Source of the DNA: Daejeonella oryzae DSM 19973
GTDB taxonomy: Bacteria > Bacteroidota > Bacteroidia > Sphingobacteriales > Sphingobacteriaceae
DNA: 64,000 bases
Assembly (NCBI RefSeq): GCF_000422945.1
Contig: NZ_AUHA01000002.1
Coordinates: forward strand, 744,001 to 808,000
Reading direction: 5' to 3'
The notes below the pieces were generated by a model that made no database searches, was not told the origin of the DNA, and saw only the letters and a list, made by a program, of their open reading frames with translations. The translations under genes were made by a program, and so were the position numbers. Below are positions 1 to 64,000 of this stretch, piece after piece. Numbering within the stretch: the first letter of the stretch is position 1; each line of letters opens with the position of its first letter.

Positions 1-14
1 AAAATAGCATTAAT

Positions 15-434
15 TCAATTAGTTATCTCTGCAGTTATATTCCTTGAAGTTTCACTTACTACTTCAATCGTCACCTTGACAAATGAATCAGGCCACAAAT
101 CCTTAACTTGCTCAGGCCATTCAATAAAGCAATAGTTGCCTGAATATAAATATTCTTCAAAGCCAATATCAAAAGCCTCTTCCTGACTTTTAATCCTGTA
201 AAAGTCAAAATGATAAATTAAACCTTTAGATAAGGGATATTCATTCACCAGAGAATAGGTTGGACTTGATACAGAATCAGTAACTCCCAATTGATGGCAA
301 AGAGCTTTAATCAAAGTGGTTTTACCGGCTCCCATGTCACCAAAAAAAAGAAATATTTTATGATCACCCGCAACTTTCAAAAGCCGGCTTGCCGCTTCAG
401 AAAGTTGCTCAGGGTTTTCGGCTTTAAAATTCAT
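15..434 (-). CDS. tsaE: tRNA threonylcarbamoyladenosine biosynthesis ATPase TsaE
   Basis: TsaE is the small ATPase that works with TsaD and TsaB to make N6-threonylcarbamoyladenosine at position 37 of ANN-decoding tRNAs in the cytoplasm. The 139-residue protein has the family's usual length. A Walker A loop GDMGAGKTT lies at residues 32-40, followed by the SSPTY segment at 57-61, HFDFYR at 75-80 and IEWPEQ at 104-109, all typical of the family. The ATG start is the only good one. It lies 56 bases downstream of porX on the same strand, so the two may be cotranscribed. The call is secure from the motifs. Confidence 0.95.
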   Translation of the reverse strand: MNFKAENPEQLSEAASRLLKVAGDHKIFLFFGDMGAGKTTLIKALCHQLGVTDSVSSPTYSLVNEYPLSKGLIYHFDFYRIKSQEEAFDIGFEEYLYSGNYCFIEWPEQVKDLWPDSFVKVTIEVVSETSRNITAEITN

Positions 435-489
435 AGAACAAAATTAACATTCTGCCCGATTCAGCAATCTTTTAAAGCAATTTTTTCAA

Positions 490-2043
490 CTAACGGGGAG
501 TGTACGTTACAAAAGGAACTATTACCTCCTCTAAAGATATACCCCCGTGCTGGAAAGTAGAATTAAAATAATTCACAAACTGATTATAATTATTTGGATA
601 AACAAAATAGCTGTCTTCCTTAGCAAAAATAAAGCTCGAACTTATATGCAATTTAGGAAGCATCGCATCATGCGGATTTTTAATATGAAAGACGTCCTTG
701 GCAATAAAATTCAGGTTTTTCCCCTGCTTATACCTCAAATTTGTGTTTGTATTTCTATCGCCGATAACCTTACTCGGATGTTTTACGCTAATTGTTCCGT
801 GATCAGTAGTTATAATTAATTTGATCTTTTTTTGCGAAAGCTTCTTCAACGCATCAAGCAATGGAGAATGCTCAAACCAGGATAAGGTTAATGATCTGTA
901 AGCGGCTTCATCATTTGCAAGTTCGCGGATCATGGCCATTTCTGTACGTGCATGCGATAACATATCCACAAAGTTGTAGACAATCACGTTCAGATCATTA
1001 CTCATCATATTATTAATATTTTCAGTAACATCTTTACCCTGCTCAAAAGTTAAAACCTTATGGTAAGAATACTTACATTCTTTGCGAAGACCTCTTTGAA
1101 TATGATCTGCCAGGAATTTTTCTTCATGCAGATTTTTTCCTCCTTCATCTTCATCATTCTGCCACATATCCGGAAAACGTTTTTCCATTTCCAGGGGCAT
1201 TAAACCTGAAAAAATAGCATTTCGGGCATATTGTGTTGCTGTAGGCAAAATGCTGTAATAGCTGTCTTCAGCTTCAACATGATAATATTCGGTGAGGATA
1301 GAATTGATCATTTTCCACTGATCATATCTTAAATTATCTATCAAAACAAAAAATACGGGCACATTAGTTTCCAGTAACGGAAACACCTTCTTTTTAAATA
1401 ATTGATTAGACATTACCGGACCACTTTCCGGATCTTTAATCCAGGAGAGGTAGTTTTTTTCAATGAACTTACAGAACTGAACATTTGCTTCCGACTTTTG
1501 CATTGTCAGAATTTCGTGCATGCCGGCATCTTCCAGTTTTTCAAGTGAGAGTTCCCAGTAAACCAATTTCTTATATACATCAACCCATTCAGAAAAGCTC
1601 AGATTTTCGTTCAATGTCATTCCCAGCGTTCTAAAATCCTGCTGATAAGCCATTGACGTTTTCTCGCTAACCAGTCGCTTATTATCAATCAGCTTTTTAA
1701 TGGTTAAAAGAATTTGCTTTGGATTAACCGGTTTGATCAGATAATCATCAATTTTAAATCCGATGGCATCTTCCATCAGATATTCCTCTTCGTTTTTTGT
1801 AATCAAAACAATGGGGACATCCGGATTAATGCTTTTGATTTTTGCTAGCGTTTCTAATCCAGTTAAACCGGGCATATTTTCATCCAAAAAAACCAAATCG
1901 AATTTTTCTTTCTTGAACAAATCAAGGGCATCATTACCATTGGTAACTGTCTTTAAATTGTATCCCTTCTCGTTTAAAAATAATATATGTGGTTTTAACA
2001 GATCGATTTCATCATCGGCCCATAAAATGGTTGTTTCCTGCAT
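490..2043 (-). CDS. porX: PorX: response regulator with PglZ domain, type IX secretion regulator
   Basis: This 517-residue protein joins an N-terminal receiver (acidic D10/D11, phospho-acceptor D54 in FLDENMPG, K104) to a PglZ-type alkaline-phosphatase-fold domain covering about 190-515. Likely metal or catalytic elements are IDNLRYDQW near 235-243, the PTATQYARN segment near 267-275, and DHG at 414-416. In Porphyromonas and Flavobacterium, PorX acts with the kinase PorY and the sigma factor SigP to control type IX secretion genes, and its PglZ domain has zinc-dependent phosphodiesterase activity. No porY or other T9SS gene is in this window. It lies directly upstream of tsaE. The domain order and the receiver are unmistakable; the link to T9SS is from the family. 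Confidence 0.93.
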   Translation of the reverse strand: MQETTILWADDEIDLLKPHILFLNEKGYNLKTVTNGNDALDLFKKEKFDLVFLDENMPGLTGLETLAKIKSINPDVPIVLITKNEEEYLMEDAIGFKIDDYLIKPVNPKQILLTIKKLIDNKRLVSEKTSMAYQQDFRTLGMTLNENLSFSEWVDVYKKLVYWELSLEKLEDAGMHEILTMQKSEANVQFCKFIEKNYLSWIKDPESGPVMSNQLFKKKVFPLLETNVPVFFVLIDNLRYDQWKMINSILTEYYHVEAEDSYYSILPTATQYARNAIFSGLMPLEMEKRFPDMWQNDEDEGGKNLHEEKFLADHIQRGLRKECKYSYHKVLTFEQGKDVTENINNMMSNDLNVIVYNFVDMLSHARTEMAMIRELANDEAAYRSLTLSWFEHSPLLDALKKLSQKKIKLIITTDHGTISVKHPSKVIGDRNTNTNLRYKQGKNLNFIAKDVFHIKNPHDAMLPKLHISSSFIFAKEDSYFVYPNNYNQFVNYFNSTFQHGGISLEEVIVPFVTYTPR

Positions 2044-2136
2044 TAGTGTAATATTTAAGTATTATAAAGACCAGAATCACGTTTAAATTCATAATCTCAT
2101 TAAAATTAACAATTTTTGTGCCTTAGCCTTCCACGA

Positions 2137-3372
2137 TTGAATAAGAAAAAAATTATTAATGATCCGGTTTACGGATTTATAACTATTCCTTCTGAATTAA
2201 TCTTCGATTTAATTCAGCATCCGTATGTTCAGAGGATGCGTTATATCAAACAGCTGGGCATGACTCATCTGGTTTACCCGGGTGCGCTGCATACCCGTTT
2301 TCATCATGCTATAGGCGCCATGCACCTTATGGGACTGGCTGTAGAAACACTGCGAAGCAAAGGACATTCTATTTCAGAAGAAGAGGAGGAGGCAGTTACA
2401 ATTGCTATACTTTTACATGATATCGGCCACGGCCCATTTTCGCATGCGCTAGAGCACACTATTGTTGAAGGAATATCTCATGAGCATATTTCTGCTTTGC
2501 TCATGGATAATTTAAACCGTCAGTTTGGCGGAAAAATGGATATGGCTCTGTCAATTTTCAAAAAACGATACCCCAAAAAATTTCTTTACCAGTTGGTTTC
2601 CGGCCAGTTAGATATAGATCGCATGGATTATCTAAGCCGGGATAGTTTTTTTACAGGAGTTTCTGAAGGGGTTATCAGCTTCGACCGCATTATCAAAATG
2701 CTTGATGTGGTAAATGACCAGCTGGTGGTAGAAGAAAAAGGTATTTATTCAATTGAAAAATTTCTGATTGCACGCCGTTTAATGTACTGGCAGGTTTATT
2801 TACATAAAACAGTTATCGCGGCAGAGCAAATGCTGGTTAAAATCCTCGAAAGAGCAAAAGAAATATCCTTAACAGGAAGAGAGTTATTCGCAACACCCTG
2901 CTTTGCGCACTTTCTGAACAAGTCAATATCAAGAGAAGATTTTACCAATGACCCCCAACATCTCGAAAAATTTTCGAGACTTGATGATCATGATATATTT
3001 ACATCCATAAAAGTTTGGGCTAAAGATGAAGATTTGATTTTATCAACCCTTTGTCAGCACCTTATTGACAGGAATCTTTATCAGGTAGAAATAAGTAATG
3101 AACAGCCTTTAGCTGAAAATATTGATACTTTAGTAAACTCGGCCGGCATCCAATACAATGTAGATGAGGATGACGCATCTTATTTTGTATTTACCGATAC
3201 AATTAAGAACAATGCTTACAGCGTAGGTGATGGTAATATTAATCTTTTAATGAAAGATGGCAGTATTCAGGATATTACTATAGCCTCTGACAATTCCAAT
3301 TTGGAAGCACTTGCCAAGACTGTTAAAAAATATATTTTATGTTATCTGAAAGAATTGAAACAATCAGAATAA
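2137..3372 (+). CDS. HD domain phosphohydrolase (dNTPase-like)
   Basis: The protein is an HD-superfamily metal-dependent phosphohydrolase of the dGTPase/SAMHD1-like branch; the substrate is not certain but a nucleotide is likely. From a TTG start at 2137 (MNKKKIINDPVYGF) it has about 411 residues. Visible metal ligands are H56 in TRFHHAIG and H94-D95 in LLHDIGHGPFSH, with a further DIDRMDYLSRD segment near 150. An in-frame TTG at 2116 would add seven residues; I prefer 2137 because family members usually begin near NKKKIINDP. No ATG precedes the conserved region. It diverges from porX, with about 93 bases between the starts. Function within a pathway is not shown by its neighbours. Confidence 0.85.
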   Translation: MNKKKIINDPVYGFITIPSELIFDLIQHPYVQRMRYIKQLGMTHLVYPGALHTRFHHAIGAMHLMGLAVETLRSKGHSISEEEEEAVTIAILLHDIGHGPFSHALEHTIVEGISHEHISALLMDNLNRQFGGKMDMALSIFKKRYPKKFLYQLVSGQLDIDRMDYLSRDSFFTGVSEGVISFDRIIKMLDVVNDQLVVEEKGIYSIEKFLIARRLMYWQVYLHKTVIAAEQMLVKILERAKEISLTGRELFATPCFAHFLNKSISREDFTNDPQHLEKFSRLDDHDIFTSIKVWAKDEDLILSTLCQHLIDRNLYQVEISNEQPLAENIDTLVNSAGIQYNVDEDDASYFVFTDTIKNNAYSVGDGNINLLMKDGSIQDITIASDNSNLEALAKTVKKYILCYLKELKQSE

Positions 3373-3409
3373 ATACGTTTCTAAGTAAATAATGCTAACA
3401 CGGACAAAA

Positions 3410-3440
3410 TTTGTTCGTTAACTAATAACACCTAAATTTG
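3410..3440 (+). promoter_or_regulatory. Bacteroidota-type promoter for lpxD
   Basis: TTTG at 3410-3413 and TAAATTTG at 3433-3440 are separated by 19 bases, an exact fit to the known Bacteroidota consensus TTTG-N19-TAnnTTTG. The -7 box ends only four bases before the lpxD ATG at 3445, so a start 5-8 bases downstream of the box would give a leaderless transcript. This is inference from sequence. Confidence 0.6.
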
Positions 3441-3444
3441 CCGC

Positions 3445-4497
3445 ATGCAATTCACTGCACACCAGATTGGTCTTTTATTGAATGGAACCTTAGAAGGTAA
3501 TCCGGAGGTGTCAGTTAATCAACTGGCTAAAATCGAGGATGCTCAATCAGGATCACTTACGTTTTTAGCTAATCCCAAATACGAACAATTCCTGTATAAT
3601 ACACAGGCATCTGTGATTATAGTTAATGAAGATCTGGTTCTTTCTCAGCCGGTTCAGGCAACTTTAATAAGAGTTAAAGATGCATACAGCGCTTTTTCGA
3701 TCTTGTTAGATCAATATAATACCATCAAATTAGATAAGAAGGGAATAGAAGACCATTCTTTCATACATCCCACTGCTATAATTGGCAAAAACACGTATAT
3801 CGGTGCATTTGCTTACATCGGTCCTAATGTAAATGTTGGAGATAATACCAAAATCTATCCGCATGTATACCTGGGAGATAATGTATCCATAGGAAATAAT
3901 TCAACTCTTTTTTCTGGAGTAAAAGTATATTTTGATTGCCTTATTGGGGATCATGTAACTATACATTCTAGCACTGTAATAGGTAGCGATGGGTTTGGTT
4001 TTGCTCCTCAAAAAGATGGAAGTTTCCAAAAAGTTAGTCAGATAGGTAATGTGATCATTGAAGATCATGTGGAAATTGGTTCAAATACCTGTATTGATCG
4101 TGCTACTTTGGGATCGACAATAATTCGCAAAGGAGTTAAATTGGACAACCTGATACAAATAGCTCATAATGTAGAGATCGGATCAAATGCTGTGGTTGCT
4201 GCACAAACAGGTATTTCTGGAAGCGCCAAAATTGGTGAAAACTGTGTTATAGCCGGACAGGTTGGTGTGGTTGGTCATATTAATATTGCCAAAGGTTCTA
4301 ATATAGGGGCAAAATCCGGTGTCAACAATTCCATAAAAGAAGAGAATAAAAATTGGAATGGTGTTCCATTAACAAATTACAGGGAATCTTTAAAAATCCA
4401 GGTAATGATGCTTCGCCTTCCGGATATGTACAAAAAAATTGAAGAATTAGAAAAACAGATCTTAGAACTGACAGAAGGAAATAAAAAGCCGGTCTGA
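3445..4497 (+). CDS. lpxD: UDP-3-O-acylglucosamine N-acyltransferase LpxD
   Basis: LpxD adds the second 3-hydroxyacyl chain, from acyl carrier protein, to UDP-3-O-acylglucosamine in lipid A synthesis. The 350-residue protein has the N-terminal uridine-binding domain (about 1-95, beginning MQFTAHQIGLLLNG), a left-handed beta helix of hexapeptide repeats (about 105-300), the expected catalytic histidine H241 in QIAHNVEIG, and a C-terminal helix. It leads a tight plus-strand cluster with lpxC-fabZ and lpxA. The strong promoter-like sequence just before the ATG supports this start. Confidence 0.96.
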   Translation: MQFTAHQIGLLLNGTLEGNPEVSVNQLAKIEDAQSGSLTFLANPKYEQFLYNTQASVIIVNEDLVLSQPVQATLIRVKDAYSAFSILLDQYNTIKLDKKGIEDHSFIHPTAIIGKNTYIGAFAYIGPNVNVGDNTKIYPHVYLGDNVSIGNNSTLFSGVKVYFDCLIGDHVTIHSSTVIGSDGFGFAPQKDGSFQKVSQIGNVIIEDHVEIGSNTCIDRATLGSTIIRKGVKLDNLIQIAHNVEIGSNAVVAAQTGISGSAKIGENCVIAGQVGVVGHINIAKGSNIGAKSGVNNSIKEENKNWNGVPLTNYRESLKIQVMMLRLPDMYKKIEELEKQILELTEGNKKPV

Positions 4498-4516
4498 TTT
4501 TAAGGCAAGTACTATT

Positions 4517-5926
4517 ATGAACGTAAAACAAAGAACAATCAAGTCGGAGATTTCTGTTTCAGGTGTTGGACTGCATACCGGCCAGCCGGTAACAATGACA
4601 TTTAAACCCGCAGCAGAAAATCATGGCTATAAGTTTAAACGAATTGATTTGCCGGAATCTCCTGTAGTAGATGCGGATGTTGACAATGTAACCGATACTT
4701 CCCGTGGAACAACTATTTCGCAGAACGGAGCAAGTATCAGTACGGTTGAGCATGTTTTAGCAGGATTAGTTGGACTTGAAGTGGATAATGTTTTAATGGA
4801 ATTAGACGGGCCGGAAATTCCGATTATGGACGGAAGTGCTCTGATGTTTATAGAAGCCCTTGAAAAAGTAGGTTTTAAAGAGCAGGATGCCGACCGCGAA
4901 TATTATAATATCCCCAGTAATATTCATTATTCTGAACCAGACCGTAAGGTTGAAATTGTAGCCATGCCATTAGACGATTATCGTTTTACGTGTATGATTG
5001 ACTATAACTCTCAGGTTTTGGGCAGTCAGCATGCGGCAATTACCACCATATCTGAATTTAAAAAAGAAATAGCTTCCTGCAGAACTTTCTGCTTTTTGCA
5101 TGAGCTGGAAATGTTGCTGGAGAATAATTTGATAAAAGGCGGCGATCTGAATAATGCAATTGTTGTGGTTGATAAAAAAGTAACTCCCGAAGAACTGAAA
5201 CATCTGGCTGTTTTATTTAATCGGGATGATATTGATGTTGCACAGGAAGGGATTTTAAACAATATTAAACTGCGTCACCAGAATGAACCTGCCCGTCATA
5301 AATTACTAGATATGATTGGAGACCTGGCATTGGTTGGTGTTCCTTTAAAGGGCCATATTATGGCAGCCCGTCCGGGTCATGCGGCCAACATCGCTTTTGC
5401 CAAGAAGATTAAAGCCCAGATAAAAAAAGAAAAGAGTAAGAAACATGTACAGGTATACGATCCGAACGCAACACCGGTGTATGATACTGTAGAGGTGATG
5501 AATATATTACCTCATCGTCCGCCTATGCTGATGATCGATAAAATTATCGAGCTCACTAAAACCCATGTGGTGGGGGTTAAAAATGTGACTATGAACGAGC
5601 CGTTCTTTGTGGGTCACTTTCCGGATGCACCGGTAATGCCCGGAGTCTTACAGATTGAGGCTATGGCTCAAACCGGTGGAATTCTTGTATTAAATACAGT
5701 TCCGGATCCGGAAAATTACTTAACTTATCTTCTTAAAATTGAGAATGCCCGGTTCAAAGATAAGGTCCTTCCCGGAGATACGATCATTTTCCGCTGCGAT
5801 CTGATGGCACCTATTCGCCGCGGTATTGCACAAATGAGAGGTATAGGCATGGTTGGAGACCGAATAGTGGTTGAAGCAGAGCTTATGGCATTAATTTCAA
5901 GAGTTGAAGATAAAAAAGAAGCATGA
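4517..5926 (+). CDS. lpxC: Bifunctional LpxC-FabZ fusion (UDP-3-O-acyl-GlcNAc deacetylase / 3-hydroxyacyl-ACP dehydratase)
   Basis: The 469-residue protein joins two enzymes. Residues 1 to about 305 are LpxC, the zinc deacetylase that makes the committed step of lipid A synthesis: H79 in EHVL, H261 and D265 in HKLLDMIGD are the zinc ligands and H288 in RPGH the general acid. Residues about 322-469 are FabZ, the hotdog-fold dehydratase of fatty acid elongation, with H367 in GHFPD and E381 in QIEAMAQ. A Lys-rich linker near 298-310 separates them. This fusion is typical of Bacteroidota and places competing uses of 3-hydroxyacyl-ACP on one polypeptide. The stop overlaps the lpxA start (ATGA), so translation is probably coupled. 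Confidence 0.97.
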   Translation: MNVKQRTIKSEISVSGVGLHTGQPVTMTFKPAAENHGYKFKRIDLPESPVVDADVDNVTDTSRGTTISQNGASISTVEHVLAGLVGLEVDNVLMELDGPEIPIMDGSALMFIEALEKVGFKEQDADREYYNIPSNIHYSEPDRKVEIVAMPLDDYRFTCMIDYNSQVLGSQHAAITTISEFKKEIASCRTFCFLHELEMLLENNLIKGGDLNNAIVVVDKKVTPEELKHLAVLFNRDDIDVAQEGILNNIKLRHQNEPARHKLLDMIGDLALVGVPLKGHIMAARPGHAANIAFAKKIKAQIKKEKSKKHVQVYDPNATPVYDTVEVMNILPHRPPMLMIDKIIELTKTHVVGVKNVTMNEPFFVGHFPDAPVMPGVLQIEAMAQTGGILVLNTVPDPENYLTYLLKIENARFKDKVLPGDTIIFRCDLMAPIRRGIAQMRGIGMVGDRIVVEAELMALISRVEDKKEA

Positions 5927-6708
5927 TCCAACCTCTAGCATACATCCATCCGCAGGCAATAATTGCCGAAAATGTAGTCATTGAACCTTTCGTAACCATC
6001 TATAAAGATGTGGTTATAGGCGAAGGAACCTGGATTGGTTCTAACGTAACTATTATGGATGGAGCACGCATTGGCAAAAATTGCAGAATCTTTCCGGGCG
6101 CAGTAATTTCTGCTCCTCCTCAGGATCTGAAATATAAAGGAGAAGCAACTACCGTTACTGTTGGCGACAATACAATAATCCGTGAATGCGTAACCTTAAA
6201 CCGCGGAACCGCATTAGATAAAAACACGACAACCATTGGCAGCAACTGCCTTTTAATGGCGTATGTACACATCGCACATGATTGCGTGATTGGGAATAAT
6301 GTCATTATTGCCAACTCCGTTCAGCTTGCCGGACACATAGAAGTGGAGGATTATGCATTTATAGGAGGAGCTTCAGCGGTACATCAATTTGTTTCCATAG
6401 GTGCACATTCTATTATTTCAGGAGGATCTCTGGTTCGTAAGGATGTGCCTCCTTATACTAAAGCCGGCCGCGAACCCTTATCCTATGTAGGGATAAATTC
6501 TGTAGGATTAAGAAGAAGAGGATATACCTCTGATCAGATTAATGAAATTCAGGATATTTACCGCACTATTTTCTTAAAGAAATTTAATATTAGCAGAGCG
6601 CTGGATATTATTGAAACTGAAAGGGAGCCAACCGAAATTCGCGATGAAATTCTCGGGTTCATCCGAAATTCAAATCGCGGCGTAATGAAGGGCTTTGGAA
6701 ACTCCTGA
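5923..6708 (+). CDS. lpxA: UDP-N-acetylglucosamine O-acyltransferase LpxA
   Basis: LpxA carries out the first step of lipid A synthesis, moving a 3-hydroxyacyl chain from ACP to the 3-hydroxyl of UDP-GlcNAc. The 261-residue length is standard. Hexapeptide repeats run from about residue 5 to 175, with the catalytic histidine H119 in VHIAHDCVIG and the C-terminal helical domain carrying GLRRRGYT. The ATG overlaps the stop of lpxC-fabZ by four bases. All three lipid A genes here belong to one transcription unit. Confidence 0.97.
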   Translation: MIQPLAYIHPQAIIAENVVIEPFVTIYKDVVIGEGTWIGSNVTIMDGARIGKNCRIFPGAVISAPPQDLKYKGEATTVTVGDNTIIRECVTLNRGTALDKNTTTIGSNCLLMAYVHIAHDCVIGNNVIIANSVQLAGHIEVEDYAFIGGASAVHQFVSIGAHSIISGGSLVRKDVPPYTKAGREPLSYVGINSVGLRRRGYTSDQINEIQDIYRTIFLKKFNISRALDIIETEREPTEIRDEILGFIRNSNRGVMKGFGNS

Positions 6709-6744
6709 TAAGCTTCTGACTTTATCCTTTTACAGGAAAAATTA

Positions 6745-7362
6745 ATGCAAATAGTTTTAGAGAAAATTGGCCGCAGGTTTAATCGTGACTGGATATTTAA
6801 AGAAATTTCCTTTACTTTTAAAATGAATGAGTCGTACGCCATTTTAGGTGCAAATGGCTCAGGTAAATCAACACTGCTTCAAATAATCGCGGGCAATTTA
6901 ACTTCTTCTGCCGGAACGGTTTCCTATTCAGAAAATGATCGTGCCATCCATATTGAAAATGTATATTCCCATTTAAGTATGGCAGCTCCTTATATGGAGT
7001 TAATTGAAGAATTTACTTTACAGGAAATAATCGATTTTCATTTCAGTTTTAAAAGCTACCGCGATGGTATGGATTCAAAAGACTTTCTTGCCCTTCTGGC
7101 ATTAGATAAAGCACAGCATAAAGCCTTAAAATACTTCTCATCAGGGATGAAACAGCGGGTAAAACTAGCTTTGGCATTTTGTTCCCAAACACCGGTTTTA
7201 TTATTAGATGAACCAACAGCCAACCTTGACAACCAGGGGATTCACTGGTATTTATCTCTTATTGAAAAATTCTCACTTAATCGCTTAGTCATTGTTTGTT
7301 CCAACCAGGAACACGAATATAAATTCTGTAAGCAAACATTAAATGTTGCTGATTATAAGTAA
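6745..7362 (+). CDS. Small ABC transporter ATP-binding protein (CcmA-like)
   Basis: A 205-residue nucleotide-binding subunit with Walker A GANGSGKST at 35-43, signature SSGMKQR at 132-138, and Walker B VLLLDE at 151-156 followed by PTANLD. The short length and compact layout resemble CcmA-type and other small ATPases. No membrane permease is encoded next to it, so the transported substrate is unknown; it may pair with a permease elsewhere. It starts 36 bases after lpxA and may ride on the lipid A transcript. Confidence 0.85.
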   Translation: MQIVLEKIGRRFNRDWIFKEISFTFKMNESYAILGANGSGKSTLLQIIAGNLTSSAGTVSYSENDRAIHIENVYSHLSMAAPYMELIEEFTLQEIIDFHFSFKSYRDGMDSKDFLALLALDKAQHKALKYFSSGMKQRVKLALAFCSQTPVLLLDEPTANLDNQGIHWYLSLIEKFSLNRLVIVCSNQEHEYKFCKQTLNVADYK

Positions 7363-7504
7363 GAACTCCGCTTCACAGATCTAAATTTCTTATACAACTA
7401 CTGTTTTCTAATTAAAAAAATCATCGTTTAAACAACTGTAATGACGATTTTTCAAATCATCAAAAAATATTTTCACAAATCGTTTTTTTATAGAATAAAC
7501 AATA

Positions 7505-7512
7505 TATCTTTG
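7505..7512 (+). promoter_or_regulatory. Putative -7 box upstream of efp
   Basis: TATCTTTG fits the Bacteroidota -7 consensus TAnnTTTG and lies 25 bases before the efp ATG. The surrounding 175-base gap (7363-7537) is very AT-rich; a clear TTTG at the -33 position is not present. This is a plausible promoter for efp, separate from the lipid A cluster. Confidence 0.4.
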
Positions 7513-7537
7513 CGGCTCGAAATCCGGAACAAATTCA

Positions 7538-8098
7538 ATGGCAAAAGCATCTGATATAAAGAATGGAAATATCCTTCGCCTTAATGGAGAACTGGTAGTG
7601 GTAGAGGAATTTATTCACCGCACTCCAGGAAAAGGCGGTGCGTTCTATATAGGCAAGTTGCGCAACATTAAAACAGGCAAAACAGTTGAAGCCCGTATGG
7701 GTACTGACGAGCAGGTTGAGATTTGCCGGGTTGAAACAAATGATTATCAGTATTTATACGAAGAAGGTGATTATTATGTAGTAATGGATAATACATCATT
7801 CGAACAATTTAACATTCCAAAATCTCTTTTCGGCGAAGCAGCACGCTTTCTTAAAGAAGGAATGAATGTAATTGTTTCTATGGAAAGTGAAGAGCCAATT
7901 ATGGCGCAGGCACCACAATTTGTAGAATTAGAAGTAACATACACAGAACCTGCAGTTAAAGGTGATACCTCAACAAACGCTTTAAAAAGCGCAACAGTTG
8001 GAACAGGCGTTGAAATAAAAGTGCCGATGTTTGTTAATCAGGGAGATAAAGTAAAAGTTGATACCCGTTCCGGGAGTTATATAGAAAGAGTTAAATAG
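7538..8098 (+). CDS. efp: Translation elongation factor P
   Basis: EF-P binds between the P and E sites of the ribosome and relieves stalling at polyproline stretches. The 186-residue protein has the three-domain EF-P layout; the tip loop HRTPGKGG carries lysine K32 at the position that is modified in many bacteria. The C-terminal segment GDKVKVDTRSGSYIERVK is the family signature. An intrinsic terminator follows at 8143-8175, so efp is probably a single-gene unit or the end of the upstream one. No modifying enzyme gene is visible in this window. Confidence 0.97.
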   Translation: MAKASDIKNGNILRLNGELVVVEEFIHRTPGKGGAFYIGKLRNIKTGKTVEARMGTDEQVEICRVETNDYQYLYEEGDYYVVMDNTSFEQFNIPKSLFGEAARFLKEGMNVIVSMESEEPIMAQAPQFVELEVTYTEPAVKGDTSTNALKSATVGTGVEIKVPMFVNQGDKVKVDTRSGSYIERVK

Positions 8099-8142
8099 TT
8101 TTTTGACTATAAAGATAAGGTTTAGGTTTAGGTTGATTAGTG

Positions 8143-8175
8143 CGGTCTCAATTAATTTGAGGCCGTTTTTTTTTT
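8143..8175 (+). terminator. Rho-independent terminator after efp
   Basis: CGGTCTCAA and TTGAGGCCG form a nine-pair stem with one G-U pair and a six-base loop, directly followed by a run of more than ten T. It lies 45 bases past the efp stop and is one of the clearest terminators in the window. Confidence 0.85.
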
Positions 8176-8219
8176 GGATTTTTCTCGGCGAAAATTAACA
8201 GAGTTTTATACATTGCGAT

Positions 8220-8792
8220 GTGTACAAAGAAACTCTACGTAAAACATATTTAGAGCGAAGAAAGAACTTAAGCCGCTCGCAATATTGGACTTTAAACGAA
8301 AACCTGCTGGAGCAGGTAGCAAAAATTAACTGGGATCAGTTTAAATTAGTGCATTTGTTTATGCCCATTAATAAGCATCTGGAAGTTGACACATTTTCCA
8401 TTCTGGAATATTTTAAAGAGAAAGAGCCTCAGCTAAAAATCGTTATTCCGCGTACCAACTTCGATTTAATTGAAATTGAAAATGTATTATTTGATCCCAT
8501 ATATACCATTCTGGGACGTAATAAATACGATATTCCGGAACCAATTCACGGAAAAATAATTTCATCAAGCCAGATTGACGCCGTTTTTGTTCCCCTGCTG
8601 GCTTTTGACCTGAAGGGTAACCGAGTAGGTTACGGAAAAGGATTTTATGATAAATTTTTAAAAACCTGCCGGAATGATGTTCAAAAGATTGGTCTGTCAT
8701 TCTTTGACCCGGTAGATCAAATCAATGATTTAAATGAATTTGATATCCCTTTAAACGCATGTATAACACCGTCAAAAATTTGGGAATTTTAG
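8220..8792 (+). CDS. 5-formyltetrahydrofolate cyclo-ligase family protein
   Basis: The enzyme converts 5-formyltetrahydrofolate to 5,10-methenyltetrahydrofolate with ATP, feeding a storage folate back into one-carbon metabolism. The 190-residue protein carries the family motif GYGKGFYD at 137-144 and a basic N-terminal segment (LRKTYLERR). The start is GTG at 8220; an overlapping ATG at 8218 is out of frame and stops after eleven codons. It converges with hutG with almost no gap (stop at 8792, hutG stop at 8794). Confidence 0.92.
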   Translation: MYKETLRKTYLERRKNLSRSQYWTLNENLLEQVAKINWDQFKLVHLFMPINKHLEVDTFSILEYFKEKEPQLKIVIPRTNFDLIEIENVLFDPIYTILGRNKYDIPEPIHGKIISSSQIDAVFVPLLAFDLKGNRVGYGKGFYDKFLKTCRNDVQKIGLSFFDPVDQINDLNEFDIPLNACITPSKIWEF

Positions 8793-8793
8793 A

Positions 8794-9804
8794 TTATCTC
8801 AGCTGAGCCTTAACAAAATCACTTATTAAAGTTGCAATAAGCTTCCCGGTAAGCTGATCCTCCCTGCCATCTGTTAAATGAACTGCCCCTTCTGCAATAT
8901 GCAGATAGAAAAACTGGCGTAATTTAGTTTGAGTGATCATCTCCCGAACCTGTGTAACTGTAAAACCTGTTGGAGAAATAGCACTTGATAAGGCTCCGCC
9001 GATACAGTCAAGATCTACTTCTAATCCGCATATGCCTTCCGTAAAATTCATGGCATCCTGAAAAGCACGGTCGTGACTGTCATTTTCTCTGATGAAATCC
9101 TCCAAAAAATAGTAGCGTATCTGACTTTTTAAAGCGGTCATTTCATCAACTAATGACTGGGAATTATAATTTTCCTGAAGACCCAAAACTGCATATTTAT
9201 TCAAAAAATTTTCACGTAAAGCATATCTGAAACCATTTCCGCTATGTCGCCCTTCCATTATCCTGAAATCACTATGCGCATCCAGATTGATTGTGTTTAC
9301 CGGGCGATTGAATTGCCGGGATAAGGCTCTTAATATTGGATACGAATTATTATGTCCTCCCCCAATTATTATTGGAATTTTCCCGGCATTAAAAATCATT
9401 TGTAAAAGCCCGGTTACCCGGTCGTCTATTTTGCTAACCAGGTCACGCATTTGCTCCAAATCGTTTACATGATGTGGATTTAAGTCCTCTGCAGCTTTTA
9501 ACTCACCTTCAAAATCCAGATGACCTAACACAGCCATCTCTTCGCCGGTAAAGCGTTTTGTGCTTTGAATATTTACCAATGTTTTTAAAGCGGGTTCCCA
9601 GGCCGTATGTGCACCACCCAAACCAAAGTTCGCTCTAACTCCAATATCCTCGGGCAAACCCAAAAGAACAAATTTACAAGACAGGCTGGTTAAATTTTCC
9701 AGACCGGATACCAGCTGCAGCTTTTCTCCAAGTTTGGTTTCGCCTTCACGGATGGAGGTTAAGGATAGTAAGTGCTCTTTTGTATAAATATGCAATCGTT
9801 CCAT
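8794..9804 (-). CDS. hutG: Formimidoylglutamase (arginase-fold HutG)
   Basis: HutG hydrolyses N-formimidoyl-L-glutamate to glutamate and formamide, the last step of histidine breakdown. The protein is a ureohydrolase: the manganese-binding motifs GGGHNN, DAHSDFR and EVDLDC are all present, at about residues 148-153, 175-181 and 263-268. I take the ATG at 9804 (MERLHIYTKEHLL), one base after the hutI stop; an ATG at 9822 inside the end of hutI would add six residues. The pairing with hutI directly upstream supports the substrate; without it agmatinase-like roles would be possible. Confidence 0.88.
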   Translation of the reverse strand: MERLHIYTKEHLLSLTSIREGETKLGEKLQLVSGLENLTSLSCKFVLLGLPEDIGVRANFGLGGAHTAWEPALKTLVNIQSTKRFTGEEMAVLGHLDFEGELKAAEDLNPHHVNDLEQMRDLVSKIDDRVTGLLQMIFNAGKIPIIIGGGHNNSYPILRALSRQFNRPVNTINLDAHSDFRIMEGRHSGNGFRYALRENFLNKYAVLGLQENYNSQSLVDEMTALKSQIRYYFLEDFIRENDSHDRAFQDAMNFTEGICGLEVDLDCIGGALSSAISPTGFTVTQVREMITQTKLRQFFYLHIAEGAVHLTDGREDQLTGKLIATLISDFVKAQLR

Positions 9805-9805
9805 A

Positions 9806-11047
9806 TTAATAGATTTTACCATTCAGGATTACCTTGTCAATTAAATTTGAACCAAAAGCATAAGGAAGGTACTCTAATGAAGGTACAGTTTTACTTATAA
9901 AAAGGTTTGCGATCTTTCCTTTTGTGATACTTCCATATTTATCTGATAATTCCATAGCTGCAGCACCATTTATGGTTGCCGCATTAATTGCCTCTGCCGG
10001 AAGCATTTTCTGCCGCATGCAAGCTAGAGAGACTACTAGATTCATATTACCCGAAGGTGTAGAACCCGGATTGTAATCTGATGCCAAAGCGACAGCAATA
10101 TTTTTATTTATCAGCATCCGTGCATCTGCAAACGGAATTCCCAGGAATAAAGAACATGAAGGAAGAAGTGTGGCAATAGTTTCGGAGTTTGCAAGACTTT
10201 GCAAGGCTTTATCATCCATTACTTCCAAATGATCAACTGATAATGCCTGGTGATTTACAGCAACCTGAACAGCGCCCATGGATGATAATTGATTTGCATG
10301 GATTTTAGGTTTTAAACCATATTTCGCTCCGGCTTCCAGAATTTTTGCTGTTTCATCAACAGAGAAAAATCCTTGTTCACAGAAAGCATCTATATAATCC
10401 GCTAAACCTTCATCAGCCATAATAGGCAAAAGTCGGTCAATAAGAAGTTTTAAATATCCATTGTGATCATTCTTAAACTCTGACGGATAAGCATGGGCTC
10501 CTAAAAATGTAGCCTTTACAGGAATAGAGGAATTTTCTTTTAACCTGCGGATGACCCGAAGCATTTTCAGTTCACTTTCTATGGTTAAACCATAGCCACT
10601 TTTAATTTCAATGGCTCCGGTTCCCAGCTGCATTACTTCTGATAAGCGTTTCCAGGCACTCTCAAAAAGTTCATTTTCTGATGTATTTCCAAGCTTCCGG
10701 GCCGAATTTAAAATTCCGCCTCCTGCATTGGCAATCTCTTCATACGATTGTCCTTTAATCTTCATTACAAATTCCTCTTCCCGGCTGGCGGCAAAAACCA
10801 AATGAGTATGAGAATCGCACCAGGAAGGTATTACATACTTACCGGCGGCATTTATTTCCTGAAGTTCAGAACCAAATTCAGGCACAGAATCCATAGATCC
10901 CAAATCCCTTACAAGTCCGTTTTCAATGAGAAGCCATGAATTTTCAAGAACAGGGAGATTAGCCATTGCACTTCCGCGAAGAATGCGTAATTCAGGAGAA
11001 TGAACTCCCACAAGACCTTTAATATGCGATATCAGCAGTAATGACAT
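9806..11047 (-). CDS. hutI: Imidazolonepropionase HutI
   Basis: HutI hydrolyses 4-imidazolone-5-propanoate to N-formimidoylglutamate, the third step of histidine degradation. It is a metal-dependent amidohydrolase: DSHTHLVFAASREEEF near residue 70-85, a HANQLSS segment, SVDHLE and the ASDYNPGS motif are family hallmarks. I choose the ATG at 11047 (MSLLLISHIKGLV), preceded by a purine-rich GGGA; an in-frame TTG at 11068 is possible but lies almost at the end of the upstream exonuclease gene. It forms a tight pair with hutG. Confidence 0.95.
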   Translation of the reverse strand: MSLLLISHIKGLVGVHSPELRILRGSAMANLPVLENSWLLIENGLVRDLGSMDSVPEFGSELQEINAAGKYVIPSWCDSHTHLVFAASREEEFVMKIKGQSYEEIANAGGGILNSARKLGNTSENELFESAWKRLSEVMQLGTGAIEIKSGYGLTIESELKMLRVIRRLKENSSIPVKATFLGAHAYPSEFKNDHNGYLKLLIDRLLPIMADEGLADYIDAFCEQGFFSVDETAKILEAGAKYGLKPKIHANQLSSMGAVQVAVNHQALSVDHLEVMDDKALQSLANSETIATLLPSCSLFLGIPFADARMLINKNIAVALASDYNPGSTPSGNMNLVVSLACMRQKMLPAEAINAATINGAAAMELSDKYGSITKGKIANLFISKTVPSLEYLPYAFGSNLIDKVILNGKIY

Positions 11048-11075
11048 TCCCGAAGATAAGAATTGCAATTATTCT

Positions 11076-11843
11076 TTAGAATGCCAGCTCGAGTAAAACG
11101 GGACAATGATCAGAATGCCGGGCTTCGGGGAGTATTGATGCCCGTTTTAAATTATCCCGCAAACCTTCTGAAACCATATTATAATCGATACGCCATCCCA
11201 GGTTTTTACCCCTAGCTCCTGCCCTGAAACTCCACCAGGTATAATTGTGTGGTTCGGAATTAAAGTACCTGAAAGAATCAATAAATCCACTGTTAATGAA
11301 TTGCTCCATCCAATCCCGTTCGGCAGGTAAAAAGCCTGATGAATTGGCATTTGATTTTGGATTATGAATATCAATGGCCCGGTGGCAAATATTGAGGTCG
11401 CCACAAATTACCAATCTGGGATATTCAAGTTTTAACCGGTCTATATATTCCTGGAAATCATCCAAAAATTTAAATTTAAATTTCTGACGCTCCTCCCCGC
11501 TGGAGCCGGAAGGAAAGTAAGTGCTCATAACCGAGCAATGTTCAAAATCTACCCGTATTACTCTACCTTCGCGATCATAATCTTCAATTCCGCATCCATA
11601 TTCAACGTGTTTCGGCGTATGCTTTGTAAAAATGGCCGTACCGCTGTAGCCTTTTTTAACGGCAGGGTTCCAGTAATGCTGATAGCCCATTTGCTCGAGC
11701 AGCAAAATATCAACAAGCTGATCCGGTGTACATTTTATTTCCTGTAAACAAATCACGTCCGCATCGGTAGCTTGCAGCCACCCCAGCCAATTTTTACTGA
11801 TGGCAGAGCGGATTCCGTTTACATTGTAGGTGATAACTTTCAT
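11076..11843 (-). CDS. xth: Exodeoxyribonuclease III (AP endonuclease)
   Basis: A 255-residue member of the ExoIII/APE1 family, which cleaves DNA at abasic sites and removes 3' blocking groups in base excision repair. Catalytic motifs in order are YNVNGIRSA at the N-terminus, CLQEIK near 32-37, GDLNICH near 148, and SDHCPVLLEL at the end. It lies 28 bases upstream of hutI on the same strand, so it may share a transcript with hutI and hutG although the functions are unrelated. Confidence 0.94.
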   Translation of the reverse strand: MKVITYNVNGIRSAISKNWLGWLQATDADVICLQEIKCTPDQLVDILLLEQMGYQHYWNPAVKKGYSGTAIFTKHTPKHVEYGCGIEDYDREGRVIRVDFEHCSVMSTYFPSGSSGEERQKFKFKFLDDFQEYIDRLKLEYPRLVICGDLNICHRAIDIHNPKSNANSSGFLPAERDWMEQFINSGFIDSFRYFNSEPHNYTWWSFRAGARGKNLGWRIDYNMVSEGLRDNLKRASILPEARHSDHCPVLLELAF

Positions 11844-11895
11844 TAATATTGTCTAGAAACTTAGCGGATAAAAAAGCGTTTGATCCATATTGACT

Positions 11896-13380
11896 TTAGT
11901 TTAAATCTTTCAATGCTGCTATCGCATTTTCATTTTTGGGATTTAACTGAACGGACTTCTCATAATTCTTGATTGCCAGCGCTTTATCGCCCATAGTAGC
12001 GTACGTTTCACCAAGACTATCGAATGCATTTGCACTTTGAGGATAAAGTGCAACGTTCAACTTAAATATTTCCAAAGCGTCAGCAACTCTGTTTTGCTTA
12101 AGTAGTGTATATCCCCAGTTATTTATTTCGTTTTCATTAAGCTTAAAAGTTGGAGTAGTTTTTCTAATCTTCTTTACCCGGCTGATAGCGTTTTTGTATC
12201 CTAATTTGTCGAGTTCGATCTTCAATAGTTTTACAGATGGTGAAAGTCCAAATCCGTTCGCTTCCTTCATATCCGGAATATAAAACCCGGCAAGTTCATC
12301 AACAAAAGACTCAGGCTGTGCTCCCATCAAATTGGTCAGCACAATAATAGAAAGGTTATCGTCCGGATAAACAAAAACAGCCGAACGGTTGCCACCAACA
12401 GCCGCCGCAGCAGGATGTTCTTCCCTGGCAACAATTGGCCAGCCTACAGCGTAGCCGTTCAAGAAACCGCTAAACCCACCTAATCTACCACCGATTAAAC
12501 GGGCAGGCGTCCACAAAGCAGCCAGACTTTGGTCTTCTTTTAGAAGCTGTTTGTTTTGCAACGCGATTGTCCAATTTGCCAATTCTTTGGCAGTTGAGCT
12601 CATGCCAGCCGCAGTTTGTAGGGATGGCGGCAACCAGAAATACATGTTCGTGTGTTTACCTTTCGTAAACCGATATTCCCGGGCACCGTTTGCTGTCACA
12701 TCTCTGGAACCACCAAAACCGGCCTTTGCCGTTGTGGTCATCCCCACCTTTTGCAACTGCTCTTTGATAATTAATTCTGTAAAGGGCATACCGCTTAGCT
12801 TATCGATAACACGGCCCAGCACTAAATAATTGGTTTGGTTGTAGCTGAATCTTTCGCCAGGCTTAAAATCGTTAGGCAGTGTTTGAACTTTCTTCCAGGA
12901 TGCTTCTTCGCCTTTTTCTATCAGGTCAGTTTCCTCATCTACAATATCAGGAATTCCGGAAGTATGTGATAACAATTGCTGGATGGTCACGCTTCTCCAT
13001 ACCTCCGGCAAATCATCCAAATAGGTAGAAACAGGTAATGACAAGTTTAATTTACCAGCTTCAACCAATTGCATAATAGCAACTCCGGTAAAAGCTTTGG
13101 TAATGGAATTAATGACAAAAACAGTATTCTCCGTTACCGGAACTGAATCCTGAAGATTAGCTACTCCATAATTGCCCAATTTTACAATTTCACCGTTTTT
13201 AACAATGGCTATTTGCATTCCCGGAATATTTCGCTGTTGCATTTTGGTTATAAGAAATGCATCAATGTCATCCGTTTGCGAGTAACTGGAACAGGAAAGC
13301 AAAATTCCACCGGTGGCAAATACCAGTTTTCTAAACCAGTTTGTCCTGGTTGAAATTCGCCCTGCGAGATTTATGTTCAT
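11896..13380 (-). CDS. Exported serine hydrolase of the beta-lactamase (class C) family with C-terminal TPR
   Basis: A 494-residue exported protein. An N-terminal hydrophobic segment ending near LLSCSSYSQ could be a lipoprotein signal. The beta-lactamase/PBP-like domain (about 38-360) has the nucleophile motif S92-I-T-K95 and a Y180 motif (YNQTNY, where the usual YSN is YNQ). The C-terminal 70 residues, with LKLNVALYPQSANAF and NYEKSVQLNPKN, form two tetratricopeptide repeats. Such proteins are usually esterases or peptidases acting on cell-wall or D-amino peptides rather than true antibiotic lactamases. The substrate is unknown. Confidence 0.85.
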   Translation of the reverse strand: MNINLAGRISTRTNWFRKLVFATGGILLSCSSYSQTDDIDAFLITKMQQRNIPGMQIAIVKNGEIVKLGNYGVANLQDSVPVTENTVFVINSITKAFTGVAIMQLVEAGKLNLSLPVSTYLDDLPEVWRSVTIQQLLSHTSGIPDIVDEETDLIEKGEEASWKKVQTLPNDFKPGERFSYNQTNYLVLGRVIDKLSGMPFTELIIKEQLQKVGMTTTAKAGFGGSRDVTANGAREYRFTKGKHTNMYFWLPPSLQTAAGMSSTAKELANWTIALQNKQLLKEDQSLAALWTPARLIGGRLGGFSGFLNGYAVGWPIVAREEHPAAAAVGGNRSAVFVYPDDNLSIIVLTNLMGAQPESFVDELAGFYIPDMKEANGFGLSPSVKLLKIELDKLGYKNAISRVKKIRKTTPTFKLNENEINNWGYTLLKQNRVADALEIFKLNVALYPQSANAFDSLGETYATMGDKALAIKNYEKSVQLNPKNENAIAALKDLN

Positions 13381-13431
13381 GGTGTTACAGGTTGATTTTT
13401 TAGGTAATTTATTGATTAGTTAATTTGGTGA

Positions 13432-14136
13432 TTATAAGGTATTGTTTTTAAGGCCCAGAGATTTTTCGAGCTTTCGTGCTTCACGCTTTTTTAAAACGGT
13501 GATTTCCATTTTAATATCCTCTAAGGGACGATCACCCGGAGCCGTCTTTACGGATGCAATAGAATCCACAAGCTCAATTCCTTTTACAACTTCACCATAA
13601 ACGGTATAATTCTGATCCAAATGCGGTGTACCACCGAGAGACTTATATACTTCTCTTTGTACTTCCGGAATTTGCCGACCCTGCATCCTGTTTTTTTGAA
13701 TCTGGTCAAGAGTTTCGTCAGTCCATTTTTTACCCTGCACAATATAAAACTGACTTGCGCTGGATGCTTTTTCCGGATTGTTATCGCGGGCAGCAGCCAA
13801 TACCCCTTTTTTATGAAATAAGTTCTCTCTAAATTCTGCGTCTACGCGATAACCTAAATCGCCCTCGCCCAAAGCCTGGCCACGCTTAGCGGTTTTAGAA
13901 TCCGGGTCGCCGCCCTGAATCATAAATTCTTTAATTACGCGATGAAAAAGAGTTCCGTTATAAAACCCTTCTTTGGCCAGCTTCAAAAAATTATCGCGAT
14001 GAAGCGGGGTTTGATTGTAGAGCATAATAATACATTCTCCCTTATTGGTTTGGACACGTACATACTGATGCGCAGGCTTTGCGGCAAATGCGCCGATGGA
14101 AATAAATAACAGGAATAAGGTTATGATTCTTTTCAT
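13432..14136 (-). CDS. Exported cyclophilin-type peptidyl-prolyl isomerase
   Basis: The 234-residue protein has a signal peptide (about 1-18, ending GAFAAK) and a cyclophilin domain with the active-site segment FHRVIKEFMIQGGDP near residues 63-77 and the SQFYI motif near 128. It should catalyse proline isomerisation during folding of exported proteins. An insertion of about 45 residues around KWTDETLDQIQKNRM separates the SQFYI core from the YTVYGEVVKG strand, as seen in other Bacteroidota cyclophilins. It has its own spacing from neighbours (51 and 66 bases). Confidence 0.93.
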   Translation of the reverse strand: MKRIITLFLLFISIGAFAAKPAHQYVRVQTNKGECIIMLYNQTPLHRDNFLKLAKEGFYNGTLFHRVIKEFMIQGGDPDSKTAKRGQALGEGDLGYRVDAEFRENLFHKKGVLAAARDNNPEKASSASQFYIVQGKKWTDETLDQIQKNRMQGRQIPEVQREVYKSLGGTPHLDQNYTVYGEVVKGIELVDSIASVKTAPGDRPLEDIKMEITVLKKREARKLEKSLGLKNNTL

Positions 14137-14202
14137 GAAACAAAATTGATTTAGTTCGAAAATATACTATTTTTTCTCAGACAAGGAGAAATGAGAGAAG
14201 AA

Positions 14203-14541
14203 TTACAAATTATCAAAATAGGTAACCATTAAGGATTTCATGACCATTTCCTGTTCAAGCATGGTATAGGCGGGAATGGGTTTTATTAATTTCCAGTGCG
14301 GCCAGCCATCCTGATCAAGTCCTTCCAGCTCGTAAAAACCCAGTTCACTGAATAAGCGGCAATTGGCAATATGCATCAGCTCTTCTTTCTGGCGCTTGCT
14401 GAATTTCCTTGGCCCCTGGCCCAGTTCCTGAACCCCGATAAGAAAAAGCATTACTTTTAAATCAGGTGCTTCGTTATCAAAATCTTTTGCAATTCTTTGC
14501 TGCAATTCTTTCCATTTCTGATTTATTTCTGCTGGAGTCAT
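14203..14541 (-). CDS. Conserved hypothetical protein, 112 residues
   Basis: I do not recognise a named family. The protein is cytosolic by sequence, with no signal or membrane segment, acidic at the N-terminus, and contains a helical region (MTPAEINQKWKELQQRI) and a Trp-rich stretch DGWPHWKLIKPIP near 78-90. The coding nature is supported by the ATG directly after a TACATTTG box and by codon usage like its neighbours. It may be a lineage-restricted protein of Bacteroidota. Confidence 0.7.
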   Translation of the reverse strand: MTPAEINQKWKELQQRIAKDFDNEAPDLKVMLFLIGVQELGQGPRKFSKRQKEELMHIANCRLFSELGFYELEGLDQDGWPHWKLIKPIPAYTMLEQEMVMKSLMVTYFDNL

Positions 14542-14545
14542 GGCG

Positions 14546-14553
14546 CAAATGTA
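14546..14553 (-). promoter_or_regulatory. Putative -7 box four bases before a start codon
   Basis: Read on the minus strand, TACATTTG fits TAnnTTTG and is followed by CGCC and the ATG of the 112-residue protein. The arrangement copies that of lpxD (TAAATTTG, CCGC, ATG). No convincing TTTG lies at the -33 distance. Confidence 0.35.
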
Positions 14554-14597
14554 AAAAAAGCAATGCTGGGAATTTTACAAGATTTTAAATGGCCAAT

Positions 14598-15467
14598 TTA
14601 CTCTGCAGCTTGTGGAAGACTCCATAATTGCTGCTTTACATTCCATGTATTTTCATTCGTTATAAAAACCTGGCCCTGAGGGCCAAAACAAACTGCCTCT
14701 ACCTGACTGGTTTCATTCACCTTGCCCAGGCTAAACGAATCAACAGAATCAGCAAAAAATAACTGGTCAGAAAAGCCACGAATTTCCCAGAACAATCTGT
14801 CGCCCATTCCTAAATATCCAACCATGACCAATCGCTCGTTTAAAGAATCTATTGCTGCCCCGGTAACCTGGCCATTACTTTTAAATTTTTCGATATAAAG
14901 AGCTGTTTTCTTGCCCGGTTCTGGCGAAATTGTAAAATGATGAGTTTCAAAAAAGTCTTTTGTAAAAATATGCAATAACCCATTGTACGCTATTAATGCT
15001 TCGGCATTGAATTTAACATTCTTGCCATCCATTTCAGGATATTCAAAACGAATGATATCGCAATTTACTGAGCCGCCAGTTTTTGCTTTAGCTATCTCCG
15101 CTTTCTTGATGCGATATATTTGTTTTTCCGTTCGTTTAAACTCGTTATCACCTATATCCGCAATGTAAATATAGTTTTGATCTTGTGTCAGCTCTTCCCA
15201 GTCTACGTTTTCAGAATTGCTAACCTTGATTTCTGCAATTACAGAGCCATCCTGCGGATCAAGGCGATAAAGCATATTTGAATTTCCACTGTCATTAATG
15301 GTCCAGAAAGAATCATTGAAATAAATAAGTCCTGAAGTTTCTATCACTTTATTATCCAGTGTAGTTACTGACTTTGCTTTTATAAAGGGTAAATCGCCTA
15401 ATGAATTAGTATAAAACCAATTGACACTGCTAAAAAGAAATAGAATTATTGAAAAAAGCATTTGCAT
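14598..15467 (-). CDS. Exported beta-propeller-like protein of unknown function
   Basis: About 289 residues from the ATG at 15467, beginning with a hydrophobic signal (MQMLFSIILFLFSSVNWF). The body has repeated strand-rich segments such as ETSGLIYFNDSFWTINDSG, LYRLDPQDGSVIAEI and NYIYIADIGDNE, which look like blades of a propeller similar to SdiA-regulated or NHL-type proteins. An in-frame ATG at 15494 would place nine residues before the signal and is less likely. No catalytic motif is apparent. It diverges from the oxidoreductase gene. Confidence 0.65.
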   Translation of the reverse strand: MQMLFSIILFLFSSVNWFYTNSLGDLPFIKAKSVTTLDNKVIETSGLIYFNDSFWTINDSGNSNMLYRLDPQDGSVIAEIKVSNSENVDWEELTQDQNYIYIADIGDNEFKRTEKQIYRIKKAEIAKAKTGGSVNCDIIRFEYPEMDGKNVKFNAEALIAYNGLLHIFTKDFFETHHFTISPEPGKKTALYIEKFKSNGQVTGAAIDSLNERLVMVGYLGMGDRLFWEIRGFSDQLFFADSVDSFSLGKVNETSQVEAVCFGPQGQVFITNENTWNVKQQLWSLPQAAE

Positions 15468-15491
15468 TATGGATGTTTCTATAGGAAACGG

Positions 15492-15499
15492 CAAATATA
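15492..15499 (-). promoter_or_regulatory. Putative -7 box for the propeller protein gene
   Basis: On the minus strand TATATTTG fits TAnnTTTG and lies 24 bases before the chosen ATG at 15467. Together with the plus-strand box at 15537-15544 it makes a compact divergent promoter region of about 80 bases. Confidence 0.35.
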
Positions 15500-15536
15500 A
15501 TCTTTGGGTATTTTTATTATAAGATTTAATAGAATC

Positions 15537-15544
15537 TATATTTG
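15537..15544 (+). promoter_or_regulatory. Putative -7 box abutting the oxidoreductase start
   Basis: TATATTTG lies three bases before the ATG at 15548. A TTTA at 15513-15516 is 20 bases upstream and could serve as a weak -33 element. If used, the transcript would be leaderless or would start inside the first codons. Confidence 0.35.
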
Positions 15545-15547
15545 ATT

Positions 15548-16570
15548 ATGCAAAAAGAAATTACAACCGGACTGATGGCTTATGGAATGTCTGGCAAAGT
15601 ATTCCACGCTCCTTTTCTGGATCAGCATCCGGGGTTTAAATTTTCAGGTGTTTTAGAACGCAATAAAAAATCAGCGCAGAAAGATTATCCCTATATCCGC
15701 AGTTTTGATCATTCAGAAGATTTATTGACTAACAGTGATATCGAATTAATCGTTGTAAACACTCCAAATAACACCCATTTTGAATTTGCAAAACAAGCCT
15801 TGCTGGCAGGCAAGCATGTTTTGATTGAAAAGCCGGCCGCTACTTCGATTATTGAAGTGAAAGAATTGTTTGATTTGGGAAGAAGTGTAGGCAAAAAGGT
15901 AATGATCTACCAAAACAGGCGCTGGTCGAGCGATTTTTTAGCTACCAAAGAAGTTCTGGAAAGCGGAAAATTAGGCCAAATCATTGAAATTCATCTACGC
16001 TTCGACCGCTTCCGTAATTTTATCGGACCAAAAGCATTTAAGGAAAATCCGGTTCCCGGAAGCGGAATTTTATACGATCTGGGCGCTCACCTTTTGGATC
16101 AGGCAATCAGCCTGTACGGCAAACCTCTTTCGGCACGTAAAACCTTGGGCAAATATCGTCCGGGTTCTCAAGTTGACGACTACGCTCATTTGCATTTAAA
16201 ATATCCCAACCAGCTGAATGTTTTTATCACTCTGAGTATGCTGGTCGCCGATCCGCAACCCGGAATAATGATCCACGGAACGAAAGGCTCTTTTATTAAA
16301 TCTTTTTGCGATACGCAGGAAGATCAGCTGATTTCAGGAATGAAACCCGGCGATGCAGGCTTTGGCGAAGAACTGCCAGGCAAAGAAGGTCATTTAACCA
16401 TCGTAAATGAGAATGGTGAAAAAGAACACGTGCTGGTACCTTCCACTCGGGGCCGGTACATGGATCTTTTTGAGGATGTTTTCCAATGCATCCGGAATGA
16501 TAAAGATTTCCCGGTGAAGGAAGAAGATATTCTGGCACAATTGGAAATTCTTGAGCAGAAAGCAGACTAA
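15548..16570 (+). CDS. Gfo/Idh/MocA family oxidoreductase
   Basis: About 340 residues with an N-terminal Rossmann fold (GLMAYGMSGKVFHAPFL, a GxGxxG variant) and the family's EKPAA motif near residue 96-100, followed by the C-terminal substrate domain with a GAHLLDQAI segment. These NAD(P)-dependent enzymes act on sugars, inositols or bile pigments. The KVFHAPF form is typical of the YdgJ/YhhX branch. The substrate cannot be read from the context. ATG at 15548 is preferred over the TTG at 15542. Confidence 0.92.
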   Translation: MQKEITTGLMAYGMSGKVFHAPFLDQHPGFKFSGVLERNKKSAQKDYPYIRSFDHSEDLLTNSDIELIVVNTPNNTHFEFAKQALLAGKHVLIEKPAATSIIEVKELFDLGRSVGKKVMIYQNRRWSSDFLATKEVLESGKLGQIIEIHLRFDRFRNFIGPKAFKENPVPGSGILYDLGAHLLDQAISLYGKPLSARKTLGKYRPGSQVDDYAHLHLKYPNQLNVFITLSMLVADPQPGIMIHGTKGSFIKSFCDTQEDQLISGMKPGDAGFGEELPGKEGHLTIVNENGEKEHVLVPSTRGRYMDLFEDVFQCIRNDKDFPVKEEDILAQLEILEQKAD

Positions 16571-16619
16571 ACTACTTCTTCAGGAATTTAGCTTTAGATA
16601 TTTTTCCTATTCTATTGAC

Positions 16620-16818
16620 TGAAAAATCAATAAAATAACCTCAGGTTATCGCAGCAAAAAGTTGGTATATTTAAAAGATATCAAAGGTTTTCTCTATGGC
16701 AATAATATACCTATCGCTCAAATAAAAGAAGAGGCAATACAAGCCAAAATAGTTGCTGATGATGCCTCCAAAAAAATCAAACAGGCGAGATCAAAGATTT
16801 ATACTAAACTGAATTAAT
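16620..16818 (+). pseudogene. Possible gene remnant or small ORF without ATG
   Basis: In the 284-base gap between the oxidoreductase and hutU, one frame stays open from the stop at 16620-16622 to a TAA near 16816-16818, about 64 codons. The encoded segment (GFLYGNNIPIAQIKEEAIQAK onwards, shown here in part as FLYGNNIPIAQIKEEA) reads like a real helical protein tail rich in Ala, Lys and Ile, but there is no ATG; the only start is TTG at 16662. It may be the 3' end of a lost gene. A 15-base palindrome, ATAACCT-C-AGGTTAT, lies inside at 16635-16649. Confidence 0.3.
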
Positions 16819-16854
16819 CATGATGATTGGGGATAAACAGGATGGCTAATCCTG

Positions 16855-18531
16855 CTATTTTAACCTTTCTTTAAGATCTAATTTATACTTTCTTGCTGTA
16901 TCTAGTGCAATATCATATCCTGCATCCGCATGACGGATTACACCCATTGCCGGATCATTATGTAAAACCCGTTTAATCCTGCGCTCAGCATCCGCCGTTC
17001 CGTCGGCTACGATAACCATCCCGGCATGAATAGAATAACCAATTCCTACGCCGCCGCCATGATGCAGCGAAACCCAGCTTGCACCACCGGCAGTATTAAT
17101 CATGGCATTCAGAACCGGCCAGTCGGCAACAGCATCCGAGCCATCTTTCATAGCTTCGGTTTCGCGGTTCGGGGAAGCTACTGAACCCGTGTCTAAATGG
17201 TCGCGACCGATCACAATCGGAGCTTTAACTTTACCCTCTGCTACCAGTTTATTAAAAGCAAGCCCGGCAATTTCGCGTTCACCCAGGCCCAGCCAGCAAA
17301 TACGGGCAGGCAACCCCTGAAAAGCAATGCGTTCCTGCGCCATTTTTATCCAGCGTTTTAATCCTTCGTTTTCCGGAAATAATTCCAGAATCAGTTTATC
17401 GGTTTCGTAAATGTCCTGCGGATCGCCACTTAATGCCGCCCAGCGGAAAGGACCTTTTCCTTCACAAAACAACGGACGGATGTAAGCCGGTACAAATCCG
17501 GGGAAATCAAACGCATTTTTTACACCGGCTTCTAAAGCACGGCCCCGGATATTGTTTCCGTAATCAAAAGTAATGGCTCCACGCTTCTGCAGCTCCAGCA
17601 TCTGCCGAACATGCTTGGCCATGGTGTTATAAGACCGTTTTACATATTCTTCGGGATTTTGCTCACGCAACAGTTTTGCCTGCTCCACACTTAAACCTTC
17701 CGGAAAATAACCGATCAGCGGGTCGTGTGCCGATGTCTGATCCGTTAAAGTATCCGGAATTATATTCCTGTCAATCAATCGCTGCAGCAGTTCAACTGCG
17801 TTACAAACCACTCCGATGGATAATGCCTTCCCTGCTTTTTTATATTCCAGGGCACGGTCAATAGCGGCATCAATATCCAGTTCAATTTCATCAATGTAAC
17901 GGGTCTCAAGTCTTTTGTGAATGCGCCACTCTTCTACTTCCGCCGCAAGGCAAACTCCTTCGTTCATGGTAATGGCGAGCGGTTGAGCGCCGCCCATACC
18001 GCCCAATCCCGCCGTTACAGAAAGTGTTCCTTTTAAAGAACCGCCAAAATGCTGACGGGCTAGTTCGCCGAATGTTTCATATGTTCCCTGCACAATTCCC
18101 TGCGAACCGATATAGATCCAGGATCCGGCAGTCATTTGCCCGTACATCATCAGTCCCTTATCTTCCAGATCATCAAAATGCTGCTGAGTTGCCCATTTGG
18201 GAACCAGCTGCGAGTTTGAAATCAAAACTCTTGGAGCATCTTTATGGGTTGGCAAAATCCCAACAGGTTTACCAGATTGAATGAGCAATGTTTCATCGTC
18301 TTCCAGATCCTTTAATGCTTTAATAATTAATTCAAGAGATTCAATATTTCGGGCGGCTTTACCGCGACCACCATATACAATCAGCTCTTCAGGTCGTTCA
18401 GCAACATCCGGATCGAGATTATTAAGCAGCATGCGCAAAGCTGCTTCCTGAATCCATCCTTTACAATTTAATTCAGTTCCGGTAGGTGTATTTTTTTTGC
18501 TAAGATCTATAGAGGATTGTAGGGTGGTCAT
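16855..18531 (-). CDS. hutU: Urocanate hydratase HutU
   Basis: HutU converts urocanate to imidazolonepropionate using tightly bound NAD, the second step of histidine degradation. About 558 residues from the ATG at 18531 ([13 protein letters not shown]), the usual family length. Clear signatures are [10 protein letters not shown], the NAD site region [18 protein letters not shown] near 170-187, and the C-terminal [18 protein letters not shown]. An upstream in-frame ATG at 18570 would add 13 residues of poor similarity. It is separated from hutG/hutI by about 6 kb of unrelated genes. Confidence 0.97.
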
Positions 18532-18557
18532 GATCGGTATTGGTTTTGTTACGATAT

Positions 18558-18565
18558 CAAAATTA
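18558..18565 (-). promoter_or_regulatory. Putative -7 box for hutU
   Basis: On the minus strand TAATTTTG fits TAnnTTTG and lies 26 bases before the hutU ATG. A -33 TTTG is not clear. It pairs with a plus-strand box at 18595-18602 in a divergent intergenic region. Confidence 0.35.
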
Positions 18566-18594
18566 ATCAATTTACTAAATCAGTTCTCTTTGTA

Positions 18595-18602
18595 TATATT
18601 TG
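18595..18602 (+). promoter_or_regulatory. Putative -7 box before the His/Cys-rich exported protein gene
   Basis: TATATTTG fits TAnnTTTG, with TTTA 20 bases upstream at 18571-18574 as a weak -33 element. The ATG at 18615 follows twelve bases later and has an AGGAA just before it, so the leader would be only a few bases long. Confidence 0.35.
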
Positions 18603-18614
18603 CGTTCTCAGGAA

Positions 18615-18959
18615 ATGAAGGGTATTAAAAAAACCATAGGCAAAAGTATAACTATTTTACTGTTACTGTGCTTCTCAGTTACAGTACTGCCGCTTGATGC
18701 ATTTCATAGCCATTCCGAAGCAAGGATAAGTTGCAGTGATTCAAAATCCGGGCAAACTTGTCAGCATAAGCAGCATATAAGTACTAAAAGTGTTTTTTGC
18801 TGGGTATGTTCTGTTCACTACGACAAATCATTTACCGGTCCGACTATACTGGACAAAATAGCTCTTTCACCCGTTTTTTCTTTCTTCTCTGAAAGTGATT
18901 TTACAGGTTACTTTATTGAGCAGCTGTTCACTGTTTTAAGGGGTCCTCCTTTACAATAA
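18615..18959 (+). CDS. Small exported His/Cys-rich protein upstream of TonB receptor
   Basis: About 114 residues from the ATG at 18615, which has CAGGAA just upstream; a TTG at 18600 is less likely. A hydrophobic signal (ITILLLLCFSVTVLP) is followed by a segment rich in possible metal ligands: HSHSE, C, TCQHKQH, then CWVC and H. The protein ends RGPPLQ; similar short exported proteins ending in RGPP often precede TonB receptors in Bacteroidota. The likely role is metal handling or sensing at the envelope together with the receptor that follows 77 bases later. This is inference; no named family is certain. Confidence 0.65.
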   Translation: MKGIKKTIGKSITILLLLCFSVTVLPLDAFHSHSEARISCSDSKSGQTCQHKQHISTKSVFCWVCSVHYDKSFTGPTILDKIALSPVFSFFSESDFTGYFIEQLFTVLRGPPLQ

Positions 18960-18978
18960 TTTTCATTCTATTCTTTTA

Positions 18979-19015
18979 ATGCTTTGCCAAATGGCGAAAG
19001 CATATCTCTTTTTTT
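18979..19015 (+). terminator. Hairpin with T-tract between the small exported protein and the TonB receptor
   Basis: ATGCTTTGCCA and TGGCGAAAGCAT pair over 11 positions with a single bulged G and a very short loop, followed by a T-rich run. It could end the upstream transcript or act as an attenuator reducing read-through into the receptor gene. Confidence 0.55.
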
Positions 19016-19036
19016 GATTATCCAAATCTATCTATA

Positions 19037-21349
19037 ATGAATTTGAAAGTTATTTTAATAGCCCTTTTAATCCTATTATCCAGAAATCTATTTGCCGAGA
19101 CATTGTTAATTACAGGAAAAGTAATTGATGCTCAAACTAAAGAACCATTACCCGGAGCAACAGTGACATTCCCCGACCTCCGTTTAATTGCCATTACAGA
19201 TGAAAATGGGGAATTTACTTTTCGGAATATTCCTGAAAGAGGAACTTTCATCATCGAAGTAAAATACCTTGGTTATAAAACCATTACGCAAATGGTGGAT
19301 TTATCCCTGAGTACTTCGCTTAATTTTTCATTGCAAACCAGTACCATTGAAGCCAGAGAGGTAGTGATTACAGGCTCAGCTTTCAGCAGCGATAACCGTA
19401 AAAACAGTACGGCTGTGGCTGCCATCGGCAAAGATCAGCTCATCAACCGTCCTTCCGGAAACCTGATTGATGCAATTGCAAAAGTACCCGGAGTGTCACA
19501 AATCACTACTGGCGGCGGAATTTCTAAGCCCGTAATCAGAGGCTTAAGCTCTAACCGGGTAGTTACTTTGGTAGACGGCGCCAAACAGGAAGGTCAGCAA
19601 TGGGGCGATGAACATGGCATTGAAGTGGATCAGTTTAATGCAGACCGTGTGGAGATACTTCGAGGTGCGGCCAGCTTACTTTATGGTTCTGATGCGCTGG
19701 GCGGGGTAATAAACATCCTTGATCCCCTGCCGCCGGCAGACGGGCAGATTCGTGGTGAAATTCTGAGTAACTACTCCGGAAACAACGGCCTGACCGGAAA
19801 TTCAGCTATGCTGCAAGGCAATAGCAACGGCTTTATATGGCAGGGTCGCGGTTCTTATAAAAATGCGTACAGTTACAATGCGCCGGGTGGCCGCATTGCT
19901 AATACAGGATACAATGAAACCAGCCTTAGCGGGATGCTTGGATTAAACAAGCGATGGGGCTTCGCCCATTTAAATTTATCCAGCTTTCGCAATAACATTG
20001 GATTACCTGATTTTGAAAGAAATAGCTCCGGGCAGTTTGAGGATGAGGATGGAAATTTATTAACTGATTCTGATCTTAAAAATCGCAACCCATATTTGCC
20101 TTTTCAGGATATCCGTCATTACAAAATTGCAGTCAACAGCAATATTATTTTAGGAAATAACAGGCTGAGAAGCACATTGGCCTATCAAAATAACCAGCGC
20201 AGGGAATTTGAAGATAACACTACAGATCCCGGACTTTATTTCAATCTGCAAACTTCTTCATACGATCTGAAATATACAATTGCCGAAACTGCGGGTTGGG
20301 AACCTGTTCTGGGAGCTTCCGGTTCATTCCAAACAAATGAGAATAAAGCTGAGGAATTACTTATCCCGGATTACAATTCCTCAGAATTTGGTTTTTTTGT
20401 TTACGCCAAGAAATCATGGCTAAACACAACCTTCAATTTAGGAGCACGTTACGATACCAAAACAATTTCGGGAATAAGTATGCAAGAAGACGGAATAAGT
20501 AAGTTTACTGATTTTAAAAATAGCTTCTCAAACCTGAGCGGAGCTGCCGGTTTTACCCAGGAATTTAACGATTTCTTTAGTTTTAAAGCCAATGCAGGAA
20601 GCGCTTTCCGTTCTCCCAACATTGCCGAACTGAGTTCAGATGGTGTTCACGAAGGGACGTTCAGATATGAAATAGGCAATACTAATTTAAAACCTGAAAA
20701 AAGCTATTATGCTGATCTTGCTATCGAGTTTAATAATGATAAGATCCACGCCAGCCTGGGTTTATATAATAATTACATAGATAACTATATCTATAATCGT
20801 CAAACCAACAACGAAACTATTCTAGCTCAGGATGAAACATTTCCGGTTTACAGGTATGTTCAGGATAATGCCAATTTGTACGGAACAGAGATCGGGCTTG
20901 ACTTTCATCCCATAGATTTAATTCATCTGGAAAACAGTTTTTCATATACACATGCCAGCAACAGAGAAACCGGCAGAGCTTTGCCATTTATTCCTGCTGC
21001 AGTGTTAAGAAATGAGTTGAGACTGGAACCGGTAATTAATGGCCGGGCTAAAAACAGCTATTTTTCTGTTAGTCTTCAAAATGTATTTAAACAAAACCGA
21101 ATTGATTTTTTTGAAACCGCCAGTAAAGGGTATACACTTGTCAATGCTGCAATGGGAACTACCTTTATGCTTAATAAGCAGCCATTACGAATGAATGTAT
21201 CGGTAAACAACCTGTTTAATAAGGCTTATTATGACCATTTAAGCAGATTTAAACCGGGTCGTTTAGATGAAAGCAACCCTTCTCAGGGCTATTACAATCA
21301 GGGAAGAAATATTTCTGTAGGATTGTATCTTCCGTTTGTATTGAGATAA
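19037..21349 (+). CDS. TonB-dependent outer membrane receptor
   Basis: A 770-residue outer-membrane receptor. Order: signal peptide (1-20), carboxypeptidase-regulatory-like domain (about 24-105, GKVIDAQTKEPLPGATV), plug (about 120-235, with GVSQITTGG, VIRGLSSNRVVTLVDG and VEILRGAASLLYGSDALGGVINI), and a 22-strand barrel to the end. It would import a substrate with energy from TonB-ExbBD. The plug segment EGQQWGDEHGIEVD, which contains acidic and His residues, and the metal-ligand-rich neighbour suggest a metal or metal complex; this is inference. No SusD partner follows, arguing against a glycan system. Confidence 0.92.
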   Translation: MNLKVILIALLILLSRNLFAETLLITGKVIDAQTKEPLPGATVTFPDLRLIAITDENGEFTFRNIPERGTFIIEVKYLGYKTITQMVDLSLSTSLNFSLQTSTIEAREVVITGSAFSSDNRKNSTAVAAIGKDQLINRPSGNLIDAIAKVPGVSQITTGGGISKPVIRGLSSNRVVTLVDGAKQEGQQWGDEHGIEVDQFNADRVEILRGAASLLYGSDALGGVINILDPLPPADGQIRGEILSNYSGNNGLTGNSAMLQGNSNGFIWQGRGSYKNAYSYNAPGGRIANTGYNETSLSGMLGLNKRWGFAHLNLSSFRNNIGLPDFERNSSGQFEDEDGNLLTDSDLKNRNPYLPFQDIRHYKIAVNSNIILGNNRLRSTLAYQNNQRREFEDNTTDPGLYFNLQTSSYDLKYTIAETAGWEPVLGASGSFQTNENKAEELLIPDYNSSEFGFFVYAKKSWLNTTFNLGARYDTKTISGISMQEDGISKFTDFKNSFSNLSGAAGFTQEFNDFFSFKANAGSAFRSPNIAELSSDGVHEGTFRYEIGNTNLKPEKSYYADLAIEFNNDKIHASLGLYNNYIDNYIYNRQTNNETILAQDETFPVYRYVQDNANLYGTEIGLDFHPIDLIHLENSFSYTHASNRETGRALPFIPAAVLRNELRLEPVINGRAKNSYFSVSLQNVFKQNRIDFFETASKGYTLVNAAMGTTFMLNKQPLRMNVSVNNLFNKAYYDHLSRFKPGRLDESNPSQGYYNQGRNISVGLYLPFVLR

Positions 21350-21350
21350 T

Positions 21351-21417
21351 GTCATCCTGAACGGAAGCAAAGGATCTGCAATTGTCAAATCACAGACAAG
21401 AGCAGATCCTTTTTTCT
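21351..21417. repeat. Palindromic intergenic element with GTCATCCTGA core, likely bidirectional terminator
   Basis: The segment starts GTCATCCTGA and contains AAAGGATCTGC (21369-21379) pairing with GCAGATCCTTT (21402-21412), followed by T residues. It sits between the convergent TonB receptor and endonuclease/exonuclease genes. A related element lies at 58681-58738 between another convergent pair, so this looks like a dispersed repeat used as a two-way terminator. Confidence 0.65.
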
Positions 21418-21482
21418 CTTAGTGGGATATAATTAATTTGGTTTCATGGATGCCTATTGCATTGTAATCTTATCTTTTAAAT

Positions 21483-22196
21483 TCACATGTCAAATGTCAC
21501 TAAAAGCGGATTATGGTCACTGCAGTGTGTCCAGTCGTTGTAAAGTCCAACTTCTACGCTAGTTAATTTTTCAATAAAATCTGCCGAGGCAAAACAATAA
21601 TCTATATGGTAAGACTTGTCTTGATGCCGATACATATGTAAGGTGGGGTGTTCCTCTTTTCCTTGTTGATGTCCGTAAAACTTATGATAGGTGCTGAAAA
21701 TTCTTTTAGATTCTAATTTTTCAACAACTGTTGAGTGGTTTCCTTCTAGGTATTTTTTGTCCCAAATAGTATTGCTATTGAAGTCACCGATTAATATTGT
21801 TCTATTGTCTAACAAGAAGCTATCGTAGAAATGAATTGCCTTCCAGACTTGGGTTATGTAGTGCCCATCTTTGTCTAGCGGATTGTTAGCCCAAATAGCA
21901 AATAATGTAAAATCTACATTTCCGCCAGTAACTGATAATGGGATTATGTTATTAAAGTTGGGATTATGGATTTCTAGCAATTTAAATCTGTACTTACTAT
22001 AAGAGAAAACTCCAAGTCCTTTGTTATGATTTGTACCGTACCAAAAAATGTCGGTTGGTAGAATTGTTTCCTCTTTAAATTTCAACTTGTCGGGATGTTC
22101 GCACTCAGGAACGATTAGAATGTCCGGCTGATATTTGAGAATAAAATCCGCTTTTTTGCGGAAAGCCATATTGCAGTTCCAGGTAATAATCTTCAT
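21483..22196 (-). CDS. Endonuclease/exonuclease/phosphatase family protein
   Basis: A 237-residue cytosolic protein of the EEP superfamily. Family motifs are WNCNMAFR at the N-terminus, a PECE segment, IGDFNSN near the middle and CSDHNPLLVTF at the C-terminus, giving the expected metal and catalytic residues. It could act on DNA, RNA or phosphoesters. The ATG at 22196 overlaps the stop of the DUF2256 gene (TGATG), so the two are translationally coupled. The substrate is not known. Confidence 0.85.
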   Translation of the reverse strand: MKIITWNCNMAFRKKADFILKYQPDILIVPECEHPDKLKFKEETILPTDIFWYGTNHNKGLGVFSYSKYRFKLLEIHNPNFNNIIPLSVTGGNVDFTLFAIWANNPLDKDGHYITQVWKAIHFYDSFLLDNRTILIGDFNSNTIWDKKYLEGNHSTVVEKLESKRIFSTYHKFYGHQQGKEEHPTLHMYRHQDKSYHIDYCFASADFIEKLTSVEVGLYNDWTHCSDHNPLLVTFDM

Positions 22197-22339
22197 CAAT
22201 TATGTTTGTTCATCCTGCATTTATCACTGCAATATTTTACTTCAACCCAAACCTTCTCCCATTTTTTACGCCAGGTAAATGGCCTTTCACAAACTATACA
22301 TATTTTATGCGGCAGGTTTTGTTTCTGTACTTTTTTCAT
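22196..22339 (-). CDS. DUF2256 small zinc-binding protein
   Basis: A 47-residue protein starting [17 protein letters not shown] and ending [11 protein letters not shown]. The four cysteines form two pairs, CIVC (C14, C17) and CSDKC (C37, C41), consistent with a zinc knuckle, and the [11 protein letters not shown] segment between them is the DUF2256 signature. Function is unknown. Its stop shares one base with the start of the following gene (TGATG), and TIGR03643 lies 69 bases upstream on the same strand. The gene is short but the family match is clear. Confidence 0.85.
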
Positions 22340-22408
22340 TCAGTCAATAATTTAATAAACTGCATAGCCAAAAATCTTTATTGTACTGAAAGATTAATTT
22401 CAAAAAAT

Positions 22409-22678
22409 CTATCGTTTACTTATCTTATTCATTGTAATCGTTTTTTGAAGACTGCATTTAAACCTGGATATCGAAGAATTTCTTTTTTGTGCATGCTTTT
22501 GGCTGATGCCGCTATTCACTCTTTTTCTCCACAAGTTAAAACTGCTCCGCTTCAACTCTTTTCGCATGAGTGTAATTACGTTTGCCTCTGAAAAACCAAA
22601 TTGTGCTTGAATTGCTTCAAATGGGGTTCTGTCTTCCCAAGCCATTTCAATAATCCTGTCAATATCTTTTTCTTCCAT
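22409..22678 (-). CDS. TIGR03643 / DUF2805 family protein
   Basis: An 89-residue protein beginning MEEKDIDRIIEMAWEDRTPF, a strong match to the TIGR03643 (DUF2805) family; the segment IQAQFGFSEANVITLMRKEL looks like a helix-turn-helix. The family commonly occurs close to DUF2256 genes and cryptochrome/photolyase genes, but no photolyase is seen here. The C-terminal 20 residues are extra relative to the core family. It starts 22 bases after hutH on the same strand and may be read from the same transcript. Confidence 0.85.
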   Translation of the reverse strand: MEEKDIDRIIEMAWEDRTPFEAIQAQFGFSEANVITLMRKELKRSSFNLWRKRVNSGISQKHAQKRNSSISRFKCSLQKTITMNKISKR

Positions 22679-22700
22679 AAATTTGATTTGACTTTATTCC

Positions 22701-24188
22701 CTAAATCGAAAAGGATTTTATAAAATTTACTGACTCCCGCATATCTGTTGCAAGCAACCGGTCATTTTCATGTACAGGCACTCGTTTTCTATATTCGGAA
22801 ATTATTTTTTCAAGAATATCAGAGGTTTTCGAAGGTCTTCTGAATTCTAAAGCCTGAGCCGCAGTCATTAATTCAATGGCTAAAATCCGCTCTGTATTAT
22901 TAAGAACACGTAAACATTTTGTAGCTGCATTGGCGCCCATACTCACGTGATCTTCCTGACCATTGCTGGACACAATAGAGTCGACCGAGGCGGGTGTTGA
23001 TAATTGCTTGTTTTCACTTGCGATGGATGCCGCCGTGTACTGCGGAATCATCAGGCCCGAATTTAAACCGGCATTTTTTACCAGGAAATTAGGTAAACCC
23101 CGTTGACCGGAAATGAGCTGGAATGTTCTGCGTTCTGAAATAGAGCCTAACTCTGCTAATGCGATGCAAAGAAAATCAAATGCAAAAGCCAGCGGCTGAC
23201 CGTGAAAATTTCCGGCTGAGATAATTTCATCCTCTTCAGGAAATATATTGGGATTATCAGTAACTGAATTCACCTCGATATCAAAAACCGAACTGGCATA
23301 TTCAATGGTATCCTTACTGGCTCCGTGAACCTGCGGCATACATCTGAAAGAATATGGATCCTGTACCTGCTTAAATCCTTTCTTCTGAAGATCACTGCCT
23401 GATAATAAATTAAAAATACGTTCTGCAGTTTTCAATTGTCCTTTATGTGGCCGGATTTGATGACTTAAAGATTTGAAAGGATCAATCCGACAATCGAAGA
23501 CATCTGCCGATAAAGCGCCAATAACATCCGCCCAATCTGAAAGTACTTTACTTCTTAACAAGATATGAATACCGTAAGCAGCCATAAACTGAGTACCATT
23601 GATCAGGGCAAGTCCTTCTTTAGAATGCAATTCTATGGGCTGCAGACTGGCACTTTTTAACCAGTCTTTTGCAGTATGTATTTCGCCGTTTAACCAAACT
23701 TCTCCTTCTCCAATTAAAGGCAAAGCCAAATGTGCCAAAGGAGCCAGATCTCCGGATGCACCCAATGATCCCTGCGTAAAAATTACCGGCAATACATTTT
23801 CATTATACATCAGCATAAGGCGTTCAACTGTAGAAAGACTAATTCCGGAATTGCCATATGCTAAAGACTGTATTTTCAGCAAAAGCATGATTTTAATAAT
23901 TTCAAGCGGAACTTTTTCACCGGTTCCGCAAGCATGCGATAATAATAAATTATGCTGCAGCTGAATCAGTTTATCTTCCGGAATAGCTACATTCTGAAGA
24001 AAACCAAAACCCGTATTGATACCATAAATAGCACATTTAGTATCTTTTAACTTATTATCCAGAAACTCTCTGCATTTTAGAATAGCATTTTTTGCATGTT
24101 CACTCAAGCTCAGGTTAGTTTGTTCAGCTTGAATCTGGTTAAGAAGTGATAAAGAAAGATGTTGAGATCCTATTTTATAATAATTCAT
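22701..24188 (-). CDS. hutH: Histidine ammonia-lyase HutH
   Basis: HutH removes ammonia from histidine to give urocanate, the first step of the pathway. The 495-residue protein has the family length. The Ala-Ser-Gly triad that cyclises into the MIO cofactor is present in GSLGASGDLAPLAHLAL at about residues 141-157, and YGINTGFG near 58-65 supplies active-site residues. The C-terminus carries SVDSIVSSNGQEDHVSMG. It is isolated from hutU by about 4 kb. TIGR03643, DUF2256 and EEP genes follow downstream. Confidence 0.96.
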   Translation of the reverse strand: MNYYKIGSQHLSLSLLNQIQAEQTNLSLSEHAKNAILKCREFLDNKLKDTKCAIYGINTGFGFLQNVAIPEDKLIQLQHNLLLSHACGTGEKVPLEIIKIMLLLKIQSLAYGNSGISLSTVERLMLMYNENVLPVIFTQGSLGASGDLAPLAHLALPLIGEGEVWLNGEIHTAKDWLKSASLQPIELHSKEGLALINGTQFMAAYGIHILLRSKVLSDWADVIGALSADVFDCRIDPFKSLSHQIRPHKGQLKTAERIFNLLSGSDLQKKGFKQVQDPYSFRCMPQVHGASKDTIEYASSVFDIEVNSVTDNPNIFPEEDEIISAGNFHGQPLAFAFDFLCIALAELGSISERRTFQLISGQRGLPNFLVKNAGLNSGLMIPQYTAASIASENKQLSTPASVDSIVSSNGQEDHVSMGANAATKCLRVLNNTERILAIELMTAAQALEFRRPSKTSDILEKIISEYRKRVPVHENDRLLATDMRESVNFIKSFSI

Positions 24189-24241
24189 TTATGGTTTTTT
24201 AATAATCCAAAAATGAAAAAAAGGAGGAATAAAAATTGTTT

Positions 24242-24799
24242 TTATTTTTCGTAAGGTGAATAACTGAAAGAGGTACTCACTGCAATGGTTTCAGCAATTT
24301 TATTAAAAACCAGCTTGGGTACTTTTATTTTATGATCAGTCAGCAATACATTAAAGGTGGTAGTCAACTGCGTGGAGTTTTCCAGGATAGTTAACTTTCC
24401 ATTAAGGGTTCGTTTTCGGCTAACGCCGTGAATATTTAAAATGCCGCTTGCGCTGACATCATATGTACCTGGTTTTTGAAAATCTATAAGTTCATTTATA
24501 AGTCCTTTAAAAGTAGCATACGGAAATTTTTCACTTTCCATGTAGTTTTCATTAAAATGTTGCTGCATTAATTTGTTACGGAATTGAAACTGCCGAATAG
24601 GAACTCTGACCACAATTTCGCGGTTGCTGATATTAAGCATTGAAATAACCCGATTGTTTTTTGCCTCAATATCTTCCAGCGGAGCTTTAGAAAAAAAAAC
24701 GATTTCCCCCGAACTAGTAGATAAAATTGATTTTTGAGCAAATAAGCTGAATTGACTGCAGGACAGAAAAAAAACTAGTAAAACAATCTTTATTTTCAT
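24242..24799 (-). CDS. Exported YceI-like lipid-binding protein
   Basis: The 185-residue protein has a signal peptide (to about FSLFAQ) and a YceI-type lipocalin-like fold: an N-terminal GEIVFFSKAPLEDIEAKN strand pair, NYMESEKFPYATFKG near 85-99 and a GILNIHGVSRKRTL segment. YceI proteins bind isoprenoid lipids in the periplasm. Its ATG overlaps the stop of the DUF5777 gene by four bases, so it is the third gene of an operon with the Rieske-like and DUF5777 genes. Confidence 0.85.
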   Translation of the reverse strand: MKIKIVLLVFFLSCSQFSLFAQKSILSTSSGEIVFFSKAPLEDIEAKNNRVISMLNISNREIVVRVPIRQFQFRNKLMQQHFNENYMESEKFPYATFKGLINELIDFQKPGTYDVSASGILNIHGVSRKRTLNGKLTILENSTQLTTTFNVLLTDHKIKVPKLVFNKIAETIAVSTSFSYSPYEK

Positions 24800-25683
24800 T
24801 TCTTTACCCTCCTATTAAAACTGAACGTCCTGGAAATATTAAACCCAAAATGGATATCTCCCTGACCCCACTCACCAATAGTTTCAGTAATAAATTGCCT
24901 TTCGACCATTCCGTAGGAATTTGTAAACAATAACTGAAAAACATGCCCTCCTGTTTCTATATCGCAGCTAAATGACAAATTATTGTTGTAAGAATCATCT
25001 ATTTGATTTGCAAACACATAATTATATTCTCCATTAACAGAAAACCGCTTCGTTAATTTAACCCTCCCCCCAATTCCGCTGGCATAAACCGATTTAGAAT
25101 CCGAAGCTATGTCTGGCCGTGAGCGATGAATAATTGTGGGCGATAATTGTAAAGACAGCGCTTCTCCAAATTTGCGTGCCAGCAAAATCTGGGCGGTATA
25201 ACTGCTTCGCTCATTCGATGAAAGTTCGGGCACTGATTTTACCGTTCGTAAAGAATATCCGGTGAAAGCGGTTATAGATAAAGGAATGTTTTTTTTACCT
25301 GTGCTTTGCCTGAGGAGTCGGTATTTTCCAAAAAAATCATAATTCTTTTCATAAGAACTTCTGCCGATACCGATCATAATATCTTCTGTAAGTCCATATT
25401 CCAGAGCAAGCCGGTTAGTTGCTGCATCCAAACCAAAGAAATCATCAAACCCCCGGTTAAGCCTGTCAAATCGGTGAGAGATGATAAAATCCAGATTATT
25501 CCGACCGGTAGTTTCAACCGAATGCCCGTTTATAATTCTGGTAGCCTTGAAGGTGGAATTGCTGACCTGCGTTTCATTAGAATCTATTGCCAATGCCATC
25601 AGATCATCCTGGGCAACAGAAGTCAAAGGAATGAGTAGAAACAAAATTGCAGTCAGTTTAGCGAATGGCAGATTACGATTCAT
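24796..25683 (-). CDS. DUF5777 family beta-barrel protein
   Basis: A 295-residue exported protein (signal to about TSVAQ) with the features of a DUF5777 outer-membrane barrel: alternating hydrophobic strands, IISHRFDRLNRGFDDFFGLDAATNRLALEYGLTEDI near 68-103 in parts, and an aromatic end at SRTFSFNRRVKK. The family is frequent in Bacteroidota next to YceI-like and redox proteins, with no known activity. The start overlaps the end of the Rieske-like gene by 11 bases. Confidence 0.85.
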   Translation of the reverse strand: MNRNLPFAKLTAILFLLIPLTSVAQDDLMALAIDSNETQVSNSTFKATRIINGHSVETTGRNNLDFIISHRFDRLNRGFDDFFGLDAATNRLALEYGLTEDIMIGIGRSSYEKNYDFFGKYRLLRQSTGKKNIPLSITAFTGYSLRTVKSVPELSSNERSSYTAQILLARKFGEALSLQLSPTIIHRSRPDIASDSKSVYASGIGGRVKLTKRFSVNGEYNYVFANQIDDSYNNNLSFSCDIETGGHVFQLLFTNSYGMVERQFITETIGEWGQGDIHFGFNISRTFSFNRRVKK

Positions 25684-26113
25684 AGACCCTTAATGTATTG
25701 CCGGTTAATGTAGTATTAAATTTAGCCAGATTCTGAATAGCAGGTCCTTTTAATTTTACGCCATTTGCATCAAACACTGATCCGTGAGCTGCATCCTGCA
25801 ATGAACAGGGAAAAGTATTGGAACTTGCCTGATAGGTTACCGGATTTTGCTGATGCGTACAAGCAGCGGCTAATGCAATATAATTTAATCCGTTTTTAGC
25901 AATGATAACACCGTTTTGAATGGTCCAGCCCTTGCTGTTAATATCCGAATTGGATGATACATCCAGTGTGAAATCGACTTTATTATCGGGTGTGGGGTTG
26001 GGACTTGGTGATGGAGAAGGACCGTCACTTTTTCCGCAAGCTCCCAAACATGAAGATATAATTACTGTACCTGCTCCCAAACCAATGAGGGATAAAAAAT
26101 TTTTTCGCTTCAT
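25673..26113 (-). CDS. Rieske-like exported lipoprotein with unusual cluster motif
   Basis: A 146-residue protein. The N-terminus resembles a Tat-type or lipoprotein signal (MKRKNFLSLIGLG, then SSCLGAC), followed by a Ser/Pro-rich linker (GPSPSPSPNPTP). The C-terminal domain resembles a Rieske 2Fe-2S protein: ACTHQ gives the first Cys and His, and FPCSLQDAAHGSVFD gives the second Cys and His. In classical Rieske proteins the second pair is CxxH; here six residues separate them (C-SLQDAA-H), so cluster binding is uncertain. It heads an operon with DUF5777 and YceI-like genes. Confidence 0.75.
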   Translation of the reverse strand: MKRKNFLSLIGLGAGTVIISSCLGACGKSDGPSPSPSPNPTPDNKVDFTLDVSSNSDINSKGWTIQNGVIIAKNGLNYIALAAACTHQQNPVTYQASSNTFPCSLQDAAHGSVFDANGVKLKGPAIQNLAKFNTTLTGNTLRVYES

Positions 26114-26220
26114 ACTATTAATTTTAAATCGATTTGTATGAAGTACGGCCTTAATTGCAAAATGGTTTATTCAATAATTTTTTTTGGTTAAATATTTTCG
26201 TTTATGAAGATATCCAGGTC

Positions 26221-27078
26221 TTATTTTTTTCTCAAAAGGATGACATTTGCCACTTTTCTTTCTCCCTGGTGATCCCATTTTTTATTATCGCTGGGATAGT
26301 TAACCACTTCCGTTTTAGCTTTATCTTTTATCAATAAAGTAGTAGAACCGCCTCCGTCCAAATTAATTCCATCGCTTGCTTTGAGCCATGTTAAAAGTTT
26401 TGAAAGTTCAATAAGATTCATCCCTGCAGATTTTTCATTACGCCCGTCGACAGTTAATAGCAGAACACGTTTATTTTTAAGAACAGCGACTGCACTTCGG
26501 GGATGCCGGCTGGTATTGAAAGATATAGAATCTAATTTTTCAGGTTTTGAATCAACTATAAGCAAAGGGCCCGTAACCATCAGATCTTCTGCCTTAACTT
26601 TTTGTTCCCATCCATCCTGTCCGTTCCATTTTTCTATTGAGATTTTCCCCTCGTTAAAAGCAACCGCTGATTTCTGATGAAAAGTTCGTTTCTTAGTCTC
26701 CGAAAGCCGGTTTTCATTAATAACTTTTCCGTCTGATTTTATGAAATCAACTGAACCTCCGTTTTTGATGTCAAAAAAAGTTCCGTTGATCACTGCAATT
26801 ACGTCATCAGAAGCTGCAAATTCAGTTACACTTTTAAGTGATTTTTCTTCGTAAGCAAGGTCAAAAGCATGTCTGGCCCGCCTTTTTATTTCAACAATAC
26901 TTACATGTTGACTTGAATTAAAAAGCGAATTATTAAACCAGTATTGCTTCAACTTAACGCCTCTTGAAACTTTGCTCACTTCCCACTTTGCTTTAACCAC
27001 ATTTATTGAATCGCTTTGCGCAAGTGTTATTAGGGTTGCAGATAATAAAAATAGAACAGAAAGTAAAAAACGCTTCAT
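26221..27078 (-). CDS. Phosphodiester glycosidase (NAGPA-like) family exported protein
   Basis: A 285-residue exported protein (signal MKRFLLSVLFLLSATLITLAQ) with the NAGPA domain: AVINGTFFDIKNGGSVDFIK near 95-114, HPRSAVA near 195, LLTVDGRNEKSAG and the C-terminal DGINLDGGGSTTLLI. Members remove GlcNAc from phosphodiesters or act on exopolysaccharides. The upstream gene ends in a terminator at 27096-27128, so this gene probably has its own promoter in the 66-base gap. Confidence 0.87.
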   Translation of the reverse strand: MKRFLLSVLFLLSATLITLAQSDSINVVKAKWEVSKVSRGVKLKQYWFNNSLFNSSQHVSIVEIKRRARHAFDLAYEEKSLKSVTEFAASDDVIAVINGTFFDIKNGGSVDFIKSDGKVINENRLSETKKRTFHQKSAVAFNEGKISIEKWNGQDGWEQKVKAEDLMVTGPLLIVDSKPEKLDSISFNTSRHPRSAVAVLKNKRVLLLTVDGRNEKSAGMNLIELSKLLTWLKASDGINLDGGGSTTLLIKDKAKTEVVNYPSDNKKWDHQGERKVANVILLRKK

Positions 27079-27095
27079 AGAGATTTAAAAAAATA

Positions 27096-27128
27096 AAAAC
27101 CCCTGACGGTTTGATGATCAGGGGTTTT
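27096..27128 (-). terminator. Terminator after the zinc metalloprotease gene
   Basis: AAAACCCCTGA and TCAGGGGTTTT form an 11-pair stem with an 11-base loop. On the minus strand it lies 17 bases past the metalloprotease stop and is followed by T-rich sequence. Confidence 0.75.
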
Positions 27129-27144
27129 CAAATGGTTGATAATT

Positions 27145-29667
27145 TTATCCTTTCGGATCAAGAATTGTGTTAATACGAACCAGGGCATCTTCTAAATGAG
27201 CCTTAATCACCGCATTTCCAAATTTTGGAAGTGAAGTTCTGATCTCTGAAGCTAACAATTTAAGTTCGCGGCGAGCCATTGGGCGGATATCAGATGTTGA
27301 CGCATCGATAGACGTACCAAAGAATGCAGAAGCAAACTGAGGCGAAACACCAGCCGGAAGTTCCTGCTCCTTAGTCATTAAAAACTCCATTCTCTCGATG
27401 TAAGAACGCTGTAAATTACGGCGGTAAGTATCCATATTTGCTCCGGTTTTTAACTCAGACCAAATTCCGCGATGTACGTCAGCAAATAACTCTTCAATGC
27501 TGTAAGCGTTTGAATTGTTTTTTACAGAGTTATCAATAACGCGTGCCAAACGGCCAAAATCAAGAATACCATTTAATACACCAACCTGTGTACGACGCAG
27601 ACGATCTACGATACCGGCATTATCAAATTTATTTAATGTAGTTTGATTTAACATCCATGTTGGAGTTGCAAAAGCCTGCTCATTGATAAATTTCATTGCA
27701 GCACGCTGCTTAGCTTCTTGTACATGCGTGTAAACCGGTCCTTTTTGCTCATAGGTTTTATCATTCTGATAAATACCACCAATATTAGAACGTACATGAC
27801 CCATGTAACGGTTCCATTGTCCTAAAACCTCACCGTATAATTCCTGCAAATTATCATATGGCTTACCTTCTTCATACATCCATTTCTCGATGTTTGGAAC
27901 AATACGCTTTAAATTTGCAATTCCGTAAGTGGATGCTTTAACGGCATCATCACCTAAATCTTCAGACTGAGAACGAGGATCGATTGGATTTCCTGTTTGA
28001 CGTCCATAGAAATAAAGCGGATTTCCGGCCTTTTCAACCGTCCATTTATTCAAAATTTTAGCCTCTTCTGCAGGAGTTTGATTATCAAACCAAGTATAAC
28101 CCCATTTGATAGACCATTTGTCATATTCGCCAACACCCGGATATAATAAAACACCATCATCTCCAGGCTGAGCTATGTAATTAAAGCGGGCATAATCCAT
28201 AATAGATGGAGCTGTTCCTCCCATACGTTTTGTAAAAGCACCTGAGCGCAGAGAATCTACCGGGAAAGCAACGCTAGATCCGAAGTTATGCGGCAAACCT
28301 AAGGTATGACCTACTTCGTGCGAAGACACAAAACGGATCAACTGTCCCATTAATTCATCTTTAAACTTAGGAGTGCGGGAATCAGGATTAATTGCTGCTG
28401 TTTGAACGAAAAACCAGTTACGCACCAGGTTCATCACGTTATGGTACCAACCGATGTCAGATTCCATAATTTCGCCTGAACGCGGATCTGAAATATGCGG
28501 ACCATAAGCATTAGCAATATTTGATGCAAAATAACGGATCACAGAATAGCGTGCATCTTCTGGCGACCAGTCTGGGTCATTTGTTGGTGCCTCCAGACAA
28601 GTAATTGCATTTTTAAAACCTGCGGCTTCAAAAGCAACATTCCAGTCTTTAACACCTGCAATTAAATAAGGGCGCCATTTTACGGGAGTTGCCGGATCAA
28701 TATAATAGATAATTTGTTTTTTAGGTTCTACCAGTTCGCCGCGTTTGTAAGCCGCCGGATCTTTTGGTTCCAGTTTCCAGCGATGAATGTAACGGGTTAC
28801 TTCGGCACGCTGAGCATCCAAACCGTAATCTGTCTGACTTTGACCAAAATATCCTACTCTGGCATCCATCAAACGTGGTTTGTATGGCACTTTTGGTAAA
28901 AGCAACATCGAGTTATGAATTTCCACGGTCATTGATCCCAGGGATTTATCACCCGGAGGATCAATTGCACGGTAGGTTTTTAATGACCGTACTTCAATAT
29001 TTATCGGGAATGATTTAATGGTATCAACATACGTTCTGCTGTCATCCATTGTACTGATCTTGTATTTGGTACGCAAAGGTTGCGGCAATCCTAATGACTG
29101 CACATCTTTAGCATACAAATCTGTAACATCAATAACTACAGAATTTGAATCCTTGTTAAAAGCTTTCACATCAAATGAAGCTAAAACCGCATCCAGGTTT
29201 GAGTTTTGAACCGACTCAAACATATCTGTTCCTTTAGCAGCAATGTTATCATACGAAGGTATGCGGATGAAAACCTGTTTTTCTCTTAATTGCCATTTCC
29301 AAACCTGCTCATTCAGTTCTTCGCCACCATAAGTGCCGTCTTCCGTTGGGGTTTTTGCATAGCGGGTAACCACAAGCATTTCGCGGTTAAAAAGTGAATC
29401 CGGAATTTCATAAAAATACTTTCCGTCCAGGCGATGAACCTTAAACAAACCAAGATCTGTTTTAGCCTTATCGGTAATCACTTCTTTATACGGCTTTACG
29501 GCCGTTTTTGAAGCTGCAGCCGGTGCCGGAGCTGTTGTTGTAGCAGGAGCCGGCAGTGCATTTTTTTTCTTTTTAGTTTGTGCTTCTGCAGTATTTAGTC
29601 CGCCGGCTAATAAAAGCGCCGTCAATGCTACATACGGCGCACAACGTAATTTTCTACTCATTTTCAA
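27145..29667 (-). CDS. Exported zinc-dependent metalloprotease (DUF5117/DUF5118/DUF4953 type)
   Basis: An 840-residue secreted protein. A signal peptide (to about NTAEAQ) is followed by a low-complexity Ala/Pro/Thr segment near 36-55, the DUF5118 and DUF5117 regions (about 57-420), and the catalytic domain with HEVGHTLGLPHNFG, an HExxHxxGxxH metzincin-type motif, around residue 450. MDYARFNYIA, with a likely Met-turn, follows about 35 residues later. The family is common and often multi-copy in Bacteroidota. The natural substrate is unknown. No T9SS sorting domain is seen at its C-terminus (INTILDPKG). Confidence 0.9.
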   Translation of the reverse strand: MKMSRKLRCAPYVALTALLLAGGLNTAEAQTKKKKNALPAPATTTAPAPAAASKTAVKPYKEVITDKAKTDLGLFKVHRLDGKYFYEIPDSLFNREMLVVTRYAKTPTEDGTYGGEELNEQVWKWQLREKQVFIRIPSYDNIAAKGTDMFESVQNSNLDAVLASFDVKAFNKDSNSVVIDVTDLYAKDVQSLGLPQPLRTKYKISTMDDSRTYVDTIKSFPINIEVRSLKTYRAIDPPGDKSLGSMTVEIHNSMLLLPKVPYKPRLMDARVGYFGQSQTDYGLDAQRAEVTRYIHRWKLEPKDPAAYKRGELVEPKKQIIYYIDPATPVKWRPYLIAGVKDWNVAFEAAGFKNAITCLEAPTNDPDWSPEDARYSVIRYFASNIANAYGPHISDPRSGEIMESDIGWYHNVMNLVRNWFFVQTAAINPDSRTPKFKDELMGQLIRFVSSHEVGHTLGLPHNFGSSVAFPVDSLRSGAFTKRMGGTAPSIMDYARFNYIAQPGDDGVLLYPGVGEYDKWSIKWGYTWFDNQTPAEEAKILNKWTVEKAGNPLYFYGRQTGNPIDPRSQSEDLGDDAVKASTYGIANLKRIVPNIEKWMYEEGKPYDNLQELYGEVLGQWNRYMGHVRSNIGGIYQNDKTYEQKGPVYTHVQEAKQRAAMKFINEQAFATPTWMLNQTTLNKFDNAGIVDRLRRTQVGVLNGILDFGRLARVIDNSVKNNSNAYSIEELFADVHRGIWSELKTGANMDTYRRNLQRSYIERMEFLMTKEQELPAGVSPQFASAFFGTSIDASTSDIRPMARRELKLLASEIRTSLPKFGNAVIKAHLEDALVRINTILDPKG

Positions 29668-29697
29668 TTATTTAGGGTTTTTAGGAATAGTAATCAA

Positions 29698-29705
29698 CAA
29701 ATTTA
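29698..29705 (-). promoter_or_regulatory. Putative -7 box for the zinc metalloprotease gene
   Basis: On the minus strand TAAATTTG fits TAnnTTTG and lies 30 bases before the ATG at 29667. No good -33 TTTG is present, so this is a weak call. Confidence 0.3.
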
Positions 29706-29754
29706 TAATAAGGAATAACTTTGACCTGCTTTTAACGGGAAAGTTACAAAACTT

Positions 29755-29782
29755 AAAAACCCGGAATTTCGTCCGGGTTTTT
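29755..29782 (-). terminator. Terminator after the BNR-repeat protein gene
   Basis: AAAAACCCGG and CCGGGTTTTT form a perfect ten-pair stem with an eight-base loop, four bases past the BNR-repeat gene stop. The A and T tracts on both sides would make it work in either direction. Confidence 0.8.
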
Positions 29783-29786
29783 AAAG

Positions 29787-32747
29787 TTATTTTGATTCTG
29801 CTTCGCCATCGGGCTCAGAAGCAGCTTCGGGCTCAAACCCTGATTGGCCCCTGGAACCTTCAGAAATAATTAATGTTTGTTTGCCCGCAGAGCCATTAGC
29901 GTGTTTAACCTCTACCAGATATTTACCTGGCTGCAAATAAACTTTGCCGCTATCCGCTTTTTTCAAGGATATGTTTTGACTTTTTTCAAATTCATTCTGG
30001 TATGCAGACATTTTACTATCGTTGATACTCAGATCATAATCCGCATAATTTAAACCTGCCTCTGCAGTATCAGTAAATGATTTTAACAGCAAGCCTTTTG
30101 CAGTTGAAATGTTAAGGGTAACCTTGCCGGAATTTTTACTGAAATACGGAATTTTGAATTCGGGTTCATAGATAGTATCGAATTTACGGCCCCAATTTGC
30201 ACTGAAATTTACCGGCTTCAATTCAAATGCCTGCATATCTTTTTGCAGAACGTCGCCGGTTAATTGCTGCAGTTCTTTAATATCCGTCATATATAGTGAA
30301 CGGCCGTGAGTAGCAATTACCAGGTCATCTTCGCGTGGATGAATAGCCAGATCATGTACAGAAACAGCTGGCAAATCTCCTGAAAAGCGCATAAAATCTT
30401 TTCCGCCGTTTAAGGAAATATATAAACCATGATCTGTTCCGGCGAATAACAGGTCTTTATTTTTAAGATCCTGTTTAACCACGTTCACTGGCTCTGCTGG
30501 CAAATTGGTCCCAATGCGTGTCCAGTTTTGTCCGTAATCTGCAGACTTATAAATATATGAATTGAAATCATCGTAGCGGTAACCGTTAAGGGAAGCATAC
30601 ACCGTACCTTCTTCAAAATTCGATGCAAAAACCTGTGAAACCCATAAATTCTGCGGAAGTTTATCAGAGATTTTACTCCAGGTATATCCGCCGTCTTTGG
30701 ATACATGAATCAATCCATCATCACTTCCGGCATAAATTAGTCCGAATTTTAAGGGAGATTCATCAATGCTTGTTAAAGAACCATAAGCAATATCACCGGG
30801 TTTTCCGCCTTTTGTTAAATCTCCAGAAAGGGCAATAAAATCTGTTCCTTTATTCAGAGATCGGTGAAAACGGTTGGAGCCAAAATAAATCACATCCTGA
30901 TTATGACGTGAAATTAACACGGGAGATTCCCAGTTCCAGCGCAGGGGGCGTTCGCCTAATTCATGTTTGGGCTGAAAAGGCATCCGTTCTTTTGTCGTTT
31001 TATTAAATCGTCCGTATGCTCCGTATTGCGATCCGGTATAAACCAAATTATTATCGCGGGTGTCTACGGCAACCTGCATTCCGTCGCCACCCCAGATACG
31101 CTTATATGGATACTCTCCATCGTCATACCAGCTATAACCGGCAGTATAAGTCGAAGGACCTGTCCAAACTCCATTATCCTGCAATCCTCCATAAATATTA
31201 TAAGGTTTTGCCATATCTAATGTAACCGAATAAAACTGTCCCACGGCCGGTGTGTTGGCTTTAAACCAGTTTTTTCCATCATCATATGAAATATTAATTC
31301 CACCGTCGTTTCCATTAATAATATGACCGTCTTTTTTAGGATCGACCCACAATGCATGGTGATCGGCATGAACATTATCACCGTTGATGTTCTTGAACGT
31401 TTTTCCACCGTCATCAGAGCGGTAGATAGGAACTCCCATGATGTAAATCTTGTCTGCATTTACAGGAGAAACCCTGATCTGGCCAAAATAATAACCATAG
31501 GTATTATACACTCCTCTCAAATCATCTGTATTGGTTTTCTTCCATGATTTGCCGGCATCATCACTCCGGTAAACTTCGGCCTCTACTATGGCGGTACCGA
31601 ACATCTGCGTGTTTGCATCTTCCAGATATTCTACCAGAGCTACAGGTTTAATCTTGTCTTCCAAAATATCTTTTTTAACTGAAGCTGCGGTATATTTGGA
31701 AGGAAACCGATTGTCTTTCAGAAACTGTGTAACGGCATCATTTTCAAGTTTTAAAAAATCATTTTTAGACATGTTCCTCAAGTCGTCTTTGCTTAACTTT
31801 CCGCTTTTTTCAATTTTTCCATCTTCTTTTCTGGCAGATTGATTATCAAGAATAGCATAGATTATATTGGGATTCTGAGGATAGACGGCTAAACCAATCC
31901 GGCCAACGCCTTCTCCATTAGGAAATCCGCTTGCGGCGGTAGATATCAAACTCCAGCTTTCGCCGGCATCTGTACTTTTATAGATGCCTGAAGTTTTTCC
32001 TCCTTCAACAAAATTCCAGGCCTGACGCTCACGTTTCCACATGGTGGCATATAACACTCCGGAATTTTTAGGATCTGAAACCAGGTCGACTGCACCGGTG
32101 GAATCATCTATAAATAAGGTTAATTTCCAGGTTTTGCCACCATCGGTTGTTTTGTAAACTCCTCTTTCTTTATTTGCAGAATACAGGTGACCCAAGGCTG
32201 CAACCCAGGCCGTGCCTGCATTGTCCGGATCCAAAACTATGCGACCTATATGGTGCGATTCAGGTAAACCCAACCATTCCCAGGTTTTACCACCATTGGT
32301 GCTTTTATAAATTCCGTTTCCGGCATACGAAGAACGGCTTGAATTATTCTCTCCGGTTCCTATCCAAATGATATTATTTTTCCAGTCAACCGCAATATCG
32401 CCAATGGTCATGCTGGCTTCCTGATCAAATACCGGTTCGAATGAAATTCCATTATTCACAGTATGCCATAGTCCGCCGGAAGCGTAAGCTGCATAAAATT
32501 CGGTAGGATCATTTTCATTGACATCCACATCGGTAATCCGGCCGCTCATAACCGTAGGGCCCACCGATTTAAATTTTAGATTTTTAACCAGGGATTCCTG
32601 ATCTAATTTTTGGCGCTGTTCAAATCCTTTTAAAACTGTAGCTGCGGATGTTGGCTGAGGAACTGAACTTGTTTTTTGTGTCTTTTGTGCATTTACAAGA
32701 TGCGTTGAAAAGCAAAATACGAGGAAAAAAGTTAGGGTTCTTTTCAT
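29787..32747 (-). CDS. Exported BNR/sortilin-like beta-propeller protein
   Basis: A 986-residue secreted protein (signal to about THLVNAQ). Repeated Asp-box motifs of the type S-x-DGGKTW (for example GIYKSTNGGKTWEWLG, GVYKTTDGGKTWKLT, PIYRSDDGGKTFKNI, YKSADYGQNWTRIG) identify a sialidase/VPS10-like ten-bladed propeller. Residues about 840-985 form a separate beta-sandwich-like tail, ending with an acidic low-complexity stretch (EPEAASEPDGEAESK). Such proteins are often annotated as glycosyl hydrolase without activity shown. It lies upstream of the metalloprotease; both may be part of an exported degradative set. Confidence 0.85.
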   Translation of the reverse strand: MKRTLTFFLVFCFSTHLVNAQKTQKTSSVPQPTSAATVLKGFEQRQKLDQESLVKNLKFKSVGPTVMSGRITDVDVNENDPTEFYAAYASGGLWHTVNNGISFEPVFDQEASMTIGDIAVDWKNNIIWIGTGENNSSRSSYAGNGIYKSTNGGKTWEWLGLPESHHIGRIVLDPDNAGTAWVAALGHLYSANKERGVYKTTDGGKTWKLTLFIDDSTGAVDLVSDPKNSGVLYATMWKRERQAWNFVEGGKTSGIYKSTDAGESWSLISTAASGFPNGEGVGRIGLAVYPQNPNIIYAILDNQSARKEDGKIEKSGKLSKDDLRNMSKNDFLKLENDAVTQFLKDNRFPSKYTAASVKKDILEDKIKPVALVEYLEDANTQMFGTAIVEAEVYRSDDAGKSWKKTNTDDLRGVYNTYGYYFGQIRVSPVNADKIYIMGVPIYRSDDGGKTFKNINGDNVHADHHALWVDPKKDGHIINGNDGGINISYDDGKNWFKANTPAVGQFYSVTLDMAKPYNIYGGLQDNGVWTGPSTYTAGYSWYDDGEYPYKRIWGGDGMQVAVDTRDNNLVYTGSQYGAYGRFNKTTKERMPFQPKHELGERPLRWNWESPVLISRHNQDVIYFGSNRFHRSLNKGTDFIALSGDLTKGGKPGDIAYGSLTSIDESPLKFGLIYAGSDDGLIHVSKDGGYTWSKISDKLPQNLWVSQVFASNFEEGTVYASLNGYRYDDFNSYIYKSADYGQNWTRIGTNLPAEPVNVVKQDLKNKDLLFAGTDHGLYISLNGGKDFMRFSGDLPAVSVHDLAIHPREDDLVIATHGRSLYMTDIKELQQLTGDVLQKDMQAFELKPVNFSANWGRKFDTIYEPEFKIPYFSKNSGKVTLNISTAKGLLLKSFTDTAEAGLNYADYDLSINDSKMSAYQNEFEKSQNISLKKADSGKVYLQPGKYLVEVKHANGSAGKQTLIISEGSRGQSGFEPEAASEPDGEAESK

Positions 32748-32809
32748 TAATTTATTATTCTGGATGAGAATTGAAGAGGGTTTTATTTATGATCAGGATT
32801 AATTGTGTT

Positions 32810-34063
32810 TTAAATTCTTCTTTGTAAGGTTAGGATTACTCGCTCTCTTTCTTTGCTGCCTCTTGGAACTACCTCTAAAATAAAGCTGCGATCGTTACGT
32901 GAGCGGAAAAGATTATCAATTTCCTGCATGGTCATATCCGTTACCGATTTAAAATTTATACTTAAAATTTCATCATCCTTATTTAAACCTACTTCTTCTG
33001 CCGGAGAAGAGGGTTCAATTCGCGTAATAATTACCCGCTTGAAATCTTTTCCTCCCGAAGCCAGTTCCATCCCACTCATATCGTGCTCAAATGGTTCTTT
33101 TAAAAATGATGAGGGCTTAATATACATTGACTGGCGGTGATAATCAAATACCACATCAAATCTTCTCAAAATATTATTTCCCACGCTTCCGTTGCGTTGT
33201 ATGGAACGTACTTTTGAACCTACATCCTCGTAAGAGGGATAAGCAGCAATCACGTTCTTAAGTGTAAATTTTCCAATTTTAACTGATGGGATCCGGCCAA
33301 TATATCCCTTAATTGCACCCATCAACCCAATTCCTAAATTTGCGGCAATATTTACCTGCGGTACTTCAAAAGGTTTCCCTTCAAAGCTTTCCAGCGATAT
33401 GGGATGACCGGCACCTGTATCAATTATCAATTTGGCAGATACTTTTTGGCCCGTACTTAAAACCAGTTCATTAACCATATAAGGCTTATGTTCTTCGATG
33501 GTAATTGGAATCCGGGTACCTTTACGCGGTATATAGAATTGATCTGGTCGGTAAATGGTAATGGAGTTTAAAGAATAGCTGATTCGAACGGTAAAACTGT
33601 TAAAAAATTCATACCCTATTAAACCATGAATAGGCATCCCGGCAAAACTGGAAAGCTCAAAAACATCTTTCTTCAAAATAGCTGCCGCGATGGATTTAGC
33701 TTTGGCGGAGCCTATATCAACCTCCAAAGATGGGGCAACAAACGCACTTAGATCTTCTCCTTTACCAAAGCCGCTTATTTTTATACTCCGCAAATTTTCT
33801 ATATGAATAGAATCTACCAAAGCGGGATCTGTAATTAGAAACAGCCCTACGCCGGTATCTAAAACAAAGTTGTAAGGACCACTTCCGTTAATTTTTAAAG
33901 GAATAACCATCAGGTTTTTTACCAGCTGAAAAGGTATATTTTCGCGATTGCGATTCCCTGTAAACTCAAATTGCGCATACGCAGAATTGCATACAATTAA
34001 AAGGCCTGTAAAAATGAACAGGACTTTTTGTAAACAATTTGCAATGGTTAATTTGCTTGGCAT
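32810..34063 (-). CDS. Exported aspartyl protease with PDZ domain
   Basis: A 417-residue exported protein with signal (to about NSAYAQ). Two retroviral-type aspartyl protease halves are visible: VLDTGVG near 67-73 and IDTGAGHP near 214-221. A PDZ domain near 320-410 begins with SGMELASGG and carries ITRIEPSSPAEEVGLNKDDEILSIN. The architecture is the usual one for Bacteroidota periplasmic aspartyl proteases. The partner and substrate are unknown. It diverges from the dacB-like gene. Confidence 0.88.
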   Translation of the reverse strand: MPSKLTIANCLQKVLFIFTGLLIVCNSAYAQFEFTGNRNRENIPFQLVKNLMVIPLKINGSGPYNFVLDTGVGLFLITDPALVDSIHIENLRSIKISGFGKGEDLSAFVAPSLEVDIGSAKAKSIAAAILKKDVFELSSFAGMPIHGLIGYEFFNSFTVRISYSLNSITIYRPDQFYIPRKGTRIPITIEEHKPYMVNELVLSTGQKVSAKLIIDTGAGHPISLESFEGKPFEVPQVNIAANLGIGLMGAIKGYIGRIPSVKIGKFTLKNVIAAYPSYEDVGSKVRSIQRNGSVGNNILRRFDVVFDYHRQSMYIKPSSFLKEPFEHDMSGMELASGGKDFKRVIITRIEPSSPAEEVGLNKDDEILSINFKSVTDMTMQEIDNLFRSRNDRSFILEVVPRGSKERERVILTLQRRI

Positions 34064-34165
34064 TTAAAATTAAATTACAGTTATTAATTACAATTTCAGA
34101 TTAAAAATAGAATATTGTAAGTTGACTCTTGCAAAAGACCCGAAAATCAAATAGTTTCTTAAAAT

Positions 34166-35476
34166 ATGAAATTCCGTATTTACACCCTACTTCTGTCTGT
34201 CATAATTATTCAAAGTTCTTGCTCCTCTGTAATACGTCCCAGAAAGATACAGAAACTTATTGAGCGTTCTGAAGTATTAAGTGGTCACTTCACCGGCTTT
34301 GCTCTTTATGATCCCGCGGATAAAAAAATGATCGCAGAACAATTCAGCGATAAATATTTTACACCTGCTTCCAATACAAAATTATTTACATTCTATACCG
34401 GGTTAAAACTTCTAAAAGATTCTATTCCTGCTTTAAAATATATTGAAAAAGGTGATTCGCTGATTTTTTGGGGAACAGCAGATCCGACTTTTTTACATCC
34501 TGATTTCAAACAAACCGTACTGAGCAAACTTGCGCAAAGCGGTAAAAAATTATTCTGGGCAAATGGAAATTACACCGGAGATTTTTATGGTACAGGATGG
34601 TCATATGATGATTACAATGAATATTATCAGCCCGAGATTTCGGCTTTGCCTGTTTATGGAAATATTATCCGCAGCAGTGTAATCAATGGAAAAATTACCG
34701 GCTCACCTGCTTTTACCGACAGTACATTTGTTCTGACTACAGACAGCAGTAAACAAACAGGCAGGTTTAGAATTAAGAGACAAATTCTTAATAATATTTT
34801 TACGCAACCCGCCATTCAGCCAGCTGCTTCTTTTACACAGGAAATTCCTTTTAAAACAAGCGACAATTTGCTGAACAAAATATTGAAATCAAATCTTCCC
34901 AATTATGTTGGAATGATTACTTATACGAAACCTGAAATCACCAAAACTTTTTATAATACACCTAAAGATTCGGTAATTAAACATATGTTATTGCCAAGCG
35001 ATAATTTTATCGCCGAACATTTATTGTTGAATTCTGCGGCCGAAAATAACTGGGAGATGAATACCGATACCGTTATAAAATTCATGGTAAAAAACTACTT
35101 AAGCGATCTTCCTGATAAACCGCAATGGGTGGATGGATCGGGATTATCCAGGCAAAATTTGTTTAGCCCGAGAGATATGGTTCATTTATGCCAAAAGCTA
35201 TATGAAACTGCAGGATCAGAAGAAAGACTGTTTAATTTATTGCCGCAAGGCGGAAAATCAGGAACGCTGAAAAGCTATTTTAAGTCTGAAACTGCGCCGT
35301 TTGTATTTGCAAAAACAGGCACCCTTTCAAACAATGTAAACCTAACGGGATATTTAAAAACAGAGAATGGCAAAACACTAATATTTTCTTTTATGAATAA
35401 TAATTACGTGCGGCCAACAACTGAAATCCGTAAAGAAATGGAACGGATTTTAACCATTATTCACCACAAATATTAG
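34166..35476 (+). CDS. dacB: D-alanyl-D-alanine carboxypeptidase/endopeptidase, PBP4 (DacB) type lipoprotein
   Basis: A 436-residue peptidase of family S13, which trims or cleaves crosslinks in peptidoglycan. A lipobox IIQSSC near 14-19 suggests attachment to the membrane. The three active-site motifs are S-N-T-K (in PASNTKLF near 68-75), SGLSRQN near 328-334 (an SxN-type motif), and KTGTL near 391-395. It is followed after ten bases by the esterase gene, so the two form an operon. Confidence 0.88.
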   Translation: MKFRIYTLLLSVIIIQSSCSSVIRPRKIQKLIERSEVLSGHFTGFALYDPADKKMIAEQFSDKYFTPASNTKLFTFYTGLKLLKDSIPALKYIEKGDSLIFWGTADPTFLHPDFKQTVLSKLAQSGKKLFWANGNYTGDFYGTGWSYDDYNEYYQPEISALPVYGNIIRSSVINGKITGSPAFTDSTFVLTTDSSKQTGRFRIKRQILNNIFTQPAIQPAASFTQEIPFKTSDNLLNKILKSNLPNYVGMITYTKPEITKTFYNTPKDSVIKHMLLPSDNFIAEHLLLNSAAENNWEMNTDTVIKFMVKNYLSDLPDKPQWVDGSGLSRQNLFSPRDMVHLCQKLYETAGSEERLFNLLPQGGKSGTLKSYFKSETAPFVFAKTGTLSNNVNLTGYLKTENGKTLIFSFMNNNYVRPTTEIRKEMERILTIIHHKY

Positions 35477-35485
35477 GCTTACATA

Positions 35486-36337
35486 ATGATGAGATTTGAT
35501 ATTTTTTCTAAGAAGTTTAACACGCTCACAATCCTGTTAAAACCGCATAAAATTAACACGTACATTGGTGTATTATTTTTATTGATAAGCGCTCCGGCTT
35601 ATGCTCAGGATACACTCATCTATAAATCAGAATATTTATCAAAGCCGGATACCGTTCTAATATTTAAGCCTCAAAATTTTTCACCGGCAAAAAGCTTACC
35701 ATTGGTTTATTTATTACACGGATATGGCGGCAATTACAATCAATGGAACAGTATTATTGATGCACAAAAGCAGGCGGATAAGTATGGTTTCATCCTTGTT
35801 TGCCCGGATGCAAATCTAAACAGCTGGTATATTAACAGTCCGGTTAAAAGCAAAAGCCAGTTCCAGAATTTTTTCTTTTCAGAACTGTATCCTGATATTC
35901 TTAAAAAATATCATCCCAATCAAAAACAAATATTCATCAGCGGCTTAAGCATGGGCGGCCAGGGAGCATTGAATTTATTTATCCAAAAACCCGAATTATT
36001 TTTAAGTGCCGGCAGCAGCAGCGGCGTAATGGATTTAAAAAAATCAAGCGATAAATACGGACTTACATCCCTTATAGGACCATCTACAGAAGCTGGCTTA
36101 TGGGATGATTTTTCTGTTCTGAAGTTGGTTGAAAAATTAAAAGGTTCTGAAAAGCCTTTCATTTTTGATTGCGGAACACTGGATCCCTTTCACAGGGGAA
36201 ATGTAGATCTGATGGAAAAATGCGCCACCCTTAATCTGGCGGCTACATTTATTTCACAACCTGGAAAACACGACCGGCAATACTGGAAAAAATCAATTGA
36301 AAAGCATTTTGATTTTTTTACAGCACTTATCAAATAG
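35486..36337 (+). CDS. Exported esterase (alpha/beta hydrolase, esterase D / feruloyl esterase-like)
   Basis: A 283-residue hydrolase. The N-terminus has a basic stretch then a hydrophobic signal (YIGVLFLLISAPAYAQ). The nucleophile elbow is GLSMGG near 152-157; the oxyanion loop is LLHGYGGN; likely acid and base residues lie in CGTLDPF and GKHDRQYW. An upstream start choice is supported by the ATG at 35486 with an alternative ATG next to it. It follows dacB by ten bases and its stop directly abuts the stop of the convergent BrkB-family gene. Confidence 0.85.
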   Translation: MMRFDIFSKKFNTLTILLKPHKINTYIGVLFLLISAPAYAQDTLIYKSEYLSKPDTVLIFKPQNFSPAKSLPLVYLLHGYGGNYNQWNSIIDAQKQADKYGFILVCPDANLNSWYINSPVKSKSQFQNFFFSELYPDILKKYHPNQKQIFISGLSMGGQGALNLFIQKPELFLSAGSSSGVMDLKKSSDKYGLTSLIGPSTEAGLWDDFSVLKLVEKLKGSEKPFIFDCGTLDPFHRGNVDLMEKCATLNLAATFISQPGKHDRQYWKKSIEKHFDFFTALIK

Positions 36338-37315
36338 TTATTTCGTCTTCTCGTTTTCCTCTATATTTTCATGTTCCTGGGGCGGTAAAACTTTCACAAC
36401 TTTTTCTTCCTCTGTTTGAATAATATGAACTGCGTAGGTTGCAGGTCTTATTTTACCGCCATAGCAATCTGCGTAAACCTGTGTAAATTCTGCACCGAAA
36501 TACAATATTGCAGATGTATAATATACCCAAACCAGAATGACAATAATTGATCCGGCTGCACCGTAAGCCGAGCCAGGACCAACTTTTTGAATATATAAAC
36601 CAATCAGAAATTTTCCTAAAATAAATAGTGTTGCAGTAAAAAATGCTCCGATCCGTACATCTTTCCAGCCTATTTCCACATCTGGTAAAAACTTAAAAAT
36701 AATCCCGAACAAAGCAGAGATGATAATAAATGTCAGGCCCAGATTAAAGGCATTGATAACAAGAATGGTCATATCCGGAAAATATTGGCTTAACCGATCA
36801 CTCAAGGCCAGAATCAAACCGTTAATAATCAGAGAAGCCACCAGGAGAAATCCCAAACTAATGATCATGGAAAAAGATAAGACCCGGTTAACCAGCATTT
36901 TTTTCCAGCCTTTTTTGGGCTTGGCTTTTACACGCCAAATTTGGTTAATAGAATCCTGCATTTCAACAAATACACCGGTTGCTCCTATAAATAAGGTAAT
37001 CACTCCTAATATTACTGCGAAAGTGGAATCTTTTTGAAGAGTAATCTGACGGATAATTTCCTGAATTTGCAAAGCTGCATCATTCCCTACCAAGCCGTTA
37101 ATTTCAGAAAACAGCTTTCTGTGAATTGCATCTTCGCCATAAAAAATACTTGCAAGGAAAATTAGCATTATAAGTAAAGGCGCCATTGCAAAAACGGTGT
37201 AGTACGCTAAAGCAGCACTCATTTTTAAGGCCCGGTCTTCAATAAAAGCATCGAAAGATGCATACAACAAACTGCCGCTTTTCTTCAGCACTTTTAAAAT
37301 ATCCTTTACATTCAT
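36338..37315 (-). CDS. YihY/BrkB family membrane protein (first copy)
   Basis: A 325-residue integral inner-membrane protein with six hydrophobic segments and the family segment ALKMSAALAYYTVFAMAPLL near 30-49, plus GFLLVASLIINGLI and GSAYGAAGSIIVILVWVYYTSAILYFGAEFTQ. The C-terminus is hydrophilic and charged (QEHENIEENEKTK). The family was once called ribonuclease BN by mistake; its role is unknown. A second, clearly related copy is at 43651-44589. The stop touches the stop of the convergent esterase gene with no spacer. Confidence 0.9.
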   Translation of the reverse strand: MNVKDILKVLKKSGSLLYASFDAFIEDRALKMSAALAYYTVFAMAPLLIMLIFLASIFYGEDAIHRKLFSEINGLVGNDAALQIQEIIRQITLQKDSTFAVILGVITLFIGATGVFVEMQDSINQIWRVKAKPKKGWKKMLVNRVLSFSMIISLGFLLVASLIINGLILALSDRLSQYFPDMTILVINAFNLGLTFIIISALFGIIFKFLPDVEIGWKDVRIGAFFTATLFILGKFLIGLYIQKVGPGSAYGAAGSIIVILVWVYYTSAILYFGAEFTQVYADCYGGKIRPATYAVHIIQTEEEKVVKVLPPQEHENIEENEKTK

Positions 37316-37385
37316 TGCAAATCTTTATTTTTAAAAAGTTTTTCAAACTCAATGTGTTTGAAAAAATTATTTTTTATTAGTTATT

Positions 37386-37925
37386 ATGAAATTCAAACTG
37401 CTCTTTATTATTTTATTTTTCGGATTAGCATCTTTTATATCCGCAGATAAATTTTCAAAGGAAACCGTTATCTATATCGTCCGTCACGCTGAAAAAGATG
37501 TGTCTAATAAAAGTAATTCTGATCCGGTGTTGAATGCTCAGGGCAAAATAAGAGCCAAAGATTTGGTGATTGCTTTGAAAAAAGAAAAGTTTGACGCGGT
37601 TTTTAGTACTGCTTACAAAAGATCGATGGAAACAGGAGCGCCAACCGCACAGAGATCAGGCCTGCCTGTATTAAATTATTCGGATATAAAGGAGCTGGTT
37701 AATACTGTTAAAAACACTTATACCAATAAAACCATCTTAGTGGTAGGGCATTCAAATACCATATTAGATATTGCGAAAGCTTTTGATACACAACCTCCAA
37801 TGGAAACACTTCAGGATGATGATTATGATTTTCTTCTGAAAGTAACCATTAACAAGCATGGAAAGTCTGAACTTAAAATCTCCCGCTACGGACAACAACA
37901 TCATTCAACAAAAATTTCAAAATAA
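37386..37925 (+). CDS. Exported histidine phosphatase superfamily protein
   Basis: A 179-residue protein with a signal peptide (to about SFISADK) and a phosphoglycerate mutase-like domain: IVRHAEKD near 31-38 carries the catalytic RHA, and VVGHSNT near 118-124 the second histidine. Export suggests a periplasmic phosphatase, as in several Bacteroidota homologues. The substrate is unknown. Confidence 0.88.
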   Translation: MKFKLLFIILFFGLASFISADKFSKETVIYIVRHAEKDVSNKSNSDPVLNAQGKIRAKDLVIALKKEKFDAVFSTAYKRSMETGAPTAQRSGLPVLNYSDIKELVNTVKNTYTNKTILVVGHSNTILDIAKAFDTQPPMETLQDDDYDFLLKVTINKHGKSELKISRYGQQHHSTKISK

Positions 37926-38010
37926 TAAAACACGTAATATCAGAGATTAGACTGATAAAACAAAGACCAAACAATCCTGTTAATCCCATCAACATTTAAT
38001 ACATACAACT

Positions 38011-38853
38011 ATGCGCTGGCTTGGAAGACGCGGAAGCGGAAATATTGAAGATCGCCGGAGTGGCGGAGGTAAAGTTGCACTGGGCGGAGGTGCACTAGTA
38101 GTTGCGATTATCCTTGGTTTGATTACGGGAAAAAATCCACTGGAAATGCTCGATATGGTTCAATCCGGAGGAGCACCTCAGGAACAAACCACACCAACAT
38201 CTGCCCCAACAGATGAAGAAGGAAAATTTGTAGATGTGGTATTAGCAGATACGGAAGAAGTTTGGGGGGCTATTTTCAAAGAAAACGGCTCAACGTACCA
38301 GGAACCAAATCTGGTTCTGTTTCGCGGAAGCGTAGCTTCGGCATGTGGTTCTGCAAGTGCTGCAACCGGACCATTTTATTGTCCTACCGATCAGAAAGTA
38401 TATATCGATCTTTCGTTTAAAGATGATCTGACCAAGCGTTTCGGTGCCGGCGGTGATTTCCCGATGGCGTATGTTATAGCACATGAAGTTGGGCATCACA
38501 TTCAAAACCTGATGGGTACTTCGGATAAAGTACAGGCCATGCGTGGACAGGTAAGTGAAACAGAGTACAACCGCTTATCAGTTAAGCTGGAGTTACAGGC
38601 TGATTTTTATGCAGGCGTTTGGGCAAATCATGCTCAAAAAATGTTTAATAGTATTGAAGATGGCGATATTCAGGAAGCATTAACTGCTGCCGCTGCCATT
38701 GGTGACGACCGTCTTCAAAAGCAATCTCAGGGAGAAATTGTTCCTGATGCTTTTACCCATGGTACCTCAGAACAAAGAATGCGCTGGTTTAAAAAAGGAT
38801 ATGAAACCGGCGATATAAATCAGGGCGATACATTTAATGCCAGCAGTTTGTAG
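38011..38853 (+). CDS. Neutral zinc metallopeptidase, YpfJ family
   Basis: A 280-residue protein of the YpfJ type (predicted neutral zinc metallopeptidase). It starts MRWLGRRGSGNIEDRRSGG, as in the family, has one membrane segment (about 28-45, ALVVAIILGLITG), and the motif HEVGHH near 158-163 with conserved downstream ELQADFYAGVWA. It is likely membrane-anchored with the peptidase domain outside. Its function is unknown. Confidence 0.92.
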   Translation: MRWLGRRGSGNIEDRRSGGGKVALGGGALVVAIILGLITGKNPLEMLDMVQSGGAPQEQTTPTSAPTDEEGKFVDVVLADTEEVWGAIFKENGSTYQEPNLVLFRGSVASACGSASAATGPFYCPTDQKVYIDLSFKDDLTKRFGAGGDFPMAYVIAHEVGHHIQNLMGTSDKVQAMRGQVSETEYNRLSVKLELQADFYAGVWANHAQKMFNSIEDGDIQEALTAAAAIGDDRLQKQSQGEIVPDAFTHGTSEQRMRWFKKGYETGDINQGDTFNASSL

Positions 38854-38935
38854 TTAAACTGTATTGATTTATAGGTGATCTCACCTTTTAGGTATTTAAA
38901 TTCTGTTTTATGTTTAAAAATACATTTATGGATAA

Positions 38936-38970
38936 AGAAATGAAGCCTGCATACGCTAGGCTTCATTTCT
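38936..38970. terminator. Hairpin overlapping the end of the ABC permease gene
   Basis: AGAAATGAAGCCT and AGGCTTCATTTCT pair perfectly over 13 positions with a nine-base loop. The right arm encodes the last codons of the minus-strand permease. It lies between convergent genes (YpfJ-type peptidase and permease) and could stop both transcripts, though T-tracts are short. Confidence 0.55.
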
Positions 38971-41526
38971 CAATATCTCAAGCGGCGGTTTATTTAAAAT
39001 GCTCCGGCTGTTAAACATTCCTATAATTACTGTAAGGGATGAAATAAACAGGAAGATGAGCAATACCGGTAAAAATTGCGGCTCGAAGGAGGTTTCAAAG
39101 CTAAAACGTGCCAAAGCCCAGCTTGAAGCCAATGCTAGTATAATTCCGCTGGCGGCTGCAAGAGCACCCAGAAAGAAATATTCAAGTGCCGTAATGACCA
39201 ATATTTGTTTACGGCTTGCGCCTAAAGTTCGCAGTAGCACACTTTCCTGAATGCGCTGATATTTACTGATTAATACCGAAGCAACCAACACTATTAATCC
39301 GGTTATGATGCTGAATCCAGCCATAAAACGGATCACGAAACTAATTTTATTCAGTATTTCATCTAACACGCTTAATACCAGGCCCAGATCAATAATTGAA
39401 ATATTCGGAAAGCTTTTTACTATGGTTTGCTGAAATTCCGCAGAGCCTTTTGCCGACGGAACCTTGGTAATTAACACATGAAACTGGGGTGCATCTTCTA
39501 AAACTCCCTTTGGGAAAATCACCAGGAAATTTGTTTGTATACGGTTCCAATCTACTTTTCTGAAACTTCCAACAACCGTTTGAACAGGAGCACCCTGAAC
39601 GTTAAATAAAAGTTTATCCCCAAGTTTAACATCAATTCGTTTTGCATAACCTTCCTCAATAGAAATCTCCGCAGGCTTATTTCCGGTAGCAATACCGGTC
39701 CATTTTCCTTCTGTTATGTTTTCGCTTTCTGTTAAAGAATCACGGTAGGTAACCCTGTATTCTCTTTCAAATGCCCTGTTTAAACTTCTGCTGCTATCTT
39801 TTTTAGCCTGTACAGCGGTTTTACCGTTGATAGATTCAAGTCGCATGGTTACCACAGGAACCTGCTGCATTACCGGAAGACCCATACTTTTGGTTAGATT
39901 TGCAACTTTTTCTTTTTGATTGGATTGGATATCAAATAAAACCATATTTGGCTGATTGCCACTTGCCGAGAGATTAACCCTGTTAAGCAGAATATCCTGG
40001 ACAAAGAAAAGAGTACAGATAAATGCAGTACCCAACCCGATTGAGGTAATCAGGATCAGCGTTTGATTATTGGGTCTGAACAGATTGGCAAAGCCCTGTC
40101 TCCATAGGTAATTCCAGGAAGAAGGAAAAAATTTCCGGGCCATCCACATTAACAATCCGGCCATAGCCGCAAGAATTAAAAAAGAACCCAATACTCCAAT
40201 AGTAAAAAACAGCGTTTGCTGCCAGTCTCTTAACTGCAAAAAACTAAAGGAGAATACAAAAAGAACAATCAGAAAGTAAACCAGCCATTTTAGCGGGTCT
40301 TTAAAAAGATGCGTCTCTTCAAATGAAATTCTTAAGGTGTTTAAGGGCGAAATATTCCGCACAGAAACCAGCGGCAACAACGCAAATAAAACTGAAATAA
40401 TTATCCCTAAACCAATACCCTGAAATATGGCCGGCCAGGAAATTACAGCGGTTATTTCTATTGGCAAAAAATCTTTAAGAACCGCAGGCAAAACCTGCTG
40501 AATAACGGTTCCGAGGATTGCGCCTGCAATAGAACCTATGAAACCTATTCCTACAATCTGGATGAGGTATATGATAAATGCTTGTTTTGAACTTAAGCCA
40601 AGGCAGCGAAGAATGGCAATTGTACTTATCTTTTCGCGGATATAAATATGAATAGAGCTGGCTACACCAATACATCCCAATAACAAGGCAATAAAACCAA
40701 CAAGTGATAAAAATTGGGTGAGATCTTTAAAAGATCTTCCCGTGTTTTCCTTACGTGATTCTACTGTTTCATAATCAAGTTCTGACTTATCGAGCCGCGG
40801 CTCCATTCTTTTAACAAAGCGATCAACCTGGCCAGGATCATTAAATTTGTAAAAAAAGTTATACGTAATGCGGCTGCCCTTTTGAGATAATCCTGATTCT
40901 TCAAGATATTGCAGAGGAATATAAACGATAGGTGCCACGGCTGCCGAAAACCCTGTCTGACCCGGCGCTTTGTTTAATATGCCGGCAATTTTAAAACTAA
41001 CGTTTCCTAATTTTACTGAATCGCCAATGGCGGCGTTATATTGCAACATTAGGGTTTTATCTACCAGCGCCTGTTTGTTATCCCGAAAAGATTTACCTGC
41101 AGAGGCAGGGCTGGTTTCAATCTCTCCGTAATAAGGAAACCGGCCTTCAATCGCTCTTACCTGGACTAAACGTGTTCCCTGGTTTTTTGTGAAAAGAACC
41201 ATAGAAGCAAAACTTCGTTCCTGTGATCGTTCATCTCCCAAAGACTTGAGCCAGTCTTCGACTCCGGGCTGCAGGGTTTTATTTGTTTCTATAACCAGAT
41301 CGGCACCAAGCAATGTTTTGGCCTGATCATCAATATCCCGGTTGAGATTATTTCCAAAAGAATATATGGCTACCAAAGCGGCAATTCCCAAAATAATTGA
41401 GGAAATAAATAAAAATAGCCGGGAGCGATTTCGTCGGCTATCACGCCAGGCCATTTTTAACAGCCACTTAAAGTTTAAAGGCACTGTTGGAAATGATTTG
41501 CTTTGCGGTAAATTATTCTTTGACAT
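38956..41526 (-). CDS. ABC transporter permease, FtsX-like, YbbP type
   Basis: An 856-residue permease with two FtsX/MacB-type blocks: a first membrane segment near 40-60, a large extracytoplasmic region, a cluster of three to four membrane segments near 275-400, further segments near 410-510, and a final cluster near 735-850. The layout matches E. coli YbbP, which works with YbbA. The start lies 14 bases inside the ATPase gene, so the two are coupled. It likely exports or extracts lipids or other envelope molecules rather than importing nutrients. Confidence 0.87.
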   Translation of the reverse strand: MSKNNLPQSKSFPTVPLNFKWLLKMAWRDSRRNRSRLFLFISSIILGIAALVAIYSFGNNLNRDIDDQAKTLLGADLVIETNKTLQPGVEDWLKSLGDERSQERSFASMVLFTKNQGTRLVQVRAIEGRFPYYGEIETSPASAGKSFRDNKQALVDKTLMLQYNAAIGDSVKLGNVSFKIAGILNKAPGQTGFSAAVAPIVYIPLQYLEESGLSQKGSRITYNFFYKFNDPGQVDRFVKRMEPRLDKSELDYETVESRKENTGRSFKDLTQFLSLVGFIALLLGCIGVASSIHIYIREKISTIAILRCLGLSSKQAFIIYLIQIVGIGFIGSIAGAILGTVIQQVLPAVLKDFLPIEITAVISWPAIFQGIGLGIIISVLFALLPLVSVRNISPLNTLRISFEETHLFKDPLKWLVYFLIVLFVFSFSFLQLRDWQQTLFFTIGVLGSFLILAAMAGLLMWMARKFFPSSWNYLWRQGFANLFRPNNQTLILITSIGLGTAFICTLFFVQDILLNRVNLSASGNQPNMVLFDIQSNQKEKVANLTKSMGLPVMQQVPVVTMRLESINGKTAVQAKKDSSRSLNRAFEREYRVTYRDSLTESENITEGKWTGIATGNKPAEISIEEGYAKRIDVKLGDKLLFNVQGAPVQTVVGSFRKVDWNRIQTNFLVIFPKGVLEDAPQFHVLITKVPSAKGSAEFQQTIVKSFPNISIIDLGLVLSVLDEILNKISFVIRFMAGFSIITGLIVLVASVLISKYQRIQESVLLRTLGASRKQILVITALEYFFLGALAAASGIILALASSWALARFSFETSFEPQFLPVLLIFLFISSLTVIIGMFNSRSILNKPPLEILRNEA

Positions 41527-42235
41527 ACCCTACCTCGTTCAATTGTTCTGCACCTGTATTTTCATCAGAAATCATGAGTCCACCTTTTAAGCGAATAATC
41601 CGCTGGGTTCTGGAAGCAAGTTCGAGATTATGGGTAACCAAAATCAATGTGGTTCCGGCCTCGGTATTTAAATCGAATAATAATTTTTCAACTTTATGAC
41701 TGGTTTCCGCATCCAGATTACCGGTGGGCTCATCTGCGAATAATATCTTCGGGTGGTTTGAAAAAGCCCTTGCTAAAGAAACCCGCTGCTGCTCTCCGCC
41801 CGAAAGCTGGGTTGGATAATGATGCATTCGTTCGGTCAAACCCACTTTATCAATCAGATCCATGGCGTGAGCACGGATGTTTTTTTCTCCCCGGAGTTCC
41901 AGCGGGACCATTACATTCTCGAGGGCTGTAAGCGTTGGCAATAACTGAAAATTCTGAAATATAAAACCAACATACTGGTTACGAACCTGTGCCCGCTGAT
42001 CTTCATTTAAATTATCCAGACGAATTCCATTTAATTCAACTATTCCGGAAGTGGATCTATCCAAACCTGCGCATAAACCCAATAACGTAGTTTTTCCGCT
42101 TCCCGAAGGACCTACAATAGATACGGTAGAACCAGATTGAATAGAAAAACTGATTTTATCAAGAACTGTCAGCGTATGTCCGGCACTTTGATACGTTTTG
42201 CTTAAATCATTTACAGTCAGTATATTTTCCAGCAT
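41513..42235 (-). CDS. ABC transporter ATP-binding protein, YbbA/LolD type
   Basis: A 240-residue nucleotide-binding subunit with Walker [10 protein letters not shown] near 39-47, signature LSGGEQQRV near 144-152, and Walker [13 protein letters not shown] near 165-176, characteristic of the LolD/MacB branch. Its stop overlaps the permease start. With the divergent SGNH esterase at 42366, it reproduces the tesA-ybbA-ybbP order of E. coli. Confidence 0.93.
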
Positions 42236-42365
42236 AAGTTTATTATTAGATGTAGTTTAGTCGCAGATGTTTCAAAATCCCTGTTGGTCCTAAAGTAGCA
42301 GAATAGCCAAACTTAAGTGTCATCAATATGTTTAAACATCTTTAATATGCGTTAATATTTAAGCA

Positions 42366-43046
42366 ATGCACAAACTAAATTTACTTCTTTTTCCTATTTT
42401 ATTTACGATTGTATGCTCTTGCGGCGATCCGAAAAAACCTTCTGAAGATACCTCTCAAAATAATACAGACACTCAAACACCGGCAACAGATGAAAGTGTA
42501 AAAACGATCATTTTTTTCGGGAACAGCCTGACAGCAGGTTATGGAGTTGAACCCTCGGAAGCTTTTCCGGCCCTTATTCAGCAAAAAATAGATTCACTTA
42601 ACCTGGATTATACTGCGGTAAATGCAGGCCTTAGCGGCGAAACATCATCGGGCGGAAAAAGCCGCATAAGCTGGATTCTAAAAAACAGATGTGATATTTT
42701 TGTGCTTGAACTTGGAGCAAATGATGGATTGAGAGGAATTCCGGTTCCAGAAACTACAAAAAATTTGCAGAACATTATTGATCAGGTTAAAGCAAAAAAC
42801 CCGAAAGTTAAAATGGTTCTTGCCGGAATGGAAGTTCCGCCTAATATGGGACCAAAATATGCCTCCGATTTTAGAAATATGTTTCCTGCACTTGCTAAAA
42901 AAAATAACATGTCGTTTGTACCCTTTCTGCTTGAAGGCGTGGCAGGAATAAGTGATCTGAACCAGTCTGATGGAATTCACCCCACGGTTGAAGGACAAAA
43001 AATTCTGGCTGAAAATATCTGGAAAGAATTACAACCTCTACTATAA
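42366..43046 (+). CDS. tesA: SGNH arylesterase / lysophospholipase, TesA type, lipoprotein
   Basis: A 226-residue exported protein with a lipobox (IVCSCGD near 15-21), then a Ser/Thr-rich linker. The SGNH motifs are GNSLTAGYG near 52-60 (catalytic Ser), a Gly in SGETSSGG, GAND near 117-120, and DGIHPTVEGQ near 200-209 with catalytic Asp and His. E. coli TesA is a periplasmic thioesterase, lysophospholipase and protease. It is divergent from the YbbA-type ATPase. The name is by family and context. Confidence 0.88.
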   Translation: MHKLNLLLFPILFTIVCSCGDPKKPSEDTSQNNTDTQTPATDESVKTIIFFGNSLTAGYGVEPSEAFPALIQQKIDSLNLDYTAVNAGLSGETSSGGKSRISWILKNRCDIFVLELGANDGLRGIPVPETTKNLQNIIDQVKAKNPKVKMVLAGMEVPPNMGPKYASDFRNMFPALAKKNNMSFVPFLLEGVAGISDLNQSDGIHPTVEGQKILAENIWKELQPLL

Positions 43047-43081
43047 ACAATATAGAAATTAGATAATTTATAAAATTAAAT

Positions 43082-43645
43082 ATGAGCAGGGAATTAAATT
43101 TTGTTGGAATTAGTGGAAGTCTCAGAAAAGGATCATTAAATACGATGCTTTTAAATGCTGCAGCCAAACTATTGCCGGAGGGAGTACATATGACTCTGGT
43201 TTCTATCAAAGATATTCCGCTGTACAACGGAGATTTGGATCTGCCGGAAACAACTGAAAGGCCTGAAGAGGTAGAAATTTTCAGGAAAGCTCTTGCCAAA
43301 GCAGATGCACTTGTTTTAGTATCTCCTGAATATAATTATTCTATTCCGGGTGTTTTAAAAAACGCGATCGACTGGGCTTCACGTGGCGATGATTCGCCGC
43401 TTCTTAATAAAGCTGTAGCTTTAATGGGAGCCACTCCGGGTATGTGGGGAACGGTTCGGATGCAAACAGCTTTTCATCCTGTTTTTCAGTTTTTAAATAT
43501 GACACCTGTTCAAAAACCCGAAGTATTGTTGGCGAAAGCAAATACAAAATTTGCTGAGGATGGAAAATTATTGGATGAATTTGCTGCGGAGCTGATACGG
43601 AAGAAACTCCTTGCTTTGAAGGATTTGTGTATTAAACTTCAATAA
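43082..43645 (+). CDS. NADPH-dependent FMN reductase family protein
   Basis: A 187-residue flavodoxin-fold protein. The FMN-binding loop GISGSLRKGSLNTMLL near 8-23 and the second loop SPEYNYSIPGVLKNAIDWAS near 79-98 are characteristic of azoreductase and chromate/quinone reductase relatives. It likely reduces quinones or azo compounds with NAD(P)H. It follows tesA by 35 bases and may be cotranscribed. Confidence 0.93.
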   Translation: MSRELNFVGISGSLRKGSLNTMLLNAAAKLLPEGVHMTLVSIKDIPLYNGDLDLPETTERPEEVEIFRKALAKADALVLVSPEYNYSIPGVLKNAIDWASRGDDSPLLNKAVALMGATPGMWGTVRMQTAFHPVFQFLNMTPVQKPEVLLAKANTKFAEDGKLLDEFAAELIRKKLLALKDLCIKLQ

Positions 43646-43650
43646 GCAGC

Positions 43651-44589
43651 CTATTTAAGCGGATCAATTTCCAGAAGCTCAAATGTAAATGCTTTTTTTA
43701 CGGGCCTGATCGGCTTATCATAAACATCGCTCAGTATTTTTACAAAGCAGCCTCCATAATAAAAAATCAGAGCGGAGTAAAATACGAACAGCATAATCAG
43801 TACAATTGATCCCGAAGCGCCATAAATGGTTCCGATTTTGCTCAGGGCAAGCATATACCGTACAATAATTTTTCCGGCGGTAAATAAAATAGCCGTGAAA
43901 AAACCTCCTGCAAAAGCCAGTTGCCATTTAGGCCGGCCGGCTGTTAAAAATCTAAACAGTGTAGTAAACCAAATAGTGACAATAATGATAAACATAATTT
44001 CATTCACTGCACGACTTGCAAAAATTCCTGCTCCCGGCCATAAGTCTTCTATATAATTTCCTAAAAAAACCTGAAGACCTTCGGTTACAACTCCTATAAA
44101 AAATAAAATACCTGCCAATAAAATTATTATCAATGATCTTAACCGGCTTTTTAGTTTAAATACTACACCGGCATGCGGCCTAATGCCGATATTCCATATC
44201 TGATCAAGAGAATTTTTTATCACTGCAAAAAGTGTGGTGGCAACAAACATTAAGAAAACGAAACCCAGCAATGTTACATACCAGTTCTGACCCAATGAAC
44301 GAAACGCTTCGAGGGTAATTTTAATTTGCTGAGCGCTGGTATTGCCTAAAACGTTTGACAGCCGATCAATCAATTCTGAACTTACTTTATTTGGATTTAC
44401 AAATAACCCTAAAAGCTGAATGATGATTATCAGAATGGGTGGCAAAGCAAATGTTGCGAAAAATGCGGTCGCCCCGGCCATACGCAAAGGGTCATTTAAG
44501 CGTAACTCCTTTAAAGACCTTTTCATTAAATAAACTAAATGAAAAATATGGAATTTACGGGGACTGATGTGATGTGTTTTATTCGCCAA
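43651..44589 (-). CDS. YihY/BrkB family membrane protein (second copy)
   Basis: A six-segment membrane protein related to the copy at 36338-37315, with the family segment NDPLRMAGATAFFATFALPP, a GFVFLMFVATTLFAVIK region and a C-terminal GTIYGASGSIVLIMLFVFYSALIFYYGG. The frame opens with a TTG at 44589; the first ATG is at 44526 and would give 291 residues. The segment before the ATG looks like the amphipathic N-terminal helix of the other copy, which favours the longer form, but the TTG lies in a short repeat-like stretch (CGCCAAGGCGCTAAGG), so the start is uncertain. Confidence 0.85.
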   Translation of the reverse strand: MANKTHHISPRKFHIFHLVYLMKRSLKELRLNDPLRMAGATAFFATFALPPILIIIIQLLGLFVNPNKVSSELIDRLSNVLGNTSAQQIKITLEAFRSLGQNWYVTLLGFVFLMFVATTLFAVIKNSLDQIWNIGIRPHAGVVFKLKSRLRSLIIILLAGILFFIGVVTEGLQVFLGNYIEDLWPGAGIFASRAVNEIMFIIIVTIWFTTLFRFLTAGRPKWQLAFAGGFFTAILFTAGKIIVRYMLALSKIGTIYGASGSIVLIMLFVFYSALIFYYGGCFVKILSDVYDKPIRPVKKAFTFELLEIDPLK

Positions 44590-44683
44590 GGCGCTAAGGT
44601 AATAAATCTTTGAATCTCATTTTTTTACCTGGCATTAACGACTTAAATGCAATCACGCCGACAGCAATCCAGGAATTAATCTG

Positions 44684-45148
44684 TCAGGATAATAATCTTT
44701 GTCTGAGCAAAAACTCAAGCTGTTCATTTGAAGTAACCAGTTTACCGTTAAGTGTTTTTACTTCCAGATTCTGCTGATAAAGCTCGAATGCTTTAGCTAT
44801 TGTTTCATCAAGCACTTTTTCATCCCAGGGCTTAGTAAGATAATGGTATATTTTCCCCTTATTAACAGCATCTACAACTGCATTCATATCAGAATATCCG
44901 GTTAAAAGAATTCGGATAGGATCGGGATATTTTACAAGAACTTTTTCTAAAAACTCAATACCGGTCGTGTTCGGCATTCTCTGATCTGTGATAATAATCT
45001 CAATGGGATTTTTATCCAGTATTTGCATGGCCTCGTCTGCACTTAACGCAATTTTAATATTGTATTTTAAGCGAAATGTGGCCTTAAATGAAAGCAGGTT
45101 GTTTTCTTCATCATCCACATAAAGTAAATTGATCTTTTGTTCAGACAT
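44684..45148 (-). CDS. Single-domain response regulator with C-terminal coiled segment
   Basis: About 154 residues from the ATG at 45148 (MSEQKINLLYVDDEENN); upstream in-frame starts add hydrophobic residues unlike a receiver. Phospho-acceptor D55 in ITDQRMPN and K106 in YLTKPWDE are present. After the receiver, a helical tail (LYQQNLEVKTLNGKLVTSNEQL) ends without an output domain. The receiver is very close to that of the hybrid at 49547 (LLYVDDE, NNL, FKA-FRL-YN), so the two arose by duplication and may share a kinase. It is divergent from the ThiF-like gene. Confidence 0.85.
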   Translation of the reverse strand: MSEQKINLLYVDDEENNLLSFKATFRLKYNIKIALSADEAMQILDKNPIEIIITDQRMPNTTGIEFLEKVLVKYPDPIRILLTGYSDMNAVVDAVNKGKIYHYLTKPWDEKVLDETIAKAFELYQQNLEVKTLNGKLVTSNEQLEFLLRQRLLS

Positions 45149-45172
45149 TTGCGTATACAGCTTTGTAGCAAG

Positions 45173-45180
45173 CAAAAATA
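45173..45180 (-). promoter_or_regulatory. Putative -7 box for the divergent response regulator
   Basis: On the minus strand TATTTTTG fits TAnnTTTG and lies 24 bases before the ATG at 45148. A TTG about 21 bases further upstream is a possible but poor -33 element. Confidence 0.3.
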
Positions 45181-45246
45181 GTATAAAGATTCCAAGATGT
45201 TCAATATGACACATGGATCGATAAATTAAATTTCTATAATTATAAA

Positions 45247-46347
45247 ATGGAGCATCAAACAACACTTTCTTCAGAAACATTTAAACCTCAATTTTATCGC
45301 TTAAGCAACGAATCTGATAAAGCAGATTTTAATGTTTTGAAGAACTTACCTTATGTGGAGATATATGATGAAATAGAAGGCCAATTAACCGAATTGATTA
45401 AAAGTTTAAATCCTTCTGAAAGGATTGTTGCATCCGAATACCCGGATCGTATTTTAAAGCATTTAAACGGTCAGCCGATTTCTGAATACGGTGTATGGGT
45501 ATACTATCCCTGGAGCAAAAAGTTAGTTCATTTACTTGATGAGCATGAATTTATAGAAGTAAGAACCAACCGGAACCGGAATAAAATAACTCGTGAGGAA
45601 CAAGAGAAATTAAAAACGAAGAAAATTGGAATTATTGGCCTTTCGGTGGGGCAATCCATTGCTTTAACCATTGCCATGGAAAGAACCTGCGGAGAACTGC
45701 GGCTGGCTGATTTTGATACTGCCGAGCTGAGCAATTTAAATCGGTTAAGAACGGGAGTGCATAATCTGGGTTTAAAAAAAACCATTATTGCCGCCAGAGA
45801 AATTCTTGAAATAGATCCTTTTATAACCGTTAAGATTTTCAATGAAGGATTGAACGATGAAAACATAGCTGATTTTTTAACCGCAGACGGGAAACTGGAT
45901 CTGCTGGTAGAAGTATGTGATGGTCTGGATATTAAAGTGAAAAGCAGACTTAAATCACGGGAATTTGAAATACCGGTTTTGATGGATACAAATGATCGCG
46001 GCATGCTGGATATAGAGCGCTTCGACCTGGAACCTGACCGTCCGCTTCTGCATGGTTTATTGGGAAGAATCAATCCCGAAAAGATTAGCAGCTTGTCCAA
46101 TACAGAAAAAATGGAACTGATCTTTCGAATAGTCGGATCAGAAACTATTTCACAAAGATTGAAGGATTCGGTTCCTGAGTTGGGGAAAACGCTTAACAGT
46201 TTACCGCAACTTGCTTCTTCGGTGGTTTTAGGAGGAGCGATCAGCACAGATGCAGCCCGCCGGATTTTACTTGATCAGTTTCAAGCATCAGGACGTTTTT
46301 ATGTAGATACTGAAGAGTTAATAAAAGAGGATCAGGTATTCATCTAA
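45247..46347 (+). CDS. E1/ThiF-like adenylyltransferase (N-terminal part of the Rv1355c-like architecture)
   Basis: A 366-residue protein with a ThiF/MoeB-type Rossmann domain from about 120 to 345: glycine loop KIGIIGLSVG at 126-135, DFDTAELSNLNR at 155-166 (the acidic and Asn residues that bind ATP and Mg in E1 enzymes), and LLVEVCDGLDIKVKSR near 219-234. Only two cysteines, C148 and C224, are in the domain and no CxxC zinc pair is present. The N-terminal 115 residues are unlike classic E1s and resemble Rv1355c-type proteins, which carry a nitroreductase domain at the C-terminus; none is fused here. The substrate is unknown. A conserved acyltransferase and sensor kinase genes follow, suggesting a role in making a signal or modified lipid. 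Confidence 0.75.
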   Translation: MEHQTTLSSETFKPQFYRLSNESDKADFNVLKNLPYVEIYDEIEGQLTELIKSLNPSERIVASEYPDRILKHLNGQPISEYGVWVYYPWSKKLVHLLDEHEFIEVRTNRNRNKITREEQEKLKTKKIGIIGLSVGQSIALTIAMERTCGELRLADFDTAELSNLNRLRTGVHNLGLKKTIIAAREILEIDPFITVKIFNEGLNDENIADFLTADGKLDLLVEVCDGLDIKVKSRLKSREFEIPVLMDTNDRGMLDIERFDLEPDRPLLHGLLGRINPEKISSLSNTEKMELIFRIVGSETISQRLKDSVPELGKTLNSLPQLASSVVLGGAISTDAARRILLDQFQASGRFYVDTEELIKEDQVFI

Positions 46348-46428
46348 ATTTTTAAGTAATGAAAGAATTTATTTGAAAAATGCTTTTCAAATATTTATTT
46401 AAAAGTGAATTTATAAAGATTACAGGTT

Positions 46429-46436
46429 TATATTTG
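46429..46436 (+). promoter_or_regulatory. Putative -7 box for the acyltransferase-sensor kinase operon
   Basis: TATATTTG fits TAnnTTTG in a 304-base gap (46348-46651). A -33 TTTG is not present at the right distance. An eight-base inverted repeat, TACAGGTT (46421-46428) and AACCTGTA (46491-46498), flanks the box and could be a regulator site or leader structure. Confidence 0.35.
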
Positions 46437-46452
46437 CCTCAGGGGAGAAAAA

Positions 46453-46503
46453 TTGAATCAATATAGTGCATCCGCACACATGAAATTTACAACCTGTATT
46501 TAA
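46453..46503 (+). other. Very short ORF in the leader, 16 codons with a strong Shine-Dalgarno-like sequence
   Basis: TTG at 46453 follows AGGGGAG by a few bases, an unusually strong ribosome-binding site for this genome. The frame reads MNQYSASAHMKFTTCI and stops at 46501-46503. It could be a leader peptide or chance. Confidence 0.2.
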
Positions 46504-46525
46504 TTATTCTTAAACAAAAGGTCAT

Positions 46526-46621
46526 ATGCCTTACGCTGATGACCAATTTATAACTATAGAAAATAACACGGATGAAAAGTTTCTTCCACATGGCAGATTA
46601 TACCGTCAAACAATCAATTAA
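46526..46621 (+). CDS. Possible 31-residue small protein in the leader of the acyltransferase gene
   Basis: ATG at 46526, preceded by AAAAGG, opens a 31-codon frame that reads MPYADDQFITIENNTDEK in its first part and ends RLYRQTIN. It ends 30 bases before the ATG of the GNAT-like gene on the same strand. The composition (acidic, polar, no membrane segment) looks like a real peptide, but no family is recognised. It may be a small co-regulated protein, a peptide precursor or chance. Confidence 0.3.
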   Translation: MPYADDQFITIENNTDEKFLPHGRLYRQTIN

Positions 46622-46651
46622 ATCCGCAGAATTGATTTTACTGAACAGCAT

Positions 46652-47386
46652 ATGATAACAATCAGAGCTTTCAGAGCTATTGATGATTATGATGCTTGTG
46701 AAAAATTTATGTGGGGGCACCGCAAAGTATTAGAAAATATTGGGGTGAAAAAGTTAACCTCGTCTAAAGACGAGTGGATGACTAATCCGGCTGCTTTTGT
46801 AATTATTGTCGAAACCGAGGATCGCTCAAAAGTTTATGGAGGCGCCCGTGTAAATGTAGCCGGCGGAACACAGCAATTGCCCATTGAAGAAGCTACAGGC
46901 TATTTAGATGATTCTATTTATAAAATAGTTAAAGAACATGCAATTACGGGAACCGGGGAAATTTGCGGGTTATGGAATTCACGGGAGGTGACGGGCATGG
47001 GTATTGGAAGCGTTTTTTTAACTCGTGCCTGCGTTGCCATTTGCAAATTTATTGGCCTGCAGACCCTATTCGGGCTTGCAGCACCTTATACAGTAAAAAT
47101 GGCACAGGATGTTGGTTATCAAATACTCGATACAATTGGTAATAACGGGACTTTTTATTACCCAAAACTGGATCTTGTTGCCACCGCCCTTGTTCTAAAT
47201 GATGTAAATACTATTATGCTAGCCGAACCTTTTGAAAAGGAACGCATTTTCAGCTTACGCGAAGATCCTAATCAGCTTTCGGTAGAAATTTTAAGAAAAA
47301 AAGAATTAGAAATACAATACTACCTTCAGTTACCCAATATAGAAAGTTGGTATAATTCAGGGATTATTGAAAGAATTATCAGGTAA
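46652..47386 (+). CDS. GNAT-fold / autoinducer-synthase-like acyltransferase
   Basis: A 244-residue cytosolic protein. The segment VYGGARVNVAGGTQQLPIEEA at about 61-81, followed by GEICGLWNSREVTGMGIGSVFLTRACVAICKFIG (about 102-135 in pieces), resembles the LuxI/FeeM branch of GNAT enzymes: a Gly-Ala-Arg strand, a Leu-Pro element, then a conserved Glu strand and a Gly-rich acceptor loop (G115-G119) that would hold an acyl thioester. N-acyl amino acid synthases have a similar layout. It overlaps the sensor kinase gene by one base (TAATG), so they are coupled. The product is not known. Confidence 0.6.
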   Translation: MITIRAFRAIDDYDACEKFMWGHRKVLENIGVKKLTSSKDEWMTNPAAFVIIVETEDRSKVYGGARVNVAGGTQQLPIEEATGYLDDSIYKIVKEHAITGTGEICGLWNSREVTGMGIGSVFLTRACVAICKFIGLQTLFGLAAPYTVKMAQDVGYQILDTIGNNGTFYYPKLDLVATALVLNDVNTIMLAEPFEKERIFSLREDPNQLSVEILRKKELEIQYYLQLPNIESWYNSGIIERIIR

Positions 47387-49542
47387 TGAAGCATCGGCTA
47401 AAATATTTAATACTGTGCATTTTTCTTTCCACAACAGGATTTATAAGTCTTGCTCAATCGCCAATTATTTTTGATTCTGATAACACTCAAAAATATATCG
47501 GGAAACAGGTTTCTGTTTTCCAGGATAGTACGGGTACACTAAACTTTGAGGAAGTTGCTCAGAAACCTGATCTATTTAAAAAATCACAAAATGATGTTCC
47601 TAATCTTGGAATCACTGAGTCCAATAACTGGGTTCGGTTTAATGTAAAGAATCAGTCGTCATCTGATAAAATCATTATAAATCTGGCAGCACCATCCATA
47701 GATAAGGCAACTTTATACGTGCTTCATGCCAATAACAAAGTTGACAGCAGTTCAGTTTATATCAATACCCCTATTAAAAACCGAACATATAAACACCAGT
47801 TTTTACTTTTTGATGCAGCGTTACAGCCTTCGGAAGAGGTAGTCTGCTTTTTAAAAATTAAAAGTTATAAGCAAATTCTTGCTCCCATTACTCTGGAAAA
47901 CCCTCAAAGTATTTTGAACGAGATAAGTAAAACGGACACTCTGGCGGGAATATATTTCGGAATTATGCTGGCCATGCTTTTATACAATCTGTTTATCTAT
48001 TTCTCTGTTCGCGATAGCAGCTATTTGGTATATGTTAATTATATATTTTGGGTTACACTAACTCAGGCCGCTTTACTAGGTTACTCCAACCGGTTCTCCT
48101 GGGGAGAAAGCATCTGGCTTAGTCCCTATTTGATAACTATCAGCGGAGCACTGGTAGGAATTGCTACGGGCAGCTTTTCTAAATCTTTTCTGCGAACCAC
48201 TACTTATTTGCCAAAAATAAACCTCTTTATTAATTTGATTATAGGAGCCGATGTTCTGGCTATCATTTTGATTATTGCAGGATTTCCCATTATCAGTTAT
48301 AATATTGTTAACGCCGCAGCTGCCTTGGGCTCCATAATAATCTTATTTGCGGCTTACAAGGTTACACTGAAAAACTATAAGCCAGCCAAGTTTTTCTTAA
48401 TCGCATGGTCTGTATTTTTGTTATCGGTAGTATTATTTGTATTGAAAGATTACGGCATTTTGCCTTATAATTTCATAACCGTTCACAGCTTGCAGCTGGG
48501 TTCTGCAATAGAAGTATTCCTTTTATCAATAGCGCTTGCAGACCGTATTAATATTCTTAAAAAAGAAAAAGAAATTTCCCAGGCCGAGGCTTTACATGCT
48601 GCAAATGAAAATGCCCGAATTATTCGTGAGCAAAACATTATACTTGAAGCCAAAGTGCAGGAAAGGACTGTGGAGTTAAGTGTTACCAATGTTGAATTGC
48701 ACAACGCAATGATAGATTTGAAAGAAGCTGAAGCTCATTTAATTGAGTCAGAAAAAATGGCTTCTCTTGGTTTACTCACAGCAGGAATAGCACATGAAAT
48801 TAACAACCCGATAAATTTCGTTACCTCTAATATAAAACCATTAAGGCGTGATGTCGACCAGCTATTAGAATCAATCAACTGGCTTCAGGAAATTTGCTGT
48901 TCCGATTTAAGTATTGAACAAAAGCAGCAACAAATAGAAGAACATAAAGATGAAATTGATTTTGACTATCTTAAACTCGAAATAGACCAGCTATTGAACG
49001 GTATTAAAGAAGGTGCATCACGTACAGAAGAAATTGTAAAGGGCTTGCGTGTGTTTTCACGCCTGGATGAAGATGATTTGAAAAAAGCTGATATGAACGA
49101 AGGGCTTAATTCAACTTTGACTATCGTGAATAATCTCTTAACCAATAAGATAACACTTCAAAAAGTATATGGGGAAATTCCATTGATAGAATGCTACCCC
49201 GGAAAATTAAACCAGGTTTTTCTTAACATTATTACAAATGCGATTTTTGCCGTCAAACAGAAATTTAAAGAGGAGCCAGGAGGTAATATTATTATTACAA
49301 GCAACTATCGGGACAACCGTGTGTTTATAAAAATTCAGGATAATGGAACCGGAATGGATGAAAAAACCCGTAAAAAGATATTTGAGCCCTTTTTTACAAC
49401 TAAAGATGTAGGCGAAGGTACCGGACTGGGTATGTCTATTGCGTATAATACTATCCGGAAACATCATGGAGAAATTTCCGTAAACTCCACTCCCGGAGTA
49501 GGAAGCGAATTTATTATTGAACTACCTCTTAACCTGGAATAG
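47386..49542 (+). CDS. 7TM-DISM sensor histidine kinase
   Basis: A 718-residue membrane kinase. Order: signal peptide (1-23, ending ISLAQ), 7TMR-DISMED2 extracytoplasmic domain (about 30-165), seven membrane segments (about 180-390), a coiled coil (about 395-455), the dimerisation domain with phospho-acceptor H470 in GIAHEINNP, and the HATPase domain (N box NIITNAIFAV, G1 DNGTGMDEK, G2 GEGTGLGMSI). 7TM-DISM proteins are thought to sense carbohydrates or small ligands. Located directly after the acyltransferase with a one-base overlap, it may sense the acyltransferase product; the RR-kinase that follows overlaps its end closely. Confidence 0.9.
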   Translation: MKHRLKYLILCIFLSTTGFISLAQSPIIFDSDNTQKYIGKQVSVFQDSTGTLNFEEVAQKPDLFKKSQNDVPNLGITESNNWVRFNVKNQSSSDKIIINLAAPSIDKATLYVLHANNKVDSSSVYINTPIKNRTYKHQFLLFDAALQPSEEVVCFLKIKSYKQILAPITLENPQSILNEISKTDTLAGIYFGIMLAMLLYNLFIYFSVRDSSYLVYVNYIFWVTLTQAALLGYSNRFSWGESIWLSPYLITISGALVGIATGSFSKSFLRTTTYLPKINLFINLIIGADVLAIILIIAGFPIISYNIVNAAAALGSIIILFAAYKVTLKNYKPAKFFLIAWSVFLLSVVLFVLKDYGILPYNFITVHSLQLGSAIEVFLLSIALADRINILKKEKEISQAEALHAANENARIIREQNIILEAKVQERTVELSVTNVELHNAMIDLKEAEAHLIESEKMASLGLLTAGIAHEINNPINFVTSNIKPLRRDVDQLLESINWLQEICCSDLSIEQKQQQIEEHKDEIDFDYLKLEIDQLLNGIKEGASRTEEIVKGLRVFSRLDEDDLKKADMNEGLNSTLTIVNNLLTNKITLQKVYGEIPLIECYPGKLNQVFLNIITNAIFAVKQKFKEEPGGNIIITSNYRDNRVFIKIQDNGTGMDEKTRKKIFEPFFTTKDVGEGTGLGMSIAYNTIRKHHGEISVNSTPGVGSEFIIELPLNLE

Positions 49543-49546
49543 CTAC

Positions 49547-50650
49547 ATGGTGAACCAATTAGAAAAACCCAAGAAAATAAAATTACTGTATGTAGATGAC
49601 GAAGTTAATAACCTCACCGGGTTTAAGGCTTCGTTTCGGTTAATGTATAATGTGTTAATTGCTAATAATACTACAGAAGCTCTTGAACACTTAAATAATC
49701 ATCCTGATATACAGGTTATTTTTTGTGACCAGCGAATGCCCGACAAAACAGGCGTTCAGTTTTTTGAAGAAATCAGAAGCACTTTTCCGGATCCGATACG
49801 CATATTAATTACCGGATTTACGGATATAGAAACGGTTATTGATGCCATTAATATTGGAAATATTTTCAGGTACATTAAAAAACCATGGTCAGAACCTGAT
49901 ATTATAACCGCTGTTAATGAGGCCAACCAATTTTACGTTGCCAATAAATTAATGGAAACCAAAAATGCGGAGCTTCAAAAGGCGTATATAGAACTGGATA
50001 AGTTTGCCTACAGTGTAACTCATGATATACGCGGACCGCTTTTGAGTATAATGGGAGCAATTGATGTTGCCCAGTATATGGATACCATTGATGAAGTCAA
50101 AGAGATGCTTGTGCTGATGAGAGAATCTGTTAATAATCTCGAAGGCTTTATCCAGAGCATTCATGATTATCATAATGTACAACGTGGAGCACTGGTTATT
50201 TCAGAGCTTAATTTCAATGATCTGGTACAGGAACAAATTGTTACCCATCAGCTTACCGCAAAAATGAATCATGTGGAGTTTAAAACTGATGTAACCCAGA
50301 CTGAAGTTTTTAGGGGTGATAATATGTCTATGAAAATTATCCTTAACAATCTCTTGTCTAATGCTTTCAAATACCAGCAAAAATATAACGAAGAGAAACT
50401 GGTCGAACTATCGGTAAAAGTTGAAAAAGGTTTCGCTATTATTGAAGTTAAGGATAATGGTATTGGTATTGCCGGAAACCATATTGGAGAAATATTCAAC
50501 ATGTTTTTCAGAGCAAGTTCACAGGAATCAGGCTCAGGTTTTGGTCTTTATAACGTTAAAGATGCACTGCTAAAATTAAACGGAGAGATAAAAGTAGAAT
50601 CGGCACTCAACCAGGGAACCACTTTCCAGGTAAAAATACGTAACAAATAA
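49547..50650 (+). CDS. Hybrid receiver-histidine kinase
   Basis: A 367-residue cytosolic protein starting at the ATG at 49547 (MVNQLEKPKK), five bases after the sensor kinase stop. An N-terminal receiver has D61 in FCDQRMPD and a KKPW motif (K at about 112). A helical linker leads to the kinase dimerisation segment with H159 in AYSVTHDIRGPLLS, then an HATPase domain (NNLLSNAFKY, DNGIGIAG, SGSGFGLYNVKDAL). It would take phosphate from the upstream kinase and act as a second relay. The receiver closely resembles that at 44684-45148. Confidence 0.88.
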   Translation: MVNQLEKPKKIKLLYVDDEVNNLTGFKASFRLMYNVLIANNTTEALEHLNNHPDIQVIFCDQRMPDKTGVQFFEEIRSTFPDPIRILITGFTDIETVIDAINIGNIFRYIKKPWSEPDIITAVNEANQFYVANKLMETKNAELQKAYIELDKFAYSVTHDIRGPLLSIMGAIDVAQYMDTIDEVKEMLVLMRESVNNLEGFIQSIHDYHNVQRGALVISELNFNDLVQEQIVTHQLTAKMNHVEFKTDVTQTEVFRGDNMSMKIILNNLLSNAFKYQQKYNEEKLVELSVKVEKGFAIIEVKDNGIGIAGNHIGEIFNMFFRASSQESGSGFGLYNVKDALLKLNGEIKVESALNQGTTFQVKIRNK

Positions 50651-50676
50651 AATCAGGAGTACGTATTAATTGTATA

Positions 50677-51096
50677 ATGCAAAAAATAAGCCCTGAATTT
50701 ATAATCATAGACGATAGTAAGTTAGATTGTTTTATAGCCGAAAAAATTATTCAGAATACAGGTCAGTATAAAGTTCAAACATTTATGCAGGCCGGCTTAG
50801 TGATTGATTTAATAAAAAATACACTTTCTTTTAACGACTCCAGAACGATTATTCTGCTTGATATTCAAATGCCATTGATGAATGGATTTGAGTTTGCTGA
50901 GGAATTTGAAAAATTTCCATCTTCAATTAAAAACAGATTTCATATTTTCATGATATCATCTTCTGTAAACGATTCAGACCGCAATCGGATAAATGATTTC
51001 CCATCCATTATTAAGCTGTTTTGTAAGCCTTTAACAAAATCAATGGTTACTGAAATGACTGATCACGCTATTGCGTATCTTTCACATTCTGCATAA
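50677..51096 (+). CDS. Stand-alone CheY-like response regulator
   Basis: A 139-residue receiver: acidic DD at 12-13, phospho-acceptor D62 in [11 protein letters not shown], conserved Ser/Thr near 94 and K117 in FCKPLTK. It lacks an output domain. It starts 26 bases after the hybrid kinase and completes the phosphorelay operon. Its 3' end overlaps the convergent slipin gene by 29 bases. Confidence 0.85.
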
Positions 51097-51838
51097 AAGG
51101 TTTCATAAAATCTATCGGCACAGGAAAAATTGTAGTCGAATTATTTTCAGTAGCTATTTCCCGCAAGGTTTGTAAATACCGCAAAGTTAGAGCACTTGGT
51201 TGTTCTGCCAGAATTTTGGCTGCATCTGCCAGCCGTTGTGAAGCCTGGAATTCACCTTCTGCTGAAATAACCTTCGATCTCCTTTCACGTTCTGCTTCGG
51301 CCTGTTTAGCCATTGCCCGCTGCATTTCCTGTGGGAGATCTATCTGTTTAACTTCTACCGTAGAAACTTTTATCCCCCAGGGTTCGGTATTAGTGTCGAT
51401 TATTTGTTGCAATTTATGATTGATTTTTTCCCGTTGCGACAATAGATCATCTAATTCTGATTGTCCCAAAACACTTCTTAATGTCGTTTGAGAAAATTGC
51501 GAAGTGGCCATCAAATAATTTTCGACTTCAATAATTGCTTTTTGCGGCTGTATAACCCGAAAATAAATTACTGCATTCACTTTTATAGATACATTATCAC
51601 TTGTAATTACATCCTGCGGCGGAACATCCATTACAACCGTTCGAAGGCTCACTTTAACCATACGATCGATAAAAGGAATCAGCAATATTATTCCCGGTCC
51701 TTTAACTCCTCCTTCCAATACACGGCCCAGTCTGAAAACTACCCCCCGCTCATATTCATTCAGAATTTTTATTGCACTGGATAAGAATATTATAGCAAAT
51801 ACGGCAATAACGACGAAGGTAATCGGAAACTGTTCCAT
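51068..51838 (-). CDS. Slipin / stomatin-like SPFH membrane protein
   Basis: A 256-residue protein with an N-terminal membrane segment (about 7-24), a stomatin/SPFH domain ([25 protein letters not shown] near 26-50), the coiled PHB region with [21 protein letters not shown], and a C-terminal tail. Slipins form membrane microdomain scaffolds. It follows an nfeD gene by 56 bases on the same strand; stomatin-NfeD pairs are a widely conserved operon. Its 3' end overlaps the receiver gene on the opposite strand by 29 bases. Confidence 0.93.
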
Positions 51839-51894
51839 AGTTAATAATTTAATGAATTATTAAGATACCTATTATTATGATAAAACCCGGATAA

Positions 51895-53184
51895 TTAAAG
51901 CTCCGGATTTCTGAGTTTTTCTACAAATAAAGTCAGATTCCGGATAGCTGTTACTTTGATTTTCTCTCCTTTTTTTATAATGCCGGTTTTGGATTCGGCA
52001 TTCCAGATCTCACCGTGTACCTGTACATTTCCAACAGGATTGAGCAGGCTCAGGGATTCGCCGGTTTCACCTATTATTCCTTCTTCACCGCTCAAGGGTT
52101 TGGCCCGCTGAGCCTTTAAACCCATCGAAATAATCACCAGAAAAAATAAGGCACTAAAGAGTGTCGCAGTAATAATTACGCCGGCAGAAATACGGATAAA
52201 TTCCAGAGACGAGCTTTTCTCAAACAGCATCACTGAACCCAAGGCCATAGCAATTGCACCACCAAGTCCCAGAAGGCCCTGACTAACTATTTTTATTTCA
52301 AGAAAGAAAAGGATTATACCGAACAAAATAAGCGCTAAACCCGCATAATTAACCGGCAATGTATGAAGTGAGTAAAACGCAAGAATTAGACTGATTACTC
52401 CTACCACGCCGGGTACAATTGCTCCGGGACTATATAATTCGAATAAAATCCCATAAATCCCAAGAAGCATTAGAATATAAGCCACACTCGGATCGCTTAT
52501 CAGGTTGAGTATTTTTTCTGAAGCGGTCATTTCGAGTTCTACTATTCGGGCGTCATTTGTATTTAAAACTTTCGAACCGCTATTTAATGTAATGGTCCTG
52601 CCATCCAGCTTTTCTAGCAAATCCAATTCAGAATTGGCAATCAGGTCGATAACATTCTTTTCTAATGCTTCATTTCCGGTTATGGAAATACTTTTACGTA
52701 CTGCTTCTTCTGACCAATCTAAATTGCGGCTACGTTTCTGGGCAATACTCCTTATAAATGCTGCAGCATCATTAGTAGCTTTTTCATTCATGATAGTATC
52801 TGATTTGCCGTCTAAATTTACAGGATGGGCAGCACCAATATTAGTTCCGGGAGCCATTGCCGCCACATGAGCGGCCAGAGTAATAAACACCCCTGCAGAT
52901 CCTGCGTGTGCTCCTTCCGGGAACACAAATACAACAACCGGAACTGTTGAGCTAAGTATATCGCTCACAATGGCCCGGGTGGATTTTAACAATCCACCTG
53001 GAGTATTTAAACTGATAAGCAGACACTCTGCTTTTTCAGTTTTAGCTTTCTCAATTCCCTTATGTATAAATGATGCTGTAAGAGGACTAATCGGCCCATC
53101 AACATGAAGACTTACAACAGTTTGAGACCGACCGGCAAAAGGAAGCAAAAGAATAAATACATTAAATATGATTCGCAGTACCAT
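51895..53184 (-). CDS. nfeD: NfeD-family membrane serine protease
   Basis: A 429-residue long-form NfeD: signal peptide (1-20), ClpP/S49-like protease domain with NTPGGLLKST, then GAHAGSAGVF near 91-100 carrying the catalytic Ser and a downstream Lys candidate in MNEKATNDAAA, a block of membrane segments (about 235-355), and an OB-fold C-terminal domain (about 365-425). Family members cut stomatin-type partners, and the slipin gene lies directly downstream. Confidence 0.9.
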   Translation of the reverse strand: MVLRIIFNVFILLLPFAGRSQTVVSLHVDGPISPLTASFIHKGIEKAKTEKAECLLISLNTPGGLLKSTRAIVSDILSSTVPVVVFVFPEGAHAGSAGVFITLAAHVAAMAPGTNIGAAHPVNLDGKSDTIMNEKATNDAAAFIRSIAQKRSRNLDWSEEAVRKSISITGNEALEKNVIDLIANSELDLLEKLDGRTITLNSGSKVLNTNDARIVELEMTASEKILNLISDPSVAYILMLLGIYGILFELYSPGAIVPGVVGVISLILAFYSLHTLPVNYAGLALILFGIILFFLEIKIVSQGLLGLGGAIAMALGSVMLFEKSSSLEFIRISAGVIITATLFSALFFLVIISMGLKAQRAKPLSGEEGIIGETGESLSLLNPVGNVQVHGEIWNAESKTGIIKKGEKIKVTAIRNLTLFVEKLRNPEL

Positions 53185-53362
53185 TGATTCTAAGCTTGGT
53201 TAAAATCCTGAATAACTATTTAAATCTTAATATACTGATTTTAAGAAGTATTGGCAACAGTTAGGGCAGATTGAGGAAAGCACCTTGCAACATTACAACC
53301 TGCAAAACAGACTCTAATTTTTAGGTATTAAAAAATATTTTAAAAAAATTAAAAAATTCATG

Positions 53363-53390
53363 TTGTCTTCATCTTGTCCCAACATATTTG
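53363..53390 (+). promoter_or_regulatory. Possible promoter for the Lys-rich exported protein
   Basis: TTG at 53363-53365 and CATATTTG at 53383-53390 are separated by 17 bases, a one-mismatch fit to the Bacteroidota consensus, 45 bases before the ATG at 53435. The rest of the 250-base gap (53185-53434) is AT-rich with no other clear feature. Confidence 0.35.
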
Positions 53391-53434
53391 TATCAATAAG
53401 TTATAAGGATTTAATAAACCAAAAAATATAGATC

Positions 53435-54037
53435 ATGAAAACCAAATTATTAGCCGCAGCAGCATTATTATTTACGACCTCCGCATTTGCACAAACAACA
53501 GAGAATACTAAAAAAGAACATGGAACTGCTGTAAGTACCAGCGCCAAATCTCAAACTGAAGCCGGCGTAAAGGGTTCTGAAATAAGCATTTTAGCTTCTT
53601 CAAAATCTCAGGCATCGCTAAACAGAAAAAATCAAACAACAGATGAACGTCAAAAAAGCAAAGCAGAACGTGTAGAAGCCCGAAAGGCGAAAAAGCAGGA
53701 GCAGAAAGCAATGATAGAAGGCATCAAATCTGAAAATAAAATCAGATCAGAAGCAAAGCTAGGAGAAGTTAAATCTGAAATTGACGCTCGCAAGGAATTA
53801 TTAATTGAGAAAAAGAAAGAAGCAAAAGCAAAAAGAGCTGTTTCTGAAGATGGAATTTTGAAAGCAGAAACTAAGTCAAAGTCAAAAATTGATAAAGCCT
53901 CCCGCAAAACTGAAAAGTCTAATCGCCCGGAAAAAATTAAAACCGGTGTAAGAGCAGGAGCAGATGTTAAATTGGGTCGCCCAGGTATTAAGAAAAAAGT
54001 TCAGGGTTCCGCCGGCCTTGGTCTTGGCAATTTGTAA
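53435..54037 (+). CDS. Exported Lys/Glu/Ala-rich protein of unknown function
   Basis: A 200-residue protein with a clear signal peptide (MKTKLLAAAALLFTTSAFAQ) and a strongly basic, low-complexity body rich in Lys, Glu, Ala, Ser (for example KAERVEARKAKKQEQKA), with predicted long helices and a Gly-rich C-terminus (GSAGLGLGNL). No named family is recognised. A terminator follows at 54066-54102. The gene lies upstream of a second basic exported protein and a two-component system. Confidence 0.6.
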   Translation: MKTKLLAAAALLFTTSAFAQTTENTKKEHGTAVSTSAKSQTEAGVKGSEISILASSKSQASLNRKNQTTDERQKSKAERVEARKAKKQEQKAMIEGIKSENKIRSEAKLGEVKSEIDARKELLIEKKKEAKAKRAVSEDGILKAETKSKSKIDKASRKTEKSNRPEKIKTGVRAGADVKLGRPGIKKKVQGSAGLGLGNL

Positions 54038-54065
54038 TCGGCTTCACTATATAGTAGTTTTTTTT

Positions 54066-54102
54066 AGGAAGTTTGTCGCACGCAGCGTCAAGCTTCCTTT
54101 TT
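54066..54102 (+). terminator. Hairpin terminator between the two basic exported protein genes
   Basis: AGGAAG and CTTCCTT enclose an extended, imperfect stem (TTTGTCGC with GCGTCAAG), followed by TTTTT. It lies 28 bases after the stop of the upstream gene and would separate it from the gene at 54118. Confidence 0.6.
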
Positions 54103-54109
54103 ATATTTG
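54102..54109 (+). promoter_or_regulatory. Putative -7 box eight bases before a start codon
   Basis: TATATTTG fits TAnnTTTG and ends eight bases before the ATG at 54118, overlapping the T-tract of the terminator. A convincing -33 TTTG at 17-21 bases is lacking. Confidence 0.3.
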
Positions 54110-54117
54110 TCATCTGA

Positions 54118-54450
54118 ATGAATAAGTTACTTATTTTAAAATCTTTATTTTATATCTGCTTGATTATCCTCGCATCATCATCAGCTTTTGCAAAAAAAAT
54201 TATTTCCGTACCTGCAAAAACAATATTTACATTATCGGCTGACTCAACCATCAAAAAACAACCTGCTTCAACCGATAAGAAGAAAGAAGAAGTTAAAGAT
54301 GAAATAAAGAAACCAGAGATTAAAGAAGTACCTAAATCCAGGCGTCAGCTAAAACCCATCGCTGTTAAGCCTAAAATTAAAACGCCTGTTAAAATAAGGC
54401 CCGTAATTAAAAGGCCTGCAGGATTAATCCGGAAAACTTTAGGAAGATAA
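54118..54450 (+). CDS. Small exported Lys/Pro-rich protein of unknown function
   Basis: A 110-residue protein with a signal (to about SSAFAKK) and a basic, Lys/Pro-rich body (KKEEVKDEIKKPEIKEVPKSR and a run of KP and RP dipeptides to the end). It may be an intrinsically disordered periplasmic peptide. No family is recognised. It starts an operon with the barrel protein and the OmpR/kinase pair. Confidence 0.55.
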   Translation: MNKLLILKSLFYICLIILASSSAFAKKIISVPAKTIFTLSADSTIKKQPASTDKKKEEVKDEIKKPEIKEVPKSRRQLKPIAVKPKIKTPVKIRPVIKRPAGLIRKTLGR

Positions 54451-54471
54451 TCCAATTTGCAAAGAAAGAGC

Positions 54472-55299
54472 ATGAAGTATTTATACATATTATTAATATG
54501 TGGAGGGCTTGTTAAATCAAGCTCTGCACAGCAGGATTCTACAGCTAAATCATCCCTAACACTTGCCGCCATATACGGAAACACGGCCAATTATTTCGGT
54601 CAGACTACAGAAGAAAAACTGCCTTACGTGCTTTCCTATGGAGCCTATAAACTTAAAAGCGGAATATATTTTTCGGCAAGTGCGCTAAATTTATTAAACA
54701 GTTCCAGTATTGCATCAGCTGTTGACCTTTCTGCCGGATACGGGTTTAATTTACTTAAAAATGTACCGGCAAGTATTAGTTATACACGTTCCTTTTACGA
54801 AAAAAATTCCCCTTTAATACAAACATCCAATGAAAATAATATAAATGGAGAGTTATCTTTTACTCATTTTCTCAAAACCGGTATAAGTGCTGATTATGCA
54901 TTTGGCCAGCAAAATGATGTGTTTGTTTCTTTAAGTAATTCGAAATTAATTGACCTGGGAAGCCTTTTTAGTGATAAAGATTTTATCTCGCTTGAACCAG
55001 GCATTAGCATAATAGCCGGATCTCAGCGTTTTTACCGATCCTATACCACAGAGAGAGAAAAAAGGAAAAAATTGCTTGATCCCCTGTTTCCGGGCCAGCG
55101 GCCGGAACCAGTTACCACTACCGTAGAATCAACAAGTTTTAACGTAATGGCATATATGCTCAGTGTACCTCTGGCTTACAACCGAACCAATTACAGTATT
55201 GAAGCCGCTTACCAGGCGAGTTTGGCCAGCAAAAATATTGAGAATGCATCTGATAAGCCGGTTTCAATTTTTAACTTGGGTTTTTATTACATGTTTTAA
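54472..55299 (+). CDS. Outer-membrane-like protein of unknown function
   Basis: About 275 residues from the ATG at 54472, with AAAGAAAGAG before it; an upstream TTG at 54457 is also possible. A signal peptide ends near KSSSAQ. The body is beta-rich with alternating strands and a terminal aromatic residue (FNLGFYYMF), as in small outer-membrane barrels. It follows the small Lys/Pro-rich gene and precedes the OmpR regulator by ten bases. Function unknown. Confidence 0.65.
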   Translation: MKYLYILLICGGLVKSSSAQQDSTAKSSLTLAAIYGNTANYFGQTTEEKLPYVLSYGAYKLKSGIYFSASALNLLNSSSIASAVDLSAGYGFNLLKNVPASISYTRSFYEKNSPLIQTSNENNINGELSFTHFLKTGISADYAFGQQNDVFVSLSNSKLIDLGSLFSDKDFISLEPGISIIAGSQRFYRSYTTEREKRKKLLDPLFPGQRPEPVTTTVESTSFNVMAYMLSVPLAYNRTNYSIEAAYQASLASKNIENASDKPVSIFNLGFYYMF

Positions 55300-55308
55300 G
55301 CCGAAGTT

Positions 55309-55989
55309 TTGAAGGTACTTATAGTTGAAGACGAAAAAACCCTTGCCTTTGAAGTTGAAGCTTTTCTGAAAAAAGCATTTTACATTTGCGATAAGGCTCA
55401 TACAGGTAAAAAAGCATTAGAAATGCTTGATTTGAATTTGTATGACTTTGTTCTTTTAGATCTGGGTCTGCCGGATACAGATGGCCTGACATTATTAACA
55501 GAAGCCCGAAAATTAAATCCGGATGCTGCCTGTATTATTCTTACCGCAAGAGGAAATATTGAAGACCGGATTAAAGGATTGGATTTGGGTGCTGATGACT
55601 ATCTGCCGAAGCCATTTTCACTGCCAGAACTTCAATCCCGGATGCAGGCAATCTCCCGCCGAAAATATGGGATCAAAAATGAGTGCATCCCGATAGGAGA
55701 ATTTGAAATTGATTTGCAAAACCGAACTTTATTTAAAGGAAAAGATCAGGTTGATTTAACCAAAAAAGAATTTGACTTGCTAAGTTATATGCTCCTGCAT
55801 AAAAACAGAGTATTAACACGTATGCAATTAAGTGAACATATTTGGGGAAGTTTTACCGATTATGACTCTGACTCGAATTATATTGATGTTCATATTAAAA
55901 ACATCCGCAAAAAAATGGCGAATTACGCCGCGGTTGACTGGCTGGAAACTGTGCGTGGCGTAGGATATAAAATTAAGAAGCAAGCGTGA
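55309..55989 (+). CDS. OmpR/PhoB-type response regulator
   Basis: A 226-residue regulator starting at TTG (55309, MKVLIVEDE). The receiver has E7/D8, phospho-acceptor D51 in LLDLGLPD, and K101 in LPKPFSL; a winged-helix DNA-binding domain covers about 125-225 (LTRMQLSEHIW, DVHIKNIRKK, VRGVGYKI). The stop overlaps the start of the histidine kinase gene (GTGA), so the pair is translationally coupled. Confidence 0.94.
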   Translation: MKVLIVEDEKTLAFEVEAFLKKAFYICDKAHTGKKALEMLDLNLYDFVLLDLGLPDTDGLTLLTEARKLNPDAACIILTARGNIEDRIKGLDLGADDYLPKPFSLPELQSRMQAISRRKYGIKNECIPIGEFEIDLQNRTLFKGKDQVDLTKKEFDLLSYMLLHKNRVLTRMQLSEHIWGSFTDYDSDSNYIDVHIKNIRKKMANYAAVDWLETVRGVGYKIKKQA

Positions 55990-57314
55990 AATTATTAACC
56001 AAGCTGACGCTTTTCATAACCACTTCAAAGCTGGTTATTGTGCTATTGTTTGTATTGAGTCTTCCTTATTTAGTAGAACAAATCGCTTCTGAGTTTACCA
56101 ATAATTACCTGAGGCAACAGCAGCTGAAAGTAAAAGAAGTAATCAGTAAAAATGGCATTGATTTCTATCTGGAAGGAAGCAACTCCTACGGAAGTTATAC
56201 CTTGTTAAAAGAAGAATACATAGCGCTCGAAGCTATCGATAAAGATTTCTCGATTGATACTATCGAAACCACGCAACGAATTATAGAAGCCGACACGCTG
56301 CATTACCGGGTGCTGATGCATACATTTTCTATTAATAATAATCAATACCTGCTCGAAATTGGCAAAAGCACATCTACTATAAGTCAGTACAATAAACCCT
56401 TGCAGCGTATTGCTTCTTATGTACTTATCGGCTTAATTGTTATTTCGCTTATTGCAGATCTGATCTTTACCCGATTTTTACTTCAGCCATTGGGGATGAT
56501 TATTAAAAGCAAATTGATTAACAGAAAATTTCCCTTCCGGGATAATAATCCCCCGGTTAAAACCTCCACTTCTGATTTTAAATTTCTGGATAATTCCCTG
56601 ATTCTGCTCATGGAACAAATTCATGATGCTTTTGAAAAAGAGAGAGAATTTACCGCCAACGCTTCGCATGAACTGATGACTCCGATCAGCATTTTACAGA
56701 ATAAGATCGAAAATCTGATGGACGATTCTGCTGTGGATGAAGAATTGATGCAGCGATTAGTGGACATGCAAAAGACATTAAACCGATTAAAAAAAATTGT
56801 CAGATCCTTATTGCTGATTTCACGCATAGAAAATGAGCAGTTTAGTCGTTCTGAAACCTGGAATGTGCAGGAACTGTTCATTTCTATAATGGAAGAAATT
56901 AATCACCGTATGGAAGAACGTAAAATCAGCATTCAACTGGATATAAGCGCCCATACAGAATGGAAAAATCTGAACCGCGACCTGATCTTTCAATTGATTT
57001 ACAATTTGATTAATAATGCCATCAAGTATAACAAAGACAAGGGAAGTATCCGCGTAAGCGAAGTTAAAACAACAGGAAAACCCTATGAGTTGATTATTGA
57101 AGATTCCGGAATTGGTATTGCAGATGATGATCTGCCTTTAATATTTAACCGATTCAGAAAGGTTAAATCAGGAGAAAGCGAAGGATACGGTTTGGGACTG
57201 TCTATTGTAAAAAGTATAGCAGATTATCATGATATTTCTATTTCAGTATATTCTGAATTAGGGAAAAAATCAAGATTTACCTTATTGTTCCCAGAGGAAA
57301 TCGCAGGAAATTAA
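55986..57314 (+). CDS. Membrane sensor histidine kinase
   Basis: A 442-residue kinase starting at GTG 55986. Two membrane segments (about 8-35 and 135-160) flank a periplasmic sensor of about 100 residues. The dimerisation domain carries H228 in NASHELMTPIS, and the HATPase domain has NLINNAIKYN, DSGIGIAD and GYGLGLSIV motifs. It pairs with the OmpR regulator upstream. The signal is not known, though the neighbouring exported proteins are candidates for its output. Confidence 0.93.
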   Translation: MKLLTKLTLFITTSKLVIVLLFVLSLPYLVEQIASEFTNNYLRQQQLKVKEVISKNGIDFYLEGSNSYGSYTLLKEEYIALEAIDKDFSIDTIETTQRIIEADTLHYRVLMHTFSINNNQYLLEIGKSTSTISQYNKPLQRIASYVLIGLIVISLIADLIFTRFLLQPLGMIIKSKLINRKFPFRDNNPPVKTSTSDFKFLDNSLILLMEQIHDAFEKEREFTANASHELMTPISILQNKIENLMDDSAVDEELMQRLVDMQKTLNRLKKIVRSLLLISRIENEQFSRSETWNVQELFISIMEEINHRMEERKISIQLDISAHTEWKNLNRDLIFQLIYNLINNAIKYNKDKGSIRVSEVKTTGKPYELIIEDSGIGIADDDLPLIFNRFRKVKSGESEGYGLGLSIVKSIADYHDISISVYSELGKKSRFTLLFPEEIAGN

Positions 57315-57464
57315 AAAGCAATTTAACGATCAATCGATCCGCTAATTCTTACTTTCAAATTGTTCAAACAAAAAACATTCAAATTTCATTATAACCTAAC
57401 ATAAACAGACAAATTGAGGCTTAAGGAAACTGTTTTTATTTTGAAGTATTAGAAAAGAAATTAT

Positions 57465-57935
57465 ATGAAATTATTATCCTCGTTAACAGGTGGTTTAGCA
57501 GGCGCCATTGCAGTTACCCTGCTTCACGAAATTATTAAAAAGTACGATCCGGAAGCGCCAAGAATGGATCAAATGGCTATGAGTGCTATTTCTACAGGCT
57601 TTAAAAAGGCAGATCAGCCGGTACCGGATAAAAAAGAATTATATAAATATTCATTGGTTGGAGACTTGATAAGCAATACCATGCTCTTTAGTTTAGCTGG
57701 CGGCAAAGGCGGCGTTAAAAAGGCTCTCTCAAAAGGATTAATTTTAGGATTAACGGGCGGTTTCAGTGCGGTATTTGCGCCAAAACCTCTTGGTTTGAAA
57801 GCTGAAGCAACAAATAAAACCCATAAAACTCAGGTAATGTCTGTGGCTTATTACCTGGTTGGCGGATTGGTTGCAGGAGCGGTTGCAAAAATGGTTGAAA
57901 AGAAATCAACAGCCGAAAGAATTCAACTACATTAA
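57465..57935 (+). CDS. Conserved hypothetical membrane-associated protein, 156 residues
   Basis: No named family is recognised. The protein has Gly/Ala-rich hydrophobic stretches near 9-21, 64-78, 88-104 and 126-144, suggesting four short membrane segments (GGLAGAIAVTLLHEI, GLILGLTGGFSAVF, YYLVGGLVAGAVAK). Charged loops lie between. It sits alone between the sensor kinase and a terminator at 57953-57982. Confidence 0.65.
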   Translation: MKLLSSLTGGLAGAIAVTLLHEIIKKYDPEAPRMDQMAMSAISTGFKKADQPVPDKKELYKYSLVGDLISNTMLFSLAGGKGGVKKALSKGLILGLTGGFSAVFAPKPLGLKAEATNKTHKTQVMSVAYYLVGGLVAGAVAKMVEKKSTAERIQLH

Positions 57936-57952
57936 AATAATAAAGAAAAAGC

Positions 57953-57982
57953 AGGCCGGCATTTATCTATGCCGGCTTTTCT
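57953..57982 (+). terminator. Terminator after the small membrane protein
   Basis: GCCGGCAT at 57955-57962 pairs with ATGCCGGC at 57969-57976 with a six-base loop and is followed by TTTTCT, 20 bases past the stop. Confidence 0.75.
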
Positions 57983-58068
57983 ATTTTATGGGTATGTTTT
58001 GTTAAGTATGTAAAAAGCCATTTTCCGGCAAATAGAAACATACTCTGTAAAATATCGTTAGATTCTTT

Positions 58069-58674
58069 ATGAACAAATTCCTTTATTTTTTATTCATTTC
58101 CTTTCTCTTCGCTTCCTGCAATTTAAATAACCAGGCCAAACAAGTTAATGCACTTGAGAAATGCACTTATGAAATTACTTCTGCAGATAGTGTATATGTA
58201 GCGGGCAAAAATGTCAGTAAGTTAATTCAAAACAATAGCATCGATATTAATAACATGCCCGAACTGGCAATTGCTTACATGAGGCAAAATATCCCGTTTA
58301 AGGCAAAGTTGAATTTACAGATTAAAAACCCAACACAAAACAAGGCTTCGATCAATCAGTTTGAATACATTGTATTATTAAAAGATCAGGAACTTGCCCG
58401 AGGAACTGTAGATCAAAAGGTTAGTGTTGAACCCGGCGAAACAACCCGCGTGCCCGTAAATGTAAAAGGGAATATATATCAGATACTGTCTAACGGCAAG
58501 ACCATGAAAGATATAGTTGAATTTTTGAAGGGAACGAAAGCGGTTGGAGGACCAGAGAAAAAAGGCATTGTAACCTTAAAGATAAAGCCAACTATCGAGG
58601 TGGGAAATAAGCTGGTTGCCTATCCCGGCTTTATCACAATCAATAAAGAAATCAGCAGCAATATGTTATTTTAA
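58069..58674 (+). CDS. Lipoprotein with LEA-type-2-like domain
   Basis: A 201-residue lipoprotein (lipobox LFASCN, near 13-18) with a beta-sandwich body: AKLNLQIKNPTQNKASINQFEYIVLLKDQE near 85-114 in pieces, resembling LEA-2 (late embryogenesis abundant type 2) proteins common in Bacteroidota, with a later VEPGETTRVPVNVKG segment. Role unknown. It converges with the lipocalin-like gene across a palindrome. Confidence 0.7.
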   Translation: MNKFLYFLFISFLFASCNLNNQAKQVNALEKCTYEITSADSVYVAGKNVSKLIQNNSIDINNMPELAIAYMRQNIPFKAKLNLQIKNPTQNKASINQFEYIVLLKDQELARGTVDQKVSVEPGETTRVPVNVKGNIYQILSNGKTMKDIVEFLKGTKAVGGPEKKGIVTLKIKPTIEVGNKLVAYPGFITINKEISSNMLF

Positions 58675-58680
58675 ATTGCC

Positions 58681-58738
58681 GTCCTGAGTGAAGAATTATG
58701 GAATAAATTATCCGATAAATCTTTTCACTCAGGATGAC
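58681..58738. repeat. Second copy of the GTCATCCTGA-type palindrome between convergent genes
   Basis: TCCTGAGTGAA and TTCACTCAGGA form an 11-pair stem with a 31-base interior; the right arm reads GTCATCCTGAGTGAAAAG on the opposite strand, matching the core of the element at 21351. It lies between the convergent genes ending at 58674 and 58748 and could stop both transcripts. Confidence 0.6.
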
Positions 58739-58747
58739 AATGCTATA

Positions 58748-59224
58748 TTATTTCTTGGCAAAAGAATACACTATATAACCTGTTTTGCCGTCGTATTGTA
58801 CCGGCGCCTTTAAAGTCAGATTACTGCCATCGGCCGATGCCACAACCATTTTATATCCGGCTGCTACATCCTTTGCCTTAACACCATCAGCAAGTTTCTT
58901 AAATTGAAAAGTCGGCGTCATACCATCGTTTATATATGACCAGTAAATAGGCTGAACGCTTCCATTTGCAAGAGAGTAAGAACCTTGTCCGTTATTACTT
59001 AGCTGCCACGTACTTCCCTGGAATTCAGCTACCGGTCCCTGATCAAATACAGTTTGTACTGCATTTTCTACAATACCTTCATAATTAATACTGTTAAGAG
59101 TCCAGGTCCCAGAAATTTTACCACGGCTAAACGTATTGGATTCGGCCACTTTAGTACTTGAGCAGGAAGTTAATACAGTGAATGCTGTAAATAAAATCGC
59201 TATTGAATAAACTATTTTTTTCAT
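58748..59224 (-). CDS. Lipocalin-like lipoprotein
   Basis: About 158 residues from the ATG at 59224 (MKKIVYSIAILF); an upstream frame start at 59269 would place 15 non-signal residues first. A lipobox LTSCSS lies near 17-22. The body begins with ISGTWTLNSINYEG, the first strand of Bacteroidota lipocalin-like domains, and ends YDGKTGYIVYSFAKK. No Shine-Dalgarno is visible. Function unknown. Confidence 0.75.
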   Translation of the reverse strand: MKKIVYSIAILFTAFTVLTSCSSTKVAESNTFSRGKISGTWTLNSINYEGIVENAVQTVFDQGPVAEFQGSTWQLSNNGQGSYSLANGSVQPIYWSYINDGMTPTFQFKKLADGVKAKDVAAGYKMVVASADGSNLTLKAPVQYDGKTGYIVYSFAKK

Positions 59225-59320
59225 AATTTTTAGATTTTTATTACCCTTTTCATGCAGATATCCTGCCAATAAATAATCTGAGAAGGTGGATTTAGATCAG
59301 AATTTCAGTTCAGAAACACA

Positions 59321-59348
59321 AACAGCCCGGCGATGATGCCGGGCTGTT
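59321..59348 (-). terminator. Terminator after the M28 peptidase gene
   Basis: AACAGCCCGGC and GCCGGGCTGTT pair perfectly over 11 positions with a six-base loop, 25 bases past the peptidase stop. On the minus strand it is followed by a moderately T-rich sequence. Confidence 0.7.
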
Positions 59349-59372
59349 AAACTATTTGAATAATACTCTGTA

Positions 59373-60959
59373 TTAATTTACACCGCCTTTACGTGTTGGC
59401 GATCTTTGAACCGGCCACTGACCCGGTTCTCCGGTGCGTGAGTTAACCGGTAAAACACTTTTTTCGCGGGATGTTCTTTCCGGATCTTCGCTGGCCATGT
59501 ACGCTAAAATTGCTGTCAGGATTGCATTACTGCGCACGTCATCAAAAACAATTTTATCATATGTGTCGCGATTGGTATGCCAGGTGTAATTTCCATATGA
59601 CCAGCTCAAAGAGCTAAGAGAAAATGCCGGAGCACCTGCAGCTACAAATGAAGCAAAATCAGATCCGCCACCGCCAGGAGAACCCGGGAATGAAGTTTGA
59701 ATTTGTCCGCTGATTTCTTTTGGTACCTGAGTTAACCATTTCCCTAGATAATTGTAAGAATGAAGAAATCCCTGTCCCGAAAGGTTTACAACTCTTCCGG
59801 TTCCGTTATCCTGGTTAAAAACTGCCTGGATATTTTTTACTATTTCCGGATGATCTTCCACGAAAGCTCTTGAACCATTTAATCCCTGCTCTTCGCTTCC
59901 CCAATGTCCGACAAGAATTGTTCTTTTAGGGTTAGGATAAACCTTTTTCAGGATACGCATAGCTTCCATCATGGTAATTGTTCCGGTACCATTATCAGTT
60001 GCACCCGTTCCGCCATCCCAGGAATCAAAATGAGCAGACAGAATCACATATTCTTCGGGCTTTTCAGTCCCTTTGATTTCTGCAATGGTATTAAATGTTG
60101 GCACCATTCCTTTTTCCTTTGAATCAACTTTTACGCTGATTTTAGGATTATTGCCTGATTCTACCAAACGGTATAACAATCCATAATCTTCCAGAGCGAT
60201 ATCTACAGTTGGGATTTTCATTGTATTAGCACCGAAAATTTTATTCACTCCAAATCCTGCTGACCAGTTAGAAGCAATAATACCGGCAGCGCCTGCTTTT
60301 TCTAATGCAAGGGCCATTGCTTTTGCATTTAATCCGCTCTTGCTGATGCGTTTGCGCCAGGCATCCTGCTGCGCAGAACGCTCTTTTTTCATATTTTCAA
60401 ATGATTCTTTGGTAGCAAACTCTTCCCAGTTATAATCCGGGCGACCAGTTGGCTGCTGCATAGAAACCATCACAAATTTTCCTTTTACTGATGGAAGCCA
60501 GTTTTGAAAAGCTATTGAATCGGCTACATCAGGAATGATGATCAGGCCGCCATTTACATTTTTACCTTTTGTTGAAGGACTCCATGCCAGTGCTGTTCCT
60601 TCTAATGATTTTACTCTTGGCGATGTCATAGTGATTTGGGAAGCTCCGCGTTCCCATCCCCGCCATTCGCCCCATTTTTCATTTTTTGCTAAAATTCCCC
60701 ATCCGGAATATTTATTGACAGCCCAGTCATTTGCCTCTTTCATTTGCGGAGAGCCCACCAAACGTGGACCAATTCCATCCATTAATTCATGAGCCAGAAT
60801 TTCCAGCTTTGAATTTTCACTGGCTTCTTTAATAATGCTTTCTACAACAGTATTCTTTGTTTGCGCAATGTTGGCAGAACCAGAGAATACTAATGAGATA
60901 AATAAGATCTTCCAGGTATGCTTCCTGAGAATAAGTGTTGAAGTTCTGTTTTCTTTCAT
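59373..60959 (-). CDS. Exported M28-family metallopeptidase with PA domain
   Basis: A 528-residue exported peptidase with signal (to about SANIAQ). A PA-like insert lies about 135-270; the M28 catalytic domain follows: SAHFDSWDGGTGATDNGTGT near 310-329 (metal ligands His and Asp), GSEEQGLNGSRAFV (catalytic Glu pair), DNGTGR, a GGGSDFASF segment and the final HTNRDTYDKI (His ligand). It likely acts as an aminopeptidase or carboxypeptidase on extracytoplasmic peptides. The C-terminal tail is rich in Arg and Pro. Confidence 0.9.
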   Translation of the reverse strand: MKENRTSTLILRKHTWKILFISLVFSGSANIAQTKNTVVESIIKEASENSKLEILAHELMDGIGPRLVGSPQMKEANDWAVNKYSGWGILAKNEKWGEWRGWERGASQITMTSPRVKSLEGTALAWSPSTKGKNVNGGLIIIPDVADSIAFQNWLPSVKGKFVMVSMQQPTGRPDYNWEEFATKESFENMKKERSAQQDAWRKRISKSGLNAKAMALALEKAGAAGIIASNWSAGFGVNKIFGANTMKIPTVDIALEDYGLLYRLVESGNNPKISVKVDSKEKGMVPTFNTIAEIKGTEKPEEYVILSAHFDSWDGGTGATDNGTGTITMMEAMRILKKVYPNPKRTILVGHWGSEEQGLNGSRAFVEDHPEIVKNIQAVFNQDNGTGRVVNLSGQGFLHSYNYLGKWLTQVPKEISGQIQTSFPGSPGGGGSDFASFVAAGAPAFSLSSLSWSYGNYTWHTNRDTYDKIVFDDVRSNAILTAILAYMASEDPERTSREKSVLPVNSRTGEPGQWPVQRSPTRKGGVN

Positions 60960-61098
60960 ATTGCTAATATATTAAAATGAGGCTGAAGCAGAACACTTTG
61001 GTAGAATCTTAAGCTTTTGTAACAGATTTAATAGCTGCCGGATTTATTAAAAAGAGGCAGCAATCCAAAAAACTGTATATAAAACGGATCTCTGATCC

Positions 61099-61662
61099 TT
61101 AAAAACTACTTAATTTAAAGTACCCCAGATTTATTTCATCATCAGCAGCACCTTCATTCTCTGTTAGCTGAATTTGGTATTTTGATTTTAGTTCAGGCGT
61201 TAGAATTTCTTCTATCTGATGCAGATCATCTACATCAATACCAAACTTATCATCTATATGCGACTCCGCTCCAGGAAAATTTACATGCTTATAAAATGCA
61301 GTTTGCTTGCCCTGCCTGATCGCTTCTGCTTTATCAGTTGCCGGTAGCAGCAATTTATAGTGAAACTCATCAAATTCATTTTCTTTATAGCCACCAAGGT
61401 TGATGAAAAATAATTTATTTTCCGAAGTTTCAACATGTTCATTTTCCTTGATATTAACGCTAACCTTAAATTTCCCTGCCTGATTTACTTCACGCCAGGC
61501 ATCTACATGCATTTTTCCCGCGGCCTCTGGCCAGAACTTAATTATTTCAGGCAACAATTCTTTCATGCTGTTTCCGATACTAAAAAAAATGTCGTGTTGT
61601 TCCGTATTTCGTCCCTTGGGCGTACAGCCAATCAGAATCATAAAAAGCTTAGGATTTTCCAT
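61099..61662 (-). CDS. DUF1543 domain protein
   Basis: A 187-residue cytosolic protein. The N-terminal stretch KLFMILIGCTPKGRNTEQHDIFF is the DUF1543 signature (near 5-27), and a second related half around LFFINLGGYKENEFDEFHYKLLL (near 85-107) suggests an internal duplication. The family is small, of unknown function. The best promoter of the minus strand in this window lies upstream at 61694-61723. Confidence 0.85.
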   Translation of the reverse strand: MENPKLFMILIGCTPKGRNTEQHDIFFSIGNSMKELLPEIIKFWPEAAGKMHVDAWREVNQAGKFKVSVNIKENEHVETSENKLFFINLGGYKENEFDEFHYKLLLPATDKAEAIRQGKQTAFYKHVNFPGAESHIDDKFGIDVDDLHQIEEILTPELKSKYQIQLTENEGAADDEINLGYFKLSSF

Positions 61663-61693
61663 GCTTAAAAACTGTTTTTAATTTGTGAAGATG

Positions 61694-61723
61694 CAAAAGT
61701 AATTGAGACTAATATTAAGCAAA
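61694..61723 (-). promoter_or_regulatory. Bacteroidota-type promoter for the DUF1543 gene
   Basis: On the minus strand TTTG (61723-61720) and TACTTTTG (61701-61694) are 18 bases apart, within one base of the consensus spacing of 19. The -7 box lies 31 bases before the ATG, giving a leader of about 25 bases. Confidence 0.6.
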
Positions 61724-61763
61724 GAACTTAAATTTAAATCCGGAATTTGTAAGTTGATTATGC

Positions 61764-62531
61764 ATGGATTTTTTTGTTAAAAAAGACTCAATAGTTAGGC
61801 AAATTTGGGGAAATGCTGATACCATTCTTTTAATTTTTGCCGGAGCGTCTGCAGAATTTGCTTTAAATAAAGCTGTTGACTGGCTATATTTTACCGGATC
61901 ATTACCCTCCGATCCGCTGGCAAGGTTATTTTCAACAGTTGCTTACGCTCAAAAAATTGTTTTCTCGGAAAAAGAAAAAGCGCTTTCAGCTATCGATCAG
62001 ATCACAGCAGTTCATCAATCTGTAGAAGCCAGCCGAAATGCTAAAATACCGGATTGGGCCTACCGGGATGTTCTATTTATGCTGATTGATTATTCCATCA
62101 GGTCTTTTGAATTGCTGGAAAGAAAACTCGATGATGCTGAAAAAGAAGAAGTATTTGATGTATTTTACCGTGTAGGCAAGCGGATGGGTTTGAAAGGATT
62201 ACCTGAAAATTACTTCGATTGGTTAGTTATGCGGGTAGATCACATTCAAAATAACCTCATGAAAAGCGAATTTACAGTAGACCTGTTTACACAATACCAT
62301 AAACATTTGGGATTAATAAGGTATCAAATTTTACTGGAAACCCAGGCCCTGGTTTTACCCGGAAGAGTCAGTAAATTATTAAATTACAGAAACCTTTCGT
62401 GGATGCAACCTATTTTATATTTCTATAAATTTAGTCGAAAATTAAAATTGGAGTATCTGATAAAATCGATTATTCTTCCCTCAGCTTATCAAAGCAGAAT
62501 TAAGGCATTAGATTTGACTAAGGATTTGTGA
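61764..62531 (+). CDS. DUF2236 / MpaB-like oxygenase family protein
   Basis: A 255-residue protein whose N-terminal half matches DUF2236: VRQIWGNADTILLIFAGASAEFALNKAVDWLYFTG near 12-46, then SDPLARLFSTVAYAQKIVF near 49-67. Related proteins include latex-clearing and MpaB oxygenases that bind heme b; whether this one binds heme or oxidises a lipid is unknown. A basic C-terminus follows. The start ATG lies in a stretch with two overlapping ATGs; I use 61764. Confidence 0.8.
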   Translation: MDFFVKKDSIVRQIWGNADTILLIFAGASAEFALNKAVDWLYFTGSLPSDPLARLFSTVAYAQKIVFSEKEKALSAIDQITAVHQSVEASRNAKIPDWAYRDVLFMLIDYSIRSFELLERKLDDAEKEEVFDVFYRVGKRMGLKGLPENYFDWLVMRVDHIQNNLMKSEFTVDLFTQYHKHLGLIRYQILLETQALVLPGRVSKLLNYRNLSWMQPILYFYKFSRKLKLEYLIKSIILPSAYQSRIKALDLTKDL

Positions 62532-62578
62532 TTTGATATACCTCCCAGATTAAGGCACGTATTGATTAAGAAAAATTA

Positions 62579-63694
62579 ATGAAAGAATTACCTATCACTG
62601 TTAAACGTTCTATTGAATTATTGGGTCTTTTTCTGGCTGGAGCCCTCATTGTTATTGGCAATTCTATTCTGATGCCCGTATTAATGGCCTTTTTTATCAG
62701 CATTATGCTGCTTCCGATATATCGGTTTTTTAAACGAAGAAAATTTCCGGAAGTACTGGCAATTTTTCTGCCTATCCTTTTTGTATTACTCTTTGCTGCC
62801 GGTTTAATCTGGTTCTTCTCGGCTCAGGTAGGATCTCTTGTGTCCGATTTTCCGCAGATCAAAGAAAACGTAAGCAAGCACCTGGATTCATTAAGCAACT
62901 GGATTAACCAGAGTTTTCATTACTCTAATTCTCAGCAACTGAAATTTATTGACGACCAAAGTAAAAAACTGCTGAGCTCTGCGGGCAATATTCTGGGCGG
63001 CGCTGTAGGATCATTATCGGGTGCATTTGTGTTTTTCGGCTTATTGCCGATTTATATATACCTGATGCTGTATTATAAAAATCTGTTGCTTCGATTTATT
63101 TTCATGTGGTTTACGCCAGATTCTCACAAAAAAGTGGAAGAAGGACTAAGAGAAACCGAGGTAATGATTAAAAGTTATTTGGTAGGCTTGCTAATTCAAA
63201 TCACATATATAACTATTTTGCTTGGGGGTATTTTGATGATTATCGATATTAAACATGCATTGCTTATAGGAGTAATATTCGCATTGCTAAACCTGATCCC
63301 CTATATCGGAGCTTTAATTGGCAACGTAATCGGGGTGATGCTGACGCTCACTTCTTCGCAGGAATTGTGGCCAATCTTTACCGTTCTCGGAACCATTGCT
63401 TTTGTACAATTTTTAGACAACAACATTCTGATGCCACGAATAGTAGGCTCTAAAGTAAAAATAAATGCCCTAAGTGCAATTGTGGGCGTTTTTATTGCAG
63501 GATCCCTTGCAGGGGTTTCAGGAATGTTTTTAGCATTACCTGTTATTGCAGTTCTGAAGATCATCTTTGACCGGACTGAAATATTTAAACAATGGGGTGT
63601 TTTACTCGGTGATGATATGCCTGCAAGAAGTCCAATGGGTTTTCCGGGATTGCGAAAAAAACGAAAACTTGAAGAGAAAGAAATTAAAGATTAA
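62579..63694 (+). CDS. AI-2E family transporter (PerM/YdiK-like)
   Basis: A 371-residue membrane protein with about eight membrane segments and the family's conserved GVIFALLNLIPYIGALIGNVIG near 223-244 and FLDNNILMPRIVGSKVKINAL near 280-300. The family is named for autoinducer-2 export by TqsA, but many members have other roles such as ion transport or cell-envelope homeostasis; no quorum-sensing partner is visible. It follows the DUF2236 gene by 47 bases. Confidence 0.9.
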   Translation: MKELPITVKRSIELLGLFLAGALIVIGNSILMPVLMAFFISIMLLPIYRFFKRRKFPEVLAIFLPILFVLLFAAGLIWFFSAQVGSLVSDFPQIKENVSKHLDSLSNWINQSFHYSNSQQLKFIDDQSKKLLSSAGNILGGAVGSLSGAFVFFGLLPIYIYLMLYYKNLLLRFIFMWFTPDSHKKVEEGLRETEVMIKSYLVGLLIQITYITILLGGILMIIDIKHALLIGVIFALLNLIPYIGALIGNVIGVMLTLTSSQELWPIFTVLGTIAFVQFLDNNILMPRIVGSKVKINALSAIVGVFIAGSLAGVSGMFLALPVIAVLKIIFDRTEIFKQWGVLLGDDMPARSPMGFPGLRKKRKLEEKEIKD

Positions 63695-63754
63695 GTCATG
63701 ACGGTTCTGTGATGCTTATTATCTTTTCGAAACAATATCTTTAAACCATCAAAT

Positions 63755-64000
63755 ATGATTATGAAACAAATATTTCTTTCTATAATTCTGCTGGCATTTT
63801 TAAGTTCTGCGACTCCGCCAAAGCAGAAAATTATTTATGATTTCAAGATCAAATCTATTGACGGCGGAACAATTGATTTCTCAAAATTTAAGGGGAAAAA
63901 GATCCTGCTGGTAAATACTGCTTCTAAATGCGGATATACCCCTCAATACAAAGCGCTTGAAAATTTATATCAGAAGAATAAAAAAAATCTGGTGATTATT
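63755..64000 (+). CDS. Exported glutathione peroxidase-like protein, truncated by the window edge
   Basis: The frame from ATG at 63755 (alternative ATG at 63761) is open to the window end, 82 codons. A signal peptide ([19 protein letters not shown]) precedes a thioredoxin fold with [13 protein letters not shown] at about 53-65, where the active-site residue is Cys rather than selenocysteine, and an ALENLY helix. It is a Cys-type GPx/thiol peroxidase that reduces hydroperoxides, probably in the periplasm. The C-terminal part is outside the window. Confidence 0.88.

Follow-up and report, generated by a model that had tools for sequence, protein, structure and literature searches.

We describe a gene set from Daejeonella oryzae DSM 19973 in which a predicted N-acyl amino acid synthase (NAS) is encoded beside a 7TM-DISM sensor histidine kinase and its relay. 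Across relatives of this locus the type of enzyme in a variable finishing slot goes together with the sensor half of K, the kinase, and this co-segregation is the new observation made here. We consider it likely that the gene set is a self-contained unit for the synthesis and perception of a signal, most likely quorum-sensing-like, in which the sensor is matched to the finishing chemistry. No published description of the gene set was found in the literature searched, in which subscription papers were mostly outside reach.

The locus and its signalling proteins

The window, meaning the whole stretch of DNA analysed, comprises 64,000 nt of D. oryzae DSM 19973 (GCF_000422945.1, NZ_AUHA01000002.1, 744,001-808,000, forward strand); the positions below are those of the window. 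A first-pass annotation had marked a signalling island of six open reading frames at 44684-51096, all of which are present in the ORF list of the window:

44684..45148, minus strand: R, divergent single-domain receiver (REC, 154 aa; PF00072, E 5e-17)
45247..46347, plus strand: the finishing slot X, here T, a ThiF-type adenylating cyclase of the Rv1355c/TrzS family (PF00899, E 2e-16; NF005901)
46652..47386, plus strand: N, the predicted NAS, an N-acyl amino acid synthase of FeeM/LuxI fold (AlphaFold model, Foldseek, VIA-align)
47386..49542, plus strand: K, 7TM-DISM sensor histidine kinase (PF07696, PF07695, HATPase_c)
49547..50650, plus strand: H, receiver-histidine kinase protein (REC-HisKA-HATPase; PF00072, HisKA, HATPase_c)
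50677..51096, plus strand: r, small divergent receiver (PF00072, E 9e-9)

The kinase gene does begin with the final base of the stop codon of NAS, and the domains assigned to the receiver-kinase hybrid and the two receivers are matched in Pfam. The divergent receiver is real, but the start given for it, 45280, is probably too early; a start near 45148 is most likely, 154 aa being a common length among relatives, and R would then not overlap the ThiF gene. The divergent receivers of eight relatives match the REC-HK protein of the window at 45-52%, which agrees with the proposed kinship to the receiver of the hybrid. For H the probable start is 49547, and not the TTG at 49517 with which its ORF opens. 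Promoter scans gave sites no more often in the real sequence than in a shuffled one; a single TAnnTTTG site at 46429, inside the 304-bp gap before NAS, carries no weight by itself.

K has the DISMED, 7TM and kinase domain layout of 7TMR-DISM sensor histidine kinases, with a sensor module at approximately residues 1-390 and a kinase module at approximately 395-718 that includes His470. PF07696 (95 bits), PF07695 (155) and HATPase_c (83) each score over their cut-offs, and HisKA reaches 26.5 bits against a cut-off of 26.9. His470 is kept in 142/142 rows of the larger alignment used below, and in the smaller one both the REC Asp and the HisKA His of H and the phospho-acceptor Asp of R are kept in 81/81. 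Of the 89 distinct loci, 81 have an R orthologue, which lies on the opposite strand in every locus map that includes it; r is variable, occurring in part of the loci only. No DNA-binding domain was recognised in R, r or H and no output regulator in the gene set. A search of plasmids with H returned one record, from Bernardetia.

Synteny across Bacteroidota

The proposal of a single system implied that these genes should stay together in other genomes, and they do. NAS was found in 76 of the 395 genomes of a class-wide sample (43 of 196 sampled genera), and K lies near NAS in 74 of these 76, made up of 63 of the 65 new class genomes and 11 seen before (the window and ten others). Greedy-by-length ORF calling hid genes in some new loci (5/65 appeared to lack NAS) and the count was redone unfiltered, accepting a kinase at any position of the retrieved sequence (up to 19 kb). 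The two NAS genomes without a nearby K comprise one contig end and one real exception. Incomplete loci include L211, with NAS and ThiF and no kinase, and L172, with NAS and kinase and no finishing enzyme.

In a phylum-wide sample of 296 genomes, full-length NAS was present in 12, besides a weak match in one genome (G155) that has no partner genes. At thresholds of our own choosing, K (E<=1e-90) was found in exactly these 12 genomes, H (E<=1e-60) in 11 of them and the Rv1355c family (E<=1e-60) in 10, the latter two with no occurrence elsewhere in the sample. On the synteny in the two samples a chance neighbourhood was rejected. These figures describe samples rather than full counts, and the NAS relatives were the best 80 of 510. 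In the loci mapped, no other gene recurs between NAS and the relay genes.

Predicted fold of NAS

For the window NAS, Pfam gave nothing below 0.1, NCBIfam and PHROGs gave nothing at E<=1, and searches of PDB sequences, with the single sequence or a profile, gave nothing useful. Two of its distant relatives match the Pfam GNAT family (E 0.002 and E 4e-5). The AlphaFold model (pLDDT 89.2, pTM 0.88) is more informative. Foldseek ranked FeeM (2g0b) first with E 3e-8 and BjaI second, and VIA-align gave Z scores of 16.8 for FeeM, 15.7 for BjaI and 15.6 for LasI, with two general GNAT folds ranking between FeeM and the CoA-dependent AHL synthases. The suggestion that this GNAT-like protein resembles LuxI or FeeM is thus upheld at the level of the model, whose best match is FeeM followed by the CoA-dependent AHL synthases, and we infer that the protein at 46652-47386 is an N-acyl amino acid synthase of predicted FeeM fold with correspondingly predicted substrates.

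A LuxI protein proper was considered and rejected, as the autoinducer synthase family model is unmatched in Pfam and NCBIfam (E<=1) although the fold is common to both. The likeness to FeeM/LuxI-type synthases therefore lies in the fold of the model; NAS differs from them in having 10-16% identity to their structures and no autoinducer-synthase family match, and in belonging to a set without a LuxR-type receptor. Compared as a profile with three neighbours of plasmid-borne actinobacterial Rv1355c/ThiF genes (candidate TrzA), NAS gave probabilities of 0.3-3.7%.

Enzymes of the finishing slot

The window ThiF protein matches the NCBIfam Rv1355c family NF005901 with E 1.5e-142 over profile positions 7-341 of 722, scoring 476.4 bits in one search and 475.0 in another against a curated cut-off of 476. 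Its Asp225 shares an alignment column with an Asp of Rv1355c-family proteins from Mycolicibacterium and Rhodococcus plasmids, which points to this ATP-site residue as the probable counterpart of Asp217 of M. smegmatis TrzS. The earlier description of an E1-like enzyme stands insofar as this is a ThiF-type adenylating protein (PF00899), and the protein can be placed more narrowly, in the oxazolone-cyclase (TrzS) family and not with the ubiquitin-type E1 enzymes: the Rv1355c family score is far above those of the MoeB/ThiF models, and a ubiquitin-like partner is absent among the annotated genes of the set. The member of the Rv1355c/TrzS family that has been studied cyclises N-acyl amino acids to oxazolones, compounds that acid and methanol destroyed in the work of PMC12856293.

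The window protein lacks a C-terminal flavin oxidase domain. One query, taken from L019 and run without a positive control, found no relative of this domain elsewhere in the genome at E<=1, and the best match to an oxidase remnant in the gap before NAS had E 0.011. Across relatives the slot is filled by non-homologous enzymes. It was occupied in 89/89 distinct loci of the earlier collection, by 33 class I methyltransferases, 31 ThiF proteins, 24 ThiF-oxidase fusions and one ICMT. The 65 later loci had 38 fusions, 15 ThiF proteins, seven methyltransferases and one PF00891 O-methyltransferase, the remainder being two in which the oxidase part alone was detected, one empty slot and one contig end. 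Three kinds of methyltransferase (class I, ICMT and PF00891 O-methyltransferase) thus share the position. A structure search with the class I enzyme placed 3mgg, a methyltransferase of unstated function, first, LahSB (titled a C-terminal methyltransferase) third and juvenile hormone acid methyltransferase 27th, with phosphoethanolamine N-methyltransferases between, a mixture of enzymes of different acceptor types.

Slot type follows the sensor half of K

We compared slot type (cyclase versus methyltransferase) with trees of the individual proteins. On the tree of the K sensor half (periplasmic domain plus 7TM; 81 rows, 80 labelled) slot type changes once, compared with 12 changes on the kinase half, 10 on NAS, 10 on H and 11 on R; nine of the 89 loci, without a complete N-K-H-R set, were omitted here and the single ICMT locus lies outside the label counts. 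With the new genomes included (142 rows, 13 loci dropped) the changes numbered one for the sensor half, 17 for the kinase half and 15 for NAS. The 7TM domain by itself gives two changes, not one. In IQ-TREE the 31 methyltransferase-type sensors form one clade with support 100, and such a clade is rejected on the other four trees (kinase half, NAS, H and R; p-AU 8e-53 to 1e-6). Slot type and sensor clade are mismatched in none of 139 labelled rows. The closest switched pair shares 29% identity in the sensor, compared with 80% in the kinase half, 86% in H and 92% in R. Raw nearest-neighbour prediction of slot type in the new genomes was right in 43/53 cases from the sensor, 32/53 from the kinase half and 39/51 from NAS. 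The sensor does not follow the distinction between cyclase alone and cyclase-oxidase fusion (5 changes versus 6-7); L041, whose 693-aa protein was counted as T in the 81-row analyses, was recoded for this comparison.

NAS also covaries with the sensor. With kinase half, H and R controlled, the partial r is 0.33 within the cyclase type and 0.75 within the methyltransferase type (300 permutations per test); covariation with the kinase half is weak (0.28 and 0.26), and with H there is none within type (-0.01 and 0.04), the two types pooled giving 0.13 (p 0.03).

This pattern bears on the idea that the product is a membrane-active lipid serving envelope or stress homeostasis, its level monitored by K within the producer and no signal passing between cells. 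In keeping with that idea, the available text of PMC12856293 describes tryptazolones as more abundant inside cells than outside, and its authors link oxazolones to stress physiology; the same text, however, places the acyl-tryptophan intermediates mainly in the supernatant. Repeated switching of chemistry and sensor with the relay kept resembles signal diversification rather than the history of a housekeeping lipid, and we regard homeostasis as rather unlikely.

Linkage alone might also produce the association, if crossovers within NAS and within the conserved kinase half exchanged a single DNA block that carries the finishing enzyme and the 5' half of K, with K sensing something else. The N-X-K order does place the finishing gene next to the sensor half. 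In the pair L043/L071, NAS identity drops towards X, from 92% to 50%, the pattern that block replacement would leave, and K is well conserved past residue 390, a possible crossover site. Among the complete sets, X-N-K order occurs in 11 loci, every one of them cyclase-type, so these do not separate linkage from matching. Evidence along K argues the other way. The association with X stops at about residue 390-420, the end of the 7TM domain, and does not just weaken the farther one moves from X: with close relatives (background distance under 0.25) excluded, the AUC, which is also affected by evolutionary rate, starts at 0.74 (residues 1-60), takes values of 0.66-0.70 in windows over 31-240, is highest at 241-390 (0.77-0.87), and is approximately 0.5 thereafter. 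Type-specific positions, counted after the split had been seen, are more frequent in the 7TM domain (13/203) than in the periplasmic domain nearer X (1/129; Fisher p 0.011). Given also the complete lack of mismatches and the continued pairing of the synthesis genes with one kinase, which linkage leaves unexplained, we consider it an unlikely sole cause, while it may contribute to an association between genes that are often neighbours.

A further alternative is that the set makes an antimicrobial or some other secondary metabolite and that its two-component system does no more than control the biosynthetic genes on an outside cue. We consider this very unlikely: the available text of PMC12856293 does credit secreted N-acyl amino acids, stieleriacines among them, with antimicrobial action and an influence on community composition, but nothing else recurs between NAS and the relay genes in the loci mapped, and the co-segregation of sensor half and finishing enzyme would be left unexplained.

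A model for synthesis and perception

Composition, synteny, model fold and co-segregation lead us back to signalling. The first-pass annotation had proposed a small or lipid-like molecule, made or modified by the first two enzymes, read by the kinase and passed on through the relay, and the comparative evidence (synteny, fold and co-segregation) supports this as a prediction. We infer a molecule, its binding, phosphotransfer and action between cells along the following lines. NAS would couple a fatty acyl group to an amino acid and the X-slot enzyme would modify the product. In the window and most loci of the class sample, the TrzS-type ThiF cyclase would adenylate the carboxylate and close the ring to an oxazolone, because studied relatives act in this way; with no oxidase domain beside the window cyclase, a saturated oxazolone would be expected. 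The methyltransferase of other loci may make a methyl ester or ether. The sensor module of K would read the finished molecule, probably within its membrane bundle, and K would transfer phosphate to H, the receiver-kinase, and to the two single receivers, R and r. Natural recombination would swap the finishing enzyme and sensor half together and keep the kinase half and relay, so that the 'language' of a lineage would change and its response would not.

The nearest known pathways are those for oxazolones, OxzAB, TyzACB and TrzAS (PMC10404671, PMC12856293), whose authors, in the text available, note the likeness to cell-cell signals and name no receptor. Our loci share with them a NAS of predicted FeeM/LuxI fold beside a ThiF cyclase of the NCBIfam family of TrzS and, in 24/89 and 38/65 loci, the fused TrzS/OxzB layout. 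They differ in the fixed 7TM-DISM kinase, receiver-kinase and receiver, in the missing oxidase domain of the window, in the methyltransferases that replace the cyclase in many relatives, and in phylum. The word 'kinase' is absent from the main text of the TrzAS paper (PMC12856293), and a kinase partner is therefore not known for the studied relatives. In phcBSRQ of Ralstonia, as described in the available text of PMC8578825 and PMC11960443, the methyltransferase PhcB finishes the signal, PhcS is the sensor histidine kinase, PhcR a receiver-histidine kinase protein without a DNA-binding domain and PhcQ a single receiver. Compared by kind rather than by sequence, our methyltransferase-type relatives hold the same parts in one locus; the present set adds NAS and a 7TM-DISM sensor, has a cyclase in the window and many others, and belongs to another phylum. 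A further candidate (PMC3684757) was rejected as the same system, since the text available places its ThiF genes within a polysaccharide cluster and its 7TM kinase elsewhere.

By analogy, the matching of sensor to chemistry is best read as resembling pherotypes. In ComP the variable part is the sensor part, and agr is similar. In comQXPA of Bacillus, where comQXP polymorphism defines pherotypes in the available text of PMC4408185, signal-synthesis genes and receptor likewise vary together, but there the signals are peptides and the variants within-species alleles, whereas here unrelated enzyme families occupy one slot across genera.

Together these data incline us somewhat towards the view that cell-cell communication of a new class is widespread among Bacteroidota. 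In it, 7TM-DISM kinases would read signals derived from N-acyl amino acids, either oxazolones or methylated forms, and populations would change 'language' by exchanging one finishing enzyme for a non-homologous one (ThiF cyclase, class I methyltransferase, ICMT or PF00891 O-methyltransferase) along with the matching sensor half, kinase half and relay being kept. An oxazolone-type biosynthetic pair is found beside a receptor kinase in many genera, with a sensor half that covaries with the chemistry. If the model is true, oxazolone-type lipids would gain a function and 7TM-DISM receptors a class of ligands, and Bacteroidota would have a route to quorum sensing independent of LuxI/LuxR.

Gene content of the island

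All six genes listed in the first-pass annotation are present, in this order:

44684-45148, minus strand: R, a lone receiver
45247-46347, plus strand: T, a predicted ThiF-type cyclase
46652-47386, plus strand: N, a predicted FeeM/LuxI-fold N-acyl amino acid synthase (NAS)
47386-49542, plus strand: K, a 7TM-DISM sensor histidine kinase
49547-50650, plus strand: H, a receiver-histidine kinase
50677-51096, plus strand: r, a small receiver

In the window sequence, as in the annotation, K starts at the final base of N's stop codon. R probably starts at 45148, giving 154 aa, a length common among its relatives, and H probably starts at 49547. Phospho-acceptors are intact in all rows aligned: His470 of K in 142/142, the His and Asp of H in 81/81 and the Asp of R in 81/81. 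No DNA-binding domain was matched by Pfam in H, R or r, and no output gene was recognisable within the set. A 304-bp gap (46348-46651) separates T from N, the corresponding spacing in 11 related loci with the slot enzyme upstream of N being -23 to 61 bp. Neither a clear oxidase remnant nor DNA similarity to four near relatives was found in this gap, which may hold a separate promoter. Downstream at 55309-57314, outside the conserved set, the ORF list alone shows a further pair, a response regulator with a kinase-like ORF.

Conservation of the set

Synteny of the ThiF-like, GNAT-like and 7TM-DISM genes, on which the first reading depended, is conserved in both an evenly drawn sample of 296 Bacteroidota genomes and a class sample of 395. 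In the phylum sample, N occurred in 13 genomes at E<=0.001. In 12 the match spanned most of the protein; the thirteenth (G155) had none of the partner genes. K (E<=1e-90) was found in exactly these 12 genomes, while H and the Rv1355c family of ThiF cyclases (each at E<=1e-60) were found in 11 and 10 of the 12, respectively, and in no others of the 296. The two N genomes lacking a ThiF match are G109, where the contig ends inside ThiF, and G126, which carries an ICMT-family methyltransferase in its place.

A profile search of the class sample found N in 76/395 genomes. The 65 N loci new to the analysis were all fetched; N was present in 65/65 and K lay within the fetched stretch in 63, the exceptions being L169 (contig end) and L211 (G475), the weakest N match. 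L211 carries NAS and an Rv1355c-type ThiF (8804-10659) with no kinase or receiver of the set in its 18.5-kb stretch, and is a purely biosynthetic version inside Bacteroidota. A third set was drawn from 510 relatives in named genomes, of which the 80 best were kept; it comprised Sphingobacterium (39), other Sphingobacteriaceae (23), Chitinophagaceae (3) and entries without ranks (15). The relay part too varies by lineage: the place of H is taken in one genus group (f58/g147; L195-L197, L199-L201 and similar) by a kinase-like protein that is longer, at about 510-530 aa, and in G109 (L023) by a REC-PAS-HisKA_3 protein.

Predicted biosynthetic chemistry

By sequence, N has no family match in Pfam, NCBIfam, PHROGs or a PDB-sequence profile search. 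Its AlphaFold model (pLDDT 89.2) supports the LuxI/FeeM resemblance noted earlier, with the N-acyl amino acid synthase FeeM as best match (Foldseek E 3e-8; structural alignment Z 16.8 over 172 residues) and the AHL synthases BjaI (Z 15.7) and LasI (Z 15.6) below it. Since the general GNAT folds 1xeb (Z 16.5) and 5z6n (Z 16.1), aligned over 145 residues, rank between FeeM and these synthases, the reaction cannot be read from the fold by itself. N-acyl amino acid synthesis is instead indicated by the neighbouring T, because TyzA and OxzA, partners of such ThiF proteins, have this FeeM-like fold according to passages of PMC10404671. In L162 (G628), tandem NAS genes (232 and 231 aa) lie between a ThiF-oxidase fusion and the kinase, perhaps differing in acyl or amino acid specificity.

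T matches NCBIfam NF005901, 'Rv1355c family' (E 1.5e-142), over profile positions 7-341 of 722; the half absent from T is the flavin oxidase part. Its cyclase-site residue Asp225 shares an alignment column with the Asp of Rv1355c-family proteins from actinobacterial plasmids. The fold of N, the family of T and its active-site residue agree with an oxazolone-type pathway. The window pair lacks the oxidase of TrzAS, however, and we therefore stop short of naming it a full TrzAS pathway. A similar pair, an oxidase-less ThiF protein beside a 211-aa GNAT protein with no kinase adjoining, occurs on a Streptomyces sp. NBC_01471 plasmid (L139, 5830-7628). On a Rhodococcus qingshengii plasmid (L140, 1808-5956) a GGDEF gene lies near an Rv1355c-family gene, echoing the c-di-GMP genes beside mycobacterial trzAS mentioned in part of PMC12856293.

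In 89 distinct earlier loci (91 minus two duplicates), the finishing-enzyme slot next to N is occupied by a class I methyltransferase (about 254 aa; 33 loci), ThiF (31), a ThiF-oxidase fusion (24) or ICMT (1); K is absent from three (L040, L082, L085), where the stretch ends. The 65 later loci have the fusion (38), ThiF (15), the methyltransferase (7), an oxidase part alone as detected (2, including L148, where the contig ends nearby), a PF00891 O-methyltransferase (L189), a contig end (1) or nothing between N and K (L172). In L172 (G481, 7093-9893) NAS is immediately upstream of the kinase and no finishing enzyme was found; its signal may be the free N-acyl amino acid. Cyclase and methyltransferase share little otherwise, but both could act on the N-acyl amino acid carboxylate, or on another polar group. 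The structural matches of the methyltransferase model are enzymes of mixed acceptor types.

Sensor half and slot type

For each of five parts a tree was made from the 81 rows whose sets are complete (the window and 80 of the 89 loci); the sensor half of K was taken as residues 1-395.

Changes between cyclase type (ThiF or fusion) and methyltransferase type, and p-AU for rejection of a methyltransferase-type clade
Part; 81-row trees; IQ-TREE; p-AU; 142 rows including new genomes
Sensor half; 1; 1; -; 1
Kinase half; 12; 11; 8e-53; 17
N; 10; 10; 4e-74; 15
H; 10; 9; 1e-47; -
R; 11; 10; 1e-6; -

The 31 methyltransferase-type sensors form one clade with support 100 (IQ-TREE). With K domains taken singly in the 142 rows, the periplasmic domain shows 1 change, the 7TM domain 2 and the HATPase 17. 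Nearest-neighbour agreement in slot type over 60-residue windows, close relatives excluded, was 0.86-1.00 for windows up to residue 420 and 0.39-0.69 from 391 on (base rate 0.61). In new genomes, raw-identity nearest-neighbour prediction from the sensor was correct for 43/53; the ten wrong predictions all assigned a cyclase-type row to the methyltransferase type. The presence of the oxidase on the cyclase was not tracked by the sensor.

The switch is clearest between Sphingobacterium griseoflavum, which has a cyclase, and S. deserti, which has a methyltransferase; their flanking genes are related and collinear. Identity is 29% in the sensor, 80% in the kinase half, 86% in H and 92% in R, and falls from 92% to 50% along N towards the slot. 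A second kind of switch within one genus, L189 (O-methyltransferase) against L163 (fusion), retains 88% identity in the kinase half and 44% in the sensor. As the L189 sensor lies outside the methyltransferase sensor clade, that clade corresponds to the common class I family rather than to every methyltransferase.

Near-exclusive residue use between types is found at 13/203 positions of the 7TM domain, 1/129 of the periplasmic domain, 1/14 of the linker between them, 0/32 of the signal region and 0/325 of the coil and kinase, the strongest positions being 289, 305, 312, 344, 352, 372 and 383. A lipid-like ligand within the membrane bundle would fit these 7TM positions. With the kinase half, H and R as controls, N also covaries with the sensor: partial r is 0.33 among cyclase-type rows and 0.75 among methyltransferase-type rows (p 0.003 for both). 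Inside each type there is no N-H (-0.01, 0.04) or N-R (0.09, -0.08) covariation; a weaker N-kinase half covariation persists (0.28, 0.26). With types pooled, the values for N are 0.27 with the sensor, 0.23 with the kinase half and 0.13 with H (p 0.03).

Physical linkage can contribute to the slot-sensor match, because slot and sensor are neighbours in loci of the order N-slot-K. The loci with N between slot and sensor are of cyclase type in 11/11, and hence do not settle the question. Across these trees, the sensor half follows the finishing chemistry for the common enzymes.

Relation to known systems

That synthesis gene and sensor vary together in these loci is reminiscent of the comQXPA pherotypes (PMC4408185). 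In Ralstonia, phcBSRQ encodes the PhcB methyltransferase, PhcS kinase, PhcR REC-kinase and PhcQ receiver, and sections of PMC8578825 describe PhcR and PhcQ as without a DNA-binding site. Methyltransferase-type loci mirror this arrangement when compared by kinds of parts only. By this analogy the set may work like Phc.

The original inference, that two enzymes make a small molecule which the kinase reads and the relay transmits, is right in outline on comparative evidence. From sequence comparison, the set would be a synthase-receptor system. The initial guess becomes much sharper: its finishing enzymes would be interchangeable, and the common ones matched to the sensor half of the kinase.
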